Assembly: GCF_003383615.1 (NCBI RefSeq)
Contig: NZ_QNUL01000011.1
Location: forward strand, 1 to 64,000
Reading direction: 5' to 3'
DNA from: Dyadobacter luteus
Lineage (GTDB): Bacteria; Bacteroidota; Bacteroidia; Cytophagales; Spirosomataceae
Length of the DNA stretch: 64,000 nt
Under the pieces are notes generated by a model. The model did no database searches, was not told where the DNA came from, and saw only the letters and a program-made list of their open reading frames with translations. Numbering within the stretch: the first letter of the stretch is position 1; every line of letters starts with the position of its first letter. Positions 1 through 64,000 of this stretch are shown here, in pieces. Made by a program: the position numbers and the translations under genes.

Positions 1-41
1 ATTCTCAATTTAATACTTTAGATATTTGATTTATTTAGTAA

Positions 42-182
42 TCAGCAAATTTCAAAACGAAGTTTTGAAATGCACCCTCCAACATCAGATCCAAACGAGC
101 CAGAAGATAGGATGATACCCCCTTCTGTTAAAATTAACTCGTCATTAGAAAGACTTTCAAAGTCACTAAATATAGTCTCCAT
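42..182 (-). CDS. Small double-glycine leader peptide (bacteriocin-like precursor)
   Basis: This 46-residue ORF starts at an ATG 26 bp downstream of the next bacteriocin-like gene on the same strand. Its N-terminal half reads as a class II bacteriocin leader: LSNDELILTEGG at residues 11-22 matches the pattern LSxxELxxIxGG that C39 peptidase/ABC exporters cleave after GG. The predicted mature part is 24 residues, rich in Gly and Ser, with Cys at 37 and at the C-terminal residue 46, so a disulfide or another modification is possible. No homologue is recognised by name. The function as bacteriocin or signal peptide is inferred from leader, size and neighbours. An exporter would be expected beyond the left edge but is not visible. 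Confidence 0.6.
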   Translation of the reverse strand: METIFSDFESLSNDELILTEGGIILSSGSFGSDVGGCISKLRFEIC

Positions 183-208
183 AATATTAAATTTAAGTTA
201 AAAATAAT

Positions 209-385
209 TCAATTGGCTTGCAACCCTTCCTTAAAACTTGCCTTAAAGTCTTGCCAATCTGCAAGAACTTGGGCAGCAACAAAACCCCCAATAGCACCCC
301 AAAATGCATTACCAGCTTCTATCTCTTGGAGTTCCGTATCATTCAACGGCAAACAACTGATCTCTTCTAAATCTAATGAAGTCAT
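209..385 (-). CDS. Class IIb-like bacteriocin precursor with GG-type leader
   Basis: This encodes 58 residues from the internal ATG at 385; an in-frame ATG at 427 would add 14 hydrophobic residues and spoil the leader. The segment LNDTELQEIEAG (residues 14-25) resembles a double-glycine leader, with AG in place of GG at the expected cleavage site. The predicted mature peptide is about 33 residues, begins NAFWGAIGGFVAAQ, and is a short amphipathic helix with closely spaced glycines as in two-peptide (class IIb) bacteriocins, followed by a charged tail. It lies 149 bp downstream of the CPBP protease gene and 26 bp upstream of another leader peptide gene. Family resemblance is clear; antibacterial activity is inferred. 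Confidence 0.68.
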   Translation of the reverse strand: MTSLDLEEISCLPLNDTELQEIEAGNAFWGAIGGFVAAQVLADWQDFKASFKEGLQAN

Positions 386-533
386 TGATACAAAATTTAA
401 GATGAAAACAAAAATACCGAATGTCACCCATTACGTTGGCCAACGATTTTTTAAAGATGAATATGTAAATTTAATTCTGATCACTGAACTATAAATGCAG
501 TCAATAAATAATTATGAAATTATTATGATTGTG

Positions 534-1103
534 TCAGTCAAAAATAAAACTCAACCCTACAAATATCACATTATACAAAAAATGTAACATCACAGCGAAC
601 CAAAATCCATACATTATCCGAATATACCCAAGTAAAAACCCAAGGGATGTTTGTGGAAGAGTAATTATCGGTAAGAAAATATTGTGAGCAGCATCAGGGT
701 GAAAGTTATAAAAATGAATCCATCCAAATACTAATGAAGAAAAATAGTATAACCACTTAAAAAATGAAGCTTTACGAAATGGTCCGAGAAAGTACCGAAA
801 AATACCTTCCTCGAGAATAGGAGCAAGTATCAGAGCCCCTAAAATTCTTTTCGACCAGCTCATATTTTTATCTACATGTTCGAGAGAATTAATTAAATGA
901 ATATTTTGCAAAAACGTGATGAGAGCAACTATACACAAGCATATTACAAAGGATAAGAAGAGATAATATACACCCACATCCCGTAGCTTACAACGCAGTG
1001 AAGTTGTATTATAGTCAGAAGCATCGGGATTTCTCACAAAGCTGGTAAACCTCAAAATCAGAAATTCTAGATGCTCTTTTTTAGTCTTTAAATTAAATTT
1101 CAC
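534..1103 (-). CDS. CPBP family intramembrane metalloprotease (possible bacteriocin immunity/processing)
   Basis: This 189-residue protein starts at a GTG that overlaps the TGA stop of the upstream HTH gene (GTGA, 4 bp), so the two are probably translationally coupled. It is multi-spanning and carries the CPBP/Abi motifs in order: EExxxR (EEGIFR, around residue 97), FxxxH (FGWIH, around 125) and HxxxN (HFLYN near the C-terminus). The family includes Rce1-type CAAX proteases and the bacteriocin immunity proteins of Gram-positive bacteria. Two small leader peptides follow on the same strand, which supports a role in self-immunity or peptide maturation. The catalytic motifs are intact, so it is probably an active protease; the substrate is unknown. 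Confidence 0.85.
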   Translation of the reverse strand: MKFNLKTKKEHLEFLILRFTSFVRNPDASDYNTTSLRCKLRDVGVYYLFLSFVICLCIVALITFLQNIHLINSLEHVDKNMSWSKRILGALILAPILEEGIFRYFLGPFRKASFFKWLYYFSSLVFGWIHFYNFHPDAAHNIFLPIITLPQTSLGFLLGYIRIMYGFWFAVMLHFLYNVIFVGLSFIFD

Positions 1104-1405
1104 AAATTGAATAATTTAAGATTTATATTCATTTCGATCTGTCCTCCATCAACTTTCAATTTTTCTTTATCTTCCAATTCCCTAAACCCAATATTAAACT
1201 CCACCTCTCTCTCATAATAATAGCTCCGCCTTACAGGACAAAAAGCAATAGGCCCTCCAAGCTCCCGCATCATACGAATGTATTCAAATATTGCTCTCTC
1301 AGATAAATTCAGCTTATTGGCCAGTTCCGAGGGAGAACCTGTTGCTTTTTTACTGATCAGCCGGTGCAACCGCTGAAGCCTATCAAAATACTTTGCAAGG
1401 TCCAT
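1100..1405 (-). CDS. Small HTH (HTH_11/DeoR-like) transcriptional regulator
   Basis: This encodes 101 residues. Residues 1-60 form a winged-helix-like HTH of the type at the N-terminus of DeoR/WYL regulators (RLHRLISKKATGSPSELANK then LNLSERAIFEYIRMMRELG), followed by a short basic wing (PVRRSYYYE). No ligand domain follows, so it is a stand-alone DNA-binding module. It is the first gene of an apparent operon with the CPBP protease and two bacteriocin-like peptides, and is transcribed away from the XRE gene at 1527. It probably controls this locus; that is inferred from position. Confidence 0.72.
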   Translation of the reverse strand: MDLAKYFDRLQRLHRLISKKATGSPSELANKLNLSERAIFEYIRMMRELGGPIAFCPVRRSYYYEREVEFNIGFRELEDKEKLKVDGGQIEMNINLKLFNL

Positions 1406-1526
1406 TTCAGTTTGTAGATGTAGTGCGATGCAAGGTATTAATTTGGAATAAAAGGTGACCGCCTATTTGCTGGATAGTCTAATCGGATGTGGAATACATT
1501 AGGAGAACACGAAATCCCGGCACATT

Positions 1527-1748
1527 ATGAAAGAATCAGGCGCCGCTCACTTTGGAATGAAGATTAGAAACGTGAGGTTATCAAAAGGATATAAGCAGGA
1601 GTATATTGCCCATCGAATCGGAATAGGCCAGGCGGGCTACAGCAAAATCGAGACGGGCGAAACAGCACTGACACTGGATAGGGCATTTGCTATTGCCAAA
1701 GCGCTTGATATGTCTTTGGTAGAACTCATTGAATGGCACCAGGAATAA
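1527..1748 (+). CDS. XRE-family HTH transcriptional regulator
   Basis: This 73-residue single-domain Cro/CI-type HTH protein contains IRNVRLSKGYKQEYIAHRIG, QAGYSKIETGETALTLDRAF and a C-terminal helix ALDMSLVELIEW. The start at 1527 leaves ten extra residues before the domain, and an ATG at 1557 would give the minimal 63-residue form. It is divergent from the bacteriocin-locus regulator across a 121-bp spacer that must hold both promoters. It could act as local repressor or be an unrelated orphan. A strong hairpin lies just after its stop. It is convergent with the FadN-like gene. Confidence 0.8.
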   Translation: MKESGAAHFGMKIRNVRLSKGYKQEYIAHRIGIGQAGYSKIETGETALTLDRAFAIAKALDMSLVELIEWHQE

Positions 1749-1750
1749 AA

Positions 1751-1780
1751 ATGGCCTGGTAAATGAATCTACCAGGCCAT
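1751..1780. terminator. Bidirectional terminator hairpin
   Basis: A perfect 11-bp stem (ATGGCCTGGTA and its complement, 8-nt loop) sits between the convergent XRE and FadN-like genes, flanked by A-rich sequence on the left and AT-rich sequence on the right. Confidence 0.8.
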
Positions 1781-1797
1781 ATAATAATATATTGATA

Positions 1798-4203
1798 TTA
1801 GTTTCTTGGTGGTTTTCCACCGCTAAGTAATCCCTGCATCCTTTCCAGGGTTTTCTTTTCTCCGCAGAGCGACAGGAATGCTTCTCTTTCCAGATCCAGC
1901 AGATATTGCTCTGTAACCGGCTGTGCATAACTCAAATCTCCTCCATTGATCACATAAGCCAGTTTGTTGGCGATCTTCGCGTCATGATCGGAGATATAAT
2001 TGGCAAGACGCATCTGAGATATTCCTGCCATAAAGAGTGCCATCCCGGCTTTTCCCTGTACTTTGATATCGTTGCGCTGCTTGGGCTGGGTATATCCATT
2101 TTCTGCCAGATCAATAGCGGCTTGTTTGGCTTCCGCAATCAACCGAGAGCGGTTGAGCACAATCTGATCTTTGTCCTGCAGATAATTCATCGCTTTCGCA
2201 TCATGCGCCGAAGTAGACACTTTTGCTTGGGCAATATTCATAAATGCAGTCTGTAATATATTCAATTCCGTATCGCCGGCCTGGTACATATCCGAGCAGC
2301 GTAATGCCATTTCTTTTGTACCGCCACCGGCAGGAATAATACCCACACCAAATTCAACGAGTCCCATATACGTTTCCGCATGTGCCACTACTTTATCCGC
2401 ATGTAAATTCAGCTCACAACCTCCTCCCAAAGCAAGTGTGTGCGGAGCCGTGACAACAGGAATGGATGAATAACGCGCGCGCATCATCGTTTGCTGGAAC
2501 TGCGCAATCACCATATTAATTTCATCGAATTCCTGCTCAATCGCGAACATGAACAGCATTGCCAGATTTGCTCCTGCAGAAAATGCCTCGCTCGATTCAT
2601 TTCCGATGACCAGTCCACGGAAATCTTTTTCAGCCAGACTGATTCCTTTTTGAATTCCTTCAATCACCTCTGAACCCATCGTATTCATCTTCGATTTGAA
2701 TTCAAGGTTCAGAATTCCATCTCCAAGGTCATACAGATTGGCGCCTGCATTTTTCCACACGATCTGATCAGACAGGTTATTCAACAATATAAATCCTTCC
2801 TGTCCGGGAATTTGCTTGTACGACTGCGATGCGGCATCATAATATTGCCGCTTGCCTTTCTCTACTTTATAGAAAGATTCATGACCGGCAGCCACCATAT
2901 CATATACCCATTTGGCCGGTTTCATTTCCTGCTGCTCCATAATAGCCAGCATATTTTTCAGACCAACGGCATCCCAGGTTTCAAATAATCCAAGTTGCCA
3001 GCCAAATCCTGCTGAAATGGCCTGATCGATTCTAAAAATTTCATCTGATATTTCAGGAATCCTGAATGACGCATATTTAAAAATATCAGAGAAGGTTTTT
3101 CTGTAAAATTCTCCCGCTTTGTCTTTCCCTGACAATAGAACTGAAAAGCGTTTCGGTACTTCACCGATTGCCTTAGTAGCTTCCAGCGTATCAAACTTCA
3201 CTTTTCCTGAAGGCTGGTATTCCATGGTAGCAAAATCAAGCGCCAGAATCACAGACTTCCCTTTGTCATCCTTTACTTTTTTATAAAAACCCTGTCCTGT
3301 TTTGTCTCCAAGCCATTTGTTGTCGTAAAGCTTCTGCATCACGCCGGGCAAAATAAATGCATCGCGCGATTCATCCGTTTTTTCACCCGAAGCATACAAA
3401 TTATTGGCAACATGTACGGTCGTATCCAACCCCACCACATCTGACAGTCGATAGGTACCTGATTTTGGTCTGCCTACAACCGGCCCGGTAAGTTTATCAA
3501 TTTGATCCACACTAAGTCCCATCTCCTCAGCTGTACGTATGGTTTGTATCAAAGCGTAAATCCCCAATCTGTTCGCAATAAAGCCCGGTGTATCTTTACA
3601 CAGAACCGTTGTTTTGCCTAAATACAGGTCTCCGTAATGCAGCAGAAAATCAATAATAGCCTGGTCTGTATCCGCAGTTGGAATGATTTCCAGTAAACGT
3701 AAATAACGGGGAGGATTAAAAAAGTGAGTTCCACAGAAGTTATTCCTGAAATCCTCGCTTCTTCCTTCAGCCATCAGATGAATGGGTATTCCGGAAGTAT
3801 TGGAGGTGATGAGTGTACCTGGCTTCCGATACTGCTCAACCTTTTCAAAAAGGCTTTTCTTAATATCCAGCCTTTCCACGACTACCTCAATCACCCAGTC
3901 ATAATTTTTGATATCCTGAAGATTGTCGTCGAAATTCCCCAGTTTAATCCGGGATGCAAAGCCGGGGCTGTAGAGGGACGCCGGTGTAGCTTTCAGTGTT
4001 TGCTGAAACGCATCATTGACAATCCTGTTACGAACTGCCGGATGCTCTGTTGTAAGCCCTTTGGCTTTTTCTATATCATTGGGCTCTTTCGGAACAATAT
4101 CCAATAGTAAAACTTCCACACCAATATTGGCAAAATGGCATGCAATACGCGATCCCATGATGCCTGAACCTAAAACTGCTACTTTACGAATGGAACGATT
4201 CAT
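1798..4203 (-). CDS. fadN: FadN-like 3-hydroxyacyl-CoA dehydrogenase / enoyl-CoA hydratase
   Basis: An 801-residue bifunctional beta-oxidation enzyme that would hydrate trans-2-enoyl-CoA and oxidise L-3-hydroxyacyl-CoA with NAD+. The domain order is dehydrogenase first: Rossmann motif GSGIMG at 12-17, the catalytic-His region CGTHFFNPP near 155, and the C-terminal dehydrogenase domain to about 300. The crotonase domain is last (GGGCELN near 595, LVEFGVGIIPAGGG near 615, which hold the two expected Glu residues). This order and length match Bacillus FadN, not FadB, which is hydratase-first. The usual partner thiolase and acyl-CoA dehydrogenase are not downstream; only the convergent XRE gene is. 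A MarR regulator lies upstream on the same strand, 255 bp away. Confidence 0.88.
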   Translation of the reverse strand: MNRSIRKVAVLGSGIMGSRIACHFANIGVEVLLLDIVPKEPNDIEKAKGLTTEHPAVRNRIVNDAFQQTLKATPASLYSPGFASRIKLGNFDDNLQDIKNYDWVIEVVVERLDIKKSLFEKVEQYRKPGTLITSNTSGIPIHLMAEGRSEDFRNNFCGTHFFNPPRYLRLLEIIPTADTDQAIIDFLLHYGDLYLGKTTVLCKDTPGFIANRLGIYALIQTIRTAEEMGLSVDQIDKLTGPVVGRPKSGTYRLSDVVGLDTTVHVANNLYASGEKTDESRDAFILPGVMQKLYDNKWLGDKTGQGFYKKVKDDKGKSVILALDFATMEYQPSGKVKFDTLEATKAIGEVPKRFSVLLSGKDKAGEFYRKTFSDIFKYASFRIPEISDEIFRIDQAISAGFGWQLGLFETWDAVGLKNMLAIMEQQEMKPAKWVYDMVAAGHESFYKVEKGKRQYYDAASQSYKQIPGQEGFILLNNLSDQIVWKNAGANLYDLGDGILNLEFKSKMNTMGSEVIEGIQKGISLAEKDFRGLVIGNESSEAFSAGANLAMLFMFAIEQEFDEINMVIAQFQQTMMRARYSSIPVVTAPHTLALGGGCELNLHADKVVAHAETYMGLVEFGVGIIPAGGGTKEMALRCSDMYQAGDTELNILQTAFMNIAQAKVSTSAHDAKAMNYLQDKDQIVLNRSRLIAEAKQAAIDLAENGYTQPKQRNDIKVQGKAGMALFMAGISQMRLANYISDHDAKIANKLAYVINGGDLSYAQPVTEQYLLDLEREAFLSLCGEKKTLERMQGLLSGGKPPRN

Positions 4204-4230
4204 TATCTAAAGATTTTGGTTATTAGGAAT

Positions 4231-4266
4231 TATTTAGCTGTTAGCTCTGAGCTGTTAGCGTTTAGC
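4231..4266. repeat. Degenerate heptamer array (TTAGCTG-like)
   Basis: Five consecutive 7-mers (TTAGCTG, TTAGCTC, TGAGCTG, TTAGCGT, TTAGCTT) lie in the spacer before the FadN-like gene. Similar 7-bp-period arrays occur in other spacers of the window, near 12938, 26054 and 60752. Confidence 0.55.
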
Positions 4267-4336
4267 TTCTTTCACTGTTATTTGTCGATCTGACAGCCGG
4301 TTTCCCGACTGTTCGCATAAGGCGATAATTGCATTA

Positions 4337-4455
4337 CCGTTCAGCCTGATAATTATCATGCAGACCGGAGGTTCAGTTTCGTTCAGCCTGCTAAAAAGCA
4401 TGCAGACCGGACTTTCAATTGTACCGTTCAGCCCGCCAAACGGCGTGCAGACCGG
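4337..4455. repeat. Three tandem copies of a 30-32 bp hairpin repeat
   Basis: Copies lie at 4337-4368, about 4381-4410 and 4424-4455. Each has a constant left arm (GTTCAGCC) and right arm (GCAGACCGG) that can pair imperfectly. The apex varies but stays self-complementary: GATAATTATC, GCTAAAAAGC and GCCAAACGGC. The array fills the spacer between the MarR gene and the FadN-like gene, both on the minus strand, so it would be transcribed as a run of hairpins. Confidence 0.7.
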
Positions 4456-4458
4456 AGG

Positions 4459-4923
4459 TTAGATCTCTTCTTCCAGATCACCAGCTTTCAATTTCTGGTT
4501 CTCTTCCTCCACAATTTTGTTAATATCCTTTATTACCTCAAAAAATGTGACCAGCTTGTCAAGCGGTATTTTATCCCGCACCATTGTATTGAATGAAATT
4601 ACCCCTTCCCTGGCTAACTCTCTTTTTTCTTTTCCGAGGTCTGTCAACATAATCCTGACGAAACGCTTGTCATTTTCGCTCACCTCACGCGTGATTAATC
4701 CACGCTCTTCAAGATTTTTAAGCATTCTTACCAGACTACGGGGTTCCATGCCCAGCAAAGGAGCTATCTTCGTCGCAGGTGTACCATTTTCAATGTCAAT
4801 ATTGAGTAGCACATAACCCACCGCCATGGTTGTATCAAACCGCGCAGCGTAGGCATTATACATTCTGGAAATAGAATGCCATGCCCATTTTATCTGGAAA
4901 TCTATGGTTTTTTCCTTGCGCAT
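4459..4923 (-). CDS. MarR-family transcriptional regulator
   Basis: This encodes 154 residues from the ATG at 4923; an ATG at 4953 is possible but sits very close to the predicted transcription start. It has a MarR winged helix: recognition region APLLGMEPRSLVRMLKNLEE, then the wing ITREVSENDKRFVRIMLTDLG, flanked by dimerisation helices. It lies directly upstream of the FadN-like gene, so a role as acyl-CoA-responsive regulator is plausible. A TATGC-AA-GCATA palindrome overlaps the -33 region of its own promoter, and a perfect version lies before the Fe-S oxidoreductase at 36712. Ligand and targets are inferred. Confidence 0.85.
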   Translation of the reverse strand: MRKEKTIDFQIKWAWHSISRMYNAYAARFDTTMAVGYVLLNIDIENGTPATKIAPLLGMEPRSLVRMLKNLEERGLITREVSENDKRFVRIMLTDLGKEKRELAREGVISFNTMVRDKIPLDKLVTFFEVIKDINKIVEEENQKLKAGDLEEEI

Positions 4924-4965
4924 ATCTTGGATTTTATACGGTGTCAGAATCATTTGACCTATACA

Positions 4966-5006
4966 CAAATGTAAGAAAAGACAGGAATATTATGCAAGCA
5001 TACTAA
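4966..5006 (-). promoter_or_regulatory. MarR-gene promoter with overlapping palindromic operator
   Basis: On the minus strand TACATTTG (4973-4966) fits the Bacteroidota -7 element TAnnTTTG. About 20 nt upstream, the palindrome TATGCAAGCATA (4991-5002, with further matching bases outward) covers the expected -33 position. Such an overlap suggests autorepression by the MarR protein. Confidence 0.6.
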
Positions 5007-5013
5007 TTTTGTT

Positions 5014-5049
5014 GCATAAAAATAGCGCTGCAACATCGTGCAGCGCTAT
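5014..5049 (-). terminator. Rho-independent terminator of the TlpA-family gene
   Basis: An 11-bp stem (ATAGCGCTGCA, 6-nt loop) is followed on the minus strand by a run of T, just after the stop codon of the TlpA-like gene at 5065. Confidence 0.8.
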
Positions 5050-5064
5050 CAGGGAACCTTAATA

Positions 5065-6312
5065 TTACTTTTCAGCAATCATTTTATCCATCAGTCCATT
5101 AAAATCTTCAACAAACTGATCATAATATTTACCTGTTCCGGGACCTGAGAATCCTGTATGAATCTCACGCACCTTTCCTTTTTTATCTATAAAAATAGTA
5201 GTTGGATAGGACATCACTTTATTCAACATGGGCAGCGCTTTTCCTGTAGCCTCATCGCTGTTGGTACCAGCCAGTAAAACAGGATACGTCATTCCAAATC
5301 TGTTAATCATTCTTTTCAGCTTAGGATTTGATACCTCAGGCTTATCTGAATGCTCAAATGCAAGTCCGATGATTTCGACACCACGATCTTTATTTTTCTT
5401 ATACCATGGCGCCAGGAAGTTGGTTTCATCCATACAGTTGGGACACCAGGAACCTAATATCTGTATAATTACTACTTTATCCTTGTACTGCGGATCACTC
5501 AGAGAAACTGTTTTACCATCTGAATCGGGGAACGTAAAATCAACCTTATCAAATCCCGGTTTCAGGAAAGTCAGCTTTGTTGCATCAGGCAATTTGGCAT
5601 CCGGATTAAGTTTCGCTGTCCAGGTTTTGTAGCCTTTCAATCCTGACCAGAGTTCTCCTTTTAATGTTCCGTCCGTTTGCAATGCAGCTTTGAACAGCAT
5701 CGCATTGGACCCATCGAATGTGGATAAGTACAAACTATCGCCATTTATACTTCCATTCAAAAAACGATAATCTCCGGTTGGCGTCAGGAACGATCCCTGT
5801 ACTGCACTTCCATTTTGTATAAAATTACCCACAGCAAGTGTTGAGTCGCCGGTAGCAGGATTCAGGAAAGTAGTAGACCATTTACCCGCCACGTTTTTCT
5901 CGCTCTTCGCAACGCCTTCTTTAAAGAAACGATGATTTTCTCCATACACCGCTTTAAAAGGCAGAGAGCCTACAACTACTCCTTCTTTGAGTCGGCTGTA
6001 AGTTCCGCTCAGCTTATCTCCATGCACAGCTGCTACAATTTCAGAATCGAAAAGCTCCATTGGAATATGCAGCGAATCATTCTCAAAATAAGCACTATCC
6101 AACTGAAGGCGCTCTTCGCCATTCACCGATACCACACTATATGTTTTGTTGTCCGGGTTTTGACTTATTTCCAAAAGTATAGGTAGCTCTTGCCCATCAC
6201 GCAACAATGTGGCCCGCCAGTTTCCTGCTTTCAAGGTTTGATCAGCAGAAGAATTACATGCCGCGACGGACATCATAGCCAAAAAACCAGCTACATAATT
6301 TATTACTCTCAT
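5065..6312 (-). CDS. TlpA-family thioredoxin-like lipoprotein
   Basis: This encodes 415 residues from the ATG at 6312. A lipoprotein signal ends in SVAAC near residue 19. The first 240 residues are a beta-rich region of repeated, DUF4369-like character. The C-terminal 160 residues are a TlpA/ResA thioredoxin fold with the redox motif WCPNC near residue 288 (ILGSWCPNCMDETNF) and the cis-Pro region SYPTTIFIDKKGKV. It is probably an envelope-anchored disulfide reductase or oxidoreductase; the partner is unknown. It stands alone, divergent from the dcw cluster, and ends in a strong terminator. Confidence 0.88.
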   Translation of the reverse strand: MRVINYVAGFLAMMSVAACNSSADQTLKAGNWRATLLRDGQELPILLEISQNPDNKTYSVVSVNGEERLQLDSAYFENDSLHIPMELFDSEIVAAVHGDKLSGTYSRLKEGVVVGSLPFKAVYGENHRFFKEGVAKSEKNVAGKWSTTFLNPATGDSTLAVGNFIQNGSAVQGSFLTPTGDYRFLNGSINGDSLYLSTFDGSNAMLFKAALQTDGTLKGELWSGLKGYKTWTAKLNPDAKLPDATKLTFLKPGFDKVDFTFPDSDGKTVSLSDPQYKDKVVIIQILGSWCPNCMDETNFLAPWYKKNKDRGVEIIGLAFEHSDKPEVSNPKLKRMINRFGMTYPVLLAGTNSDEATGKALPMLNKVMSYPTTIFIDKKGKVREIHTGFSGPGTGKYYDQFVEDFNGLMDKMIAEK

Positions 6313-6395
6313 ATTCAAATATTTGAATTAAAATTGCAGTTCGGGTTCAAAAATTAATTCCTCCCATAACAGCCATTCCTACGCCTTAAAATTAT

Positions 6396-6403
6396 TAAGT
6401 TTG
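6396..6403 (+). promoter_or_regulatory. Candidate -7 element for the dcw cluster
   Basis: TAAGTTTG fits TAnnTTTG and lies 50 bp before the rsmH start. I see no good TTTG 19 nt upstream, so this is a weak call. Confidence 0.35.
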
Positions 6404-6452
6404 TAACTGCCTCTTGGCAAGAAATAGTTCCTACGCACGTTGCTTTTAATAA

Positions 6453-7367
6453 ATGGAGTCTCAAAGTACTTACCACGAACCAGTCATGCTGTCAGAATGC
6501 CTGTATGGACTGAATATCCGGCCTGATGGAATATATGTAGATGTTACCTTTGGCGGTGGCGGACATTCGCGTGCCATTCTGAACAGGTTGACGACCGGTA
6601 AGCTTTTCGTTTTCGATCAGGATCCGGATGCTGCTGCGAATGCGGAAGAGTTCAAAGATGACGAGCGGTTCACATTTATTGCTGCCAACTTTCGTCATTT
6701 GAAACGTTATCTGCGTCTTCACAAATCAGGTCCGGTGGATGGTATCCTGGGTGACCTGGGCGTGTCATCACACCAGATCAATACCCCTGAACGCGGCTTT
6801 TCAACCCGCTTCGATGCTGACCTGGACATGCGTATGAATCCGCATACAGAAAAAACAGCCTGTGAAGTACTGAATGTGAGATCGGCAGCTGAATTGCAGC
6901 GAATTTTGGGTATGTATGGAGAAGTACATAACGCCCGCACCGCAGCAGAAGCCATTTTTTCTGCACGCCACAATTCCCCGATTGAAACCATCAACGATCT
7001 GAAAGGTATCCTACTCCGGTATGCACCAAAGCACAGGGAGAATAAATATTTTGCTCAGGTATTTCAGGCATTACGGATTGAAGTGAACGATGAGTTGAAA
7101 GTGTTGGAGGAATTCCTGACACAGGCTCCGGAAGTGCTGGCTGAAAACGGAAGACTTGTTGTAATGTCCTACCATTCTCTGGAAGACAGGCTCGTCAAGA
7201 ATTTCATACAAAAAGGAAAGTTTGACGGAGAGGTCGAAAAAGACTTTTATGGCAACGAAATAAAGCCATTACGTGCCGTGACGAGAAAGCCAATTGAGGC
7301 CACAAAGGAAGAGGTTACCAGAAACCCCCGAGCTCGCAGTGCCAAATTACGAATTGCAGAAAAGTAG
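6453..7367 (+). CDS. rsmH: 16S rRNA (cytosine1402-N4)-methyltransferase RsmH
   Basis: This 304-residue SAM-dependent enzyme methylates N4 of C1402 of 16S rRNA in the P site. The N-terminus HEPVMLSECLYGL, the SAM motif DVTFGGGGHSRAIL (about 30-43), GDLGVSSHQIN and the C-terminal SYHSLEDRLVKNF are family hallmarks. It opens the dcw cluster here; mraZ, often the gene before it, is absent and the upstream gene is divergent. The gap to the FtsL-like gene is 50 bp. Confidence 0.96.
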   Translation: MESQSTYHEPVMLSECLYGLNIRPDGIYVDVTFGGGGHSRAILNRLTTGKLFVFDQDPDAAANAEEFKDDERFTFIAANFRHLKRYLRLHKSGPVDGILGDLGVSSHQINTPERGFSTRFDADLDMRMNPHTEKTACEVLNVRSAAELQRILGMYGEVHNARTAAEAIFSARHNSPIETINDLKGILLRYAPKHRENKYFAQVFQALRIEVNDELKVLEEFLTQAPEVLAENGRLVVMSYHSLEDRLVKNFIQKGKFDGEVEKDFYGNEIKPLRAVTRKPIEATKEEVTRNPRARSAKLRIAEK

Positions 7368-7417
7368 GCTTTGAAGCCAACATATTCGCATACACAGACC
7401 ATCAACAACGATAAGAG

Positions 7418-7828
7418 ATGTCGGAAAACAAGAAAAGACCGAAACCTATTCCCCCAAAGCAAAAGAAGCCGAAAAAGGAATACAGCCTTTTCAACTGGCT
7501 TAACCGATTTTTACCACTTGATAAGGTTTTTGGAGAAAAAATACCCGGACAAGAAGAGCGCGTCCCGGTCAAATATTTCTATTACTTCGGATGGGTCGTT
7601 ATCCTGCTGGTGGTATATGAGCGGATCGGCTTTGAGTCGGAGAGCTATGTCCGTGAAAGTATCAAACTCAAAAAAGAGGTTGATGACCTTCGGGCGGAAT
7701 ACACCTCTATTCATGCTGAATACATGAAGGGAAAAAGACAATCCGTAGTGATTGACAAAATGAAAGAAGCAGGGTTGGAGGAAAACCTTACGCCGCCCAA
7801 AAAGATCATCATTCGTAAGGAAGAATAA
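7418..7828 (+). CDS. ftsL: FtsL-like cell division protein
   Basis: A 136-residue bitopic membrane protein: a Lys/Pro-rich cytoplasmic head (1-50), one membrane segment around 52-68 (FYYFGWVVILLVVYERIGF), then a periplasmic coiled coil (about 75-115, SIKLKKEVDDLRAEYTSIHA). Size, topology and position between rsmH and the division PBP identify it as the FtsL equivalent of Bacteroidota, which has little sequence similarity to E. coli FtsL. It would help recruit and activate the septal PBP as part of the FtsQLB complex. Confidence 0.85.
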   Translation: MSENKKRPKPIPPKQKKPKKEYSLFNWLNRFLPLDKVFGEKIPGQEERVPVKYFYYFGWVVILLVVYERIGFESESYVRESIKLKKEVDDLRAEYTSIHAEYMKGKRQSVVIDKMKEAGLEENLTPPKKIIIRKEE

Positions 7829-7875
7829 TCCTTACCAATACTATTACGGATTCCAGTATATCGATTGCCAAATTC

Positions 7876-10020
7876 ATGAAGAACGACGTAGAAAGCGGTC
7901 AAAATAATAAAAAAGCGCTGATCAACCGGGCACGGGTGGTTGGCTGGGCCTTGGTAGGGCTGGCAATTCTGGTATTTATCAAACTGATACGTGTCCAGTA
8001 TTATGATACTTTTAAAGGTAAAACCTGGGCGGAATATTCAGTGAAGAATGACCTGAAACTGGATACGATTCCGGCTATGAGGGGTAACATTTATTCCCGG
8101 GATAATAGTTTGCTGGCTACCTCACTGCCCTATTACTATATCGGTTTGGATACCAAGGTGGCCGACTCTACTTATTTCTCCGAGCATATTGACCAGCTAT
8201 CTAATTTGCTTTCCAAAAGCTTTGGAGAAATGACTGCGTCTCAGTACAAAACCAAAATTCTGCGTTACAGAAAAAGCAAAACCAAACGATATTTGAGACT
8301 TAAGGCCAGAGAAATAAGCCATCTTGATAGAGAGAAAATTAAAAAATGGCCATTTTTCGAAAAATCAAGAAAAGGAGGAGGCGGAAAATTCGAAACCATT
8401 TACAAACGTTACAAACCCTTTAGTCCGATGGCCGACAGAACCATTGGAGGTACGGATCCTAAAAGCGGGAGAGGTTATATCGGTATAGAAGCCAGTTTTG
8501 ACAAAAAACTGGAAGGTAAGGCTGGTATCGGCTGGATAGAAAAAGTAGAGGGCGGTATCAAAATTCCCGTTGGTGATGCTCTGAACGTCCAACCTGAAGC
8601 AGGAAGGGATATTTATACAACCCTGGACATGAATTATCAGGATATGACGGAAATTGCACTTCGTCGTAAACTGACTGAAATGGATGCTGATTTTGGGTCT
8701 GTGGTGATTATGGAAGTAGCTACCGGCGAAATCAGAGCGATGGCCAATCTTACCAAACGCTCCAACGGTAAGTACGAAGAGGTTTTCAACTATGCGCTGG
8801 CAGGAAGCAATGACCCGGGATCCACTTTCAAACTCGCCACTATGATGGCTATTCTGGAGGAAACTGGTATTGATCCTGACAAAGTGATGGTGAACACAGG
8901 TTCTGGTTCGCTGCGTTTCCGTAACCATACCATTAAAGATGCACACCGTGGAGGTTTTGGAAATATTACTGCTTCTCAGGTGGTTGAAAAATCGTCCAAC
9001 ATCGGGACCGTATTGCTGATGCAGAGGTATTTTGCAAACAAACCTGACAAATACCTGGGTTACCTTAAGAAATTCAATCTCACTTCACCGACGGGTATCC
9101 ATATGAAGGGAGAAAAACCTCCGTTGATCAGAGATCGAAGTTCTAAATTGTGGAGTAACTATTCCATGTACTTTATGGCCCACGGCTATGAAATGCAGAT
9201 GACTCCGCTACAAACCCTGACTTTCTACAATGCTGTTGCGAACGATGGCTACTGGGTACGCCCGATGCTGGTGAGAGAGGTACGTAGTGCTGAAAAAATA
9301 GAGGACAAAATGGAGCCTTACACACAAGAAACACCAATAGCCTCTCCGGAAACAATCAGGAAAGTGAAAAAGATGTTGGAAGGTGTAGTAGCCAATAGTC
9401 TTACAAAAAGTGTAAAACAGGATCTTTACCGGATTGCCGGAAAAACCGGTACGGCTCGTAAGCTGATCAATGGTGTTTATACGGAAGGTAAAAACTATAC
9501 TTCTTTTGCTGGATATTTTCCTGCCGACAAACCCAAATACAGCTGTATTGTGATCATTGATACCCCAAAGAGCTCGGGGGCTGATTACACCCGCTATGCA
9601 GGAAGTGTGGCTGCACCGGTCTTCAAAGAGGTTGCTGACAGAATATATGCCTACGACGTATCGATCCAGAAACCGGTAAGAGACTCTATTCCCGAGGCTG
9701 CGCATGATGTAAAGTGGGCTGGGAAGTCTTCAGATCTTCGTGTAATTAATGAAAAACTTCGTTTACCGGCATTGCCTGTAGACTCCGACTATGCAGTGGG
9801 AACGATAGCGAATAAAAACAAACCTCGCTTCAAATCCTTGCAGGTCAATTCCAGAGACGTTCCGGATCTTGCCGGACTTCCCCTCAGAGATGCACTTTAC
9901 CTGCTGGAAAACAGAGGTTACCGCGTTACTTTCAAAGGATCCGGGAAGGTGGTCGAACAATCTATTGCTCCGGGCGTAAACCGAACCGGAGTTAAAACAA
10001 TCCTATTAACATTACAGTAA
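7876..10020 (+). CDS. ftsI: Septal peptidoglycan transpeptidase FtsI / PBP with PASTA domain
   Basis: A 714-residue class B penicillin-binding protein with one N-terminal membrane anchor (about 20-42), a dimerisation domain starting near RGNIYSRDNSLLATS, and a transpeptidase domain with active-site S316 in STFK, S373-S-N and K523-T-G. A single C-terminal PASTA domain (about 655-714, DVPDLAGLPLRDALYLLENR) is normal for Bacteroidota FtsI and unlike the E. coli protein. It cross-links septal peptidoglycan. It lies 10 bp before murE within the dcw operon. Confidence 0.94.
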   Translation: MKNDVESGQNNKKALINRARVVGWALVGLAILVFIKLIRVQYYDTFKGKTWAEYSVKNDLKLDTIPAMRGNIYSRDNSLLATSLPYYYIGLDTKVADSTYFSEHIDQLSNLLSKSFGEMTASQYKTKILRYRKSKTKRYLRLKAREISHLDREKIKKWPFFEKSRKGGGGKFETIYKRYKPFSPMADRTIGGTDPKSGRGYIGIEASFDKKLEGKAGIGWIEKVEGGIKIPVGDALNVQPEAGRDIYTTLDMNYQDMTEIALRRKLTEMDADFGSVVIMEVATGEIRAMANLTKRSNGKYEEVFNYALAGSNDPGSTFKLATMMAILEETGIDPDKVMVNTGSGSLRFRNHTIKDAHRGGFGNITASQVVEKSSNIGTVLLMQRYFANKPDKYLGYLKKFNLTSPTGIHMKGEKPPLIRDRSSKLWSNYSMYFMAHGYEMQMTPLQTLTFYNAVANDGYWVRPMLVREVRSAEKIEDKMEPYTQETPIASPETIRKVKKMLEGVVANSLTKSVKQDLYRIAGKTGTARKLINGVYTEGKNYTSFAGYFPADKPKYSCIVIIDTPKSSGADYTRYAGSVAAPVFKEVADRIYAYDVSIQKPVRDSIPEAAHDVKWAGKSSDLRVINEKLRLPALPVDSDYAVGTIANKNKPRFKSLQVNSRDVPDLAGLPLRDALYLLENRGYRVTFKGSGKVVEQSIAPGVNRTGVKTILLTLQ

Positions 10021-10030
10021 GAAGTCATAT

Positions 10031-11512
10031 ATGGAAGCTGGTCAGGGAAAATCCTTAGCTACACTTGTTGCAAATATTGAAAAACTGGAAATTACAGGTT
10101 CTTCGGATGTTACGATTCAAAGTCTGATACTGGACTCCCGGAAGGTTACAACAGGCAGTTTGTTTATCGCACTGAGAGGTACGCAGACAGATGGCCATCA
10201 GTTTATAGCGACTGCAGTCAAAGCGGGAGCCACAGCTATTTTGTGTGAAGAACTGCCTGACCAAATCAGTTCCGATGTCACTTATGTCAAAGCGGCGGAT
10301 TCTGCTCAGGTAATGGGGCTGATAGCATCAACATTCTACGGAAATTCTTCTGAAAAACTGACACTTGTAGGAGTAACCGGAACAAACGGAAAGACGTCTG
10401 TAGCAACATTTCTTTTCCAGCTTTTCAGAAATCTGGGGTATCGTTGTGGCCTTTTATCGACTGTGCAGAATCAGGTAGAAGATGAAGTAATTCCATCAAC
10501 GCATACAACACCTGACGCTATCGCTCTCAACCATTTGCTGGCAACAATGCTCGAAAAAGGCTGTTCTCATGTTTTTATGGAAGTGAGTTCACACGCCGTT
10601 GCACAGCACAGAATATCCGGTTTACACTTCGCTGGCGGTATTTTTACCAATATCACTCACGACCATCTCGATTTTCACAAAACCTTTGACAATTACATCA
10701 AGGCAAAAAAAGGTTTCTTCGATCAATTGCCGAAGTCTGCCTTTGCACTGGTCAATGTGGATGATCGTCGCGGCTCAGTGATGGTTCAGAACACGAATGC
10801 TCGTGTGGAAACATATTCACTGCAAACGCTGGCTACGTACAAAGGGAAAATGATTTCCGATACACTTGCAGGAATGCATATGGAAATCAACATGCGTGAA
10901 GTGTGGTTCAGAGTAATTGGCCGTTTCAATGCCTATAATTTGCTGGCTGTGTATGGTGCAGCAGTATTATTGGGAGAAGATCCGGAGGTAGTTCTTACTG
11001 AACTTTCAATTCTGAAAAGTCCTCCGGGAAGATTTGAGCAATTTCATTCAGCAGATCATATTGTCGGTATTGTAGACTACGCACATACACCTGATGCGCT
11101 GGAGAATGTCCTGCAAACCATCACCGAACTTCGGAATGGCAATGAAAAAGTGATCACGGTTGTAGGATGCGGCGGAAACAGGGATGCTGAAAAACGTCCA
11201 AAAATGGCAGCAATTGCATGTAAATTCAGCAACAGGGTGATACTGACATCAGATAATCCCCGTTTTGAAGATCCCAACGACATTCTTGCTCAAATGCAGA
11301 AAGGAGTGCCTCCGCTGGACTATAAAAAAACGAGCGTGATCGAAGATCGTAAGGAAGCCATTTTTACTGCCTATTCAGAAGCAGGACCGGGAGATATCAT
11401 TCTGATTGCAGGGAAAGGGCATGAAAACTACCAGGATATAAAAGGCGTTAAACATCACTTTGACGACAAGGAAATATTGATAGAAGCATTTGGCAATTAT
11501 CCGAAAAGCTAA
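10031..11512 (+). CDS. murE: UDP-MurNAc-L-Ala-D-Glu:meso-diaminopimelate ligase MurE
   Basis: This 493-residue ATP-dependent ligase adds the third amino acid of the peptidoglycan stem. It has the N-terminal uracil-binding domain, a central P-loop GVTGTNGKTSVATF (near 117), the Mur ligase signature HDHLDFHKTFDNYIKAK, and the C-terminal DNPR motif (TSDNPRFEDPN) that marks meso-DAP rather than lysine enzymes. It overlaps none of its neighbours. 147 bp separate it from mraY, where a separate promoter is likely. Confidence 0.95.
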   Translation: MEAGQGKSLATLVANIEKLEITGSSDVTIQSLILDSRKVTTGSLFIALRGTQTDGHQFIATAVKAGATAILCEELPDQISSDVTYVKAADSAQVMGLIASTFYGNSSEKLTLVGVTGTNGKTSVATFLFQLFRNLGYRCGLLSTVQNQVEDEVIPSTHTTPDAIALNHLLATMLEKGCSHVFMEVSSHAVAQHRISGLHFAGGIFTNITHDHLDFHKTFDNYIKAKKGFFDQLPKSAFALVNVDDRRGSVMVQNTNARVETYSLQTLATYKGKMISDTLAGMHMEINMREVWFRVIGRFNAYNLLAVYGAAVLLGEDPEVVLTELSILKSPPGRFEQFHSADHIVGIVDYAHTPDALENVLQTITELRNGNEKVITVVGCGGNRDAEKRPKMAAIACKFSNRVILTSDNPRFEDPNDILAQMQKGVPPLDYKKTSVIEDRKEAIFTAYSEAGPGDIILIAGKGHENYQDIKGVKHHFDDKEILIEAFGNYPKS

Positions 11513-11603
11513 CCAACACGGATCTCTCAGCAGTTCAAAACCTGATTTAAGGTTTTCAGGTTTAAAAATTGATGATTTGTTTAAGCTAAATATAGCGACA
11601 GTT

Positions 11604-11634
11604 TTTGTGTAGTCTGCGAAAAGACGCAACTTTG
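11604..11634 (+). promoter_or_regulatory. Promoter upstream of mraY
   Basis: TTTG at 11604-11607 and CAACTTTG at 11627-11634, 19 nt apart, fit the Bacteroidota sigma-70 pattern TTTG-N19-TAnnTTTG except for one base. They lie 25 bp before the mraY start in the longest gap of the cluster, so mraY can probably be transcribed independently. Confidence 0.55.
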
Positions 11635-11659
11635 CAGCCGTCACCCCAATTTCTGTTTC

Positions 11660-12874
11660 ATGTTATATTATCTATTCGACTACCTTGACAGACATTTTAA
11701 TATACCCGGAGCTGGTGTATTTCAATATATCTCTTTCAGGGCACTGGGCGCTACTGTACTTTCCCTTGTAATCGCTGCTACTTTTGGCAAGTGGATTATT
11801 GAATTTCTGAGAAAAAAACAGATGGGGGAAACGATCAGGGATTTGGGACTTGCCGGACAAATGGAGAAAGCAGGCACCCCTACTATGGGTGGTTTTATCA
11901 TACTTGCCTCTCTGCTGATTCCCGTACTTCTTTTTGCAAAACTGACCAATGTCTACATCGTACTACTGATCATCACAGCCTTATGGACAGGACTGATCGG
12001 ATTTATAGATGACTATCTCAAAAAGTTCAAGAACAACAAAGACGGACTTCACGGAAAATTCAAAATTGCCGGCCAAGTTGGACTTGGATTGATCGTCGGA
12101 CTTACACTGTCTTTTAATGACAACGTAAAAATCAGAGTATACGAGCAACCGATTTTCAACTCTACGGTTGGTGAGGTACAACGGTACAGGGATATTGTGC
12201 ATCCTACTGTTACTACAATTCCGTTTATTAAGAATAATGAGTTTGATTATAAAACTTTGCTATTTGGCTGGTTACCTGAGGAATACACGTGGATTATTTA
12301 TACGCTCATCGCCATTGTGATTATTACCGCCATCTCCAACGGAGCCAATATTACCGACGGAATTGACGGACTTGCCGCCGGTGTCTCGGGTATTATTGTA
12401 TTAACTCTTGGAGTATTGGCCTATCTTTCGGGAAACACCAAATTCTCTCAATACCTCAACATCATGTATATCCCCAATTCGGGAGAGCTGGTAATTTTTT
12501 GTGCAGCGTTGATAGGAGCCTGTGTCGGGTTTTTATGGTACAATGCGTATCCTGCCCAGGTATTTATGGGCGATACCGGGAGTTTGATGTTAGGGGGAGT
12601 TATAGCAGTGGTAGCACTTGCAATTCGTAAAGAATGGCTGATTCCAGTGTTGTGCGGTATTTTCATTGCAGAAAATATCTCCGTCATTATGCAAGTGAGC
12701 TATTTCAAATATACGAAGAAACGGTTCGGAGAAGGCAGGCGGATTTTACTCATGTCACCTCTGCACCACCATTATCAGAAGAAGGGAATTCACGAAGCCA
12801 AAATCGTTACCCGCTTCTGGGTTGTAGGTATCATCCTGGCGATACTCACACTGGCAACTCTGAAATTAAGATAA
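11660..12874 (+). CDS. mraY: Phospho-MurNAc-pentapeptide transferase MraY
   Basis: This 404-residue polytopic membrane enzyme transfers phospho-MurNAc-pentapeptide to undecaprenyl phosphate to make lipid I. Seen motifs are TPTMGGFI, the acidic DDYLKKF (about 115), [12 protein letters not shown] with catalytic Asp (about 235), [12 protein letters not shown] and the C-terminal [10 protein letters not shown]. At about 404 residues it is longer than E. coli MraY (360), as usual in this phylum because of an extended loop (around 150-190). It is the last gene of the dcw segment here; murD, ftsW, murG and murC do not follow. Confidence 0.95.
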
Positions 12875-12886
12875 AGGGGGGGTGAA

Positions 12887-13006
12887 TTAAAAGTTAAGAA
12901 TTAAGAATGAAAAGTGATAAGCAAGTATACTCTCCATTCTTAATTCTTAATTCTTAATTCTTAATTCTTAATTCTTAACTCTTAACTCTTAATTCTTAAC
13001 TCTTCA
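12887..13006. repeat. Heptamer microsatellite (TTAATTC)n with inverted arm
   Basis: About nine 7-mers (TTCTTAA, some CTCTTAA) run from 12938 to 13004. A complementary 16-bp arm (TTAAGAATTAAGAATG, 12894-12909) pairs perfectly with 12935-12950 across a 25-nt loop. It separates mraY from the convergent DUF4136 gene and could serve as a terminator for both. Confidence 0.75.
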
Positions 13007-13013
13007 TCGATTC

Positions 13014-13589
13014 CTATCGTCCCACCTGCTCGCTGTATCTCCTTGGATCATAGCCTTTGGCAAATAGGGGGTATTGGTCAAAAATACGCCTTACGACACT
13101 ACGGTAGTGATTATTTGTATTTTCTGCTCCTTTAAAAATACCTGAAGCATATCCTCTCCATACTACCTGATCACTTTCTGCATCAATCAGAGAAACGATA
13201 AGCGTCCCTTTATCCAGTGCATATTTGATTGGCTCGTATCTGAATCCGTCATTTTCGGTATCTACCCAGTTTTTAATAACCGGCTGCATATATCCCTGAT
13301 AACGCAGATTGTCGTAGAAGATCCCGTAATTTACCAATAAGGTGGGTTTATCCGCAGTAAGCTTATATCCTCGCACCTGCATCTGCCGTCTTATGGCTTC
13401 ATATATTTCGGTACAGAGATTATTGGTATCCCGCTCACATTCAAGGAAAGTATAGGAGGAATAATCTTTAAAGTTGGTCTCATAACTGTAATCGTGCTCC
13501 ACAAACACTTTACGACCACCAGAGCAACCTGCAAGCAATACAACTACTATTGCAGCAACATACGGTTTAATAGACTTTAACATAAGCAT
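13014..13589 (-). CDS. DUF4136-domain lipoprotein
   Basis: This encodes 191 residues with a lipoprotein signal ending in LLAGC (about residue 21). The rest matches the DUF4136 pattern: FKDYSSYTF near the N-terminus, a central PTLLVNYGIFY and a C-terminal GTLIVSLIDAESDQVVWRG. This domain is common in predicted outer-membrane or periplasmic lipoproteins of Bacteroidota, and its function is unknown. It starts 82 bp after the end of aroB on the same strand. Confidence 0.85.
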   Translation of the reverse strand: MLMLKSIKPYVAAIVVVLLAGCSGGRKVFVEHDYSYETNFKDYSSYTFLECERDTNNLCTEIYEAIRRQMQVRGYKLTADKPTLLVNYGIFYDNLRYQGYMQPVIKNWVDTENDGFRYEPIKYALDKGTLIVSLIDAESDQVVWRGYASGIFKGAENTNNHYRSVVRRIFDQYPLFAKGYDPRRYSEQVGR

Positions 13590-13671
13590 TTCATTTTTGT
13601 CAGGTTATAAAAATGTATCCAATCATTCATTCCCTCAAAAACTCCAACAGCTTATGCCTTGCTACACCGTA

Positions 13672-14706
13672 CTAACCCATGTAATAAGCTATTGCTTTAC
13701 GCATTTCGGACAGAGAGACCACAATGTCATAGGCACAGCTGCCTGCGCCTGTCAACAATGAAAAACGAATCTCGCTCCCTCTGTTCTTTTTATCCTGCCG
13801 TGTGAGTGATACAATCGCATCCACCTCTTCCGGCATTATTTTCACCTTTCCGTAAGTGGCAAAAATAAATTCTTCAATGTTACTCAATGTTTCTGTATCG
13901 ATCATTCCTCTTTTGAATGACAGATAGCTCTCCATGATCATACCCACAGCAATGGCTTCTCCATGGAAAAGCCTCTGTGCCGGTGCTTTAGCCAAAAAAT
14001 GAGTTTCTACAGCATGTCCCAGCGTATGTCCGAAGTTCAATATCTTTCGCAGCCCTTTCTCTGTAGGATCCTGGTCTACAACTCCCTGTTTTATTTTTAC
14101 CGAATGCGATATCAGATCCATCCAGTTCTGATCCTCAAAATCAATTGTACTGATCTCTTTCCATTTAGCACCGTCGGCGATCAGGCAGTGTTTCACGATT
14201 TCTGCAAAGCCGGACCGTATTTCTCTTACGGGTAAAGTATTTAGAAAAACAGGATCAATCAATACAGTTTTAGGAATATTAAAAACACCTAAATGATTTT
14301 TAAGGCCCTGAAAATCAACTCCAAGCTTCCCTCCTACACTGGCATCTACCTGCGATAGTAAAGTCGTCGGGATTTGTATAAAATCTATACCTCTTTTGTA
14401 GACAGCTGCGCAAAATCCACCCATATCACCAATCACTCCACCACCAATGTTCACTACCAGAGCATGCCTGTCAAGTTCTTCGCGGGTCATCGCATCCCAA
14501 ATCGTCTCACAGGTCGAAAGCAGTTTGAATTTTTCCCCACTGGCAACCGACACAATCTTATGAGGTGGCAGTGCTGCCTTAATCAAAGGATAACAATGCT
14601 TCTTTGTATTGTTATCCGCAATTACGAATACTTTTGAATAGTTTGCTGAACTGATGAAACTTACTAAACTCTCCTGAATTGGTGCAATTACTACCGACTG
14701 ATTCAT
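13672..14706 (-). CDS. aroB: 3-dehydroquinate synthase AroB
   Basis: This 344-residue NAD- and metal-dependent enzyme is the second step of the shikimate pathway, converting DAHP to 3-dehydroquinate. Motifs include GGGVIGDMGGFCAA (about 88-101), PTTLLSQVDASVGGKLGVD (about 117-135), the metal-ligand region LNFGHTLGHAVE and FHGEAIAVGM. Length is typical for the Bacteroidota form. It may be cotranscribed with the downstream DUF4136 gene. Confidence 0.96.
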   Translation of the reverse strand: MNQSVVIAPIQESLVSFISSANYSKVFVIADNNTKKHCYPLIKAALPPHKIVSVASGEKFKLLSTCETIWDAMTREELDRHALVVNIGGGVIGDMGGFCAAVYKRGIDFIQIPTTLLSQVDASVGGKLGVDFQGLKNHLGVFNIPKTVLIDPVFLNTLPVREIRSGFAEIVKHCLIADGAKWKEISTIDFEDQNWMDLISHSVKIKQGVVDQDPTEKGLRKILNFGHTLGHAVETHFLAKAPAQRLFHGEAIAVGMIMESYLSFKRGMIDTETLSNIEEFIFATYGKVKIMPEEVDAIVSLTRQDKKNRGSEIRFSLLTGAGSCAYDIVVSLSEMRKAIAYYMG

Positions 14707-15116
14707 TACTTGATAATTGAGACAATGCCCGTCAGATATACGACTTACGTTGTCTGTTGGATGTACTACTGAAAAATTAAAATTTTACTGTTAAAGGTAC
14801 ACATTATTAGGAAAGTACGATCCCGCATTTGTGAAAATAATTACCCGCTCCCCGCTGGTTAACACCCAACTGTATTGTGCCAACAACACTTTATGTATGA
14901 TCAGAATTACAACCGTTATGTCTTCCAATTTTCAATTACTTACTTCCAATACAACCTATATACGCTCTTTCCATCTTTCCTGAAAAGCCTGTGAGGCACT
15001 TATTCTATTTATGAAAGTGCCATCATTTTCCTGTTTTATTTTCGTAAAATTGCGGCTTTGTACAGTATCTTACAGCCTGATCCTTTATCGATCTGTTTTA
15101 AAAATCATCTCAATCC
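14707..15116. other. 410-bp divergent spacer between aroB and the VOC gene
   Basis: This spacer must hold the promoters of aroB (minus) and the VOC gene (plus). GGCACTT/AAGTGCC (14995-15021) can form a short hairpin without a clear T run. GCGGCTTTG at about 15052 is only a weak -7 candidate. A short ORF at 15011 that runs into the VOC gene has no supporting features. I see no convincing RNA gene. Confidence 0.4.
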
Positions 15117-16172
15117 ATGAGTACTCCACTTATTTCAGGAATCCAACAAGTAGGTGTTGGCGTTCAAAATGTGCCAGCGGCATGGCAGTGGTACCGCCAG
15201 GTACTGGGTTTCGACGTACCCGTTTTTGACGACAAAGCTGAAGCTCCTTTGATGACCCCATATACCGGAGGCAAAGTACATCAGCGCCATGCAGCATTGG
15301 CCATTAACATGGCTGGTGGCGGTGGATTGGAAATCTGGTCATTTACGAGCCGCGTTTCTCAGCCGGTTGGTTTCAAAATGGAGTTGGGAGATTTAGGAAT
15401 AAATGCCATTCGTTTCAAAGCTCCGGATGTGAAGAAAGCACATGAGCATGTTAAGAGTAAATCGAAAGAAGCAGTAGGCCCGCTTGTAGCATTACCTGAA
15501 GGCGAAGGATTCTGGGGAAGCGATCCTTACGGCAATATATATCAGATCACGAGCGACACTTCATGGTTTCAAAAAACAGGACATCCTGTTGGCGGAGTCT
15601 CAGGTGTGGTAGTCGGCGTCTCGGATATCAACAAGGCACTGCTGTTTTACAGTAACCTGCTTGATCCTATGGAGATGGTTTATGACAAAACGGGCGTATT
15701 CGAAGATTTGCCTACCTCTATTGCAGGTCAGCGCTATCGCAGAGTTTTACTAAGAAAAAAATTCACTCCGGTAGGTGCATTTTCCAAGCTTTTAGGAAAT
15801 ATACAGATTGAACTTCTGCAGGCCCTGGATCGCACTCCTAAAAAACTTTTCGAAAACCGTTATTGGGGCGACTGCGGATTTATCCACCTATGCTTTGATA
15901 CATTGGATATGCCGGCGCTGAAAACGAAAATTGAGTCAAAAGGATATCCATTTACCGTCGACAGTGAAGAATCATTTGGTATGGAATCAGCAGCCGGACG
16001 TTTTGCCTATGTAGAAGATCCGGACGGGACACTCATTGAACTTGTTGAAACGCATAAATTACCTATTCTCAAAAAAATAGGATGGTTTCTGGATATACAA
16101 AAACGCAAAAATCAAAAACCACTTGGCGACTGGATGCTGAAACTGCTCAGTCTGAACCGGGTGAAAGACTGA
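15117..16172 (+). CDS. Two-domain VOC (glyoxalase/dioxygenase-fold) protein
   Basis: This 351-residue protein has two vicinal-oxygen-chelate domains. The first (about 5-145) starts GIQQVGVGVQNVPAAWQWYR and the second (about 160-325) starts GVSGVVVGVSDINKALLFYS. The second ends in the usual VEDPDGTLIELVE with a metal-ligand Glu, and the first domain ends GSDPYGNIYQIT. The substrate cannot be told from the sequence. The TGA stop lies exactly at the left end of the IS1182 element, so any original terminator or downstream partner has been displaced. Confidence 0.85.
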   Translation: MSTPLISGIQQVGVGVQNVPAAWQWYRQVLGFDVPVFDDKAEAPLMTPYTGGKVHQRHAALAINMAGGGGLEIWSFTSRVSQPVGFKMELGDLGINAIRFKAPDVKKAHEHVKSKSKEAVGPLVALPEGEGFWGSDPYGNIYQITSDTSWFQKTGHPVGGVSGVVVGVSDINKALLFYSNLLDPMEMVYDKTGVFEDLPTSIAGQRYRRVLLRKKFTPVGAFSKLLGNIQIELLQALDRTPKKLFENRYWGDCGFIHLCFDTLDMPALKTKIESKGYPFTVDSEESFGMESAAGRFAYVEDPDGTLIELVETHKLPILKKIGWFLDIQKRKNQKPLGDWMLKLLSLNRVKD

Positions 16173-16300
16173 AAAAAACAGAGAGGGTGTCTCAAATCAA
16201 AATTGGGGTACCCTCTTTTTGTTGTGCAGTCTTTTATGATTATTTAGCTTTTATGAAGTTCTATTAAAAGCTCAGGGTACTGGTAGTTGAATTGTGTAAT

Positions 16301-16327
16301 AAAAAGCCCTTCTAAGCGGCTTTTTTT
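16301..16327 (-). terminator. Hairpin at the end of the transposase gene
   Basis: AAAAAGCC (16301-16308) pairs with GGCTTTTT (16318-16325) around the transposase stop codon. It would end transcription within the element in either direction. Confidence 0.6.
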
Positions 16328-17847
16328 CTGATATTCTGCGCGATTGCAAGCAATCCCCACTCAATCTCAACTTTTTGCTTACCGCGGAGCATAAACCTGC
16401 GGAAACCGTGGTTACCTTTTATATTACCGAAGACTGGTTCTACATCAAAACATCGCTTCTTTCGTTTTTCAATACCCTCCTCACTTTTCAACAGTTCATC
16501 TGCCTGCTTTTTCAGTCTTTCCAGATTGACATTGACCTGGATGATTCTTTCACCTTTCGATTTGTGACAGACACCGTTCAACGGACATCCCTGACAATTA
16601 ATCGCCTTGTAGAGCCTGGCCGTTTGTTCAAAACCTGTCACTGTTTTGCGTCTGCTATTACCTACATAACGCATTTTCTGACCCATCGGACAGATATAAT
16701 GATCTGCTGCTGCGTTGTAAAAAAGCTTGTCTGCACTGAATGGGTGCTTGCTATTATAATTGCGGCTTTGACGCTTATCAAAGAGGCCATACTTCACATA
16801 AGCCGTTACATTTTTCCCTTCCAGTAAGGTGTAATTTTCTTCGGATCCATAGCCAGCATCAGCGGTTATACATTTTGGCGCAGCACCAAAGCTGTTTTCA
16901 TGCTGCTCAATGTGCTCTGCAAGTGTATTGGTATCGGTCGTATTAGAATGGATTGAGTAATTTACGATAAACTGGTTGGAGGTAGATATCTGAACATTGT
17001 AAGCCGGTTTTAACTGGCCATTCTTCATGTGATCTTCTTTCAAACGCATAAATGTAGCATCCGGATCTGTTTTGCTGTAGCTGTTGCGCTCACCTAAAAT
17101 AGCCTCTTGCTTTTCGTAGCGTTCGATATTGGCAGGATAATGCTTAGTCACATATCCAAGTTTAGCCCTCATCTTTTTGTCCAAATTGCCCTTCCCGCTT
17201 AGTACCTGATTAAGCTTATCAACGGTCTGCTGGACTTTTTCCTTGTTGATCGTAGTCAGGTCTGGTGGATCAGGCAGGTTATCTTCACTGGCAGCAACGC
17301 TCTGGGCGTATTCCCATATATGTGCCAGTTGCTTTTTCATCTTTTCCTTATTGGTCGCAATGGCTTTTTTCCAGACGAAAGTATATTTATTGGCACTGGC
17401 TTCAATTTTAGTACCATCTGTATACACTTCCTCAATACTCAAAAAGCCTTCCACAGCAAGTAGCTCGACTACCTGTTCAAAAACAGCGCGTAAGGCATTT
17501 TTCAAACGTACCCCACGGAACCGGTTGATCGTATTGTGATCGGGATAGCTCATCGAACTCAAAAACATGAAGTAGATACTCTCCTTACATGCCGCTTCTA
17601 ACTTTCTACTCGAATAAATGTTGCTTACATAACCATACACAAGCACTTTCAAGAGCATCTGAGGATGATAACTCGAAGAGCCGGTTGTATGATAGGCGGC
17701 GTTGAGAGGCTCTAGACTGATCTTGTTAATAACATCGTTGACCACACGACAAGCGTGATCTTTGGGGATTAACTCCTCTAAACTTGGAGGTAAAAGCATC
17801 AACTGATGCTGATTATAAGGTTTGAAAGTAGGTTGTTGGCGGCCCAT
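16312..17847 (-). CDS. IS1182-family transposase
   Basis: A full-length 511-residue DDE transposase. The N-terminal region (LMLLPPSLEELIPKDHACRV, then SSYHPQMLLKVLVYGYVSNI) and SYPDHNTINRFRG are family hallmarks. EVYTDGTKIEASANKYTF holds the first catalytic Asp, TADAGYGSEENY the second, and the C-terminal FDVEPVFGNIKGNHGFRRF the Glu region. A Cys-rich insert (CPMGQKMRY to CPLNGVCHKS) is typical. No frameshift or stop is seen, so the element may be active. Confidence 0.93.
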   Translation of the reverse strand: MGRQQPTFKPYNQHQLMLLPPSLEELIPKDHACRVVNDVINKISLEPLNAAYHTTGSSSYHPQMLLKVLVYGYVSNIYSSRKLEAACKESIYFMFLSSMSYPDHNTINRFRGVRLKNALRAVFEQVVELLAVEGFLSIEEVYTDGTKIEASANKYTFVWKKAIATNKEKMKKQLAHIWEYAQSVAASEDNLPDPPDLTTINKEKVQQTVDKLNQVLSGKGNLDKKMRAKLGYVTKHYPANIERYEKQEAILGERNSYSKTDPDATFMRLKEDHMKNGQLKPAYNVQISTSNQFIVNYSIHSNTTDTNTLAEHIEQHENSFGAAPKCITADAGYGSEENYTLLEGKNVTAYVKYGLFDKRQSRNYNSKHPFSADKLFYNAAADHYICPMGQKMRYVGNSRRKTVTGFEQTARLYKAINCQGCPLNGVCHKSKGERIIQVNVNLERLKKQADELLKSEEGIEKRKKRCFDVEPVFGNIKGNHGFRRFMLRGKQKVEIEWGLLAIAQNIRKKAA

Positions 17848-17967
17848 TTTTCCTGATTTGCTTATATCTAAAGATAATCAAATTCAGAAAAACAAACAAT
17901 CAGATAAACATAAAACGAGGGTGCCTTTTTGAGACACCCTCTCTGTTTTTCATAAGTATATGTTTCC

Positions 17968-18945
17968 TTAATACTTACTTCCCGCCCAGGCCAATAATGG
18001 CAAACCAGCAAATAAGATAAGTCCTGCTTTCAATCCTCCGAAAATCCCTGCTATGATGGCTAGTAGCACAACGAGTAGTGGGTATATATACACAAGCATA
18101 CCAAACAACACAGAATCATAAAACACTGATCTGGCAGTAAGCTTAGCTGATTTTTTAACAAAAAACTGGTAAAGAGGCTGATGAATAACACGCCCTGCTA
18201 TTCCTAAGAATTGCTGCAGAGGATTAGGCTTTTTCTGAATAGCCGGACCTCCGAAAAAGCGATCCAACTCCTGCTGTCTTTCTGATCGAGAAAGATCCGG
18301 AGATAATGTTAATATTTCAGCATTCATTCGAACATCCAAAATTTCATTAAACTCCCGTAACCATTTTTCGTATTCATCCGGACTAGTACTGATATCGGTC
18401 TGCTTAATTCCCCTTCCAAAATTCAGAGCAACTCTTTTTCCGGGTCCTCTGAAATGTTCATAATTCAGTCCTGTCGGTACCACTTCCATTGTAGGCAACG
18501 CATCTTCGCCGTACCAGATATGGTGCGCCATACGGGCAGTTCCTTTACCAAGAGGTCGCAGGCGCCATTCGTTCACACATACCCCTTCTGAAAATACCAC
18601 TACTGAATCGCCCTTCTTAAGTGCATCATGACTTTCCTTTGTAGTTACGTCATGATTCTTGACATATTGCCTTCCTTCCGACCCACGAAAAACCGGAATC
18701 AGGTTGATTTGCCGTAACCAGAAAGCCGCAGCTGGCTTTTTGAATACATCCCCTCGGGTAAGTGTGTGAATGGGTTGATCCAATACAGAACCAATTACCA
18801 CCGCATCAAAGAAAGAATCGGGGTGATTAGAAGCCAGCAAAAATGGGCCCCTGCCAGATGCGTTACCAGCATTTTTAACAATCAAACGGCGCAAAAAAAT
18901 GGGTAGCGCCAGACGAATAAGGTATCGGGAGAAATAATACAACAA
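17968..18945 (-). CDS. PlsC-family 1-acyl-glycerophosphate acyltransferase
   Basis: This 325-residue membrane acyltransferase probably acylates lysophospholipids. The motif around the catalytic His is NHPDSFFDA, with five residues between His and Asp as in the Bacteroidota subgroup rather than the classic HX4D; FSEGVCVNEWRLRPLGKG is the second conserved block. Two hydrophobic segments lie at the C-terminus (about 280-320). No ATG is available: a stop lies just upstream, and the ORF starts at TTG (18945, second TTG at 18942). The IS1182 element lies just after its stop. Confidence 0.85.
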   Translation of the reverse strand: MLYYFSRYLIRLALPIFLRRLIVKNAGNASGRGPFLLASNHPDSFFDAVVIGSVLDQPIHTLTRGDVFKKPAAAFWLRQINLIPVFRGSEGRQYVKNHDVTTKESHDALKKGDSVVVFSEGVCVNEWRLRPLGKGTARMAHHIWYGEDALPTMEVVPTGLNYEHFRGPGKRVALNFGRGIKQTDISTSPDEYEKWLREFNEILDVRMNAEILTLSPDLSRSERQQELDRFFGGPAIQKKPNPLQQFLGIAGRVIHQPLYQFFVKKSAKLTARSVFYDSVLFGMLVYIYPLLVVLLAIIAGIFGGLKAGLILFAGLPLLAWAGSKY

Positions 18946-19090
18946 AATATCGGATGGTCAGTTTTGCGCAAAATTAAATCAAAAGATCGGGAATTGCAGT
19001 CAAACCTGATAATGGTACTTGACAGCTACTGGATTCAATCCTGAAATTTCATGTGATTATTTCATTTTAATCATTTACTTTAAAGATGCA

Positions 19091-19122
19091 TTTAGCCATC
19101 CTATATGAGTTTAGTACCTTTG
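19091..19122 (+). promoter_or_regulatory. Promoter of the kinase-phosphatase pair
   Basis: TACCTTTG at 19115-19122 matches TAnnTTTG, with TTTA at 19091-19094 about 20 nt upstream. It lies 60 bp before the start of the APH-like gene. Confidence 0.5.
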
Positions 19123-19181
19123 TCGGGAATAAAAGTCCCTTAAAATACAGTATTCGGGCATAAACCCCAACCATCATTACA

Positions 19182-20225
19182 ATGCGTTTAAAAGATTATC
19201 CGGCAATTATCAGAAAGGCCTGGGAAGGGTTTGACAGTTCCATTGATGTAAAATTTGTTGAAGATATCAGTGCCAGAGTTTCGACCAATCACGTTTTCAG
19301 AGTCACTCTGGATAATGACGATGTTGTGATCGCCAAACTTTCCTATTTTGGGAAATACGAGCATTTCAAAGAAGATCACCGCATCATACAAACATTGGCT
19401 AACAATCTTCTGTATCCTTACGAAAATGTGTTGGCCAGATCCCTGATGAAAAATAATCAGGTATATACTTATCGTTATCAGGAGGATTTTGTGGATACCT
19501 GGGTAGTTTTTTATAACCCGATCCGGGCAATGAACAGGCTTCCAAGAAGACTCAATGAGGATCAGATCCGGCAACTGGGGAAGGAAGCGGCGAAGTTTCA
19601 CCTGGCCAGTTTCAGGGCTGGAAAATCAATTCCAAAGTCTTCCAAAAACCTGAGAACAGACATTCAGCATTTACTGGATATTCTGGAAACGGACACCGGA
19701 CAGTACGAACATCGTGGCTACATTCATATTCTAAAAAAACAGTGCGATGTATTTTTGAAGAATATCCAGCGGCTCAATGTAAGTGGCTTTGACCTCATGC
19801 CCGTTTTTGTTGACTGGAATATTGGCAATTTTTCTGTGACTGATGACCTTAAGTTTTTCTCCCGTTGGGATTACGACTGGTTCAGGGTATCCTCCCGAAT
19901 CATGGATTTTTACTTCTTCAGCAGAGTCGTTTCCAATGTTGGCGACCGTACCGTATTCAGTTACCTGATGAGTACGCTTACCGAAGACAGGTTCATGATT
20001 TTTCTCGAAGAATACCACAAAGTATACCCGCTTACAGAACGTGAAGTTCGGTTTATCAAGGAAGCGTACCGCTTCTTTATTCTCAACTATGTGATCAAAT
20101 ACGGAAAATATTTCTTCCACCGGTCGTATTGCACCAAGCTTCAGAAAGAGGCGTATGAACTTTACTTTCCGTCTATTGAGGGTTTTGACGAGGACAAAAT
20201 CCTGAAGCACCTCAATCTGATATAA
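19182..20225 (+). CDS. Aminoglycoside-phosphotransferase-fold (APH-like) kinase
   Basis: This encodes 347 residues. An N-lobe (about 20-90) carries VVIAKLSYFGKYEHFKED with a candidate ATP-binding Lys. The catalytic loop FVDWNIGNFSV (about 208) keeps Asp and Asn at the APH positions, and SRWDYDWFR (about 225) supplies the metal-binding Asp. The fold call is firm but the substrate is unknown; small-molecule kinases such as choline or fructosamine kinases belong here. It sits 33 bp before a HAD-IIA phosphatase, so the two probably act on related metabolites. Confidence 0.75.
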   Translation: MRLKDYPAIIRKAWEGFDSSIDVKFVEDISARVSTNHVFRVTLDNDDVVIAKLSYFGKYEHFKEDHRIIQTLANNLLYPYENVLARSLMKNNQVYTYRYQEDFVDTWVVFYNPIRAMNRLPRRLNEDQIRQLGKEAAKFHLASFRAGKSIPKSSKNLRTDIQHLLDILETDTGQYEHRGYIHILKKQCDVFLKNIQRLNVSGFDLMPVFVDWNIGNFSVTDDLKFFSRWDYDWFRVSSRIMDFYFFSRVVSNVGDRTVFSYLMSTLTEDRFMIFLEEYHKVYPLTEREVRFIKEAYRFFILNYVIKYGKYFFHRSYCTKLQKEAYELYFPSIEGFDEDKILKHLNLI

Positions 20226-20258
20226 CACCAATTCTATTCACTCCTAAGATACTGACAC

Positions 20259-21107
20259 ATGATACTGGACAATTTCAAATCTGTAGTTTCCAAATACGAT
20301 GTTATTTTTTTCGATGCATTCGGCGTGTTGAAAACCTACAACGGACTCATTCCCGGAATAGAAAATACGTTTGCGTATCTGAGAGAAACCAATAAAGATT
20401 TTTATGTAGTTACCAATGATGCTTCCAGAAGTCCTGAACAGCTGGCAGAATCATATGTAAAATTGGGTATTAACGACGTCACACCCGATCGCATTATATC
20501 CTCAGGAATGCTCGCAAGGGAATATCTCGACTACAAAGTCCGGGATGGGGTGGTGGCATATCTGGGCACAGACAATTCAGCGCATTACATAGGTACTTCA
20601 GGCCTGAAAACTTTGTCAATCCGTGAGCTTGACCTGAATACAGTTGGAGATGTTAATGCGCTTGTTTTTCTGGATGACGAAGGTTTTGATTGGAATACAG
20701 ATTTGACCAAAACACTTAATCTGCTGCGAAAAAGAAACATTCCTGTCATTGTGGCGAATACGGATAAAACCTATCCGGCTTCGAAAAGCAGGCTATCCAT
20801 TGCCGTGGGAGCGTTGGCCAAAATGATTGAAGATACGATCGGCAGGCAGTTTATCCGGTTCGGCAAACCGGATCCGCAAATGTTCATTTTTGCTTATCAG
20901 CATATCAAAAACTATCCGAATGTTGACAAACGCTCGATTCTGATGGTGGGAGATACATTGCAGACGGATATTTTGGGTGGAAATAAATTCGGGCTTGATA
21001 CCGCCCTAGTACTGACCGGAAATACACAAGCCGAAGATGCAGAAGTACGTATCAGAGCAACCGGAATCATCCCTACGTATATCTGCGTATCGGCTGTAGT
21101 AGAATGA
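20259..21107 (+). CDS. HAD-IIA (NagD/TIGR01459-like) hydrolase
   Basis: This 282-residue HAD phosphatase has a class IIA cap. Motif I is DAFGV (FFDAFGVLKTYNGLIPG, about 18-34): the nucleophile Asp is present but the usual second Asp of DxDxT is replaced by Phe, as in a subgroup with DxWGV. Motif II is VTNDASRS, motif III is a Lys in FGKPDPQMF, and motif IV is MVGDTLQTDILGG. Altered motif I may slow or change catalysis. It is probably cotranscribed with the APH-like kinase gene and followed by the ComM-like gene 86 bp later. Confidence 0.85.
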   Translation: MILDNFKSVVSKYDVIFFDAFGVLKTYNGLIPGIENTFAYLRETNKDFYVVTNDASRSPEQLAESYVKLGINDVTPDRIISSGMLAREYLDYKVRDGVVAYLGTDNSAHYIGTSGLKTLSIRELDLNTVGDVNALVFLDDEGFDWNTDLTKTLNLLRKRNIPVIVANTDKTYPASKSRLSIAVGALAKMIEDTIGRQFIRFGKPDPQMFIFAYQHIKNYPNVDKRSILMVGDTLQTDILGGNKFGLDTALVLTGNTQAEDAEVRIRATGIIPTYICVSAVVE

Positions 21108-21193
21108 TAATCAACACTTTTGCTTTTCACAAAATGTTTTAATTTTACCTTCAATTCTTACACTCAATTTCATTCATCAACAATCATTAACAC

Positions 21194-22735
21194 ATGCTAG
21201 CTAAAACCTTTGGAAGTGCCGTCTACGGTGTGGACGCCAATATGATCACTATTGAAGTGACTGTAGGGCAAGGACTTGGATTCTTTATGGTAGGTCTGGC
21301 AGACAGTGCCGTAAGGGAAAGTCAGCAGCGGGTGGAAGCCTCTCTGAAATATTTCGATTATAAGATGCCACGGCAGAAAATAGTTGTCAACTTGGCGCCG
21401 GCAGATATCCGAAAAGAGGGCTCAGCGTATGATTTGCCCATCGCATTGTCTATCATGAAATCTTCAGAACAGCTTACAAGCGCGAAAGAACTCGAAGATT
21501 ATGTGATCATGGGCGAACTTTCTCTTGATGGTATATTGAGACCCATAAAGGGAGTTTTACCTATTGCGATTGAAGCAAGGAAACAGGGATTCAAAGGTTT
21601 TGTCTTGCCTGTCGAAAACGCCCATGAAGCCGCCATTGTCAATAACATTGATATCATTCCAGTCGAAACACTTGAAGATGCTATCGGTTTTTTTGAAGGA
21701 ACTAAAGAAATAGCGCCGCTTATAGTAGATACACGTGATCTTTTCTTCACCAGTCAAAACGAATATGATGCCGATTTTGAGCATGTTCAGGGACAGGAAA
21801 ATATCAAAAGAGCACTGGAAATTTCTGCCGCCGGTGGACACAATGCCATTATGATTGGCCCTCCCGGAGCCGGAAAAACCATGCTGGCTAAGCGTATCCC
21901 AAGTATACTTCCACCCTTGACATTGCCCGAGGCGCTGGAAACAACCAAAATTCATTCGGTTGCCGGTAAACTTGGAAAGCGCGCAACACTCGTTTCCCGC
22001 CGTCCCTTCCGCTCTCCTCACCACTCCATAAGTGATGCGGCCTTGGTTGGTGGAGGTAGTTTCCCTCAACCCGGAGAAATATCACTCGCGCACAACGGTG
22101 TCCTTTTTCTGGATGAATTACCTGAATTCAAAAGGACAGTGCTGGAAGTAATGAGACAACCTCTGGAAGAACGCCGGGTAAGTATTTCAAGAGCCAAAAT
22201 GGCGGTAGAGTTTCCTGCCAACTTTATGCTGATCGCCAGTATGAATCCTTGTCCGTGTGGATACTATAACCATCCTGAAAAAGAATGTGTCTGTGGACCC
22301 GGTGTTGTTCAGAAATATCTTAACAAAATCAGCGGACCTCTTCTGGATAGAATTGACCTTCATGTGGAAGTTACACCGGTGTCTTTCGATCAGATTGCTT
22401 CAACACGTAAATCGGAGAGTAGCCAGCAGATTCGTGACAGGGTGATCAAAGCCCGGGAGCGACAAACCGAACGTTTCAAGGATAAAAAGGATATCTATTC
22501 CAATGCCATGATGACACCGGAAATGGTGAAAGAAATATGCGTGATCGGAGATCCGGGTAAAGCTTTGCTCCGAACTGCTATGGATAGATTGGGACTTTCG
22601 GCCAGAGCCTACGACCGTATTCTGAAAGTATCACGTACCATTGCAGATCTGGCCGGAAGCGAGGATATCAAAGTAGAGCACCTTGCTGAGGCGATTCAGT
22701 ATAGAAGTCTGGACAGGGAAAACTGGGCAGGTTAA
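21194..22735 (+). CDS. comM: YifB/ComM-family AAA+ ATPase
   Basis: This 513-residue protein is related to Mg-chelatase subunits. The N-terminal lon-protease-like ChlI domain (1-190) begins MLAKTFGSAVYGVDANMITI. The AAA+ core has Walker A GPPGAGKTML (about 222), Walker B VLFLDELPEF and the sensor region ASMNPCPCGYY with its Cys cluster (CPCG to CVCGPG). The C-terminal Mg_chelatase_C domain holds ARAYDRILKVSRTIADL. ComM is a helicase that promotes branch migration during natural transformation in Haemophilus and Vibrio; the role here is inferred. Confidence 0.92.
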   Translation: MLAKTFGSAVYGVDANMITIEVTVGQGLGFFMVGLADSAVRESQQRVEASLKYFDYKMPRQKIVVNLAPADIRKEGSAYDLPIALSIMKSSEQLTSAKELEDYVIMGELSLDGILRPIKGVLPIAIEARKQGFKGFVLPVENAHEAAIVNNIDIIPVETLEDAIGFFEGTKEIAPLIVDTRDLFFTSQNEYDADFEHVQGQENIKRALEISAAGGHNAIMIGPPGAGKTMLAKRIPSILPPLTLPEALETTKIHSVAGKLGKRATLVSRRPFRSPHHSISDAALVGGGSFPQPGEISLAHNGVLFLDELPEFKRTVLEVMRQPLEERRVSISRAKMAVEFPANFMLIASMNPCPCGYYNHPEKECVCGPGVVQKYLNKISGPLLDRIDLHVEVTPVSFDQIASTRKSESSQQIRDRVIKARERQTERFKDKKDIYSNAMMTPEMVKEICVIGDPGKALLRTAMDRLGLSARAYDRILKVSRTIADLAGSEDIKVEHLAEAIQYRSLDRENWAG

Positions 22736-22841
22736 CATGCTGTTTTAGCCCGATACCTTTTGAATATCTGCCAGGATTTAAGGATTTTCATTTTGAAATG
22801 GTAAAAAATGAACATTGTGCATGCCTTGAAACACAAATCAT

Positions 22842-22849
22842 TATCTTTG
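22842..22849 (+). promoter_or_regulatory. -7 element of the OmpH-like gene
   Basis: TATCTTTG fits TAnnTTTG exactly and lies 36 bp before the GTG start. The matching -33 box is weak (TTG at 22826). Confidence 0.5.
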
Positions 22850-22884
22850 CGGCTCTTTCTAAAAAACAATAAAACATTAAGAAC

Positions 22885-23502
22885 GTGAACAACAATACTT
22901 CGCTGATTTGGAACATCGTACTTACGCTTGCTGTTGCGGTGTTATTCTTTTTACACTTTTCAAACAAACCTGAGGCAGGCTCAGCGGTAGTCGATGGACA
23001 AGTTGTTCCGGGCCGTCGTACAGTTTATGTTCAGGTTGACTCACTCCTGACTAACTATGATTTCTTCAAGGAGACCAAAAAAGAATTGGAAAACAAAAAC
23101 TTCCAACTTGAAAATGAATTGAATACAAAAGGAAGATCTCTTCAGAACGAAGTGGCTTTTTTCCAGCAAAAAGCACAAACAATGACTCCTGAGCAAGCAC
23201 GTTCAACGGAGGCGCAATTGATGAAAAAACAGCAGGATCTTGTTGCTTACCGCGATCAGGCTGCACAAGCATTGGGACAGGAAGAAGCGAAGAAGAATGA
23301 GCAGCTTTACAAAAACATTCGTTCTTACATCGAGAAATACAACAAAGAAAATGGCTACGAATACGTTCTGGGTTACTCTTTGGGTGGCGGAATTTTGTTT
23401 GCAAACCCTTCTCTGGATGTAACTCAGAAAATCATCGAAGGTCTGAACAAAGAGCACGCAGCATCTGGCGGAGCAAAAGCGGATACTACTGCTAAGAAAT
23501 AA
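22885..23502 (+). CDS. OmpH/Skp-family periplasmic chaperone
   Basis: This encodes 205 residues from a GTG codon. One N-terminal hydrophobic segment (about 8-25) acts as signal or anchor, followed by VYVQVDSLLTNYDFFKETKK and a long charged coiled coil (about 60-150). The C-terminal part, YEYVLGYSLGGGILFANPSLDVTQ, is the body of the Skp fold. Skp-like proteins hold unfolded outer-membrane proteins in the periplasm. It is monocistronic, with its own -7 element and a strong terminator. Confidence 0.88.
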   Translation: MNNNTSLIWNIVLTLAVAVLFFLHFSNKPEAGSAVVDGQVVPGRRTVYVQVDSLLTNYDFFKETKKELENKNFQLENELNTKGRSLQNEVAFFQQKAQTMTPEQARSTEAQLMKKQQDLVAYRDQAAQALGQEEAKKNEQLYKNIRSYIEKYNKENGYEYVLGYSLGGGILFANPSLDVTQKIIEGLNKEHAASGGAKADTTAKK

Positions 23503-23537
23503 TATCCAGCTTTATAGTCATATAGACATTGAGTTTA

Positions 23538-23573
23538 AAAAACGAGGTGCCCTATCGGGTGCCTCGTTTTTTG
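23538..23573 (+). terminator. Terminator of the OmpH-like gene
   Basis: A run of A with CGAGGTGCCC, a 4-nt loop and GGGTGCCTCG followed by six T. Two G-U pairs complete a long stem. It lies 36 bp after the stop and could also serve the convergent ATPase gene. Confidence 0.85.
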
Positions 23574-23590
23574 GTTAACAGAGATACCTT

Positions 23591-25024
23591 TTATAGCTTT
23601 TCAAACAGCGCATCCATTTGCACTTCATTTTGCACCAGGCTAAGCTTGTATTCATTTGGCCTTGTTCCAAATGTTGTAATCATTGTCAGAAATAATGCTT
23701 TTCTTGTTTTAGTCCTTTCTCTGAACACATTAAGTTTTTCCTGAAGGTCAGAAGCATATCGTTTATCAATAACGAAGTCCGCAATTGAGAACTTCATTTC
23801 ACAGATATTGATACAAAAATCCTGTCTGTCAATAACCAGATCAATCTGACTTCCTTGCTCATCTTTGCTCCCAACATAGCGCCACCCTGACTCTTCAGTA
23901 TACACACCTGATATTCCCAAAGCTTTTTTGATTTGCGCAGTATGTTTCAGACAAATACCTTCAAATGCAGTCCCACTCCAACTCTTCCAGGAAGCTGTTG
24001 CTGATTGTTTAATCCACGTTCCCATCCCTAAGGCTTTACTTCCTTCCATAAATTTTAGGTAGAATCTGGAGAACTCGTCAGAAAGTTTGTAAATGTTCTC
24101 TTTCGATATTTTATCAAAAGGAACATAAGACATAATGAATCCTGATTCAGAAAGCTCTTCGAGTAGTTTTGTGATTGCTCCGCCGGATGTTAATTTATTG
24201 GCTTCAATTATTTCGCTGCGCGTTAATCCGGAAGGCTTCCTGCCTAGTGCCCGTACTACTGCAACATGTTTTTCAGAATGCTCAAACAGCGAGCTGTATA
24301 GATTTTCAAACTCATTTTTCAGCATTCCGTCTTTACTAAAACACAAACGGTCCACAACTTGGGCTGCACTTTCTCCAGGCTTCACATTTTTCAGATAATG
24401 CGGAATCCCACCCAGAACCATATACAGCTGCAATAACTGATAACGATCCAGATTTATTCGTTTGCTATGTAGATACGCTTCTGTTTCATTCAGCGTAAAC
24501 GGAAGCAATCTGATTTTTTGTGTAATCCTTTTATGCAACCCTCCTCTATTATTAATTATTTTCCGGATCATCCACGATGCTGCTGAACCGCAAATTACTA
24601 CAACAAGATTATTCTGCCTGCTAGCCCATGAATTCCAGAAATGCTCAAATGCTGCCAGAAAACCTGATTTCCGAGAGTCGATCCAAGGAAATTCATCAAA
24701 GAATATCACAGACTTTTGTTTTTTTAGCAGCGGGGTTATGTATGTTTTCAAAACTTCAAAAGCCTGTATCCAATTGAACGGTATGGCTAGTGGAATTTTC
24801 GCTTTTGAAGCAGAGGTAAGCATATTGCCGAAATTTTCTAACTGTTCCCGCATAGTACTATTATACATACCTGAAAAATCGAACAATAACCGGTCCGCAT
24901 ATACATTATGGATCAGGAAAGTCTTACCAACCCTTCGCCTGCCATATACAGCTATAAGCTCTGCCTCAGTACTTTGCAAAGCCTGTTTCAGTATTCCTAT
25001 CTCCGTTTCGCGACCAACCACCAT
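23591..25024 (-). CDS. Archaeal-type ATPase (PF01637) with DUF234 domain
   Basis: This 477-residue STAND/AAA-like P-loop ATPase starts VGRETEIGILKQAL, with Walker A GRRRVGKT at about 29-36 and Walker B VIFFDEFPWIDSRKSGF near 105. An SAASWMIRKIINNRGG segment follows, then a winged helix (SGLTRSEIIEANKLTSGGA) and a C-terminal PD-(D/E)XK-like DUF234 region (QIDLVIDRQDFCINICEMKF) that keeps D, E-x-K-type residues. The family is common in archaea and anaerobes, of uncertain role, and patchily distributed. It is monocistronic, preceded by two large palindromes, and could be an accessory stress or defence-type gene. Confidence 0.85.
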   Translation of the reverse strand: MVVGRETEIGILKQALQSTEAELIAVYGRRRVGKTFLIHNVYADRLLFDFSGMYNSTMREQLENFGNMLTSASKAKIPLAIPFNWIQAFEVLKTYITPLLKKQKSVIFFDEFPWIDSRKSGFLAAFEHFWNSWASRQNNLVVVICGSAASWMIRKIINNRGGLHKRITQKIRLLPFTLNETEAYLHSKRINLDRYQLLQLYMVLGGIPHYLKNVKPGESAAQVVDRLCFSKDGMLKNEFENLYSSLFEHSEKHVAVVRALGRKPSGLTRSEIIEANKLTSGGAITKLLEELSESGFIMSYVPFDKISKENIYKLSDEFSRFYLKFMEGSKALGMGTWIKQSATASWKSWSGTAFEGICLKHTAQIKKALGISGVYTEESGWRYVGSKDEQGSQIDLVIDRQDFCINICEMKFSIADFVIDKRYASDLQEKLNVFRERTKTRKALFLTMITTFGTRPNEYKLSLVQNEVQMDALFEKL

Positions 25025-25031
25025 GTTTTAT

Positions 25032-25145
25032 AATTTTTATAAGTAGCCAAAAGTACAAATATTAACACAATTTTGGCTACTTATAAAAATTTATATCTAG
25101 CCAAAACCATATAAAAAGATATAGTTCTGGCTAGATATAAATTTT
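25032..25145. promoter_or_regulatory. Two overlapping long palindromes upstream of the ATPase gene
   Basis: Palindrome 1 has 21-bp perfect arms at 25032-25052 and 25071-25091 around an 18-nt loop. Palindrome 2 has 22-bp arms (one mismatch) at 25086-25107 and 25124-25145 around a 16-nt loop. The two share the bases 25086-25091. All four arms carry the same core TAGCCAAAA (one copy TAGCCAGAA) in alternating orientation, and they differ beside it (TATAAG against TATATC). The array starts 8 bp from the ATPase start codon, so it must cover its promoter. Confidence 0.85.
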
Positions 25146-25162
25146 ACAAAAAAATCTAAAAC

Positions 25163-25195
25163 AAAAAAAGAGGTGCCGATTCAACGACACCTCTT
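25163..25195 (-). terminator. Terminator of the sdhCAB operon
   Basis: On the minus strand AAGAGGTG pairs with CACCTCTT and is followed by seven T. It lies 26 bp past the sdhB stop. Confidence 0.8.
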
Positions 25196-25220
25196 ACTCA
25201 AATCTTTAATTTATAGGAAC

Positions 25221-25988
25221 TTATACGTTCGATGACGACAATTTAGCTCCGATATATTCACGGTTCATACGAGCGATATTCTCCAGACTGATCTCCTTTG
25301 GACATTCAGCTGCACAGGCACCTGTGTTCGTACATGCTCCGAATCCTTCCGCATCCATTTGCGCTACCATTTTCTCTGCACGCATACTTCTTTCTGCCTG
25401 TCCCTGCGGAAGCAATGCCAGCTGAGATATTTTAGCAGATACGAAGAGCATCGCAGACGCATTTTTACATGCCGCTACGCAAGCTCCACATCCGATACAA
25501 GCAGCTGCAGCAAAAGATTCATCCGCATCTACTTTCGGAATAGGCAGGCTGTTTGCATCCTGGGCGTTACCAGTGTTTACAGACACGAAACCACCTGCAG
25601 AAATTACTCTGTCGAAAGCATCACGATCTACAACCAAATCCTTGATCACCGGGAAAGCCTCTGCACGCCATGGTTCTACAACGATAGTATCTCCATCGTT
25701 GAAAGAGCGCATATGAAGCTGGCAGGTCGTAACACCTCTCAAAGGTCCATGAGGCTGTCCATTGATATACATCGAACACATTCCGCAAATACCCTCACGG
25801 CAATCGTGATCAAAGGCAACCGGTTCTGTTCCTTTTTCTATAAGTTGTTCGTTAAGAACATCGAACATTTCAAGAAACGACATATCCGGAGAAACTCCAT
25901 CCAGACTGTAATCTTCGAAACCTCCATTTGTATTGCTATTGCTTTGTCTCCAGACTTTAAGCTTAATATGCATGTTACCTGCACTCAT
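25221..25988 (-). CDS. sdhB: Succinate dehydrogenase/fumarate reductase iron-sulfur subunit
   Basis: This 255-residue subunit carries electrons from FAD to quinone. The N-terminal ferredoxin domain has the [2Fe-2S] ligands in [10 protein letters not shown] (about 63-72) plus the later VTTC. The C-terminal domain has two clusters: [12 protein letters not shown] (about 152) and [15 protein letters not shown] (about 214). It is the third gene of sdhCAB, 101 bp after sdhA; the gap contains a heptamer array. Confidence 0.95.
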
Positions 25989-26053
25989 TTTTCTAACATT
26001 TAACGGTTAATTGTTAACCAATAATATTAATGGAGCAAAAGGCCAGGGTGGCC

Positions 26054-26089
26054 CAGCCGATAGCTGATAGCCGACGGCCGACAGCTCGG
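26054..26089. repeat. Heptamer array (AGCCGAT-like) between sdhA and sdhB
   Basis: Consecutive 7-mers AGCCGAT, AGCTGAT, AGCCGAC, GGCCGAC and AGCTCGG lie inside the sdh operon spacer. They resemble the array at 60752. Confidence 0.55.
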
Positions 26090-28078
26090 TTATTTATAAC
26101 TTCTTTGGGCAATTTTAATGTTCTCGTAAACAAGCTCTTCCTTATGAAGCTCCCATTCTTCCTCGAATTTGTGCTCCCATGCAGACACGAACATGAAGTT
26201 TTCGTCATCACGAAGTGCTTCACCTTCTTCTGTCTGGTGCTCTTCACGGAAGTGACCTCCACATGATTCTTCACGAGTCAAAGCGTCAAGGCACATTAGT
26301 TCACCGAGTTCGATAAAGTCAGCAACACGTCCGGCCTTATCCAGTTCAGGGTTGAATTCATTTTTGCCACCCATCACTTTCACATCCTTCCAGAACTCTT
26401 TGCGAAGCGCGCGAATTTCTACAATCGCTTCTTTCAAACCCTGAGCATTACGAGCCATACCACATTTCTCCCACATGATCTGACCCAGACGACGGTGGAA
26501 CAATTCAGGAGAAGTTTTTCCCTGGATTGACATCAAAGTTTGGATACGGTCGGTAACTTCTTTCTCAACCCTGACAAACTCAGGATGATCAGTTGAAATC
26601 TTTCCGGTTCCAATTTCTTTCGCCAGATATGAACCAATTGTGTAAGGAATTACAAAGTATCCGTCAGCAAGTCCCTGCATCAAAGCAGATGCTCCCAAAC
26701 GGTTGGCACCGTGGTCAGAGAAGTTAGCTTCTCCCAAAGCGTAAAGACCCGGAACTGTAGTCATCAGATTATAATCAACCCAAAGTCCACCCATTGTATA
26801 GTGAACCGCAGGATAAATACGCATAGGCACCTCATAAGGATCCTCTCCTGTGATCTGCTTATACATATCGAAAAGGTTACCATATTTCTCTTTTACGACA
26901 GCCTTTCCCCAGATGGTAATATCCTCTTTCGATGGATTAGCAATATTGTTCTTGTTTGCTTCACCTTTTCCGTAACGCTCTACAGCAGCTGCAAAGTCAA
27001 GGAAAACAGCAAGTTTTGAGCTACCTACGCCATAACCTGCATCACATCTCTCTTTCGCAGCACGCGAAGCAATGTCACGGGGAACAAGGTTACCAAAAGC
27101 AGGATAACGGCGCTCCAGGTAGTAATCTCTTTCATCCTCAGGAATTTCATTTCCCGGACGGGTATCGTTCTTTTTCTTCGGAACCCAAATCCGTCCGTCA
27201 TTACGAAGAGATTCAGACATCAAAGTAAGCTTCGACTGATGATCTCCTGATACAGGAATACAAGTCGGGTGAATCTGTGTAAAGCATGGGTTACCGAAGT
27301 AAGCGCCACGTTTGTGTGCTTTCCAGGCTGCAGTTACATTGCTACCCATAGCGTTGGTAGAAAGGTAAAATACGTTTCCGTATCCACCTGTACAAAGCAA
27401 AACCGCATGACCTCCGTGACGTTCAACTTCACCGGTGATCAGGTTTCTTGCGATAATACCGCGGCATTTACCATCGATATTAACTACGTCAAGCATTTCG
27501 TGACGGTTGTACATTTTCACTGTACCCATCCCAACCTGGCGCTGCAATCCTGAATAGGCTCCAAGAAGTAACTGCTGCCCTGTTTGCCCGGCCGCGTAGA
27601 ACGTACGCTGAACCTGCGTTCCACCGAAAGAACGGTTGGAAAGCAAACCACCATACTCACGTGCAAAAGGAACACCCGCTGCAACGCACTGATCTATAAT
27701 ATTTCCGGAAACCTCTGCAAGGCGGTGAACATTTCCCTCTCTTGCTCGATAATCTCCTCCTTTAATCGTATCGTAAAAAAGACGGTAAACCGAGTCACCA
27801 TCATTCTGATAGTTCTTAGCGGCATTAATACCACCCTGTGCAGCAATTGAGTGTGCACGGCGTGGAGAATCCTGAAAACAAAATGCTTTTACCTTATAAC
27901 CCATTTCGGCAAGCGTAGCGGCAGCAGATGCACCCGCAAGACCTGTACCTACAACAATGACTTCAAGGTTACGTTTATTGGCAGGGTTTACAAGAGCTAC
28001 CGACGACTTGTATTTACTCCATTTTGTTTCAATCGGCCCCTGTGGTATTTTGGCATCCAGGCTAGATGAAGTTGCCAT
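26090..28078 (-). CDS. sdhA: Succinate dehydrogenase/fumarate reductase flavoprotein subunit
   Basis: This 662-residue catalytic subunit interconverts succinate and fumarate. The FAD-binding motif is [19 protein letters not shown] (about 41-59). The covalent-FAD His region is [15 protein letters not shown], and the active-site blocks are [10 protein letters not shown] and [14 protein letters not shown]. The C-terminal helical domain (about 490-600) is normal. It is longer than the E. coli protein (588), as in the single-cytochrome type found in Bacteroidota and Bacillus. Confidence 0.96.
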
Positions 28079-28140
28079 ATATATTTTTACTTTTAATTAG
28101 TCTGAAAAATTAAATTCAAGCAAGAGCTTTTAACAGCTGA

Positions 28141-28812
28141 TTAGTACACCCAACCAAAGTAGATGGAAATAGGCATCAGTGCAAAAAGTGCAGGAATAAC
28201 AATGGAGAATGCTGTACCTACAAATGAAATAAGACCATTATACTTCACATGGTTAAGTCCAAGTGACTGGAAAGCACTCTGAAAACCGTGCAGCAAATGC
28301 CAGAACAGAGAAATACATCCCAGAACGTAGATCAATACGACCAGCGGATTTTGGAAAATCTCCAGCATCATTTGATACAGATTCAATTCTTCACCTGTAG
28401 CAAACTGGTTTGAACGGTTCGGAATCCAGAAATGTGCAGTATGAATAACCAGGAAGATCAGCAACAAAGTACCAAGCAAACCCATGCTTCTTGAATACCA
28501 TGTACTGTTGGCGGATGCTTTATTAACAGCATACTTCACAGGACGGGCAGCGGCGTTGGATTTCCATAGCATCAGACCGTCTACAATATGGATTATAAAT
28601 CCTGCTACAAGACCAATTTCGAGGGTACGGATAATGGGGTTGGTACCCATAAAATGTCCCCAGTGCGTAAAAGTCTCTCCGCCATCATTGTAAAAAATCA
28701 TGGCATTGATGCCAGCATGAATAACCAGAAAGCTTATTAGAAAAAGTCCGGTAAGAGCCATCACAAGTTTCTTTCCGATGGAGCTCGTTAACGTTTGTGT
28801 AAACCACGACAT
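28141..28812 (-). CDS. sdhC: Succinate dehydrogenase cytochrome b subunit
   Basis: This encodes 223 residues from ATG 28812; a GTG at 28821 would add three residues. About five membrane segments with conserved His (VIHAGINAM, GFIIHIVDGLM, LVIHTAHFWIPN, FWHLLHGFQSA) would ligate two haems, as in type B succinate:menaquinone reductases with a single anchor protein; there is no sdhD. It is the first gene of sdhCAB, with a 62-bp gap to sdhA. A TACCTTTG -7 element lies upstream on the minus strand (28872-28865). Confidence 0.93.
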   Translation of the reverse strand: MSWFTQTLTSSIGKKLVMALTGLFLISFLVIHAGINAMIFYNDGGETFTHWGHFMGTNPIIRTLEIGLVAGFIIHIVDGLMLWKSNAAARPVKYAVNKASANSTWYSRSMGLLGTLLLIFLVIHTAHFWIPNRSNQFATGEELNLYQMMLEIFQNPLVVLIYVLGCISLFWHLLHGFQSAFQSLGLNHVKYNGLISFVGTAFSIVIPALFALMPISIYFGWVY

Positions 28813-28864
28813 AAAAAACACGAATGGTTTTAGTGCAAAAAAATGAGGTATATTTAGAACGATT

Positions 28865-28894
28865 CAAAGGTATGGCACAAACATTTGCAACACA
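28865..28894 (-). promoter_or_regulatory. sdhCAB promoter
   Basis: TACCTTTG (28872-28865, minus strand) is an exact TAnnTTTG, with a TTG about 19 nt upstream (near 28892). It lies about 50 bp before the sdhC start. Confidence 0.5.
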
Positions 28895-29100
28895 ATAAAT
28901 CAAAGTGCTTTTTCCCCATCCTGTTTATAATTTATAATCATTATTAAGAATCCCGATATTACCGTATCAGACATTTACCTAAGTTTGTCGCACTGTGTAA
29001 AAGAGTTTACTACAAATGCAGTTTCAAACTTGGATAGTACACAGTTTTTACATTGTTTTTCGTTAAAGTTTTAGTCCGATATCTGTTAAGCAAGTTCAAT

Positions 29101-31983
29101 ATGACGCATTCTCTCCTTCAGCTCAGATCATGGTTGTTTTTTTTGTGCCTGTTTTTTGTCTTTCAGGCAAATGCTACCCACTTCCGCGCCGGAGAGATTA
29201 CCGCACGCAGAATTTCTGACACCTCCCCTACCTACGAGATTAAACTTACCGCATATTTTGACGTGAGTCAGAGAGGAAAACCAGCTGCTGATGCAGCCAA
29301 CAATATCCTTTTCTATTTTGGCTCTGCTACTTCCACATCTGCCAGGGTTTCACAATCTGTTGCCCGAAATTCGGTAAGAGACATTGGGTTAAATACGACC
29401 GTCAACGAATACATCACAACTTATACCTTTCCCGGAACAGGAAATTACCAGATTTCTGTGACCATGGATAACCGAAATGAGAATACGCTTAACCTGAATA
29501 AGGGTATTAACACCGACCAACTCAACTTCTACGTACACACAACAATTCTGGTAAATAGCTCACTCGGAAGGAATCAAACACCAACTCTACTCAACCCACC
29601 TATCGATCTGGCTGCTGTAGGCCAACGTTATGTTCACAATCCGAATGCATACGACGCTGACGGAGATAGTCTTTCGTACAAAATTTATGTACCTCAGGAA
29701 GAGGGCAGACCAGGTTTTGGTATAAATATTCCTTATGAGGATCCCAACCTGATCGGCGCACCCGGACAAACAGAAGCCGGAGCCACACCGGCCACTTTCA
29801 GCATTGATCCGATCTCGGGAGATCTGGTTTGGGACGCCCCCGCTTCTCCGGGACAATATAATGTCGCCTTTCTGATCGAAGAGTGGCGGGACGGTTTCAT
29901 GATCGGCCGTATCGTGCGGGATATGCAAATCATTGTCGAGGATGCCAGAAACGACAGGCCAGTAATCAATCCCCTCGATGATATATGCGTCGAGGCAGGT
30001 ACCAGAATCAGCCAGCCCGTTACCGCAACAGATAAAAACGGAGACAGGCTCACGCTTACTTCAACCGGCGGGGTCTATGACCCGACTCTGGTCAAACCCG
30101 CGAATGCCACTTTCACTGTCCCACAGCAGGGAACCCTCGGACAGGTCGCTGGTACATTTACATGGCAGACAGGCTGTGACCACGTCAGACTTGAACCTTA
30201 TAGTGTACTGTTCAAAGTAGAAGACGCAGCCGCTTCAGGAAATGCGGCACTGTTCAGAAAACTCGTAGACATGACTACGCTCAATATCCGCGTTTTTGGA
30301 CCTAAACCAACTAATCTCACCGCAGTGGCTACAACAGATCCGGCCGGTATTGCTTACAGGCTTAACTGGAACACTTACCAATGCCAGATTCCGGGTGCCA
30401 GAATCGCCATTTACAGAAGCGAAGGATGTAAGGAAATCCCCGAAGATGTATGTATCTCCGGTATCCCCGCAGGATCAGGCTACGAGAGAATCGGACAGGT
30501 TGCCATTAACCAGACCACCTATCTGGACAACCAGACTGGATTAAAAGCAGGGGTTTCATACAGCTACAGGATCGTTGTCGAATTCCCAAGGCCAGGGGCC
30601 AATATTAACGAACCGGGTTACCTGGTTGGCGGTGGAGAAAGTATTGCCTCTGAAATGGCCTGTCTGGAAGTGCCTACCATCATGCCTGTCATCACACATG
30701 TTACTGTAGACCAGACAAGCCAGACAGCCGGTGAAATTACTGTCAGATGGACCAGACCGATGTCTCGTGCAGGTGTTCCGGCCCAATACAAACTCATGAG
30801 GGCAACAGGACAAACCGGAACGAACTTCACCACAATCGCTACCATCAGTACCAATCTTGATCCTGCTGTGGCAGATACGCTGTTTGTTGACAAACTGCTC
30901 AACACCACTGACAATGCATACAGATATCAGCTCGAATATTCCACCACCCAGGCAGGAAGCCTCGCTATCGTTGATGTTACCGAACCCGCAAGCAGCGTAA
31001 GACTGGAACAAGGTGCCGCAATTCCGACAAGTATCAGGCTCAACTGGTCGGCACTTGTGCCATGGAACAACAATGGTACAGTCCACAGGATTTACAGAGA
31101 GGATAAGGACAACCCGGGGACATTCAACAGAATTGACGACATCACCACACAGGGCGGCCAGCCGTTTACTTACATCGATGACGGTATTGACAAATTCCCC
31201 GCAGACGGAACCATCAATGTCACGATCTCGAAGGAAACTTCTTACTGCTATAAAGTAGAAACACTGGGCTCCTACAACGACAGACAGATCAAACCGGATA
31301 CATTGCTGAATTTCTCGCAAATCATTTGTCTGACCGCCTCGGATACCACAAGGCCATGTCCGCCGGTATTAGTCATTGACCCGCTGGATTGTGCAGAACT
31401 TAATAAAACACCGGAGATTTTCTGTAACCAGAATTCCTTCACCAACAATCTCTCATGGACTTATCCACAGGAATGTGATCAGAACCTGAATGCTTATAGG
31501 GTGTATTATGCAAGATATGAAGGCGACACCCCCGCGCTCGTAGGAACCGTGACTGCACCTCCTATCCCGCTCTCAACTTCATTTGCTCATAACGGGCTTA
31601 CCTCTTTTGCAGGATGCTATTATGTCACAGCCGTCAATAGTTTCGGGGTGGAAAGCGCACCGAGCAATATCGTTTGCAAAGACAACTGCCCGATGTATGT
31701 GCTGCCCAATGTATTTACGCCTAACGGTGACAACAAAAATGACATCTTCAAACCGTTTGACTGTCCCGCTTTCGTACAGTCTGTAGAATGCAAAATATTC
31801 AACAGATGGGGCACACAGGTATATGAAACAAAAGATGTAAACATCAACTGGGACGGTAAAACAAATGCCGGTAAAGAGCTCGCTGCGGGACAATACTACT
31901 ATGAAGTGTCCGTAACATTCGAATCCGCTACCAGAAATCCTAAGCCAACTATCATTAAAGGTTGGGTGCAAATCGTTAAATAA
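29101..31983 (+). CDS. T9SS type B cargo protein, gliding-motility C-terminal domain (copy 1)
   Basis: This 960-residue secreted protein starts at ATG 29101, which gives a clean signal peptide ending near FQANA (about residue 26). The mature N-terminus ATHFRAGEITARR is typical of large Bacteroidota surface proteins. It then has cadherin/Ig-like repeats (VINPLDDICVEAGTRI, about 285), FN3-like modules and a C-terminal gliding-motility-associated sorting domain (NVFTPNGDNKNDIF, IFNRWGTQVYET, ending KGWVQIVK). It would be exported by the type IX system and attached to the surface. From 29901 to its end it is almost identical to the next gene. The exact role is unknown; adhesion is a guess. Confidence 0.85.
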   Translation: MTHSLLQLRSWLFFLCLFFVFQANATHFRAGEITARRISDTSPTYEIKLTAYFDVSQRGKPAADAANNILFYFGSATSTSARVSQSVARNSVRDIGLNTTVNEYITTYTFPGTGNYQISVTMDNRNENTLNLNKGINTDQLNFYVHTTILVNSSLGRNQTPTLLNPPIDLAAVGQRYVHNPNAYDADGDSLSYKIYVPQEEGRPGFGINIPYEDPNLIGAPGQTEAGATPATFSIDPISGDLVWDAPASPGQYNVAFLIEEWRDGFMIGRIVRDMQIIVEDARNDRPVINPLDDICVEAGTRISQPVTATDKNGDRLTLTSTGGVYDPTLVKPANATFTVPQQGTLGQVAGTFTWQTGCDHVRLEPYSVLFKVEDAAASGNAALFRKLVDMTTLNIRVFGPKPTNLTAVATTDPAGIAYRLNWNTYQCQIPGARIAIYRSEGCKEIPEDVCISGIPAGSGYERIGQVAINQTTYLDNQTGLKAGVSYSYRIVVEFPRPGANINEPGYLVGGGESIASEMACLEVPTIMPVITHVTVDQTSQTAGEITVRWTRPMSRAGVPAQYKLMRATGQTGTNFTTIATISTNLDPAVADTLFVDKLLNTTDNAYRYQLEYSTTQAGSLAIVDVTEPASSVRLEQGAAIPTSIRLNWSALVPWNNNGTVHRIYREDKDNPGTFNRIDDITTQGGQPFTYIDDGIDKFPADGTINVTISKETSYCYKVETLGSYNDRQIKPDTLLNFSQIICLTASDTTRPCPPVLVIDPLDCAELNKTPEIFCNQNSFTNNLSWTYPQECDQNLNAYRVYYARYEGDTPALVGTVTAPPIPLSTSFAHNGLTSFAGCYYVTAVNSFGVESAPSNIVCKDNCPMYVLPNVFTPNGDNKNDIFKPFDCPAFVQSVECKIFNRWGTQVYETKDVNINWDGKTNAGKELAAGQYYYEVSVTFESATRNPKPTIIKGWVQIVK
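29901..31980 (+). repeat. 2.1-kb direct repeat, copy A
   Basis: This aligns without gaps to 33043-35122 (constant offset 3142). The tract from about 30155 to 31298 shows no difference I can find; scattered synonymous changes appear toward both ends. Confidence 0.9.
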
Positions 31984-32005
31984 TTATTAGTATATCTGAT
32001 ATGTA

Positions 32006-32049
32006 AATGGGGTTTGGTTACTTTTCATAGTGACCAGACCCCATTTTTA
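32006..32049 (+). terminator. Terminator after cargo copy 1
   Basis: AATGGGGT pairs with ACCCCATT, extended by G-U pairs to about 16 bp, followed by TTTTT. It lies 23 bp after the stop, so the two tandem copies are probably separate transcripts. Confidence 0.8.
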
Positions 32050-32245
32050 TTTAATACGGAAAGTAATATCTGATGGATTGGTTAACTGACACACATTTTT
32101 AACTATATTTTCGTTGCAATAGTAAATGAATCAGAAACAATGCAACAAAATTGTATCTGATTCCGAATTACATAGTATCATTGAGATCAGCGATCGCCCA
32201 TCACAATTCTGATAAAACCCTGTCCTAAATTAGACACTTATTTAT

Positions 32246-35125
32246 ATGCGTTTCTTTTTACGATACTGGCAGATTTCATTCTGTTTTCTTCTTTTTATTA
32301 TCACATCAAAAGTACAAGCCACGCACATCCGGGCAGGGGAAATCACAGCGAGGAGGCTATCTCTAACTTCACCCACCTATGAGATAAAGCTGACTGCTTA
32401 CTTCGATATTGTAAATGGAACAACTGCTGCTGAACGACAAGATTTTGCCGAATTTACAATTGGTAATGTCAATTCAACAGGTGCATCTGTTGTGCTCCGG
32501 GCACCACGAATTCTACCCATTGTCAATATAGGAAACAACAGTACCCGAAATGTATACATCATCCAGTACACTTTTCCCGGAACTGGTCAATATCGTATAT
32601 CCTTTGAGGAGGACAACCGAAACAATAATGTACTCAACATTGGTCCTAAACCTACTCAAAACCTTAATTTTTACGTAAGTACAACACTGAATATCAACTC
32701 AAACCTTGGTTTAAACCAAACGCCTGTACTTTTAAATGCTCCTATTGATCTTGCTGCAGTAGGCCAACGCTACATTCATAATCCAGGCGCTTTTGATGCA
32801 GATGGAGACAGTCTTTCCTACAAAATGTTTATTCCACAAAGAAGCGGAGTAAATGGATCAGGAATTAATCTTGAATATGACGACCCTAACCTGATCGGTG
32901 CTCCAGGAAATACAGAAACCGGAGCCACACCGGCTACTTTCAGCCTCAATTCTGTAACAGGGGATATCATTTGGGACGCTCCCATGCAAACGGGATATTA
33001 TAATATTGCTTTTGTTGTAGAAGAGTGGCGTGATGGCTTTCTGATCGGCCGTATCGTGCGGGATATGCAAATCATTGTCGAAGATGCCAGAAACGACAGG
33101 CCAGTCATCAATCCACTGGATGATATATGCGTCGAGGCAGGTACCAGAATCAGTCAGCCCGTTACCGCAACAGATAAAAACGGAGACAGGCTCACGCTTA
33201 CTTCAACCGGCGGGGTATATGACCCGACTCTGGTCAAACCCGCGAATGCCACTTTCACAGTCCCGCAGCAGGGAACCCTCGGACAGGTCGCCGGTACATT
33301 TACATGGCAGACAGGCTGTGACCACGTCAGACTTGAACCTTATAGTGTACTGTTCAAAGTAGAAGACGCAGCCGCTTCAGGAAATGCGGCACTGTTCAGA
33401 AAACTCGTAGACATGACTACGCTCAATATCCGCGTTTTTGGACCTAAACCAACTAATCTCACCGCAGTGGCTACAACAGATCCGGCCGGTATTGCTTACA
33501 GGCTTAACTGGAACACTTACCAATGCCAGATTCCGGGTGCCAGAATCGCCATTTACAGAAGCGAAGGATGTAAGGAAATCCCCGAAGATGTATGTATCTC
33601 CGGTATCCCCGCAGGATCAGGCTACGAGAGAATCGGACAGGTTGCCATTAACCAGACCACCTATCTGGACAACCAGACTGGATTAAAAGCAGGGGTTTCA
33701 TACAGCTACAGGATCGTTGTCGAATTCCCAAGGCCAGGGGCCAATATTAACGAACCGGGTTACCTGGTTGGCGGTGGAGAAAGTATTGCCTCTGAAATGG
33801 CCTGTCTGGAAGTGCCTACCATCATGCCTGTCATCACACATGTTACTGTAGACCAGACAAGCCAGACAGCCGGTGAAATTACTGTCAGATGGACCAGACC
33901 GATGTCTCGTGCAGGTGTTCCGGCCCAATACAAACTCATGAGGGCAACAGGACAAACCGGAACGAACTTCACCACAATCGCTACCATCAGTACCAATCTT
34001 GATCCTGCTGTGGCAGATACGCTGTTTGTTGACAAACTGCTCAACACCACTGACAATGCATACAGATATCAGCTCGAATATTCCACCACCCAGGCAGGAA
34101 GCCTCGCTATCGTTGATGTTACCGAACCCGCAAGCAGCGTAAGACTGGAACAAGGTGCCGCAATTCCGACAAGTATCAGGCTCAACTGGTCGGCACTTGT
34201 GCCATGGAACAACAATGGTACAGTCCACAGGATTTACAGAGAGGATAAGGACAACCCGGGGACATTCAACAGAATTGACGACATCACCACACAGGGCGGC
34301 CAGCCGTTTACTTACATCGATGACGGTATTGACAAATTCCCCGCAGACGGAACCATCAATGTCACGATCTCGAAGGAAACTTCTTACTGCTATAAAGTAG
34401 AAACACTGGGCTCCTACAACGACAGACAGATCAAACCGGATAATCTGCTCAACTTCTCGCAAATCATTTGTCTGACAGCCTCGGATACCACAAGGCCATG
34501 TCCGCCGGTATTAGTCATTGACCCGCTGGATTGTGCAGAACTTAATAAAACACCGGAGATTTTCTGTAACCAGAATTCCTTCACCAACAATCTCTCATGG
34601 ACTTATCCACAGGAATGTGATCAGAACCTGAATGCTTATAGGGTGTATTATGCAAGATATGAAGGCGACACCCCCGCGCTCGTAGGAACCGTGACTGCAC
34701 CTCCTATCCCGCTCTCAACTTTATTTGCTCATAACGGGCTTACCTCTTTTGCAGGATGCTATTATGTCACAGCCGTCAATAGTTTCGGGGTGGAAAGCGC
34801 ACCGAGCAATATCGTTTGCAAAGACAACTGCCCGATGTATGTGCTGCCCAATGTATTTACGCCTAACGGTGATAATAAAAATGACATCTTCAAACCATTT
34901 GACTGTCCCGCTTTCGTACAGTCTGTAGAATGCAAAATATTTAACAGATGGGGTACACAGGTTTACGAAACAAAAGATGTAAACATCAACTGGGACGGTA
35001 AAACAAATGCCGGTAAAGAGCTCGCTGCGGGACAATACTACTATGAAGTGTCCGTAACATTCGAATCCGCTACCAGAAATCCTAAGCCAACTATCATTAA
35101 AGGTTGGGTGCAAATCGTTAGGTAG
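32246..35125 (+). CDS. T9SS type B cargo protein, gliding-motility C-terminal domain (copy 2)
   Basis: This 959-residue tandem paralogue of the preceding gene has a signal peptide ending near SKVQA (about residue 25), a mature start THIRAGEITARR, then the same Ig-like, FN3-like and sorting domains. The first 265 residues are clearly homologous to copy 1 but diverged, with many substitutions and short indels. From DGFLIGRIVRDMQ on, the proteins differ at only a few residues (for example NLL against TLL, TLF against TSF, final R against K). Recent duplication or conversion is the likely cause. It has its own terminator. Confidence 0.85.
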   Translation: MRFFLRYWQISFCFLLFIITSKVQATHIRAGEITARRLSLTSPTYEIKLTAYFDIVNGTTAAERQDFAEFTIGNVNSTGASVVLRAPRILPIVNIGNNSTRNVYIIQYTFPGTGQYRISFEEDNRNNNVLNIGPKPTQNLNFYVSTTLNINSNLGLNQTPVLLNAPIDLAAVGQRYIHNPGAFDADGDSLSYKMFIPQRSGVNGSGINLEYDDPNLIGAPGNTETGATPATFSLNSVTGDIIWDAPMQTGYYNIAFVVEEWRDGFLIGRIVRDMQIIVEDARNDRPVINPLDDICVEAGTRISQPVTATDKNGDRLTLTSTGGVYDPTLVKPANATFTVPQQGTLGQVAGTFTWQTGCDHVRLEPYSVLFKVEDAAASGNAALFRKLVDMTTLNIRVFGPKPTNLTAVATTDPAGIAYRLNWNTYQCQIPGARIAIYRSEGCKEIPEDVCISGIPAGSGYERIGQVAINQTTYLDNQTGLKAGVSYSYRIVVEFPRPGANINEPGYLVGGGESIASEMACLEVPTIMPVITHVTVDQTSQTAGEITVRWTRPMSRAGVPAQYKLMRATGQTGTNFTTIATISTNLDPAVADTLFVDKLLNTTDNAYRYQLEYSTTQAGSLAIVDVTEPASSVRLEQGAAIPTSIRLNWSALVPWNNNGTVHRIYREDKDNPGTFNRIDDITTQGGQPFTYIDDGIDKFPADGTINVTISKETSYCYKVETLGSYNDRQIKPDNLLNFSQIICLTASDTTRPCPPVLVIDPLDCAELNKTPEIFCNQNSFTNNLSWTYPQECDQNLNAYRVYYARYEGDTPALVGTVTAPPIPLSTLFAHNGLTSFAGCYYVTAVNSFGVESAPSNIVCKDNCPMYVLPNVFTPNGDNKNDIFKPFDCPAFVQSVECKIFNRWGTQVYETKDVNINWDGKTNAGKELAAGQYYYEVSVTFESATRNPKPTIIKGWVQIVR
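33043..35122 (+). repeat. 2.1-kb direct repeat, copy B
   Basis: Partner of 29901-31980. Differences cluster at 33100-33300, 34440-34480 and 34870-34980, and the middle looks identical. Confidence 0.9.
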
Positions 35126-35169
35126 AAAAATTATTCTTTCTAATTATATTAGAAAAAATAATTTCTTTG

Positions 35170-35202
35170 TAGCCTGATTCTCACGAGTCAGGCTATTTTT
35201 TT
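35170..35202 (+). terminator. Terminator after cargo copy 2
   Basis: TAGCCTGA, a 10-nt loop and TCAGGCTA, followed by seven T. Confidence 0.88.
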
Positions 35203-35233
35203 ATCACCAGAAATGTAATCCACTACACATTTT

Positions 35234-36112
35234 ATGAAGAAGGCATATATTTTCCCCGGCCAGGGATCTCAGTTCAAAGGTATGGGACTTGATCTCTACC
35301 AATCTTCTGAATCAGCGAAAGCGCTCTTTGATTCTGCGAACGAAATCCTGGGTTTCGACATTACCAAAATCATGTTCGAAGGCACAGATGAAGAGTTGAA
35401 ACAAACCAACGTTACCCAACCCGCCATCTTTATTCACTCAGTTGCGCTTGCTAAAACCAGTGCCAACTTCGCCCCTGATATGGTTGCAGGCCACTCACTT
35501 GGAGAATTCTCTGCTTTGGTAGCAGCTGGCGGTCTGTCATTTGAACAAGGTTTGAAGCTGGTTGCACAACGTGCGGATGCTATGCAAGAAGCTTGTGAAA
35601 TCCGTCCGTCTACGATGGCTGCTATTCTGGGTCTTGATGATAAAACCATTGAAGATATTTGTGCCTCTATCACTGACGAAATCGTAGTTCCCGCCAATTA
35701 CAATTGCCCTGGACAAGTTGTGATCTCCGGAAGCGTTGAAGGCGTTGAAAAAGCATGCGAGTTACTGAAAGCCGCCGGTGCAAAAAGAGCGTTGCTCCTG
35801 CAAGTAGGAGGTGCTTTTCACTCCCCGTTGATGGAGCCTGCCCGTGAAAAGTTGGCAGCAGCAATTAAAGCCGCAGAATTCCAGACTCCAATCTGCCCTA
35901 TTTACCAGAACGTAAATGCAAAGCCATCCACTGATATCAGTGTAATACGCGAAAATCTCATCGCACAGCTGACAGCACCAGTTCGCTGGACGCAATCGGT
36001 GGAAGCAATGGTAGCTGATGGCGCAGGATCATTTATCGAATCAGGACCGGGAAAGGTGCTTCAGGGATTGGTTAAAAAGATCGCTGGACCGGTAGAATTA
36101 TCAAGTATTTAA
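35234..36112 (+). CDS. fabD: ACP S-malonyltransferase FabD
   Basis: This 292-residue enzyme moves malonyl from CoA to acyl carrier protein at the start of fatty acid synthesis. It has FPGQGSQFKGMG at the N-terminus, the nucleophile motif GHSLGEFSAL (Ser near 88), QADAM-like substrate Arg/Gln region (VAQRADAMQEA), the catalytic His in GAFHSPLM (near 197) and ESGPGKVLQG at the end. It stands alone without other fab genes, followed by tRNA-Gln. Confidence 0.95.
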   Translation: MKKAYIFPGQGSQFKGMGLDLYQSSESAKALFDSANEILGFDITKIMFEGTDEELKQTNVTQPAIFIHSVALAKTSANFAPDMVAGHSLGEFSALVAAGGLSFEQGLKLVAQRADAMQEACEIRPSTMAAILGLDDKTIEDICASITDEIVVPANYNCPGQVVISGSVEGVEKACELLKAAGAKRALLLQVGGAFHSPLMEPAREKLAAAIKAAEFQTPICPIYQNVNAKPSTDISVIRENLIAQLTAPVRWTQSVEAMVADGAGSFIESGPGKVLQGLVKKIAGPVELSSI

Positions 36113-36131
36113 AATTTTTTTTGCCAAATAC

Positions 36132-36162
36132 TTGACAAAGTAAATCCTCCTACTTACTTTTG
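36132..36162 (+). promoter_or_regulatory. tRNA-Gln promoter
   Basis: TTGA (36132-36135) and TACTTTTG (36155-36162) are exactly 19 nt apart and sit 18 bp before the tRNA. Confidence 0.65.
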
Positions 36163-36180
36163 CAGCACTATTTACGGTTT

Positions 36181-36251
36181 TGGCCGATGGTGTAATGGTA
36201 ACACTGGACATTTTGGTTGTCTCATTCAGGGTTCGAGTCCTTGTCGGCCAA
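36181..36251 (+). tRNA. trnQ: tRNA-Gln (anticodon TTG)
   Basis: A 71-nt cloverleaf: acceptor TGGCCGA with TCGGCCA, D stem GTGT/ACAC, anticodon stem GGACA/TGTCT with loop TTTTGGT (anticodon TTG), T stem CAGGG/CCTTG with loop TTCGAGT, discriminator A. CCA is not encoded. Confidence 0.95.
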
Positions 36252-36262
36252 CAATAGTAACG

Positions 36263-36294
36263 AAAGCCTCTTATGTGAAAACATAAGGGGCTTT
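36263..36294 (+). terminator. Terminator after tRNA-Gln
   Basis: AAAGCCTCTTATGT, a GAAA tetraloop and ACATAAGGGGCTTT with one mismatch, then T-rich sequence. Confidence 0.8.
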
Positions 36295-36345
36295 TCTGCT
36301 TTCAGTCGACTTTGCGATCATTTTCAAAAATGAACAACAAAGAAA

Positions 36346-36375
36346 AAGCCGCTGCAACTTTCGTTACAACGGCTT
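36346..36375 (-). terminator. Terminator after tRNA-Phe
   Basis: On the minus strand AAGCCG and TGTAAC pair with GTTGCA and CGGCTT around a GAAA loop, followed by TTTTT. It lies about 9 bp after tRNA-Phe, facing the tRNA-Gln terminator. Confidence 0.8.
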
Positions 36376-36383
36376 ACTTTCTG

Positions 36384-36456
36384 TGGTGATGGACGGAATC
36401 GAACCGCCGACACAAGGATTTTCAGTCCTTTGCTCTACCGACTGAGCTACATCACC
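36384..36456 (-). tRNA. trnF: tRNA-Phe (anticodon GAA)
   Basis: A 73-nt cloverleaf on the minus strand: acceptor GGTGATG/CATCACC, D arm GCTC-AGTCGGTA-GAGC, anticodon arm AAGGA-CTGAAAA-TCCTT (GAA), T arm GGCGG-TTCGATT-CCGTC, discriminator A. CCA is not encoded. Confidence 0.96.
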
Positions 36457-36660
36457 AGGCTCAACTGGCTCCCTTTGGGACTGCAAAACTAGATGTTTGA
36501 TTTTGCTTTCCAAACTATTTGAGTGAAATTTTTCAAAAAATTTTATCTCTACTCCTTTACATATACCCTATCGCCCTGATTTTCTTTTATTTAAATAGAA
36601 AAAATAAATTTTTCAGTAACAAAATATTTATACAGACACATTTTTCTCATATTTGTCAAA

Positions 36661-36678
36661 TAGTATGCTTGCATACTA
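36661..36678. promoter_or_regulatory. Perfect palindrome upstream of the Fe-S oxidoreductase genes (MarR operator candidate)
   Basis: TAGTATGC-TT-GCATACTA is an 8-bp perfect inverted repeat, 33 bp before the start at 36712. The core matches the palindrome in the MarR gene promoter (4991-5002), and CATATTTG at 36650-36657 with TTTA 19 nt upstream could be the promoter it blocks. Confidence 0.65.
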
Positions 36679-36711
36679 TAATATTCACCATGCATCATAA
36701 ATGTATCCTAT

Positions 36712-38046
36712 ATGGAAATATTGGGTCAAATTTTGTTCATAGCGGTATTGGCAGCTACAGGTTGGCTGGTATATAAGCGCGCAATACTTATAAAGAGTAC
36801 CATTTCACTCGGCAAGAGCGAAGAGCGTACGGATCAGCCTGCGCGTCGCTTTGCTACTATGCTACGCATTGCTTTTGGTCAAAAGAAAATGTTTGACCGT
36901 CCGCTGATCGGTTTTCTGCATTTTATCGTCTACGCAGGTTTCATTCTGATCAATGTTGAGGTACTGGAAATTATTCTTGATGGATTATCAGGTAAGCACA
37001 GACTATTTTCTCCTCTTCTCGGATCATTGTATCCGGTATTGATCGGATTTTTTGAGTTTCTTGCAGCCGGTGTTCTGATCGCCTGCGGTATTTTTCTTAT
37101 TCGCCGTACTATTGTCAAAACAGAACGATTTCAGCCCGCAAGACATCGGGAAATGAACGGATGGCCGGCTCTGGACGGCAAGATTATTCTCCTGTTCGAA
37201 ATTGTATTGATGGCCGCTATACTCACCATGAATGCGGCAGATTCAGTTTTGCAGGATATGGGCAGTACACATTACACGCAAACAGGTAATTTTCTCATCA
37301 GTCAATTTCTCAAACCATTGTTTACGGGCTGGTCTGAACCCACATTGATCATATATGAGCGGACAGCCTGGTGGCTACACATTTTGGGCATCTTTGCTTT
37401 TGCTGTATACCTCACCTATTCCAAACATTTACACATTGCGCTTGCTTTCCCGAATACTTATTTCTCCCACCTTACCCCAAAGGGCGAAATGAATAATATG
37501 CCGGAAATAACCAAAGAGGTAAAAATCATGCTTGGATTAGAGACTCCGGCAGATTCTGCAAATGAAGTGCCGGAAAGGTTCGGAGCGAAAGATGTTCCTG
37601 ATCTTAGCTGGAAAAACTTACTGGACGCTTATTCATGTACAGAGTGCGGCCGATGCTCAGCGGCTTGTCCTGCCAATCTTACAGGGAAGAAGCTTTCTCC
37701 CCGGAAAATCATGATGGATACCCGCGACCGTCTGGAGGATATCGGCCGTAACATGCAGGCTAACGGCGGCAACTTCCTTCCCGACGGAAAAAATCTGATG
37801 GGTGATTACATTCTGGAAGAAGAGATACTAGCATGCACTACCTGTAATGCGTGTGTGCAGGAATGTCCGATCCTGATCAATCCGCTAGATATTATTTTAC
37901 AGCTTCGGAGGCACCAGGTGATGGACGAATCCAAAGCACCTGCTTCCTGGAATATGATGTTTCAGAATCTGGATACCAATCGGGCGCCCTGGAAATTTTC
38001 ACCCGGAGATCGTTTTAATTGGGCAGACGCCGTAAAAATAGGTTAA
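36712..38046 (+). CDS. Membrane-anchored (Fe-S)-binding oxidoreductase subunit
   Basis: This encodes 444 residues. The first 250 hold about five membrane segments resembling a NarI-like cytochrome b domain. The C-terminal part has two [4Fe-4S] motifs, CTECGRCSAACP (about 309) and CTTCNACVQECP (about 374), as in GlpC/HdrC-type proteins. Together with the next gene it reconstitutes the architecture of EtfD/FadF-type ETF:menaquinone oxidoreductases, which take electrons from acyl-CoA dehydrogenation. That role is inferred and is supported by a shared palindrome with the MarR gene next to the FadN-like gene. Confidence 0.82.
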   Translation: MEILGQILFIAVLAATGWLVYKRAILIKSTISLGKSEERTDQPARRFATMLRIAFGQKKMFDRPLIGFLHFIVYAGFILINVEVLEIILDGLSGKHRLFSPLLGSLYPVLIGFFEFLAAGVLIACGIFLIRRTIVKTERFQPARHREMNGWPALDGKIILLFEIVLMAAILTMNAADSVLQDMGSTHYTQTGNFLISQFLKPLFTGWSEPTLIIYERTAWWLHILGIFAFAVYLTYSKHLHIALAFPNTYFSHLTPKGEMNNMPEITKEVKIMLGLETPADSANEVPERFGAKDVPDLSWKNLLDAYSCTECGRCSAACPANLTGKKLSPRKIMMDTRDRLEDIGRNMQANGGNFLPDGKNLMGDYILEEEILACTTCNACVQECPILINPLDIILQLRRHQVMDESKAPASWNMMFQNLDTNRAPWKFSPGDRFNWADAVKIG

Positions 38047-38086
38047 AATAAGAGCAGAAAACGCTCTCTTCAAATCGGATGAAACC

Positions 38087-38887
38087 ATGATGGAAGAATC
38101 AACATATAAAGTACCAACCATGGCAGAAATGGCTGCCGCCAATGAAACGCCGGAAGTTCTTTTTTGGGTAGGTTGCGCAGGCTCTTTCGACGATCGTTAC
38201 AAAAAAGTGACGGTAGCATTTGTAAAAATACTGAATAAAGCAGGCGTTAAATTTGCGGTATTAGGAACTGAAGAAAGTTGCACAGGTGATCCTGCCCGAC
38301 GCGCCGGAAACGAATTTACGTTTCAGATGCTGGCGATGTCGAATATTCAGGTGTTGGATATGTATGGCGTTAAAAAGATCGTGACAGCCTGTCCGCACTG
38401 CTTTAATACACTCAAAAACGAATATCCCGAACTGGGCGGCAACTACGAAGTCGTGCATCATTCCGAATACCTTCAGCAGCTAATCAATGAAGGTCGGGTG
38501 CGTATCGAAGGAGGAGAGTCTTTCAAAGGAAGGAAAATCACTTTTCATGATTCCTGTTATCTCGGGCGTGCCAATGATATTTACGAAGCTCCCCGCCATG
38601 TTCTGGAGGCTCTGGATGCGGACTTAGTTGAAATGAAACGTTGCCGTACCAAAGGGCTATGCTGCGGAGCGGGAGGGGCTCAAATGTTCAAAGAACCTGA
38701 ACACGGCCGGAAAGATATCAATGTTGAACGTATTGAAGAGGCGCTTTCCACGGGTGCGGATACGATTGCTGTGGCTTGTCCGTTCTGTATGGTAATGATG
38801 ACCGACGGCGTAAAAAACAAAGAAAAAGAAGAGCATGTACGTGTCTTTGACCTGGCAGAGCTGATTGCTCAGGCAGAAGGATTATAA
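38087..38887 (+). CDS. CCG-domain (HdrB-like) Fe-S protein, partner of the preceding subunit
   Basis: This 266-residue protein has two cysteine-rich CCG domains: the first around GCAGSFDDRY with CPHCFNTLKNEYP, the second around HDSCYLGRANDIY with CCGAGGAQMF and ACPFCMVMMTDG. Such domains bind a noncubane [4Fe-4S] cluster in HdrB and related subunits. It begins 40 bp after the membrane subunit, so the two are almost certainly cotranscribed and form one complex. In many bacteria both parts are fused in one polypeptide. Confidence 0.85.
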   Translation: MMEESTYKVPTMAEMAAANETPEVLFWVGCAGSFDDRYKKVTVAFVKILNKAGVKFAVLGTEESCTGDPARRAGNEFTFQMLAMSNIQVLDMYGVKKIVTACPHCFNTLKNEYPELGGNYEVVHHSEYLQQLINEGRVRIEGGESFKGRKITFHDSCYLGRANDIYEAPRHVLEALDADLVEMKRCRTKGLCCGAGGAQMFKEPEHGRKDINVERIEEALSTGADTIAVACPFCMVMMTDGVKNKEKEEHVRVFDLAELIAQAEGL

Positions 38888-38959
38888 GGTGCACAGAAAC
38901 TTAGTCCCGCCTGGCACTGTTTTATTTTCAGTTTAGATTTTACATAAAGCATTAAAACA

Positions 38960-39457
38960 ATGTATATACCATTCAGCGACCTTGACCTTGAAGCACGTGT
39001 CTGGATCTATCAGGCAAATCGTGAGCTTACCAAAGATGAAACTGCAGTATTGACCGAAACATTAAAATCGGCACTGGATAACTGGGACGCGCATGGAAAA
39101 CCACTGACAGCCTCGGGCAAAGTATTCGAACATCGTTTTGTAGTAATCGGTGTAGATGAGCGTGACGAAATGCCAAGCGGATGTTCCATCGACAAATCTG
39201 TGCACTGGCTTCAGCAAATCGGCAGCCAGATGAATGTAGATTTTTTTGATCGTTCTTTGGCCTACATTAACGAACAGGATCAGGTAGTAACCATTCCTGT
39301 CTCAAAAATCAAACAGGCAGTTACTGAGGAAACGATCACTGCCTCTACCACCGTTTTTGACAACCAGATAGCCACCAAAGCGCAATGGCTCAACAGATGG
39401 AAATCTCCGGCTTCCCACACCTGGCTGGCGCGTTATTTCTCCGATCAGCCCGTTTGA
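38960..39457 (+). CDS. Conserved Bacteroidota protein of unknown function
   Basis: This encodes 165 residues, soluble, without signal peptide or membrane segment. It starts MYIPFSDLDLEARVWIYQAN and has a central HRFVVIGVDERDEMPSGCSI and a Trp-rich C-terminus (KAQWLNRWKSPASHTWLARY). Similar Bacteroidota proteins are often labelled ABC transporter ATPase, but no Walker A or B motif is present, so I do not use that name. It lies 72 bp after the CCG protein and 56 bp before gldH. Confidence 0.7.
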   Translation: MYIPFSDLDLEARVWIYQANRELTKDETAVLTETLKSALDNWDAHGKPLTASGKVFEHRFVVIGVDERDEMPSGCSIDKSVHWLQQIGSQMNVDFFDRSLAYINEQDQVVTIPVSKIKQAVTEETITASTTVFDNQIATKAQWLNRWKSPASHTWLARYFSDQPV

Positions 39458-39460
39458 GGT

Positions 39461-39491
39461 TTTGAAAGAAAAGTATCGCTGTCTAATTTTG
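39461..39491 (+). promoter_or_regulatory. gldH promoter
   Basis: TTTG (39461-39464), 19 nt, TAATTTTG (39484-39491): an exact match to the Bacteroidota consensus, 22 bp before the gldH start. Confidence 0.7.
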
Positions 39492-39513
39492 CCTTATTAC
39501 TTAAAACTTCCGG

Positions 39514-39996
39514 ATGCGTTTTTTCAGATCAATATTGGCTTTAAGCCTTTTGGCCATACTCTGGTCATGCGATGACAGTGTGGTTTATAAAGCGCATGAG
39601 GACATCAAGGACGGCTTATGGTATATTAAAAATAAACCTGAATTTAAGGTTAGTATTGAAGATACGGTGAGCCGTTATAATGTGTATTACGTATTCCGCA
39701 ATGCGCTCCAGTACCCGTATTATAATTTGTACCTGACAAGGCAGGTAAACGGGCCAGACGGGGCATTGATCTCGAATACATTGGAAGAGCTTTTTGTATC
39801 CAACGAAATTACCGGAAAGCCCTATGGAAAAGGACTTGGTGACCTCTTTGATCACAAAGTTCCTATCGCCAAAGATTACTCATTTCCAAAATCAGGAGTG
39901 TATACCTTCAAGCTTTCCCAATCTATGCGTCAGAATCCCTTACCTCACATATTGAGTGTGGGTATCGCTGTGGAAAAAGTGAAAAACGAACCTTAA
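39514..39996 (+). CDS. gldH: Gliding motility lipoprotein GldH
   Basis: This 160-residue lipoprotein has a signal with lipobox LWSC (Cys at about 19). The body, with KDGLWYIKNKPEFKVSIEDT, VFRNALQYPYYNLYL and a C-terminal KLSQSMRQNPLPHILSVGI, fits the GldH family. GldH is needed for gliding and for type IX-dependent surface functions in Flavobacterium. That agrees with the four T9SS cargo proteins in this window. Its TAA stop interlocks with the stop codon of the convergent permease gene. Confidence 0.85.
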   Translation: MRFFRSILALSLLAILWSCDDSVVYKAHEDIKDGLWYIKNKPEFKVSIEDTVSRYNVYYVFRNALQYPYYNLYLTRQVNGPDGALISNTLEELFVSNEITGKPYGKGLGDLFDHKVPIAKDYSFPKSGVYTFKLSQSMRQNPLPHILSVGIAVEKVKNEP

Positions 39997-41216
39997 TCCA
40001 CATTCTTTAGTGGATTTGAAGAGCCAGCCTCATTACCAGTGGCTGGTTTTTTCTTTTTCCTGTATTTTCTATACGGCTTTTTCGGTACAGCACTTTGCTG
40101 TAATTCACGCTGTTCTTCTTTCTTTTCCTCAGCCACTTCATGTACCGGTTCACCCAACAGAAATCCGTAAGGTTCTAATACCGGAATCGCATCAAACAAT
40201 ACTTTCAGTATGGCAGTGACAGGTAGAGCCAGAATAAGCCCTGACAAACCCCACAGCTGGCCACCCAGAAACAGCGCTACAATGGCAGCCAGGGGGTTCA
40301 CACTCACCTTGGAGCCTACAATGTTGGGAGTAATGAAATTGCCTTCCAGAAATTGTACAAAGCTCATCACACTAATAACACCCACAGAATACCATATCGA
40401 ATCCATTGTCACAATAGCCAGCACCGCCGGAAGAACCGAGCCAATAAGAATGCCGATATAGGGGATCAAGATCAGAAAACCGGCCAGAAAACCAAAAAAT
40501 ATGGCATGGGGAATGCCTAGCAACAGCAGCCCTATACTGTTCAGTACCCCTACAATCAGAATGACCAGAAACAGACCTGAAAGGTAACTTTGAATGACCT
40601 CATAAATCTTTTTGAGTAAAATATTCAATTCCTCTTTTGGTACACTACGGATTGCCTTGTGGACAAACCGCCGGAAGAAATCGCGGTACAGCAGGAAAAA
40701 AAATATATACAGAGGAATTAATATAAAAGTCGAAATGGCTCCCGTGGTCGTAACCAGCGTATTCAACAAAAATGCCCTTCCTTCGCTCAATCCGTTGATC
40801 AGATATTTTTTTGCCTCGCTCACCTGCTGCGTTCTGCTGAGATTCAGGTATTTTTCGCCCATAGTAAGTGTCTGCTCCATGAGTACTTCCGTTTTTTCGG
40901 TGATCCGTGGGAGCTCTTCGGCGAAACTGCCGATCTGCAAGGTTACCACATACACCAACACCACAATACCAATTGAAAAAGCCAGAATACTCAACAGAAT
41001 CGCTCCTATCCTGGGAACCCTAAACCTTTCCAAAAATGCACACAGCGGATGTAAAAGAATCGAAAGTAAAACTGAAAATGCCAGCGGAATAATAGTTTCC
41101 CTTAATACATAAAGAATATATACGATGGCAATAAGTGATACAAGAGCACATGCAAGTTTCAGGTAAAAAGGGGTTTGTCTATCTTTGCCCTGAACCGAAT
41201 TAGAAGAAGGATTCAT
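39993..41216 (-). CDS. AI-2E family (PerM/YdiK) transporter
   Basis: This encodes 407 residues from ATG 41216; the longer reading would need a TTG. It is a polytopic protein of about 8 segments with the family pattern: paired N-terminal helices, a periplasmic domain, then FILIPLYIFFFLLYRDFF and a conserved C-terminal core GFLILIPYIGILIGSVLPAVLA and SVNPLAAIVALFLGGQLWG. Members include TqsA and sodium/proton antiporters, so the substrate is open. The C-terminal tail is basic (KKPYRKYRKKKKP). Its start codon overlaps the divergent start of the next gene on CATG. Confidence 0.85.
   Translation of the reverse strand: MNPSSNSVQGKDRQTPFYLKLACALVSLIAIVYILYVLRETIIPLAFSVLLSILLHPLCAFLERFRVPRIGAILLSILAFSIGIVVLVYVVTLQIGSFAEELPRITEKTEVLMEQTLTMGEKYLNLSRTQQVSEAKKYLINGLSEGRAFLLNTLVTTTGAISTFILIPLYIFFFLLYRDFFRRFVHKAIRSVPKEELNILLKKIYEVIQSYLSGLFLVILIVGVLNSIGLLLLGIPHAIFFGFLAGFLILIPYIGILIGSVLPAVLAIVTMDSIWYSVGVISVMSFVQFLEGNFITPNIVGSKVSVNPLAAIVALFLGGQLWGLSGLILALPVTAILKVLFDAIPVLEPYGFLLGEPVHEVAEEKKEEQRELQQSAVPKKPYRKYRKKKKPATGNEAGSSNPLKNVD
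41157..41187 (+). promoter_or_regulatory. Promoter of the beta-propeller lipoprotein gene
   Basis: TATCTTTG at 41180-41187, with TTTC 19 nt upstream (41157-41160). It lies inside the first codons of the divergent AI-2E-type gene. Confidence 0.55.
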
Positions 41217-42057
41217 GAATAAATTAATGTATCTGTGGTTTGCTGTGAAAACGGTACTTTGCTCGTGCAGTTCTGACCATAAAGAAAACGGATTCGACAA
41301 AGTGCGGTCTGACTACAAAATTAGCAAAATAGGTAAGCTTCCTTCTGTTGCGGATGAAAGTTCCGGTTTGGCAAATGGTACAAAAGCAGGCACCTACTGG
41401 ACGCATAACGACAGTGGCGGCAAACCTGAGCTTTATGAAATAGACGAAAAAGGTAAATTACTTTCTACCAGACAGGTTGCAAACGCAAAAAATACCGACT
41501 GGGAAGACCTTGCCGAAGACCATAACGGGAATCTGTACATAGGCGACTTCGGTAATAATGGTAACAAAAGACAGGATCTGAATATTTACAAAGTCTCCGA
41601 TACAGGTGGTAACCCTGCAAGAATTACGTTTCGATATCAAAACCAGACAGCTTTTCCTCCTCCGGAAAATGAAATGAATTACGACTGTGAAGCGTTTTTT
41701 CATTCCGGAAATCATCTATACCTTTTCTCTAAAAACCGTAGTAAAAGCCATAACAAGGTATTTTTATACCAAATGTCGGATCAACCAGGGAACTACACAC
41801 TAAATACCTCTGACAGTATCGAAATAAACAGCCAGGTAACCTCGGCCGATATTAGTCCTGATGGGAAGACTTTCGTCCTGCTGACTTACGGGAAAATTTT
41901 GCTATTTGCTGTTGACAATGGAATGATTAACTTTAAACGACCAGTGGGTTGTTTTAAAATAGTAAAGAAGCAGGTAGAGGCAATTTTGTTTCTTAATAAC
42001 AAGGATATGTTGATAACCAATGAGCAAGGACAAATATTCCGGGTTACCCGCCGGTGA
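41215..42057 (+). CDS. Predicted beta-propeller lipoprotein
   Basis: This encodes 280 residues with a short signal peptide ending LCSC (lipid Cys about 18). Repeated WTHNDSGGKPELYEID, DWEDLAEDHNGNLYIGDFG, CEAFFHSGNHLYLFSKN and TSADISPDGKTFVLLTYG blocks are like blades of a propeller, resembling SdiA-regulated or esterase-like phytase proteins. No catalytic assignment is possible. The ATG at 41215 shares three bases with the start codon of the divergent permease gene. Confidence 0.65.
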   Translation: MNKLMYLWFAVKTVLCSCSSDHKENGFDKVRSDYKISKIGKLPSVADESSGLANGTKAGTYWTHNDSGGKPELYEIDEKGKLLSTRQVANAKNTDWEDLAEDHNGNLYIGDFGNNGNKRQDLNIYKVSDTGGNPARITFRYQNQTAFPPPENEMNYDCEAFFHSGNHLYLFSKNRSKSHNKVFLYQMSDQPGNYTLNTSDSIEINSQVTSADISPDGKTFVLLTYGKILLFAVDNGMINFKRPVGCFKIVKKQVEAILFLNNKDMLITNEQGQIFRVTRR

Positions 42058-42146
42058 TATTATGTTTATGTTAATAAATATACAAAACATATAATGTCAA
42101 AATCACATCTGTTAATTTCGAATCCGATTTAACAACACAAATAAAA

Positions 42147-42857
42147 ATGAGCACTGCAAAAACGCTTAATACTGCCCCTAAGGTATTAGTAGTGGACGAC
42201 GACAATGACATTGTAGAGCTTCTTGAATACAACCTGATTAAAGAAGGTTATAATGTTCTTACAGCATCCAATGGGAAAAAGGCTATTGAAATTGCAAAGA
42301 CATTCGTCCCGGACCTCATTTTACTCGACATCATGATGCCTCAGTTGGATGGCATCGAAACTGGCCGGATGCTGCGCCAGAATCCGGATCTGAAAAATAC
42401 ATACATCCTTTTCCTGACGGCACGTTCGGAAGAATATTCGGAGGTGGCTGCCTTTGAGGTAGGTGCCGACGACTATATCACGAAGCCTATCAAGCCTCGT
42501 GCGCTGATGAGCAGGATCAATGCGTTGTTCCGCAGAGAAGCTCAAAAAGCAGATTCGGGGGATCAGATAGACATACTCGACCTGAGCATCAACCGTAAAA
42601 ATTACACGGTTACCCAGCAAGGCGGAAAGTCGACCGTTTTACCTAAAAAAGAATTTGAGCTTTTGTTTTTCCTTGCTCAGACTCCTAATAAGGTTTTCAA
42701 TCGTGACGAACTGTTGCAGAAAATCTGGGGGGCCGACATATATGTACTTGAACGGACAGTGGATGTACACATTCGCAAGCTTCGGGAGAAGCTGGGTGAC
42801 CAGTACATCAAGACTTTAAAAGGCGTTGGCTATATGTTCAGTAACGAAGTAGCTTAA
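42147..42857 (+). CDS. OmpR/PhoB-type response regulator
   Basis: This 236-residue protein has a receiver domain (about 10-130) with VVDDDND, the phosphoacceptor Asp in LILLDIMMPQ (about 60) and the conserved Lys in YITKPIKP, followed by a winged-helix effector (about 145-235, LQKIWGADIYVLERTVDVHI). No histidine kinase is adjacent; the only kinase in the window is the hybrid at 58606. It therefore appears as an orphan here, although similar Bacteroidota regulators act with PhoR-like kinases. Confidence 0.92.
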   Translation: MSTAKTLNTAPKVLVVDDDNDIVELLEYNLIKEGYNVLTASNGKKAIEIAKTFVPDLILLDIMMPQLDGIETGRMLRQNPDLKNTYILFLTARSEEYSEVAAFEVGADDYITKPIKPRALMSRINALFRREAQKADSGDQIDILDLSINRKNYTVTQQGGKSTVLPKKEFELLFFLAQTPNKVFNRDELLQKIWGADIYVLERTVDVHIRKLREKLGDQYIKTLKGVGYMFSNEVA

Positions 42858-42873
42858 TTCGCGAAAATATCAT

Positions 42874-42908
42874 GAAGGAAGGACTTAATCGTCTTTCCTT
42901 CTTTTTTT
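42874..42908 (+). terminator. Terminator of the response regulator gene
   Basis: GAAGGAAGGAC, loop TTAATC, GTCTTTCCTTC then seven T. It overlaps the 3' end of the convergent AsmA-like gene. Confidence 0.8.
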
Positions 42909-45344
42909 CCTTTCCTTTTTACGAAACGCGAGCTTGATGTTCACTTCTCCGTTTTCATCCAATGCTTTCAGGAAAATTTTAGAACCTTCCTTTCTCTCCG
43001 GATTATTCGGATTCAGCACATAAGTTGAATCCCGTTTTTTAAGATTACTCAGCGGAATGGCAATATTGATGTCTGTCTTTTTGCCAAAGCTGTATACACC
43101 GTCAACGAAAAGAGTCATGACATTAGACTCTATCTCCATCGGTTCTATTTCAATTTCCTGTCCCCGCAAATGGAAGTTATTTGTAATAGGCGCAAATTGG
43201 ACACTTTCGAAATTCCGGTTTTTGAAAACCAGCTTTTTCATTTTCAGGAAGGGCTCAAAATTATTGATATGTCCGTTTGTCAGATTGATATGTAAAAGCC
43301 CCTTCATTGTGGCAGGCATAAGCCGCACATTGTTGTTGAGGCTACTCTCAAAGTTAAAATCTGTGCTTAATCTACCTTTCAGATTCTGGTCTGTTAACGT
43401 CTTTTGTCCGAAGTTATCGAATGATTCAAACACGCTTTGAACATCGGCATTATCAATTTTCCCTCTTATAGCCAGGTGCGGCATAGCTCCCGAACCGTTA
43501 TTGCCCATCTCTCCTGAAATACGAACACGTGCACCTTTAAAAGCTCTCATCACAAAATAGTCCAGCGCCATTCCATTATCCTTTGCTGTAAACTTCCCTT
43601 TCACCTGGGAAGCCGTAAAGCGCCGATACGTTACTTTGTCAGAACTTAATTTGGCAGTAATTTCTATATTATCAATGGCTTCATCTAACAATTGAGATAA
43701 TTTCAATTTATCCTTTCTCTTCACCGTTTTCTCACGTGCAGCAAAAAGTGTTTCCAGCCAGTTGAGCTTCCAAACAGGGATATTGATATTGACTAATGCT
43801 CTGAGCGACTTGGGCGATCCAAACAGGTACGGGACAAAATCCATCACGCGCCCGTTCAGGTAAAGCATATTTGGTCCGTCAGAGAAATTCAGATTCTGAA
43901 AAACCAACGCTTTTTCATTGAAAGCGAAATCTCCACGCAGTTTTGTAAGATGTACCTGGCGTGGCAGATAATCCATAGCCACATCCCTGAATGAAGCTTT
44001 ACCCCATAATTTCCCGTTAAATTTATCCTTTTTCAGGTCATAAAACCTTTTAAGACTTCCGTCAAAGTGAAAGTCTATATACGCCTTCCCTTTCAGAAAA
44101 CGATATCTGGCGGGATCCAGTAACTGATCCATTTGCGACGCGTCGGCACTCAGATATCCGTCAAGCTTTGCCTGAGGATCTTTAAAATCATTAACAATCA
44201 GTTTTAATTTAAACGGAATCTTTCCGAAAAGTCCTTTAATATCGGATGTTGTAAGTCTGGCATTCGCAGGTTCCGGTTCTCTCAACGAATCTGCCTGATT
44301 GGTATAATACCCTTCAGCTACCACTTTATTTAAAGTTCCAACCGGCAATTCATAGTTAAATGGCTGCGTCTCAAACCTGAGATTTACTTTGGGTTTTCTA
44401 CCCTTCCCCCTGCCCAGCAGCTGTACATCTGTATCTACGAGTGATTTAACACCTATAGAGTCAATCTGTGCTCTGATCACCTGTGGTAACAAAGGCAAAG
44501 CATGGTCAACAGCAATACGCTTTGCCTGAAAATTGAGATGAAACGGATTCAGTGTATCCTTAAAATTAAATACACCGCTGATGTTTACATTGTCCTTCGT
44601 ACTTGTTTCCATAACTGAAGGATAGACTGTGATTCTTTTCCTTTCATCATCGAAAGAAAGTAAAAGATGCATGTTTGTTTCCTGGTTCTCCAGAAAAGCA
44701 CCTTTCTCAGGCTTGAAAGTTAATCCTCTGAAAAAAACAGATCCGTCAAAATTCGCATTGGTTGCCGAATCCGTCAGGGTGATTCGGTTTGTGGCATCAT
44801 GAAATAAGCCTCCGTAATTTTTACCTGTGACTGAATCAGCAAAACTTACCGCAAAATTGATAAAGCGCAGATTACTCAGTTTTGTAATCAGGTCATTTGG
44901 TTCAGATGCTTTTTGCGAGTCTTCTTTTTCTCCCTCAGATTTAAAGATGGTAAGATTTGAATACCCGTCCTTTCTCACAAAGATGTTCAGGCTACCGTTT
45001 TGCAAGACAAGATTTTTAATCTTAAAATCGCCCCGATACAAGCCGTTGAGATCAAGTGTTGCATGCAATAGCTCCAGATCCAGAAAAGCAGTTTTGTGCT
45101 GTTGATAAAGGCTGTCTGTCAGTTTTACATTAGCAAGTGTAAAATTCAATCCGAAGCCACCTGTAAAAGGCCTGAATTTAAAGTCGCCAATTTCAAGATT
45201 GCCGTTCAACTTTTCGTTCACAGCTTCCTGTATTTTACGAAAAAGCTTTTCCTTATTTCTGTCCAGCCAAATTTCCACAGCGCCAAAAAGCAGCAGGCCA
45301 AAAAGGGCGACAATTCCCGTAATTTTTAAAAATTTAGCAAGCAT
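42885..45344 (-). CDS. AsmA-like envelope protein
   Basis: This 819-residue protein has one N-terminal membrane anchor (about 5-27) followed by a long beta-rich periplasmic region of AsmA/TamB type. The N-terminal KLNGNLEIGDFKFRPF and a C-terminal AsmA_2-like segment (LKGRLSTDFNFESSLNNNVR, ending in a basic KKERKKRRKDD tail) support this. Such proteins are thought to bridge inner and outer membranes and carry phospholipid. It is monocistronic and overlaps the terminator of the convergent regulator. Confidence 0.82.
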   Translation of the reverse strand: MLAKFLKITGIVALFGLLLFGAVEIWLDRNKEKLFRKIQEAVNEKLNGNLEIGDFKFRPFTGGFGLNFTLANVKLTDSLYQQHKTAFLDLELLHATLDLNGLYRGDFKIKNLVLQNGSLNIFVRKDGYSNLTIFKSEGEKEDSQKASEPNDLITKLSNLRFINFAVSFADSVTGKNYGGLFHDATNRITLTDSATNANFDGSVFFRGLTFKPEKGAFLENQETNMHLLLSFDDERKRITVYPSVMETSTKDNVNISGVFNFKDTLNPFHLNFQAKRIAVDHALPLLPQVIRAQIDSIGVKSLVDTDVQLLGRGKGRKPKVNLRFETQPFNYELPVGTLNKVVAEGYYTNQADSLREPEPANARLTTSDIKGLFGKIPFKLKLIVNDFKDPQAKLDGYLSADASQMDQLLDPARYRFLKGKAYIDFHFDGSLKRFYDLKKDKFNGKLWGKASFRDVAMDYLPRQVHLTKLRGDFAFNEKALVFQNLNFSDGPNMLYLNGRVMDFVPYLFGSPKSLRALVNINIPVWKLNWLETLFAAREKTVKRKDKLKLSQLLDEAIDNIEITAKLSSDKVTYRRFTASQVKGKFTAKDNGMALDYFVMRAFKGARVRISGEMGNNGSGAMPHLAIRGKIDNADVQSVFESFDNFGQKTLTDQNLKGRLSTDFNFESSLNNNVRLMPATMKGLLHINLTNGHINNFEPFLKMKKLVFKNRNFESVQFAPITNNFHLRGQEIEIEPMEIESNVMTLFVDGVYSFGKKTDINIAIPLSNLKKRDSTYVLNPNNPERKEGSKIFLKALDENGEVNIKLAFRKKERKKRRKDD

Positions 45345-45506
45345 GAAAAAGGAAGATGTGATAATCCGGAATTAGGGTAACAAAAAAACGTCTCATGTAG
45401 TGCAGCCACTTGTCACGTTTACTAATAACGTGCCACATAATACTCCTTCACACAATTGCCCTACGATGTTACCTCCGTCAATTTCGCTATTCACGTCAAA
45501 AAATGC

Positions 45507-45514
45507 TAGTTTTG
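45507..45514 (+). promoter_or_regulatory. -7 element of lysS
   Basis: TAGTTTTG fits TAnnTTTG and is 51 bp before the start; the upstream TTTC at 45482 is a few bases too far away. Confidence 0.4.
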
Positions 45515-45565
45515 TTCACTCTTTTGTATAACAGAAGCTGATAATCACCAATACTGCAAACAAAA

Positions 45566-47281
45566 ATGCTACTAAGCGAACAGGAAATTTTACGCAGGCA
45601 GAAGCGCGACGAGTTGATGCGCATGGGCATTGAACCCTATCCAACGGAAGAATTTACGGTAAATACGTATGCTGCCGACATCAATAAAAACTACGAAAAC
45701 AATAAGATTGATTACAAACATGTGACCATGGCGGGCCGCTTGATGGGCTTCCGTATTATGGGTAGTGCGGCATTTGCCGAAATGCAGGACAGCACCGGAC
45801 GGATACAACTATACTTCCGTCGTGATGACCTGTGCCCCGGTGATGACAAAACGCTTTACAACACTGTATTCAAGAAGTTATTAGATATAGGCGACATTAT
45901 CGGTATCACTGGTTTTGTGTTCACGACACAGACAGGTGAAATATCGGTGCATGTGCAGGAATTTAAAATCCTGAATAAATCATTACGTCCGCTTCCGGTT
46001 GTGAAACGCGACGAACAGGGTAATGTCTATGACGGGTTCACGGATCCTGAACTTCGTTACCGTCAGCGTTATGTCGATCTGATTGTAAATCCTGAAGTGC
46101 GTGACATTTTTGTTAAACGTGCCAGGATCATTACTACCATGCGCTCATTTTATGATTCAAAAGGATGGCTTGAAGTTGAGACGCCAACATTGCAATCTGT
46201 TCACGGCGGTGCTGCAGCGCGTCCATTTGAAACGCATCATAATTCGCTTGATATAGATCTTTATTTACGGATTGCCACCGAATTGCATCTTAAACGCCTT
46301 ATAGTTGGTGGTTTTGAGGGCGTATATGAGATTGGAAAAAACTTCCGTAACGAAGGAATGGATCGTACGCACAATCCTGAATTCACTTTGGTGGAGCTTT
46401 ATGTAGCTTACAAAGACTACCTGTGGATGATGCGTATGACTGAAGAAATGCTTGAAAAAATCGCTATCGCGGTTAATGGCACCACAAAAGCCAAATTCGG
46501 GGATACTGAACTTGACTTTGCAGGCCCTTATAAGCGACTAAGCATTACAGATGCTATTCTCCAATATACCGGATTGAACGTAGATGCGCTGGACGAGGTT
46601 TCTATTCGCGAAAAATGCCGCGAATGGGGTATGGAAGTTAACGATAGCATGGGTAAAGGAAAACTGATCGACGAAATTTTCGGAGAAAAAGTAGAACACC
46701 ACATTATCCAGCCAACATTCATTACTGATCACCCGGTGGAAATGTCGCCGCTTACTAAAAAGCACAGAAGCAAACCAGGCATGGTAGAGCGTTTTGAGCT
46801 TTTCGTAAATGGTAAAGAAATTGCAAATGCTTATTCCGAGTTGAACGATCCGATCGAGCAGAAGGAGCGCTTTGAAGATCAGCTGAAATTGAAAGAACGT
46901 GGGGATGACGAGGCCATGGAAATGGATGATGATTTCATAAGATCCCTGGAATATGGAATGCCACCTACATCGGGAATCGGGATCGGGATTGACAGACTAA
47001 CCATGCTTCTTACCAATAACTCCAGCATTCAGGAAGTCATTTTCTTCCCTCAGATGCGCCCCGAAAAGAAGCAGGAAATGGCAAAAGAAGCAGATTACGT
47101 AACAGCTGGTGTACCGGCAGTATGGATTCCTGCTTTGCAAAAAATGAATATTCTTACCATTGAGCAACTTAAAGCGGCGAGTCCTAACAAAATATTCAAC
47201 GATTTGGGTGGATTGCGTAAGAAGCTAAAAATTGAAGACAAACTTCCTCAGCTCGACGATATCAAAAGTTGGGTGGAGTAA
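45566..47281 (+). CDS. lysS: Lysyl-tRNA synthetase, class II
   Basis: This 571-residue enzyme has an N-terminal OB-fold anticodon domain (about 50-150) and a class II core: motif 2 FRNEGMDRTHNPEFTLVELY (about 265) and motif 3 GIGIGIDRLTMLLTN (about 470). Residues 500-571 are a C-terminal extension beyond the roughly 505-residue E. coli enzyme, with PAVWIPALQKMNILTIEQLK and NDLGGLRKKLKIEDKL, resembling a helix-hairpin-helix-like tail seen in Bacteroidota LysS. Its function is unknown. It ends in a 21-bp terminator. Confidence 0.96.
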   Translation: MLLSEQEILRRQKRDELMRMGIEPYPTEEFTVNTYAADINKNYENNKIDYKHVTMAGRLMGFRIMGSAAFAEMQDSTGRIQLYFRRDDLCPGDDKTLYNTVFKKLLDIGDIIGITGFVFTTQTGEISVHVQEFKILNKSLRPLPVVKRDEQGNVYDGFTDPELRYRQRYVDLIVNPEVRDIFVKRARIITTMRSFYDSKGWLEVETPTLQSVHGGAAARPFETHHNSLDIDLYLRIATELHLKRLIVGGFEGVYEIGKNFRNEGMDRTHNPEFTLVELYVAYKDYLWMMRMTEEMLEKIAIAVNGTTKAKFGDTELDFAGPYKRLSITDAILQYTGLNVDALDEVSIREKCREWGMEVNDSMGKGKLIDEIFGEKVEHHIIQPTFITDHPVEMSPLTKKHRSKPGMVERFELFVNGKEIANAYSELNDPIEQKERFEDQLKLKERGDDEAMEMDDDFIRSLEYGMPPTSGIGIGIDRLTMLLTNNSSIQEVIFFPQMRPEKKQEMAKEADYVTAGVPAVWIPALQKMNILTIEQLKAASPNKIFNDLGGLRKKLKIEDKLPQLDDIKSWVE

Positions 47282-47293
47282 ATCGAAAAGAAT

Positions 47294-47339
47294 AGAAACT
47301 AAAAATGCCGGATCGTAAGATCCGGCATTTTTAGTTTCT
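47294..47339. terminator. Bidirectional terminator, perfect 21-bp stem
   Basis: AGAAACTAAAAATGCCGGAT and one further C pair perfectly with the right arm around a GTAA loop. The internal A and T tracts make it work for lysS and for the convergent cold-shock gene. Confidence 0.9.
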
Positions 47340-47354
47340 GCAAAAAAAATATAA

Positions 47355-47549
47355 TTATATCTTTTTTACCTGTACAGCGTTTAAGCCTTTTTTTCCTTCA
47401 ACGACCTCGTATTCTACCTGGTCATTTTCACGAATTGTAAGCCCTCCCAATCCTGTCACATGGACAAAAATGTCTCTGTTTGTGTCGTCTTCAACGATGA
47501 AGCCATATCCCTTAGCTTCATTGAAAAATTTTACAGTACCTGTTGGCAT
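47355..47549 (-). CDS. Cold-shock protein (CspA family)
   Basis: This 64-residue single cold-shock domain starts at the ATG that gives MPTGTVKFFNEAKGYGFI. RNP-1 (KGYGFI) and RNP-2 (DIFVHV) are present, so it should bind single-stranded RNA and DNA as an RNA chaperone. The upstream spacer is long and AT-rich, as is usual for csp mRNAs, which are often regulated through the 5' leader. A start further upstream at 47630 is unlikely. Confidence 0.94.
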   Translation of the reverse strand: MPTGTVKFFNEAKGYGFIVEDDTNRDIFVHVTGLGGLTIRENDQVEYEVVEGKKGLNAVQVKKI

Positions 47550-47895
47550 AATGTTGTAAATAAAAATTAAATAAGGTGAAAATACATCGGAATGTAACCG
47601 ATCCAATTTACTGAGATATTGCGTATCCAAACAATTGAATGAAGCTTGGCTGATTTACAAAAGAAATTTTGGCAAATCGCACCAACACATCTTGATAATA
47701 ATGAACCACTTACAAATTCCTTAATCACAAAGAAACAAAAATTGTGTGTAAAACAATTTATTTAGCGCAATAATTTGAGAATTTAAGACTTAACGGTAAT
47801 TTACAGCGAAGACTGCCCAATGTTAAAATTTACTACAATGCTTGTAAATACTACCGAAAATTGCTAATTATGAGGCGATTATTAGAAAAGAGGAC
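47550..47895. other. 346-bp AT-rich spacer with csp leader
   Basis: This lies between the cold-shock gene (minus) and the PspC gene (plus). It probably contains the long 5' leader of the csp mRNA and both promoters. I can pick no exact TAnnTTTG box and no stable hairpin with confidence. Confidence 0.35.
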
Positions 47896-48117
47896 ATGAA
47901 CAGACTTCGGTATTTCGTAGAGGATCAGATATTTGGCGTATGTGCGAAGTTGGGAGAAAAGCTCAATTTCCCTGCCAGTAGTATCCGTTTATACTTCATT
48001 TATGCCACTTTTATGACCTTCGGGTCACCCATAATTCTCTACCTCATTATGGCTTTCTGGCTCGAACTCCGCCAGCATTTGAGAAGAAGAAACAGTCCTA
48101 CGATTTGGGAGTTTTAG
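47896..48117 (+). CDS. Small PspC-domain membrane protein
   Basis: This encodes 73 residues. An amphipathic N-terminus FGVCAKLGEKLNFPASSIRL is followed by one membrane segment (about 33-55, IYATFMTFGSPIILYLIMAF), which is the PspC pattern. PspC proteins sense envelope stress in enterobacteria; in Bacteroidota the role is unclear. The last 20 bp overlap the 3' end of the convergent glycosyltransferase gene. Confidence 0.8.
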   Translation: MNRLRYFVEDQIFGVCAKLGEKLNFPASSIRLYFIYATFMTFGSPIILYLIMAFWLELRQHLRRRNSPTIWEF

Positions 48118-49129
48118 GTTGAGGAATACCCGTAAGCTGATAAAAACGGTGCTTCCCTAAAACAAAATATTCCCACACCACACTTCTGTAATACAAAGGC
48201 GCTCTGTACGTAACACGTTTTTGCCCTTTTGTCAGTGAAGGAATCATAGCATAAAAAGCAAAATGTGCCCTGATAATTGCCAATACGTCAGGAAGGGCTC
48301 CGCTTGCTATAAACCTCACGCTTGAAATTCCATCCAGAACAAGTCTGAAGAAAATAGTTTTCCATCGCCTGCCTTTCGGAAGATTTTTGAAAAGCATTAC
48401 CAGGTTATTTCTGTAGTTCAAGAAGGTTTTTCTAGGATTGGATTTATGCAGAGTACCACCACCCACATGGTAAACTGATGACTTTCCTGAATAGGTGATA
48501 CGGTAACCCATATTCAGCAACCTCCAGCATAAATCAATTTCTTCCATGTGAGCGAAGAAGCGCTGGTCAAAGCCATTCGCTTTATGAAAAGCATCTGCTC
48601 TCACAAATAAGCATGCTCCCGTTGCCCAGAAAACATCTTTTTCATCGTCGTATTGTCCTTCATCTTTTTCACGGGTATCAAAAATTCGCCCGCGGCAAAA
48701 TGGATAACCCAGATAATCCATGTAGCCTCCTGCAGCACCCGCATACTCAAAGTGCGTTCTTAGATCATACGCAAGTATTTTGGGCTGACAGGCTGCAATT
48801 TTTTCATCCGACTCCATAAAGGAGATTACGGGAGCAATCCAGTTTTCTGTAACTTCTATATCAGAATTGAGAAGTATGTAGTAATCGGACTTGATCTGCC
48901 GTAAAGCTTCATTATATCCTCCCGCATAACCCTTATTTTCTGGTATCAAAAGTGTTTTTACGAAAGGATAATTGGCTGACAACCACTCCATGGAGTGATC
49001 AGTGGATGCATTATCCGCCACCCAAACATCATGACCATCGGAATGCGAAATAACTCCGGGCAAAAATTGCTCCAGATAATGTTGGCCGTTAAAATTCAGA
49101 ATTACAATTGCAACACTGGGAGGGGTCAT
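48098..49129 (-). CDS. Family 2 glycosyltransferase
   Basis: This 343-residue GT-A enzyme starts VAIVILNFNGQHYLEQFLP, then WVADNASTDHSME, NKGYAGGYNEAL and the metal-binding LNSDIEVTE (DxE/D region). The acceptor part contains GGYMDYLGYPFCRGR and FWATGACLFVRADAF, resembling rhamnosyltransferase-like enzymes. No membrane segments are obvious. It follows ybaB by 11 bp on the same strand, so both are probably cotranscribed. The substrate is unknown; an envelope polysaccharide is a guess. Confidence 0.88.
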   Translation of the reverse strand: MTPPSVAIVILNFNGQHYLEQFLPGVISHSDGHDVWVADNASTDHSMEWLSANYPFVKTLLIPENKGYAGGYNEALRQIKSDYYILLNSDIEVTENWIAPVISFMESDEKIAACQPKILAYDLRTHFEYAGAAGGYMDYLGYPFCRGRIFDTREKDEGQYDDEKDVFWATGACLFVRADAFHKANGFDQRFFAHMEEIDLCWRLLNMGYRITYSGKSSVYHVGGGTLHKSNPRKTFLNYRNNLVMLFKNLPKGRRWKTIFFRLVLDGISSVRFIASGALPDVLAIIRAHFAFYAMIPSLTKGQKRVTYRAPLYYRSVVWEYFVLGKHRFYQLTGIPQPKTPKS

Positions 49130-49140
49130 GCAAACTCAGA

Positions 49141-49488
49141 TTATTTCATTAGTCCGCCCAGATCCAGCCCTGGTATGTTGGGAAGAACTCCATCTGTAGC
49201 CTTTTGAAGATGTTCTTTAATCTTAGGCTCTATCCTTTCATAGGCTTTATTTACTGCGGCAACAATAAGATCCTGTAACATTTCTTTATCATCAGGATTA
49301 ATCAGCTCCTTATCAATATCAAGCCCGATCAGATTTTTCTGGCCATTCACTGTAGCACGCACCATACCACCACCAGACTCCGCCGTTTCCACAATTCCAG
49401 ATAAAGATTCCTGAGCTTCTTTCATACGAGACTGAAGGTCTTTCATTTTACCCATCAGGCCCATCATATCGGCCATATTTCCAAACAT
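49141..49488 (-). CDS. ybaB: YbaB/EbfC nucleoid-associated protein
   Basis: This encodes 115 residues: an N-terminal helical, Met-rich stretch (MFGNMADMMGLMGKMKDLQS), a core with GGGMVRATVNGQKNLIGLDI, and the C-terminal helix NPDDKEMLQDLIVAAVNKAY. These match YbaB, a dimeric DNA-binding protein that in E. coli sits beside recR and dnaX; here it is next to a glycosyltransferase gene. Confidence 0.92.
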   Translation of the reverse strand: MFGNMADMMGLMGKMKDLQSRMKEAQESLSGIVETAESGGGMVRATVNGQKNLIGLDIDKELINPDDKEMLQDLIVAAVNKAYERIEPKIKEHLQKATDGVLPNIPGLDLGGLMK

Positions 49489-49537
49489 ATCTATATCAAT
49501 TTTTATTTTATATAATCCTCAATACAACTGATTAGTT

Positions 49538-51460
49538 CTATCTGAGGAGCATAAAAGTACCTCTTTTTTCAACTTTCTGGTTGAGATCATCTACGAAACT
49601 AACTTTATACAAGTACCAGCCAAGTTCTGCAAGTTGGTTTTTCACCATTCCATCCCACCCCAAAGCTTGATTATCTGTGTGAAAAACTACACATCCCCAA
49701 CGATTATAAATTGTAAAATTATAGGATGCCAACTCAGTAGCAATAGGTTTTATATCATCATTTTTGAAATCACCATTTGGTGAAAAAGCAGTAGGAAAAA
49801 AAACATCAGCACTTCTTTTGAAAGTAATTGCATTGGAAAGACTTTCTAACTTACCATCATCAGATACTGCTTTAATCTGAAAGGTATATTCAGGATCGCT
49901 GTCTGAATTCAGTTTGGGAGTATAAGGATTCTGATCTACGGCTACCTCTTGCGCACTACCACTGCTACCGGTTTGGAGCATAGTATACGACTCAATAGGA
50001 ACCAGAAAAGGCAAGTGGTCAGACCAGGTAAATGTAGAGTGCTTTTTTTCAAGTAAAATTGTACACAATGGAGGAGTAGCAGGATATTGTTGCCCACAGG
50101 ATGAATAACTTAACTTATAACAATATGACTTTTCGGACGGTTGAATATTATTGTTATCCAGATATTCATTTTGAGAATTAAGGATCATAATTCTTCTGAA
50201 AAGACCATCTTTACTTTCTGCTCTTTCTATCGTGAGATCGTAGGATTTCCCCGACGCTTCTGCCATTATCAGCACTCCGTTCCCACTTACACTAACAGAC
50301 GCCTTTTCCAAACCTAAACTACCACTATTATTTACTCTGATTGCTTCCTCTGCAGATTGAGAGGATGCCCCTACCAAAATCGCCTTCACTGAATATACCT
50401 CAAAATCCCCACAATCAACGTCCGTGTCTGTAAAGGATACTTCGTCAATATCTCCGAATGTTTCGATCAAATTACCATTCCTATACAACTCGTAATTTCT
50501 AAAATCAGCTGCTACAGGATATTTATTCCAGGATAATTTCACCGTCCCACCACTTGACTCAGCTTTGATAGCCATAGTTGTTATTTCCTTTGATGGAAGA
50601 CTTTCTCCGCAATTGTCCATCGACAGCAATCTCACAGTATAAGGCTTGTCTTTACTTAGCGACCTGATAGAAAATGTGTTAATTCCACCCAAAGACCAAC
50701 TTTCTCCATTATTAAAGTTGGCTCCACCATCAACACTATATTGTACTTGTGTCCTGATTGCATCAATACCTTTATAAGTGAAAGATAAACTTCCCCCGGA
50801 AGACATATCAAGGGTTGAGATTTGTATGCCTGTAAGCTCTGTCTGCTGGAATATTACCGGTAACTCAAGTGTTACACCTTCTTTACACACTGCCGACTCA
50901 TTGTAAAGCCCTCTAACCTTTATGATCGGTCGTGTAGTCGTATTGGTGTATGTATGCTCTCTGTTAAGATTGTCTCCTTTTATCCAATACTCTGGAGCAG
51001 AACCATCTCCCCAGTTAATTTCTACTCTTTCATATGCGTTAAGAATAACATCCTGCGTAAGCAACAAATTTACCTTTCCCGCCCCACATGCAGTCAACAA
51101 ATGATTTACACCTCTGCTTTCTGAAACAGTAACTTTCTCACAGTGAAAGAATGCTCCATTACTTGAAGCACCTTGTTGCAATATGGTGAACTCTCCTGGA
51201 TTCACATATCTGAATGATGAGATATTTTGTGTGGAAGGATTAAGAGATCTCCCATCATAACTAATATTATATCCAACTAGCACAGGATTTGGAACAGTGC
51301 TTTCCCAAGTTACCGTCAAAGGGGCACATCCTTCATTTTTATCTAATGTAAATCCTCCTCCACCTCTGTAACAGAGCCCTTGCCCATGTGATACATTTGA
51401 AAGAAGCAATAAAAATCCAATCAGAAGTAGTAAGTGTGTTTTCAGTTTCATAATTCTCAT
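49538..51460 (-). CDS. T9SS type B cargo protein with gliding-motility C-terminal domain
   Basis: This 640-residue secreted protein has a signal peptide ending SHGQ (about 27); the start may be ATG 51460 or 51451. A PKD-like N-terminal domain (about 35-120) is followed by several FN3-like modules and a C-terminal type IX sorting domain (FFPTAFSPNGDFKNDDIKPI, FTIYNRWGCVVFHT, ending KRGTFMLLR). It is the downstream partner of a homologous gene. Surface localisation is likely; a binding partner is not visible. Confidence 0.85.
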   Translation of the reverse strand: MRIMKLKTHLLLLIGFLLLLSNVSHGQGLCYRGGGGFTLDKNEGCAPLTVTWESTVPNPVLVGYNISYDGRSLNPSTQNISSFRYVNPGEFTILQQGASSNGAFFHCEKVTVSESRGVNHLLTACGAGKVNLLLTQDVILNAYERVEINWGDGSAPEYWIKGDNLNREHTYTNTTTRPIIKVRGLYNESAVCKEGVTLELPVIFQQTELTGIQISTLDMSSGGSLSFTYKGIDAIRTQVQYSVDGGANFNNGESWSLGGINTFSIRSLSKDKPYTVRLLSMDNCGESLPSKEITTMAIKAESSGGTVKLSWNKYPVAADFRNYELYRNGNLIETFGDIDEVSFTDTDVDCGDFEVYSVKAILVGASSQSAEEAIRVNNSGSLGLEKASVSVSGNGVLIMAEASGKSYDLTIERAESKDGLFRRIMILNSQNEYLDNNNIQPSEKSYCYKLSYSSCGQQYPATPPLCTILLEKKHSTFTWSDHLPFLVPIESYTMLQTGSSGSAQEVAVDQNPYTPKLNSDSDPEYTFQIKAVSDDGKLESLSNAITFKRSADVFFPTAFSPNGDFKNDDIKPIATELASYNFTIYNRWGCVVFHTDNQALGWDGMVKNQLAELGWYLYKVSFVDDLNQKVEKRGTFMLLR

Positions 51461-51586
51461 TTAATCCGGATTCTGATTTAGATACATTGATCCGGAAGCT
51501 GTGAAAAGGAGTTGCAAATTTACAGGATTATCATTGATTATCTTTCAATTAGCAGCCAAAACCATTAAATGGTTACACAAGGGGAT

Positions 51587-53545
51587 CTATCTGACTAACA
51601 GGAAGCTGCCAGACTTGGAAAATGAGCCGCTTTTTATATTATTACCCTCAATCTTATAGGTATAATAACCAGGTGCAGAGGGTTTTCCATCTACTGACCC
51701 ATTCCAGCCATCAATTGTATTATCGGACTTGAATACTACTTCACCCCACCGATTATAGATCAATAACCGGAATTCATCCGCGAAATAGCTCTTCACTAAA
51801 AAAATATCATTGTATCCATCTCCGTTGGGAGTAAATATATCCGGTGCCCACACAATCAGATTCCCGCTGATGGCAATTACATTGGAATAACTGACCATGC
51901 CTCCTGATTTAGCCCTTACCTTAAAAGTGCTGTTACCGTCTTTATCCAAATCAACAGCCTGTTTATGATCAAGCTGTTTAGACGTCTCTTCTTCTATATT
52001 TCCGCTCTCATCCATTCTGATCAGATCGTAGGATTCCACCTGACCAGTAAATGGCGATTGTGTAGTCCAGGACATATCCTGCACATTATTGGTCAGCAAA
52101 ACTGAACAAATCACATCACTAGGAGGTGACGCTTGTTTACAGGTATTTTCCCAGCTAAAACGATAGCAATAAGAAGTCTGAGCAGTGTTCACTCCCGAAT
52201 CTGTGTAAGAGAGAATTGTATTATTATCAGGAGAGATTTTCTGAAAACTATTGCTACCAGCATCGGCTCGTTCGACAATCAGATTAGAAAGTGTGGTAAG
52301 TCCGTCTACGCCTGTCAGGCTCACAACGGTAGAGATCTGATTATCACTTTCAACGGAAACTTCGGCAAGCCGGATCACACCTGGCGCTGTAAAGGTGGGT
52401 TCCAGAGTAATAGGAGCGGAATAGGATTTTACTGATCCGTTCAAACTGGCAATAAGTGTATACCTGTAACTCGTACCACATTTCAACTGCGAATCCAGAT
52501 GGTCCGTTCTGTCACTACCATTATATACTGATTCTTTCTCTATAAAGGTCGGCCCTTCCTCTCTCAGAAGCTGATATTGCAGTAAATTCACCGGATCCGG
52601 ATAAGCATCCCACACCAGATTATTTGACTCGTCAATTACAAGTGTTCCTTTCTTCAATACCAGACTACTAACAACCTGACTCTCAGTAGGATTATCACAT
52701 ATATCAATAGAAACCAATCCGAAGTGATACACTTTATTTGGATCCAGACCAGTTATCGTCACCTCTTTTTCTCCGCCCGTTTCATCACTTATTTTACCTG
52801 TTTTCTCAAATACTCCGTTACCTTCGGCTTTGAGCACCTCGGTTTTGATACCCTCCATAGCATCGTATGTGATGATCGCTGTTCCATTATCTTTCATCTG
52901 CACACGTTTGATTTTAATGCTTGCGAGTGAACGGGGATTGGTAAGGCCTGACATCACTTTTGATTTGATCTGGGCGTCGCAATTATTCCCATTGTAAAGA
53001 CCGCGGATTGTTGCAGAAGGATTGGTCGGTATAACTTCATCCAGAATTAATGCATCTCCTTTTTTAACTATCTTCTTAACGCCATTGCTCCAAATCACTT
53101 CTATCTCATCATAAGCCCGATAAATGGCATCATCAAGAATGGTCAGTCTCACTCTGCCATCACGACAAGTGGTGAATTCTGCATTCGGAGCGGCAGTTTC
53201 TCTTACAACAATATCTTTACAAAGCACAAAGCCTGTACCTTGTGACCCCCATTGCAATATTGTGTAGGGACCTGCTTCTGTGTATACAAAGGAAGAGTCA
53301 AATGTTCTCTGGTTAGTCGCAGGGAAGTCTGTCTGATTTTTATCGAATTTAAAAACATATTCAATCGATTCTCCTCCATGTTTCTGGTTTCTAAGCTGAA
53401 GGGTTTTTCCTACACACACATCTTCATCTGCCAGAACAAACGCACCTTTATTGGGATTGTCACAAAAAGGAGTTTGCGCGCTCACGCCTTGCAGACTTAG
53501 CAAGTAAAGAATCAGCAAAGACAATAAGCGTAATTTTCCTTTCAT
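51587..53545 (-). CDS. T9SS type B cargo protein with gliding-motility C-terminal domain
   Basis: This encodes 652 residues with a signal peptide ending GVSAQ (about 24). The layout matches the next gene: a PKD-like region, FN3-like modules with Cys pairs (for example LKCGTSYRYTL, CYRFSWENTCKQ) and the terminal sorting domain (WAPDIFTPNGDGYNDIFLVK, LLIYNRWGEVVFKSD, ending GSFLLVR). It is related to, but clearly diverged from, its neighbour, so this pair is an older duplication than the one at 29-35 kb. Confidence 0.85.
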   Translation of the reverse strand: MKGKLRLLSLLILYLLSLQGVSAQTPFCDNPNKGAFVLADEDVCVGKTLQLRNQKHGGESIEYVFKFDKNQTDFPATNQRTFDSSFVYTEAGPYTILQWGSQGTGFVLCKDIVVRETAAPNAEFTTCRDGRVRLTILDDAIYRAYDEIEVIWSNGVKKIVKKGDALILDEVIPTNPSATIRGLYNGNNCDAQIKSKVMSGLTNPRSLASIKIKRVQMKDNGTAIITYDAMEGIKTEVLKAEGNGVFEKTGKISDETGGEKEVTITGLDPNKVYHFGLVSIDICDNPTESQVVSSLVLKKGTLVIDESNNLVWDAYPDPVNLLQYQLLREEGPTFIEKESVYNGSDRTDHLDSQLKCGTSYRYTLIASLNGSVKSYSAPITLEPTFTAPGVIRLAEVSVESDNQISTVVSLTGVDGLTTLSNLIVERADAGSNSFQKISPDNNTILSYTDSGVNTAQTSYCYRFSWENTCKQASPPSDVICSVLLTNNVQDMSWTTQSPFTGQVESYDLIRMDESGNIEEETSKQLDHKQAVDLDKDGNSTFKVRAKSGGMVSYSNVIAISGNLIVWAPDIFTPNGDGYNDIFLVKSYFADEFRLLIYNRWGEVVFKSDNTIDGWNGSVDGKPSAPGYYTYKIEGNNIKSGSFSKSGSFLLVR

Positions 53546-53666
53546 AACGATAGTGTTTCACCCCAAACTGGTAGTTGAATTTGAGATACATCCCTGAAAC
53601 GTATTAAACGAATCCTTTGTTTTGCCATTACAAATTCAAAAATAGGACTTTTCCACATTTAGGCTG

Positions 53667-53674
53667 TACCTTTG
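53667..53674 (+). promoter_or_regulatory. -7 element of ribBA
   Basis: TACCTTTG fits TAnnTTTG exactly, 51 bp before the ATG at 53725. The -33 box is poor. Confidence 0.45.
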
Positions 53675-53724
53675 AATTTTAAAACGAGTTTTTGTTTAAA
53701 ACTATTTTTCATCAACTCCATTTA

Positions 53725-54969
53725 ATGGACAATAACGGTGATACTGCTGTGTTAGATACAATTGAAGAAGCGATAGAAGCGATACGTCGCGGAGAAATGA
53801 TTATTGTGGTTGACGATGAGGACCGGGAAAATGAAGGTGACTTTGTATGTGCTGCTGAACTGATTACCCCTGAGATCGTCAATTTTATGGCTCGTGAGGG
53901 ACGCGGACTGATTTGCGTTCCGATTACAGAAGAGCGTTGCGCTGAACTTGATCTGGAAATGATGGTGGGCAACAACACTGCCCTGCACGAAACTGCATTT
54001 ACAGTCTCTGTTGATCTTCTTGGACATGGTTGCACTACAGGTATATCTGCCAGCGACCGCTCCAGAACAATTCAGGCACTGGTAGATCCTGAAACCAAAC
54101 CTGAGGATTTGGGACGTCCAGGTCATATATTCCCTTTAAAAGCAAAAAAAGGTGGTGTATTAAGAAGAACAGGCCATACCGAAGCTGCGATAGACTTTCC
54201 GCGTCTTGCCGGATTGGCTCCGGCTGGTGTATTAGTAGAAATCCTGAACGAAGATGGTTCCATGGCACGCTTGCCACAGCTCCGTGAAATCGCTGATAAA
54301 TTCAACCTGAAATTGGTCAGCATTAAGGATTTGATTGAATACAGACTGAAAGAAGAATCATTAATTAAAAGAGAAATAGGCGTAGATATGCCCACTCAGT
54401 GGGGACATTTTGACCTTATCGCATATCGCCAGATCAATACAGGAGACCTTCACCTTGCACTCGTAAAAGGAACCTGGGAAAAAGATGAGCCTGTGCTTGT
54501 ACGCGTACACTCATCCTGCATGACGGGGGACATTTTCGGATCCTGCCGCTGCGACTGCGGACCTCAATTGCATGCGGCTATGGATATGGTAGACAAAGCC
54601 GGCAAAGGTGTGATTGTATACATGAACCAGGAGGGCCGTGGAATAGGACTTCTGAATAAACTGAAAGCTTATAAACTTCAGGAAATGGGACGTGATACTG
54701 TGGAAGCGAATCTGGAACTTGGTTTCGCCAGTGATGAGAGAGATTACGGGGTTGGTGCGCAAATCCTTCGCGACCTGGAAATTTCGAAGATTAAAATTAT
54801 CTCGAACAATCCTAAGAAAAGAGCCGGCCTCATCGGCTACGGATTGGAAATAGTGGATACGGTTGGCATTGAAATTCCGTCCAACCCACATAACGAACAG
54901 TATCTTCTTACCAAGAGAGATAAAATGGGTCATAATCTCAGCAACTTAACGTTTCCTGCAAACGGATGA
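53725..54969 (+). CDS. ribBA: RibBA: DHBP synthase / GTP cyclohydrolase II
   Basis: A 414-residue bifunctional riboflavin enzyme, taken from ATG 53725. The N-terminal half (about 1-200) makes 3,4-dihydroxy-2-butanone 4-phosphate: [12 protein letters not shown] (about 31) and [12 protein letters not shown]. The C-terminal half is GTP cyclohydrolase II with zinc ligands in [15 protein letters not shown] and the [15 protein letters not shown] block. The following GNAT gene overlaps it by 4 bp (ATGA). No FMN riboswitch is evident in the short leader. Confidence 0.95.
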
Positions 54970-55394
54970 GCCCTATTCTGACAGCTTCAACAGATAGTGA
55001 TATTTTGAAATGCCGCAGAGCCGTTCAGGCACTGCGGCCATTGCTTACAAATGAGGCCTATGAAATCGCCATCAGAAAAACACTGGCAGACAATCGCCTG
55101 ATGATTTTTGCGGAAGAGAATAATGAAGCAGCAGCAATTGCTGTTTTTGAAACAGGCTACAACCTTTTCCGTGGAAAATACATCTACATTGATGACCTTT
55201 CAACTTTACCGGAATACAGGGGAAAAGGGTATGCCGGAAAATTGCTTGACTGGATTTTTGATTTTGCAAGAAAAGAAAATTATGACCAGATACATCTGGA
55301 TTCCGGCGTCAGCGAGTCGCGTACGGATGCACATCGTCTTTATTTAAATAAACGCTTTGAAGTAGCAAGTTTACATTTCACAGCAAAACTTTGA
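54966..55394 (+). CDS. GNAT-family acetyltransferase
   Basis: This 142-residue GNAT fold has an acetyl-CoA-binding segment [20 protein letters not shown] (RGKGYAG about 82-88). It is translationally coupled to ribBA by an ATGA overlap and lies 55 bp before hldA. The substrate is unknown. Confidence 0.88.
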
Positions 55395-55449
55395 TCGTAA
55401 CGCGACCCGCAACACACTTTATATTTCTAATAACGGATTACCACATTTC

Positions 55450-56427
55450 ATGAATATTCATCAGGTTTTTGAAGCATTTAATACACTACGCGTACTGGTT
55501 ATTGGCGATGTAATGGTTGACTCCTACGTTTGGGGAAAGGTAGAACGTATATCTCCTGAAGCTCCTGTTCCTGTAGTGAATGTTCACAAAAGAGAATATC
55601 GTCTGGGTGGAGCAGGTAATGTGTTATTGAATGTTCAGGCGCTTGGTGCTGAAGCCATTATATGTAGTGTAATAGGAACGGATACGTCCGGCGACCTGCT
55701 TGAAAACAGTCTGAAAGAGAAAGGACTAAATTGCGAAGGGCTCATCCGAAGCGAAAACCGAATCACTACAATTAAAGAAAGGATTATTGCCGGATCTCAG
55801 CAGGTTGTACGCATTGATACCGAAACGGATAAACCTGTAAATGCGACAGAAACTGCTCAGCTAATCGCAAAAGTAAAAGAACTGATACCTTCCTGCCAGG
55901 TGATTATTTTTGAAGATTATGACAAAGGCGTACTGACAGCGGATTCCATCAAGGAGATCACAGATTTTGCCAACGAGCACAACGTTCCCACGGTTGTGGA
56001 TCCTAAAAAGCGTAACTTCCTGGCATATAACAATACAACGCTTTTCAAGCCAAATCTGAAGGAACTTCGCGAAGGATTAAAAATCGATTTTAATGTTGAT
56101 AACCCGGAAGAACTTAGGGCGACGGTTCAGCAATTGAAGGAAACCCTCAATGCCAAAGGTGCATTAATCACACTCTCAGAACGAGGTGTTTTTATCGACT
56201 TTCAGGATGAAATGCATCATTTACCTGCACATATCCGACACATTGCCGACGTTTCCGGTGCAGGCGATACGGTTATCAGTATTGCAGCTTGCTGCGTAGC
56301 GCTAGGTCTGCCATCCAAATCGGTTGCTGCTATTTCTAATTTGGGAGGTGGGCTCGTATGTGAACTGGTGGGTGTTGTACCTATTGACAAAGAATTATTA
56401 AAATCAGAAACATTAAAACTGGCTTAA
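55450..56427 (+). CDS. hldA: D-glycero-beta-D-manno-heptose-7-phosphate kinase (HldA/RfaE1-like)
   Basis: This 325-residue PfkB-family kinase begins VLVIGDVMVDSYVWGKVERI SPEAP-type RfaE1 sequence (split here for length), has LGGAGNVLLNVQALGAEA, and the C-terminal catalytic DVSGAGDTVISIA with the base Asp. Without the nucleotidyltransferase half of E. coli HldE it would be a single-function HldA, supplying heptose for lipopolysaccharide. The partner nucleotidyltransferase is not in the window. Its stop directly abuts the convergent gene at 56428. Confidence 0.85.
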   Translation: MNIHQVFEAFNTLRVLVIGDVMVDSYVWGKVERISPEAPVPVVNVHKREYRLGGAGNVLLNVQALGAEAIICSVIGTDTSGDLLENSLKEKGLNCEGLIRSENRITTIKERIIAGSQQVVRIDTETDKPVNATETAQLIAKVKELIPSCQVIIFEDYDKGVLTADSIKEITDFANEHNVPTVVDPKKRNFLAYNNTTLFKPNLKELREGLKIDFNVDNPEELRATVQQLKETLNAKGALITLSERGVFIDFQDEMHHLPAHIRHIADVSGAGDTVISIAACCVALGLPSKSVAAISNLGGGLVCELVGVVPIDKELLKSETLKLA

Positions 56428-57405
56428 TCACCAGTTGATGCCCGTCTGTCCCAAACCCAGCTTACGGACAAACTTGGAAGAAAAACCAGACCTGCCGGTT
56501 ATATAGCGGACACTAGCTCCTATATATGGGGTTGTTGCAGGTGTGTCCGATGTAAGATTCTGCCGCGCACTATTGAAAGTCCGAAGTTGACGAAAAGTGG
56601 TTACACCAGCCTCCAGTGAGACGTTGATAGCGGAAAACAGGTGAGCATTCGCAGAAATTCCTGTCTTGATTTGCCGATAATTTTCTCTCCGTAGTATTTT
56701 TTCTTCCGGTGTATAAACCTGAAAACCTCCGCTATAGCCATTCAGGCCAGCCATCATATCCATGTTAAACCACTTCGTTACCTTGTAGTTGGCATTGACC
56801 ATAAACGGAAGAATGGCAGATACACGCCAATGACCCAATCCTTTGTTGATACCAAAAACCGGCACAAAACGTAATTTCTGGTTATATGTAATAGCTGATC
56901 CATAAAGTATCTGTGTGCGCAATCCAAGTATGTGCATTCTGGCAGCACCTCCCCAGAAAAAGGGCTGAGGAGAGAAGAACGTCTCGTTACTCTCCGTTAC
57001 ACCCAGTCCACCACCATACACCCAAAGACGATCCTTAATACTAGCTTGCATACGTAGCACACCTACAGAAAGCGTTTTATACCCATTATCCGGAGTATCA
57101 ACACCATCTATAGTAGGTTGGATCTGGGTAAATTGAGCAAGCATAACAGTATGTACCGCTCTCAAATCGAGCTTTTTTCTCAGACTGTAACCTAGCTGTA
57201 CTTCGCTCTGAATGGGAATTACTCCATAAAAGCCACTTCTGGTCAACCCGTAATCCCTCGTACCATCCAGGCTTGATGGCACATTGTAATCTGCCTTTAG
57301 AGTAATATTGGGATAAAACAGACGACTTAGTGAAAAGTGTTGCGCATTAGCGACAGTATGCACAGTCAGCAGAAAACCTGTCAAAAGGCAGCAGGAACGG
57401 ATCAT
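56428..57405 (-). CDS. Predicted outer-membrane/secreted protein of unknown function
   Basis: This encodes 325 residues from ATG 57405, which gives a signal peptide ending VANAQ; an ATG at 57450 would place 15 extra residues before it. The mature part is rich in alternating polar and aromatic beta-strands (for example GFYGVIPIQSEVQLGYSL, MDMMAGLNGYSGGF), which suggests a beta-barrel. No family is recognised. It converges on hldA with no spacer. Confidence 0.6.
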   Translation of the reverse strand: MIRSCCLLTGFLLTVHTVANAQHFSLSRLFYPNITLKADYNVPSSLDGTRDYGLTRSGFYGVIPIQSEVQLGYSLRKKLDLRAVHTVMLAQFTQIQPTIDGVDTPDNGYKTLSVGVLRMQASIKDRLWVYGGGLGVTESNETFFSPQPFFWGGAARMHILGLRTQILYGSAITYNQKLRFVPVFGINKGLGHWRVSAILPFMVNANYKVTKWFNMDMMAGLNGYSGGFQVYTPEEKILRRENYRQIKTGISANAHLFSAINVSLEAGVTTFRQLRTFNSARQNLTSDTPATTPYIGASVRYITGRSGFSSKFVRKLGLGQTGINW

Positions 57406-57596
57406 AGGAATTTGTCGGGGTACAATTTCCGCAAATAACGAGCAAAGCATGAGCGTATTGTATATAATGCGTAAAGAGAAATTCTCCCGTCACTAAGATT
57501 CCATCGTAAAAAGCACATCCGATGAATAAAGAAATAGTACATTATGGGCTAAGAATCGTATTATCACTAAACCAATTTTCACTTTATCAAACCTCC

Positions 57597-58592
57597 ATGA
57601 AACGAATCATAAGTGCTCTGCTTCTCTTTGCTCCCTTCTTAGCTTCAGCCCAAAACGAACAAACCTTTGCAGAAAAACTGGGCTATCCTAAAGGCAAAAA
57701 GGTTCTCATTATACATGTGGACGACGTAGGCATGTCGTATGAATCTAATCAGGGAGCGATTAAGGCAATTCGCGAAGGTGTTGCCAACTCATTAAGCGTG
57801 ATGATGCCATGCGGATGGGTACCGGGATTCGTGAATTATTGGAAAGACAACAAAGATATTGACGCGGGTCTGCACCTTACACTCACCTCTGAATGGCAGG
57901 ATTACCGCTGGGGGCCATTGGCAGGAAAGCCTAAAGTAAAAGGACTCGTTGACTCACAGGGAGCGATGTGGAGAAGTGTTGGTGAAGTGGTTAAAAATGC
58001 CTCTCCGGATGAGGTAGAGACTGAGATTCGCGCCCAGCTGGAGCGCGCGCGTACCATGGGGCTGGAACCAACACACCTGGATTCGCACATGGGAACCTTG
58101 TTTGCAACCCCCGAATTCCTGCAACGGTATTTGAAAGTAGGTATGGAAGAGAAAATCCCGGTAATGTTTCCTGGTGGGCACAATACCGTAGTGCAGCAAC
58201 AGGAAAAAGTGATTAGTGACCAGCTTGCCATGACGCGGATGGTGGGCAAACAACTCTGGGATGCAGGATTGCCCGTTCTGGACGATCTCGAAAATAGCAG
58301 CTATGGCTGGAAGGGCCCCGAAAACGGAGATAAGTCGGAAAAAGCACTTCAGAAGTATAAAACTGAAAAGTATATCAATGCCATTAAAAACATCAGACCC
58401 GGACTGACTATGGTAATTATGCATTGTACTATACATTCCGAAATTTTTCCTCATATCTCAGACTCTCACGTTACCAGAGAAGGAGATTTCCTTGCTATGA
58501 TTGATCCTGAACTCAAAAAATACATTGAAAAAGAGGGTATTATTTTGACAACCTGGCGGGAAGCGATGGAACGGAGAAAGAAGGTGAAATAA
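57597..58592 (+). CDS. ChbG/YdjC-like polysaccharide deacetylase
   Basis: This encodes 331 residues from ATG 57597, with a signal peptide ending LASAQ. The catalytic fold is a YdjC/ChbG deacetylase: IIHVDDVGMSYESNQGAI (metal Asp pair, about 32-49), GLHLTLTSEWQ, and the second metal site THLDSHMGTLF with His and Asp. ChbG removes an acetyl group from chito-oligosaccharides in E. coli. The signal peptide means this one acts in the periplasm or outside; the substrate is not known. Confidence 0.86.
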   Translation: MKRIISALLLFAPFLASAQNEQTFAEKLGYPKGKKVLIIHVDDVGMSYESNQGAIKAIREGVANSLSVMMPCGWVPGFVNYWKDNKDIDAGLHLTLTSEWQDYRWGPLAGKPKVKGLVDSQGAMWRSVGEVVKNASPDEVETEIRAQLERARTMGLEPTHLDSHMGTLFATPEFLQRYLKVGMEEKIPVMFPGGHNTVVQQQEKVISDQLAMTRMVGKQLWDAGLPVLDDLENSSYGWKGPENGDKSEKALQKYKTEKYINAIKNIRPGLTMVIMHCTIHSEIFPHISDSHVTREGDFLAMIDPELKKYIEKEGIILTTWREAMERRKKVK

Positions 58593-58598
58593 CATGTT

Positions 58599-58632
58599 AA
58601 AAAGGCTAAATCTCAACAGATTTGGCCTTTTT
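58599..58632 (+). terminator. Terminator of the YdjC-like gene
   Basis: AAAAAGGCTAAATC pairs with GATTTGGCCTTTTT around a 6-nt loop. It overlaps the stop of the convergent kinase gene and may serve both. Confidence 0.8.
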
Positions 58633-60375
58633 ATCTAAATGGGCAAACACCATATTATAAAAGTCAGAGGGCAGAAAGGGCTTAACCAGATAATCGGAAA
58701 AGCCGTTACTCATCGCCCGCTCTTTTTCATCTTCAAAAGAGGAAGCCGTAACTGCTATCACCGGAATATCTGATCCATGTTCCCTGATCAACTTCGTAGC
58801 TTCAAAGCCATTCATCACAGGCATCCTGAGATCCATGAGTATAAGATCATAAGGTCTGCTCAGAAACTTCTCAAATGCCTCCTTCCCATTCGCCGCAGTG
58901 TCTGCTACAATGTCTTTTTTCTTCAGAAAAGTAGTAGCCAATAAAATATTTGTGGTATTGTCATCCACTACGAGCACCTTTGCATCCGCATATTGTCCAG
59001 GCTGCACGGGTAGAGACATTGGAGCTTCTACCTCCACCAAATCTGTAAATTCAAAATCAATATCAAACGAGAATTCTGTACCCTTTTCCGGGATACTTTT
59101 CAGTCGTATCTCACTTCCAAAAAGACGAAGCAATTCTTTTGTAATCGTAAGTCCAAGACCCGTTCCTTCATTTTTTTTTGTCCCCTGGTTGCCTCCCTGG
59201 GTAAACAGATCGAATATAGTAGACTGTTGATCAAAAGGAATTCCTATACCAGTGTCAGTTACCTCAAATTGCAACCGGATTATTTGTTCACTGCGGCTTA
59301 TTTCTCTTACCGACAAAACCACTACACCCGACTCAGTAAACTTAATCGCATTATGAATCAGATTTGTGATAATCTGATGAAGCCTTCCTTCGTCGCTGAT
59401 AAGCCGGTATGGAAGTTTGTTTCTGACTTCAAAAACAAGATCCAGATTCTTGTCTCTGGATTTAGGCAGAAAAGTTTTCTTCAGATTCTCCAGGAGAAGA
59501 ACCGGATCAAACGGCTTGTGATCCAGCTTTACATGATTTGAGTTAATCTTATTAAAGTCCAGAATATCATTCACAACGGCCATAAGGTGGTTGGAAGAAA
59601 ACTGTAATGTTTGAATTAACTCCTTCTGAAAATCTGACTGAAGTTTTTCTTTGAGCATCAGGTGAACCACACCTACAATTCCGTTTAACGGCGTCCTGAT
59701 TTCGTGACTCATCATAGATAAAAAATCTGTCTTCGCCCGGGTAGCTTGCTCCGCAATTGCCACCTGCTTCTCTAACAGGTCGTTTTGCTCCCTCAACGAA
59801 TGCTGATAATAGAAGGCCCTCTTTTCATTGCTGTAGCGCTGCCACACAATAAAAGGAAAGGCACATTGCGCTAAAAAGAAAAACACACCACCTTCTCTCA
59901 TAAACAAAGCCAGAGCATGAGGGCTTAGCCGATATAGCGCTACAGGAAAGAAGATTAATACCAGAACCGAACATTGAATAGCTTTTCGAATCGGCCAGCG
60001 AATCACCAGACAATAGAAGATCAGGCAGATCGTCATATTAAAACAGGCTCTCTCATAAGCCTGATGAGGTATTGTAGCCAGAATTGCTGAATGAAAGACA
60101 ATGAGAATGAGGTAATTATAGAATGCCAGTTTCTGACTTGATAATCCGTAGAAAAAATGCCAGGTCAGAATCACAGAAAAACACAAACTTGCAGATCCTA
60201 CAAGTTGAAAAAGTTCTATGACATTAGGATGGTTATTTAAGTAGTACAGTACCGATAAGGCGGGGTAGCCAAGAATAAGCGCAATTGAAAAAACACGATG
60301 CCCCCATTGCGATTTGCGTTCATGTTCTTTTTCCCAAACAGCCTCAAAATGACTTGAATATACTACCGTATCCAA
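58606..60375 (-). CDS. Hybrid sensor histidine kinase
   Basis: This 589-residue protein has about six N-terminal membrane segments (30-190), a short linker coiled coil, a HisKA domain with H-box MSHEIRTPLNG (about 228), HATPase_c with N-box NLIHNAIKFTESG and G1 DTGIGIP, then a receiver domain (about 470-585) with LVVDDN and phosphoacceptor LILMDLRMP. No output domain follows, so phosphate should go on to another protein. No ATG fits: a stop lies five codons upstream, and TTG at 60375 is the likely start. Confidence 0.9.
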   Translation of the reverse strand: MDTVVYSSHFEAVWEKEHERKSQWGHRVFSIALILGYPALSVLYYLNNHPNVIELFQLVGSASLCFSVILTWHFFYGLSSQKLAFYNYLILIVFHSAILATIPHQAYERACFNMTICLIFYCLVIRWPIRKAIQCSVLVLIFFPVALYRLSPHALALFMREGGVFFFLAQCAFPFIVWQRYSNEKRAFYYQHSLREQNDLLEKQVAIAEQATRAKTDFLSMMSHEIRTPLNGIVGVVHLMLKEKLQSDFQKELIQTLQFSSNHLMAVVNDILDFNKINSNHVKLDHKPFDPVLLLENLKKTFLPKSRDKNLDLVFEVRNKLPYRLISDEGRLHQIITNLIHNAIKFTESGVVVLSVREISRSEQIIRLQFEVTDTGIGIPFDQQSTIFDLFTQGGNQGTKKNEGTGLGLTITKELLRLFGSEIRLKSIPEKGTEFSFDIDFEFTDLVEVEAPMSLPVQPGQYADAKVLVVDDNTTNILLATTFLKKKDIVADTAANGKEAFEKFLSRPYDLILMDLRMPVMNGFEATKLIREHGSDIPVIAVTASSFEDEKERAMSNGFSDYLVKPFLPSDFYNMVFAHLDKKAKSVEI

Positions 60376-60710
60376 TGCTGAATCTAACTATTTAACGTTA
60401 AGTGCCCGAAGATACAACTAAAAAAGTGATGTTTTTTAAGTAGTATAACTTTAGGAAGCACCAATAGTCATCTCACAAAAGAATAGTAATGTTTTCGATT
60501 AAAACATAGAAGATATTTCAGCTATTTAGACAATTGAGTTAATTCATCCCTTCCTCGATCTCAACTGGAATGCGAGTCATTGTTGTGAGTCCCAAATTCG
60601 TTGCTGATCGCCCGATCTTCTTGTGCAAGATATTGGCCACATTGCTCTTTATTAAATATCATTTGAATCAGCCTTCGTCAATCCGGCAAAGCAAACCTAT
60701 ACAAACAAAA

Positions 60711-60736
60711 GCCCTGACAACCAAAGTCATCAGGGC
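60711..60736 (-). terminator. Terminator of lpdA
   Basis: On the minus strand GCCCTGA and TCAGGGC flank a 12-nt loop, followed by TTTT. It lies about 47 bp after the lpdA stop. Confidence 0.7.
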
Positions 60737-60751
60737 CTTATTATTTTAAAA

Positions 60752-60779
60752 AGCCGAAAGCCAATAGTTGACGGCCGAT
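60752..60779. repeat. Heptamer array (AGCCGAA-like)
   Basis: Four 7-mers, AGCCGAA, AGCCAAT, AGTTGAC and GGCCGAT, directly after lpdA. They are close to the array in the sdh operon. Confidence 0.5.
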
Positions 60780-60782
60780 AAC

Positions 60783-62180
60783 TTAAAGATCTATCGCTTC
60801 ACCATAAGCTGCTTCAACAGCACCTTTCAATGCTTCAGACATGGTTGGGTGAGGATGAACCGCACGCATGATTTCGTGAGAAGTTGTTTCCAGTTTACGT
60901 GCCACAACTACTTCCGCGATCATTTCTGTCACGTTAGCTCCGATCATGTGTGCTCCAAGGAACTCACCATATTTCGAATCAAAAATCACTTTTACGAAAC
61001 CGTCAGTAACGCCTGCTCCAACCGCCTTTCCAGACGCTTTGAAAGGGAATTTACCTACTTTGATATCATAACCTGCTTCACGTGCTTTCTTTTCAGTAAG
61101 ACCAACAGAAGCAATTTCTGGCTGGCAGTAAGTACATCCCGGGATGTTACCGTAATCCAAAGCTTCGGTTTTGTGACCTGCGATTTTCTCAGCACAGATA
61201 ATACCTTCCGCAGTAGCCACGTGTGCCAAAGCCGGACCAGGCGTACAGTCTCCGACTGCATAGAAGCCAGGAACGCTGGTTTCGTACCATTCGTTAACTG
61301 AAATCTTACCTTTATCTGTTTTGATACCTGTTTCTTCCAGACCGATGTTTTCGATGTTTGAAACAATTCCGGCAGCAGACAATACTACGTCTACTTCGAA
61401 AGTTTTCTCGCCATCCGGAGTTTTAACAGAAACTTTGCATCCTTTTCCGCTTGTATCTACAGTCTGAACTGAAGAATTGACAAGCGTTTCGATACCCAGT
61501 TTTTTGTATTGTTTGGCAATTTCCTTAGAAATATCCTCGTCCTCAACAGGCACAAGGTTTGGAAGGAATTCAACAACAGTAACTTTGGTTCCCATTGATG
61601 CATACACATAAGCGAATTCCATTCCGATTGCTCCTGAACCTACAACCAGAAGAGATTCAGGCTGTTTTTCAAGGCTCATTGCCTTACGATATTCAATAAC
61701 TTTTGTTCCGTCTATTTTGATATTCGGCAGCTCACGCGCACGAGCACCAGTAGCGATGATAACACCTTTCCCTGCAGTGTAATCAGTAGTTTTTCCGTCT
61801 TTGTCGGTAACAGCAACGGTTTTACTGCCTTTTACCTTACCAGTTCCCATGATGACATCAATCTTATTTTTCTTCATCAGGAAGGAAACTCCTTTGCTCA
61901 TTGTATCAGCAACTCCACGGCTACGTTTGATCACCGCACCGAAATCTGCAGAATACTCTCCGGCATTAATACCATAATCTTTGGCATGCTTGATGTATTC
62001 AAACACCTGAGCACTTTTAAGAAGTGCTTTTGTAGGGATGCAACCCCAGTTCAAGCAAATTCCACCTAAACTCTCTTTTTCAACGATTGCAACTTTAAGG
62101 CCTAATTGAGAGGCACGGATTGCTGCGGGATAACCACCGGGACCGCTTCCAACAACGATCACGTCATATGTTTGAGCCAT
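60783..62180 (-). CDS. lpdA: Dihydrolipoyl dehydrogenase
   Basis: This 465-residue E3 component reoxidises dihydrolipoamide in 2-oxoacid dehydrogenase complexes. FAD motif VVGSGPGGYPAAIRASQLG (about 8-26), the redox disulfide GGICLNWGCIPTKALL (about 40-55), NAD motif VVGSGAIGMEFAYVYASMG and the C-terminal HPHPTMSEALKGA with the catalytic His are all present. No E1 or E2 genes are near. A TAACTTTG -7 element on the minus strand (62236-62229) lies 48 bp upstream. Confidence 0.96.
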   Translation of the reverse strand: MAQTYDVIVVGSGPGGYPAAIRASQLGLKVAIVEKESLGGICLNWGCIPTKALLKSAQVFEYIKHAKDYGINAGEYSADFGAVIKRSRGVADTMSKGVSFLMKKNKIDVIMGTGKVKGSKTVAVTDKDGKTTDYTAGKGVIIATGARARELPNIKIDGTKVIEYRKAMSLEKQPESLLVVGSGAIGMEFAYVYASMGTKVTVVEFLPNLVPVEDEDISKEIAKQYKKLGIETLVNSSVQTVDTSGKGCKVSVKTPDGEKTFEVDVVLSAAGIVSNIENIGLEETGIKTDKGKISVNEWYETSVPGFYAVGDCTPGPALAHVATAEGIICAEKIAGHKTEALDYGNIPGCTYCQPEIASVGLTEKKAREAGYDIKVGKFPFKASGKAVGAGVTDGFVKVIFDSKYGEFLGAHMIGANVTEMIAEVVVARKLETTSHEIMRAVHPHPTMSEALKGAVEAAYGEAIDL

Positions 62181-62480
62181 TTTCTGGTATTTTTATTTGT
62201 AAGAAATGGGTTGACAAAAATTTTGCCCCAAAGTTAGTAATTATAGTCAGGCAATTGACAATTATAGGCAGGTATTGTCAAGTATGGTCAGGTGTAGCCA
62301 TTTTTGTCAGGTATTGTCAAGAACGGTCGAATATTGTTCTGGATGTCAACTTGTAGTCAGTGGTTGAAAGAAGTTTCAGTTTAAGCTGGGAAATAAGCCA
62401 CATACAAGGATGTTACTTAGAGAAGATTAGCCGTCCATCAAAGATGATACACCTGTCAACGCGTTTAACCTGATTGTTTG
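62181..62480. other. 300-bp spacer with left repeat array
   Basis: This spacer holds the lpdA promoter (TAACTTTG, 62236-62229 on the minus strand) and a degenerate 10-bp-period GTCA array (about 62242-62357) described separately. I see no gene in it. Confidence 0.5.
62242..62357. repeat. Degenerate 10-bp-period GTCA repeats, left of the S23 gene
   Basis: Successive units such as TATAGTCAGG, TATTGTCAAG, TATGGTCAGG and TTTGTCAGG repeat about every 10 bp, roughly eleven times, mostly in one orientation. They overlap the lpdA promoter area. Confidence 0.6.
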
Positions 62481-62849
62481 ATGAAACTTGAAGAGCTACA
62501 CATTTATCAAATGGCTATGACTTTGGGGGAAGAAGTATGGAAGCTGACTGAAACATGGAATTATTATATCAAAGACACTATTGGTAAACAACTCGTTCGT
62601 GCTGCGGATTCTGTTGCTGCCAATATTGCCGAAGGGTTTGGGAGATATCACTATAAAGAGAATCTGAACTTTTGTTTCTATTCCAGAGGTTCTTTAAAAG
62701 AAACCAGCACATGGCTAACAAAGGCAAAAAACAGAAATCTGATTTCAATAGAAAAATTCGAAGAATTGAATCAACTTTGCGAATCGTTGTCAGTCAAGCT
62801 TAATAACTATATTAAGACGATTGGGAAGACAAATTCAAGTCAGGGATAG
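62481..62849 (+). CDS. S23-type four-helix-bundle protein
   Basis: This encodes 122 residues from ATG 62481. It belongs to the four-helix-bundle/23S rRNA intervening-sequence protein group: LHIYQMAMTLGEEVWKLTET, IGKQLVRAADSVAANIAEGF with the conserved AANIAEG block, FCFYSRGSLKETSTWLTKAK, and a C-terminal helix. Family members encoded inside rRNA insertions are known, but this copy stands free between lpdA and prfB. Both flanks carry degenerate 10-bp repeats. Function unknown. Confidence 0.85.
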   Translation: MKLEELHIYQMAMTLGEEVWKLTETWNYYIKDTIGKQLVRAADSVAANIAEGFGRYHYKENLNFCFYSRGSLKETSTWLTKAKNRNLISIEKFEELNQLCESLSVKLNNYIKTIGKTNSSQG

Positions 62850-62996
62850 TCAGGCTTTGTCGAGAATTGCCATTTATAGTCATGAAGCCGTCAGCTTTGT
62901 ACCTTGATTGCAACAAATGACCACTTCCTGACCACCAATAACTATCCATGACAACTTTCTGACTACTCTTGACAATTAATGACCATTTTCCGACAA
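62838..62996. repeat. Degenerate 10-bp-period repeats, right of the S23 gene
   Basis: The first half reads GTCA-type (AAGTCAGGGA, TAGTCAGG, TATAGTCATG); the second half reads TGAC-type (AAATGACCAC, TCCATGACAA, CTCTTGACAA, TTAATGACCA), so orientation flips near 62910. The array ends about 29 bp before prfB. Confidence 0.6.
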
Positions 62997-63024
62997 AAAA
63001 TTTCATTTTTAACTTAAACTTCAA

Positions 63025-64000
63025 ATGACAGCAGAGCAATTGAAAGACTTGAAGGCCCGTGTAGAGGCTTTGGGGAGGTATCTTTGACTACGGTAACCGT
63101 AAAAGACAACTAGAAGACCTCGAACAGCAAACGGTGCAACCGGAATTCTGGAGTGACTCCACCCGCGCTGAAAAAACAATGAAAGAAATCCGTGGGCTCA
63201 AATTTTGGACCAATGGGTATGAAGAACTGGCGCGCCTCCGCGACGACCTGGACACGATCTGGGAATTTTATGATGCCAGCGAAGCCACTGAAGAAGAAGT
63301 GGACGAAGAGGGCAAAAAGCTTTCTGACAAGCTGGATGAAATAGAATTCCGGAAAATGATGGGCGAAGAAGGTGACGAACTCCCGGCTGTAATTGAGATC
63401 AACTCCGGTGCTGGTGGAACTGAATCGCAGGATTGGGCTTCCATGCTGATGCGGATGTATATCATGTGGGCGGAGAAAAACGGCTACAAAGTACGCGAGG
63501 TAGATTTGCAGGATGGCGACGTGGCCGGAGTCAAATCGGTTACACTGGAGATTGATGGCGAATATGCCTATGGAAACTTGAAATCGGAAAATGGTGTGCA
63601 CCGCCTTGTTCGTATTTCACCTTTTGATTCCAACGCAAGGCGCCATACTTCATTTACATCAGTATATGTGTATCCACTGGCTGACGACAACATCGAAATT
63701 GATGTCAATCTTGCGGATATTACGTGGGATACCTACCGTTCCGGTGGAGCAGGTGGACAAAATGTGAACAAGGTGGAAACTGCAGTTCGTCTGCATCACA
63801 AACCATCGGGAATCATTATCGCCTGTCAACAGGAGCGTTCCCAGTTGATGAACAAAGAAGTAGCCATACGTCTCTTGAAATCTCGTTTGTACCAGATAGA
63901 ATTAGAAAAACGGAATTCAGCGCGTGCAGAAGTGGAAGCTTCCAAACGTAAAATCGAATGGGGATCCCAGATCCGCAGTTATGTACTCGACGATCGTCGC
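63025..64000 (+). CDS. prfB: Peptide chain release factor 2, programmed +1 frameshift (partial)
   Basis: Reading starts at ATG 63025 and reaches CTT TGA C (63082-63088) after 20 codons; a +1 shift there continues in frame as [22 protein letters not shown] just upstream of CTT acts as the internal Shine-Dalgarno stimulator, the classic autoregulatory site sensing RF2 level at UGA. Downstream are the stop-codon recognition SPF ([14 protein letters not shown]) and the catalytic GGQ ([20 protein letters not shown]). The gene is cut by the right edge after about 325 codons. Confidence 0.95.
63076..63088 (+). promoter_or_regulatory. prfB programmed frameshift site
   Basis: AGG-TAT-CTT-TGA-C: an SD-like AGG, the slippery CTT, the in-frame UGA and the following C all match the conserved bacterial RF2 recoding signal. 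Confidence 0.92.

Follow-up and report, generated by a model that had tools for sequence, protein, structure and literature searches.

A probable left half of a class IIb-like peptide cassette in Dyadobacter luteus, split by an IS1595-like element, and a regulator that may be cut by its own exporter

At the left edge of a 64,000-nucleotide stretch of the Dyadobacter luteus genome (the window), four genes lie in a row on the minus strand. To our knowledge, few peptide bacteriocins have been characterised in Bacteroidota from outside the gut, and the control of their loci is mostly open. The arrangement raises two questions: does it belong to a bacteriocin-type locus with an exporter elsewhere, and how would such a locus be controlled? 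We consider it reasonably probable that the window holds one half, the left one, of a class IIb-like cassette for unmodified double-glycine (bacteriocin-type) peptides, which has been split by an IS1595-like element and whose regulator we propose to be cut by the exporter.

A cassette split by an IS1595-like element

Reading of the open reading frames confirmed that a helix-turn-helix (HTH) gene, a CPBP gene and two short frames are present at positions 42 to 1405, all on the minus strand (42-182, 209-385, 534-1103 and 1100-1405), as described in the initial annotation. The regulator gene, which we call wHTH-GG (1100..1405), and the CPBP gene (534..1103) are coupled by a GTGA overlap at 1100-1103. 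Divergent from the cassette, on the plus strand, lies a gene for an XRE-type HTH_3 regulator (1527..1748; PF01381, E 1.6e-15). Such an XRE-type regulator accompanies the cassette in Dyadobacter: relatives with 44-58% identity were found in 8 of the 11 Dyadobacter regions that were read, including L071, which is without wHTH-GG, and the relative in L248 shows 49% identity. A simple pattern search upstream of the HTH gene gave no consistent promoter, and a few AT-rich blocks appear similar by eye. Outside the cassette, the minus-strand gene at 1798..4203 encodes an 801-residue protein, which we take to be FadJ-like; it served as a synteny anchor.

The left edge of the window is the end of its contig (C3, position 1), and bases 1-77 are the right end of an IS1595-family element, read on the plus strand with the terminal repeat ...GTTTTGAAATGCACCC, inside which the contig breaks. 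At five contig ends (C3, C11, the start and the end of C12, and the end of C48) the same terminus ends 76-77 bases in, and a variant copy inside C32 encodes a transposase matching DDE_Tnp_IS1595 (PF12762, E 1.1e-24). Since the contig end consists of this element, the frame at 42-182 is a truncated gene: pep2 is cut by the element, and its open frame continues to position 42 through IS codons. The last 11 residues (GCISKLRFEIC) are IS-encoded, as is the likewise placed GCISKLRFEV at the end of an unrelated 385-residue frame on contig C12. This truncation had been missed in the initial annotation.

An exporter beyond the left edge had been predicted, and contig C11 supports this. It begins in the opposite terminus of an element of this kind, followed by a second, 5'-truncated CPBP gene, a C39-peptidase ABC transporter (C11:770-2977) and an HlyD-like protein (C11:2994-4166). 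In a profile search the transporter matched Peptidase_C39 (E 8e-32), ABC_membrane (6e-50) and ABC_tran (2.5e-31), and its partner matched HlyD_3 (2.5e-15). In Dyadobacter psychrotolerans (G010; L067, the same as L164), the genes of C3 and C11 lie together on one stretch, with identities of 91% for the FadJ-like protein, 77% for the HTH protein, 58% for CPBP, 91% for the exporter, 78% for HlyD, 68% for an M10-like protein and 91% for an Rrf2 protein; its exporter is split in two frames, and two double-glycine peptides lie in the same stretch. The reconstructed order is wHTH-GG, CPBP, two unlike peptides, a second CPBP, C39 ABC exporter and HlyD; between HTH and HlyD on C3 and C11, these two included, the coding-strand frames of at least 100 residues are the HTH, CPBP, exporter and HlyD genes. 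A join of C3 and C11 by a target-site duplication was considered and rejected, as the 8-mers at the five IS ends are mutually unlike. Because there is no matching 8-bp duplication, the adjacency of the two contigs is taken from synteny alone, and the join is not one clean insertion; recombination between copies of the element, or a deletion, is likely. The set extends to relatives: six further Dyadobacter loci (L065, L066, L068, L069, L070 and L074) combine HTH and CPBP-type genes with an exporter and HlyD, in regions picked for holding CPBP or pep1 matches. One of these cassettes (L066) also contains a LytTR response regulator.

Two unlike peptides and their putative immunity proteins

Both peptides carry double-glycine-type leaders. 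In pep1 (209..385, minus strand), the leader MTSLDLEEISCLPLNDTELQEIEAG is followed by a hydrophobic mature part NAFWGAIGGFVAAQVLADWQDFKASFKEGLQAN (type A); the remnant of pep2 (78..182, minus strand) consists of the leader METIFSDFESLSNDELILTEGG and the first 13 mature residues (type B, ...FGSDVG). Among 99 genomes searched, pep1 has matches at E <= 0.1 in its own and in 5 others, all of the same genus; the best of them shows 45% identity (E 6e-8). The motif ADWxDFK is common to pep1 and peptides of L065 and L074, and these loci hold uninterrupted counterparts of pep2 (FGGDVG in L074, FGYDVG in L065). Peptides of the same kind were detected in 5 of the 6 further Dyadobacter loci, none being found in L068. 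Two unlike double-glycine peptides occur in four of the seven related loci (L065, L066, L067 and L074), L070 has two that are alike, and in L069 one was found. Such a pair of unlike peptides suggests a class IIb-like arrangement. In a profile search neither window peptide matched a bacteriocin or leader family; the class IIb bacteriocin leader model TIGR03949 was passed by one of the ten peptides scanned, which belongs to L070.

CPBP/Abi (Rce1-like) proteins are marked by the motif forms EExxxR, FxxxH and HxxxN. The window CPBP, a putative immunity protein of this intramembrane protease family, matches PF02517 with E 2.2e-12 (47.5 bits, cut-off 22.4). All three motifs are present, in agreement with the initial annotation: EEGIFR, FGWIH and HFLYN fall on columns that are invariant (E98/E99/R103, F126/H130 and H174/N178) in an alignment of the window protein and ten relatives (11 rows). 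In Gram-positive bacteria, CAAX-protease (CPBP) genes are linked to bacteriocin loci (PMC10059821). Here the peptides would kill, and the CPBPs probably protect the producer. The peptides could instead be signals that the CPBPs process or sense, and the lack of known activity as well as the LytTR regulator of L066 agree with this. We regard it as rather unlikely: four of the seven loci hold a pair of hydrophobic peptides that are unlike each other, one of the peptides passes the class IIb leader model, the peptides differ strongly between loci while the adjoining exporter is 82-91% conserved, and the CPBP linkage resembles that of the Gram-positive bacteriocin loci (PMC10059821).

A winged-helix regulator with an export-type tail

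The initial annotation was right about the HTH gene, but its product is more than a simple stand-alone regulator. Behind a winged-helix domain (approximately residues 1-65) comes FRELEDKEKLKVDGG, a C39-type leader of the sort that the peptides bear, up to residue 88, and then a 13-residue core, QIEMNINLKLFNL; the codons of recognition positions -15 to -1 lie at 1142..1186 on the minus strand, with the two glycines at 1142-1147. This export tag, which had been overlooked, is the more unusual part of the locus. AlphaFold2 predicted the winged helix with high confidence, and with none from residue 88 on; the top Foldseek matches of the model were NiaR and BirA (probability 1.0), none at E <= 0.001, and a sequence search for solved relatives gave a best hit of only E 0.69. 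Among 23 hand-chosen GG-tailed members (alignment A3), Pfam scans returned helix-turn-helix and similar nucleic-acid-binding families, and NCBIfam scans mostly regulator models with a few stray weak ones; neither detected a nitrile hydratase or Nif11 match.

The recognition pattern reported for C39 consists of Leu at -12, Glu at -8, Leu at -7 and a hydrophobic residue at -4 (PMC6363468). In the window tail, positions -12, -8 and -4 are L, E and V, and both -2 and -1 are G; position -7 is K rather than a hydrophobic residue. A substrate of a C39 exporter (PCAT) should be hydrophobic at -12/-7/-4 and acidic at -8, with GG, GA or AG at -2/-1, and the pattern of the family fits this. With a scoring matrix trained on 75 neighbouring short GG frames, the window tail scores 6.49, which only 0.05% of 4,411 background GG/AG sites of long frames reach. 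For a survey we used a model of the domain columns of A3, which may favour that subfamily; several short loci were left out, and 7 of 102 matches with a partial domain were dropped before counting. This gave 95 full-domain relatives, 42 with a GG/AG tail and 53 without. A C39 gene lies within 7.5 kb of 33 of the 42 tailed but 9 of the 53 tailless members (Fisher p 1.6e-9); the bias holds away from contig ends (24/28 versus 8/39, p 1e-7) and with one row per 50%-identity cluster (9/11 versus 3/24, p 1.4e-4). On the tree the supported independent pairs count 3 to 0 for the association, a number that does not reach significance (sign test p 0.25), and the association partly follows descent. The GG falls 19-26 residues past the domain in all 42 tails, 17-40 being permitted. 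Among 24 non-redundant tails, LIVMF occurs at -12 in 19 and at -4 in 22 and D/E at -8 in 16; none of 5000 shuffles reached the -12 and -4 counts, GG/AG and the residue set at -4 being pre-selected by the motif search. The tail is not indispensable, because among the Dyadobacter rows beside a C39 exporter it is missing or degenerate in four (L065, L070, L074 and the second copy of L068) and present in four. Five loci fetched later, outside the survey counts, are mixed: L248 has a GG and L249 a degenerate tail, with no exporter seen in either; L250 combines a degenerate tail with an exporter start; L251 has an AGG-type tail, with the C39 exporter absent; and L252 is without GG, with the exporter present.

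Most likely, as judged from sequence, the exporter also takes wHTH-GG as a substrate, although some related loci that bear an exporter have lost the tail. We propose that the C39 domain would cut the peptides after GG/AG, their mature parts leaving through the HlyD channel, and that wHTH-GG would dock on the exporter and then be cut by the same domain; the winged-helix DNA-binding fragment would stay in the cell and the C-terminal peptide would be sent out, which would tie the regulation of the cassette to exporter capacity. In the full form of the proposal, which is a tentative one, the exporter would cut the very transcription factor that controls it; the DNA-binding half would be kept as a changed regulator and the variable C-terminal half secreted as a signal. 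What the sequence shows is gene content, adjacency by synteny, the IS truncation, a predicted winged-helix fold, the leader pattern with its C39 association and the fast-changing core, whereas we infer cutting, export, DNA binding, toxicity and immunity. In 46 within-group pairs, grouped by hand and with silent sites near saturation in many, the median pN/pS rises from 0.16 in the domain through 0.34 in the leader to 0.66 in the core. Domain and leader are conserved and the residues past the GG change fastest; such weak constraint also fits a core without function. Cores are alike in L115, L119 and L122, which share one genus code, and in the two Larkinella members, whose proteins hardly differ over their full length; in the other groups the core has mostly changed more quickly than the domain, which points only weakly to the core as a conserved pheromone.

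These observations bear on three other explanations. The GG tail might only tether the winged helix to the C39 domain of idle exporters, off DNA, so that nothing is exported and the residues after the GG have no role. The conserved leader positions, the low constraint on the core (14 of 45 pairs have a pN/pS of at least 0.9) and its absence or reduction to 5 residues in L125 and L178 fit this idea, but these two shortest cores sit in loci without C39 nearby, whereas each of the 33 GG members with a C39 region nearby has a core of at least 10 residues. Moreover, L115, L119 and L122 resemble each other as closely in the core as in the domain (69-94% versus 68-92%), and such sequences are normally cut by C39 enzymes; docking without cutting is therefore doubtful in our eyes. 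That the winged helix regulates nothing and is a mere long leader, like the nitrile hydratase and Nif11 domains of NHLP/N11P precursors, has a precedent in enzyme-derived GG leaders (PMC2887384) and agrees with the layout of tail and core. This is unlikely given that T22, G23, A29, S35 and Y64 are invariant in the 23 members despite a mean column identity of 34%, that the nine tailless relatives examined adjoin unrelated genes, as regulators would, and that no modifying enzyme is among the frames of at least 100 residues from HTH to HlyD on C3 and C11. A chance or decaying tail, on a regulator and in a bacteriocin locus that are both of the usual kind, would account for the degenerate tails of several Dyadobacter loci and for the part of the C39 association that follows descent; it is quite improbable as 34 of the 42 tails exceed the 99th percentile of the background sites, the spacing between domain and GG is narrow, and the pattern recurs across Bacteroidota and Balneolota.

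Relation to known systems and implications

The double-glycine leaders, and the C39-peptidase ABC exporter and accessory protein, which are neighbours by synteny, are features of class IIb loci. Those with a CAAX/Abi protease, such as thermophilin 13 (blp-type), likewise combine GG-leader pairs, a C39 ABC exporter, an accessory protein and a CAAX-protease gene (PMC10059821). The window cassette differs in that it lies in a Gram-negative member of the Bacteroidota and has an HlyD partner and two CPBPs; no pheromone-kinase-regulator set is seen beside the window half, which has the winged-helix protein with a C39 tail instead. Bacteroidetocins are also unmodified GG-leader peptide bacteriocins of Bacteroidota with a C39 ABC exporter. 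They are class IIa-like: the peptide contains two or more cysteines, the locus has a transmembrane protein and usually a thiol oxidoreductase, and no immunity gene was found (PMC6671954). In contrast, mature pep1 has no cysteine (pep2 is cut short), CPBP and wHTH genes are present, and neither a transmembrane protein of that kind nor a thiol oxidoreductase is among the frames of at least 100 residues from HTH to HlyD, a view that ends at the IS interior. The NHLP/N11P precursors resemble wHTH-GG in using a whole domain plus Gly-Gly as a long leader and in clustering with an ABC exporter (PMC2887384), but wHTH-GG has a winged helix as its domain and a very short core, and no modifying enzymes are seen. 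For HetC, a C39 exporter in the heterocyst control of Nostoc, the authors propose that the N-terminal part of a cut substrate acts on a regulator and that the rest is exported (PMC10986499); no substrate of HetC is known, whereas the candidate substrate here is itself a DNA-binding-type protein that adjoins the exporter.

In searches of an open-access library we found no description of a regulator with a C39 tail. For genome mining, the wHTH-GG gene is of use as a frequent marker of exporter loci, in which small peptide genes readily escape notice; in the bacteroidetocin regions, the peptide was unannotated in 45.7% (PMC6671954). A regulator that carries the recognition sequence of an exporter would be a new coupling of gene control to secretion, and it would supply a concrete substrate for the HetC idea of a C39 exporter that splits a protein, one regulatory half being kept and the other exported (PMC10986499). 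If the proposal is true, a single molecule would inform the cell of its export capacity and the surroundings of the producer's identity, in Bacteroidota and Balneolota alike.

The split bacteriocin-type locus at the contig edge

The initial annotation had proposed a compact bacteriocin-type locus at the left edge of the window (42..1405), and our analysis supports this proposal: four minus-strand ORFs encode a winged-helix (wHTH) protein (1405-1100), an intramembrane protease of the CPBP family that passes PF02517 (1103-534) and overlaps the wHTH ORF in a GTGA, and two short double-glycine-leader peptides, pep1 (385-209) and pep2, which begins at 182 and is interrupted by an insertion sequence (IS) in its ORF (42-182). 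The CPBP motifs are kept in an 11-row alignment, and in D. psychrotolerans the wHTH and CPBP ORFs likewise share a 4-base overlap. To the right of the cassette lie an XRE-type regulator (1527-1748), divergent from the wHTH gene, and a gene that we take to be FadJ-like (4203-1798). In the region upstream of the wHTH gene (1406-1526) and its Dyadobacter equivalents, blocks like TTCCAAATTTGAtTAAAA and CTACATTG, recognized by eye, are common to several loci; they are candidates for an operator or promoter.

The source genome (6.95 Mb) is assembled in 59 contigs, and the left edge of the window is a true contig end, no arbitrary cut. An IS terminus, GTTTTGAAATGCACCC, ends 76-77 bases from the contig end at five contig ends, and it recurs with one mismatch inside contig C32, where the IS copy encodes an IS1595-type transposase (PF12762, E 1.1e-24). 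One type of IS end is shared by the starts of C3, the contig of the window, and C12 (91% over 68 bases), the other by the C11 start, the C12 end and the C48 end (77 identical bases). The IS entered pep2 after FGSDVG, and the closing residues of the ORF, GCISKLRFEIC, are encoded by the IS: an unrelated 385-aa ORF on C12 finishes in GCISKLRFEV. The 8-mers adjoining the IS ends revealed no pairing, and the present junction therefore involved sequence loss or recombination between IS copies.

The C39-peptidase ABC exporter that had been expected beyond the left edge was indeed found: on C11, the other IS end is followed by a second CPBP gene, whose open frame reaches the IS boundary (PF02517, E 2.5e-6), the C39 transporter, and HlyD. 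A single 18-kb stretch of D. psychrotolerans (L067) holds genes matching both contigs, in the order membrane-protein ORF (60% identity), Rrf2 (91%), M10-like (68%), HlyD (78%), exporter (91%, two frames), an ORF like the second CPBP, two GG peptides, CPBP (58%), wHTH (77%), XRE (58%), and FadJ-like (91%). The two gene sets are thus neighbours in D. psychrotolerans, and from this synteny we take them to adjoin in D. luteus too. With pep2 and the second CPBP cut, the locus is probably impaired in this strain; the frames of pep1, the first CPBP, the exporter, and HlyD are open. The same genome has a second exporter locus near a contig end (C2:1-6100), with HlyD, a C39 transporter, and a tandem array of three nearly identical GG peptides (such as KLQELNHEEAKEINGGLLGLFGNNDSQSSG), and a large cluster with its own C39 transporter (C12:166000-184000), in which the long ORFs look, to our eye, dehydratase-like and cyclase-like as in lanthipeptide-type biosynthesis, next to a presumably radical-SAM-like ORF.

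An accessory cassette in Dyadobacter

Among 11 Dyadobacter regions (12 stretches, two from one region) picked for CPBP or pep1 matches, the wHTH gene occurs together with exporter and HlyD in seven (L065, L066+L076, L067, L068, L069, L070, L074), and this combination is absent from the other four (L071, L072, L073, L075). The wHTH model matches 12 of the 48 genus genomes, D. luteus included, with only a weak match in G045. The neighbours vary as well: a 941-aa ORF that we assume to be aminoacyl-tRNA-synthetase-like is found in L065, L068, L074, and L248; in L067 and in the window, the neighbour is the FadJ-like gene. The exporters of the Dyadobacter cassette loci are 82-91% identical to the C11 exporter, whereas the peptides are strongly divergent. 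L065, L074, and the window each carry both type A (ADWxDFK) and type B (FGxDVG) peptides. One peptide (L070:12669-12812) passes the class IIb model TIGR03949 (lactobin A/cerein 7B; 23.0 bits, cut-off 21.5) and three more of the ten scanned come near the cut-off; pep1 of the window has no match to it.

In content and layout, the Dyadobacter cassette corresponds to those class IIb loci of Gram-positive bacteria that include a CAAX/Abi gene (PMC10059821). Bacteroidetocin regions encode peptides with cysteines together with a TM protein and, in most cases, a thiol oxidoreductase, and they lack an immunity gene (PMC6671954).

Additional enzymes adjoin some cassettes. In L065, a lysozyme-type glycosyl hydrolase 25 (5415-6236; PF01183, 1e-43) lies between the XRE and the wHTH genes, and ORFs resembling it in size and first residues are present in L066, L068, L069, L070, L071, and L074. 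In Dyadobacter sp. CY356, the tailed wHTH gene is adjoined by genes for a UDP-glycosyltransferase-like protein and a fusion of Peptidase_C39, VKOR, and glycosyltransferase 2 (L066:11199-14952; domains assigned by Pfam). For Larkinella (L170), the Pfam assignment covers the glycosyltransferase only; L069 and L249 have ORFs similar to the L066 pair in size and first residues only. Some cassettes may hold modified peptides.

A winged-helix protein with a leader-like tail

In a nine-row alignment, several wHTH proteins finish in FRELNDDEISKVEGG-like phrases followed by few residues, giving them a leader-like appearance. AlphaFold2 predicts, with high confidence, helices at 3-18, 25-31, and 36-48 and strands at 53-56 and 61-64, and none with such confidence from residue 88, the second glycine, onward. 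The best PDB matches in Foldseek are NiaR-type and BirA winged helices (probability 1.0, best E 5.5e-3), and HTH_11 is detected at E <= 0.01 in 18 of 23 members; no specific NCBIfam model matched these 23. Profile A2 of the family matches 29/395 phylum genomes and profile A3 43/395 class genomes (D. luteus included in both); when named genomes were scanned, 26 loci emerged, including those of Larkinella, Fodinibius, Rhodohalobacter, and Muriicola.

For the survey, the model was rebuilt from the domain columns alone, so that the tail was not a selection criterion. Applied to the window, C11, and another 111 stretches, it gave 102 distinct matches, 95 with the full domain, and 42 of these carry GG or AG 19-26 residues past it. 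Of the tailed genes 33/42, and of the others 9/53, have a C39 region no more than 7.5 kb away (p 1.6e-9); the association holds away from contig ends (24/28 vs 8/39; p 1e-7) and when each 50% identity cluster is reduced to a single row (9/11 vs 3/24; p 1.4e-4). Five of the nine tailed rows lacking C39 are near a contig end, including the window with its exporter on C11, and exporter fragments adjoin L119 and L130, both counted as lacking it. Among Dyadobacter rows next to an exporter, the tail is lost or degraded in four and present in four. Later, uncounted loci comprise L248 (tailed) and L251 (AGG-type), both without an exporter in view, the untailed L250 and L252 with an exporter, and L249 with neither. 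On a poorly resolved tree of 66 columns, the tail requires 13 changes (at least six forced by supported branches); the independent supported pairs favour tail with exporter 3 to 0, which is not significant. Tailless winged helices adjoin unrelated genes in nine loci inspected (L168, L169, L182, and L191 among them); where the genome has a name, the carriers belong to Chitinophagaceae (L168, L169) and Flavobacterium (L182, L183).

Studies of LahT and ComA place the recognition residues at -12 (Leu), -8 (Glu), -7 (Leu), and -4 (hydrophobic) (PMC6363468). In 24 non-redundant tails, LIVMF occupies -12 in 19, -7 in 13, and -4 in 22, and D/E occupies -8 in 16. Shuffled tails average 8 per hydrophobic position and reach the -12 and -4 counts in 0/5000 cases and the -7 count in 119/5000; the -4 residue set was built into the motif search, and -12 is free of it. 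A PSSM was built from 75 short GG ORFs that neighbour tailed wHTH genes. By its scores, 34 of the 42 tails exceed the 99th percentile of 4,411 background GG/AG sites from long ORFs of the same loci, and the window tail has 6.49, a value attained by 0.05% of these sites. Eight tails fall below the percentile, L116 and L193 being clear failures.

The residues that follow the leader-like tail, the core, number at least 10 in each of the 33 tailed members with C39 nearby; the two members with shorter cores (0 and 5 residues) have no C39 in their vicinity. For pairs compared inside seven groups of relatives, pN/pS has a median of 0.16 in the domain (0.03-0.33; 46 pairs), 0.34 in the leader (0.06-0.73; 46 pairs), and 0.66 in the core (0.17-1.36; 45 pairs); these ratios are rough, as synonymous sites approach saturation in many of the pairs. 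Such a fast-changing core fits an exported GG-type peptide, although drift would be expected of a functionless core as well.

Whole domains can turn into GG leaders, as in NHLP and N11P (PMC2887384), and the HetC authors propose a substrate whose cut keeps a regulatory half inside (PMC10986499). In a study that mined Bacteroidales genomes for RiPP clusters, a single cluster is noted to have an HTH gene, and the text available says nothing of a tail (PMC10352776). A search of the open-access literature found no description of a regulator with a C39 tail. The C39-tailed regulator, which occurs in several families of the phylum, is a more surprising feature than the locus or its exporter, and its putative cleavage by the neighbouring exporter is the simplest and a directly testable reading.
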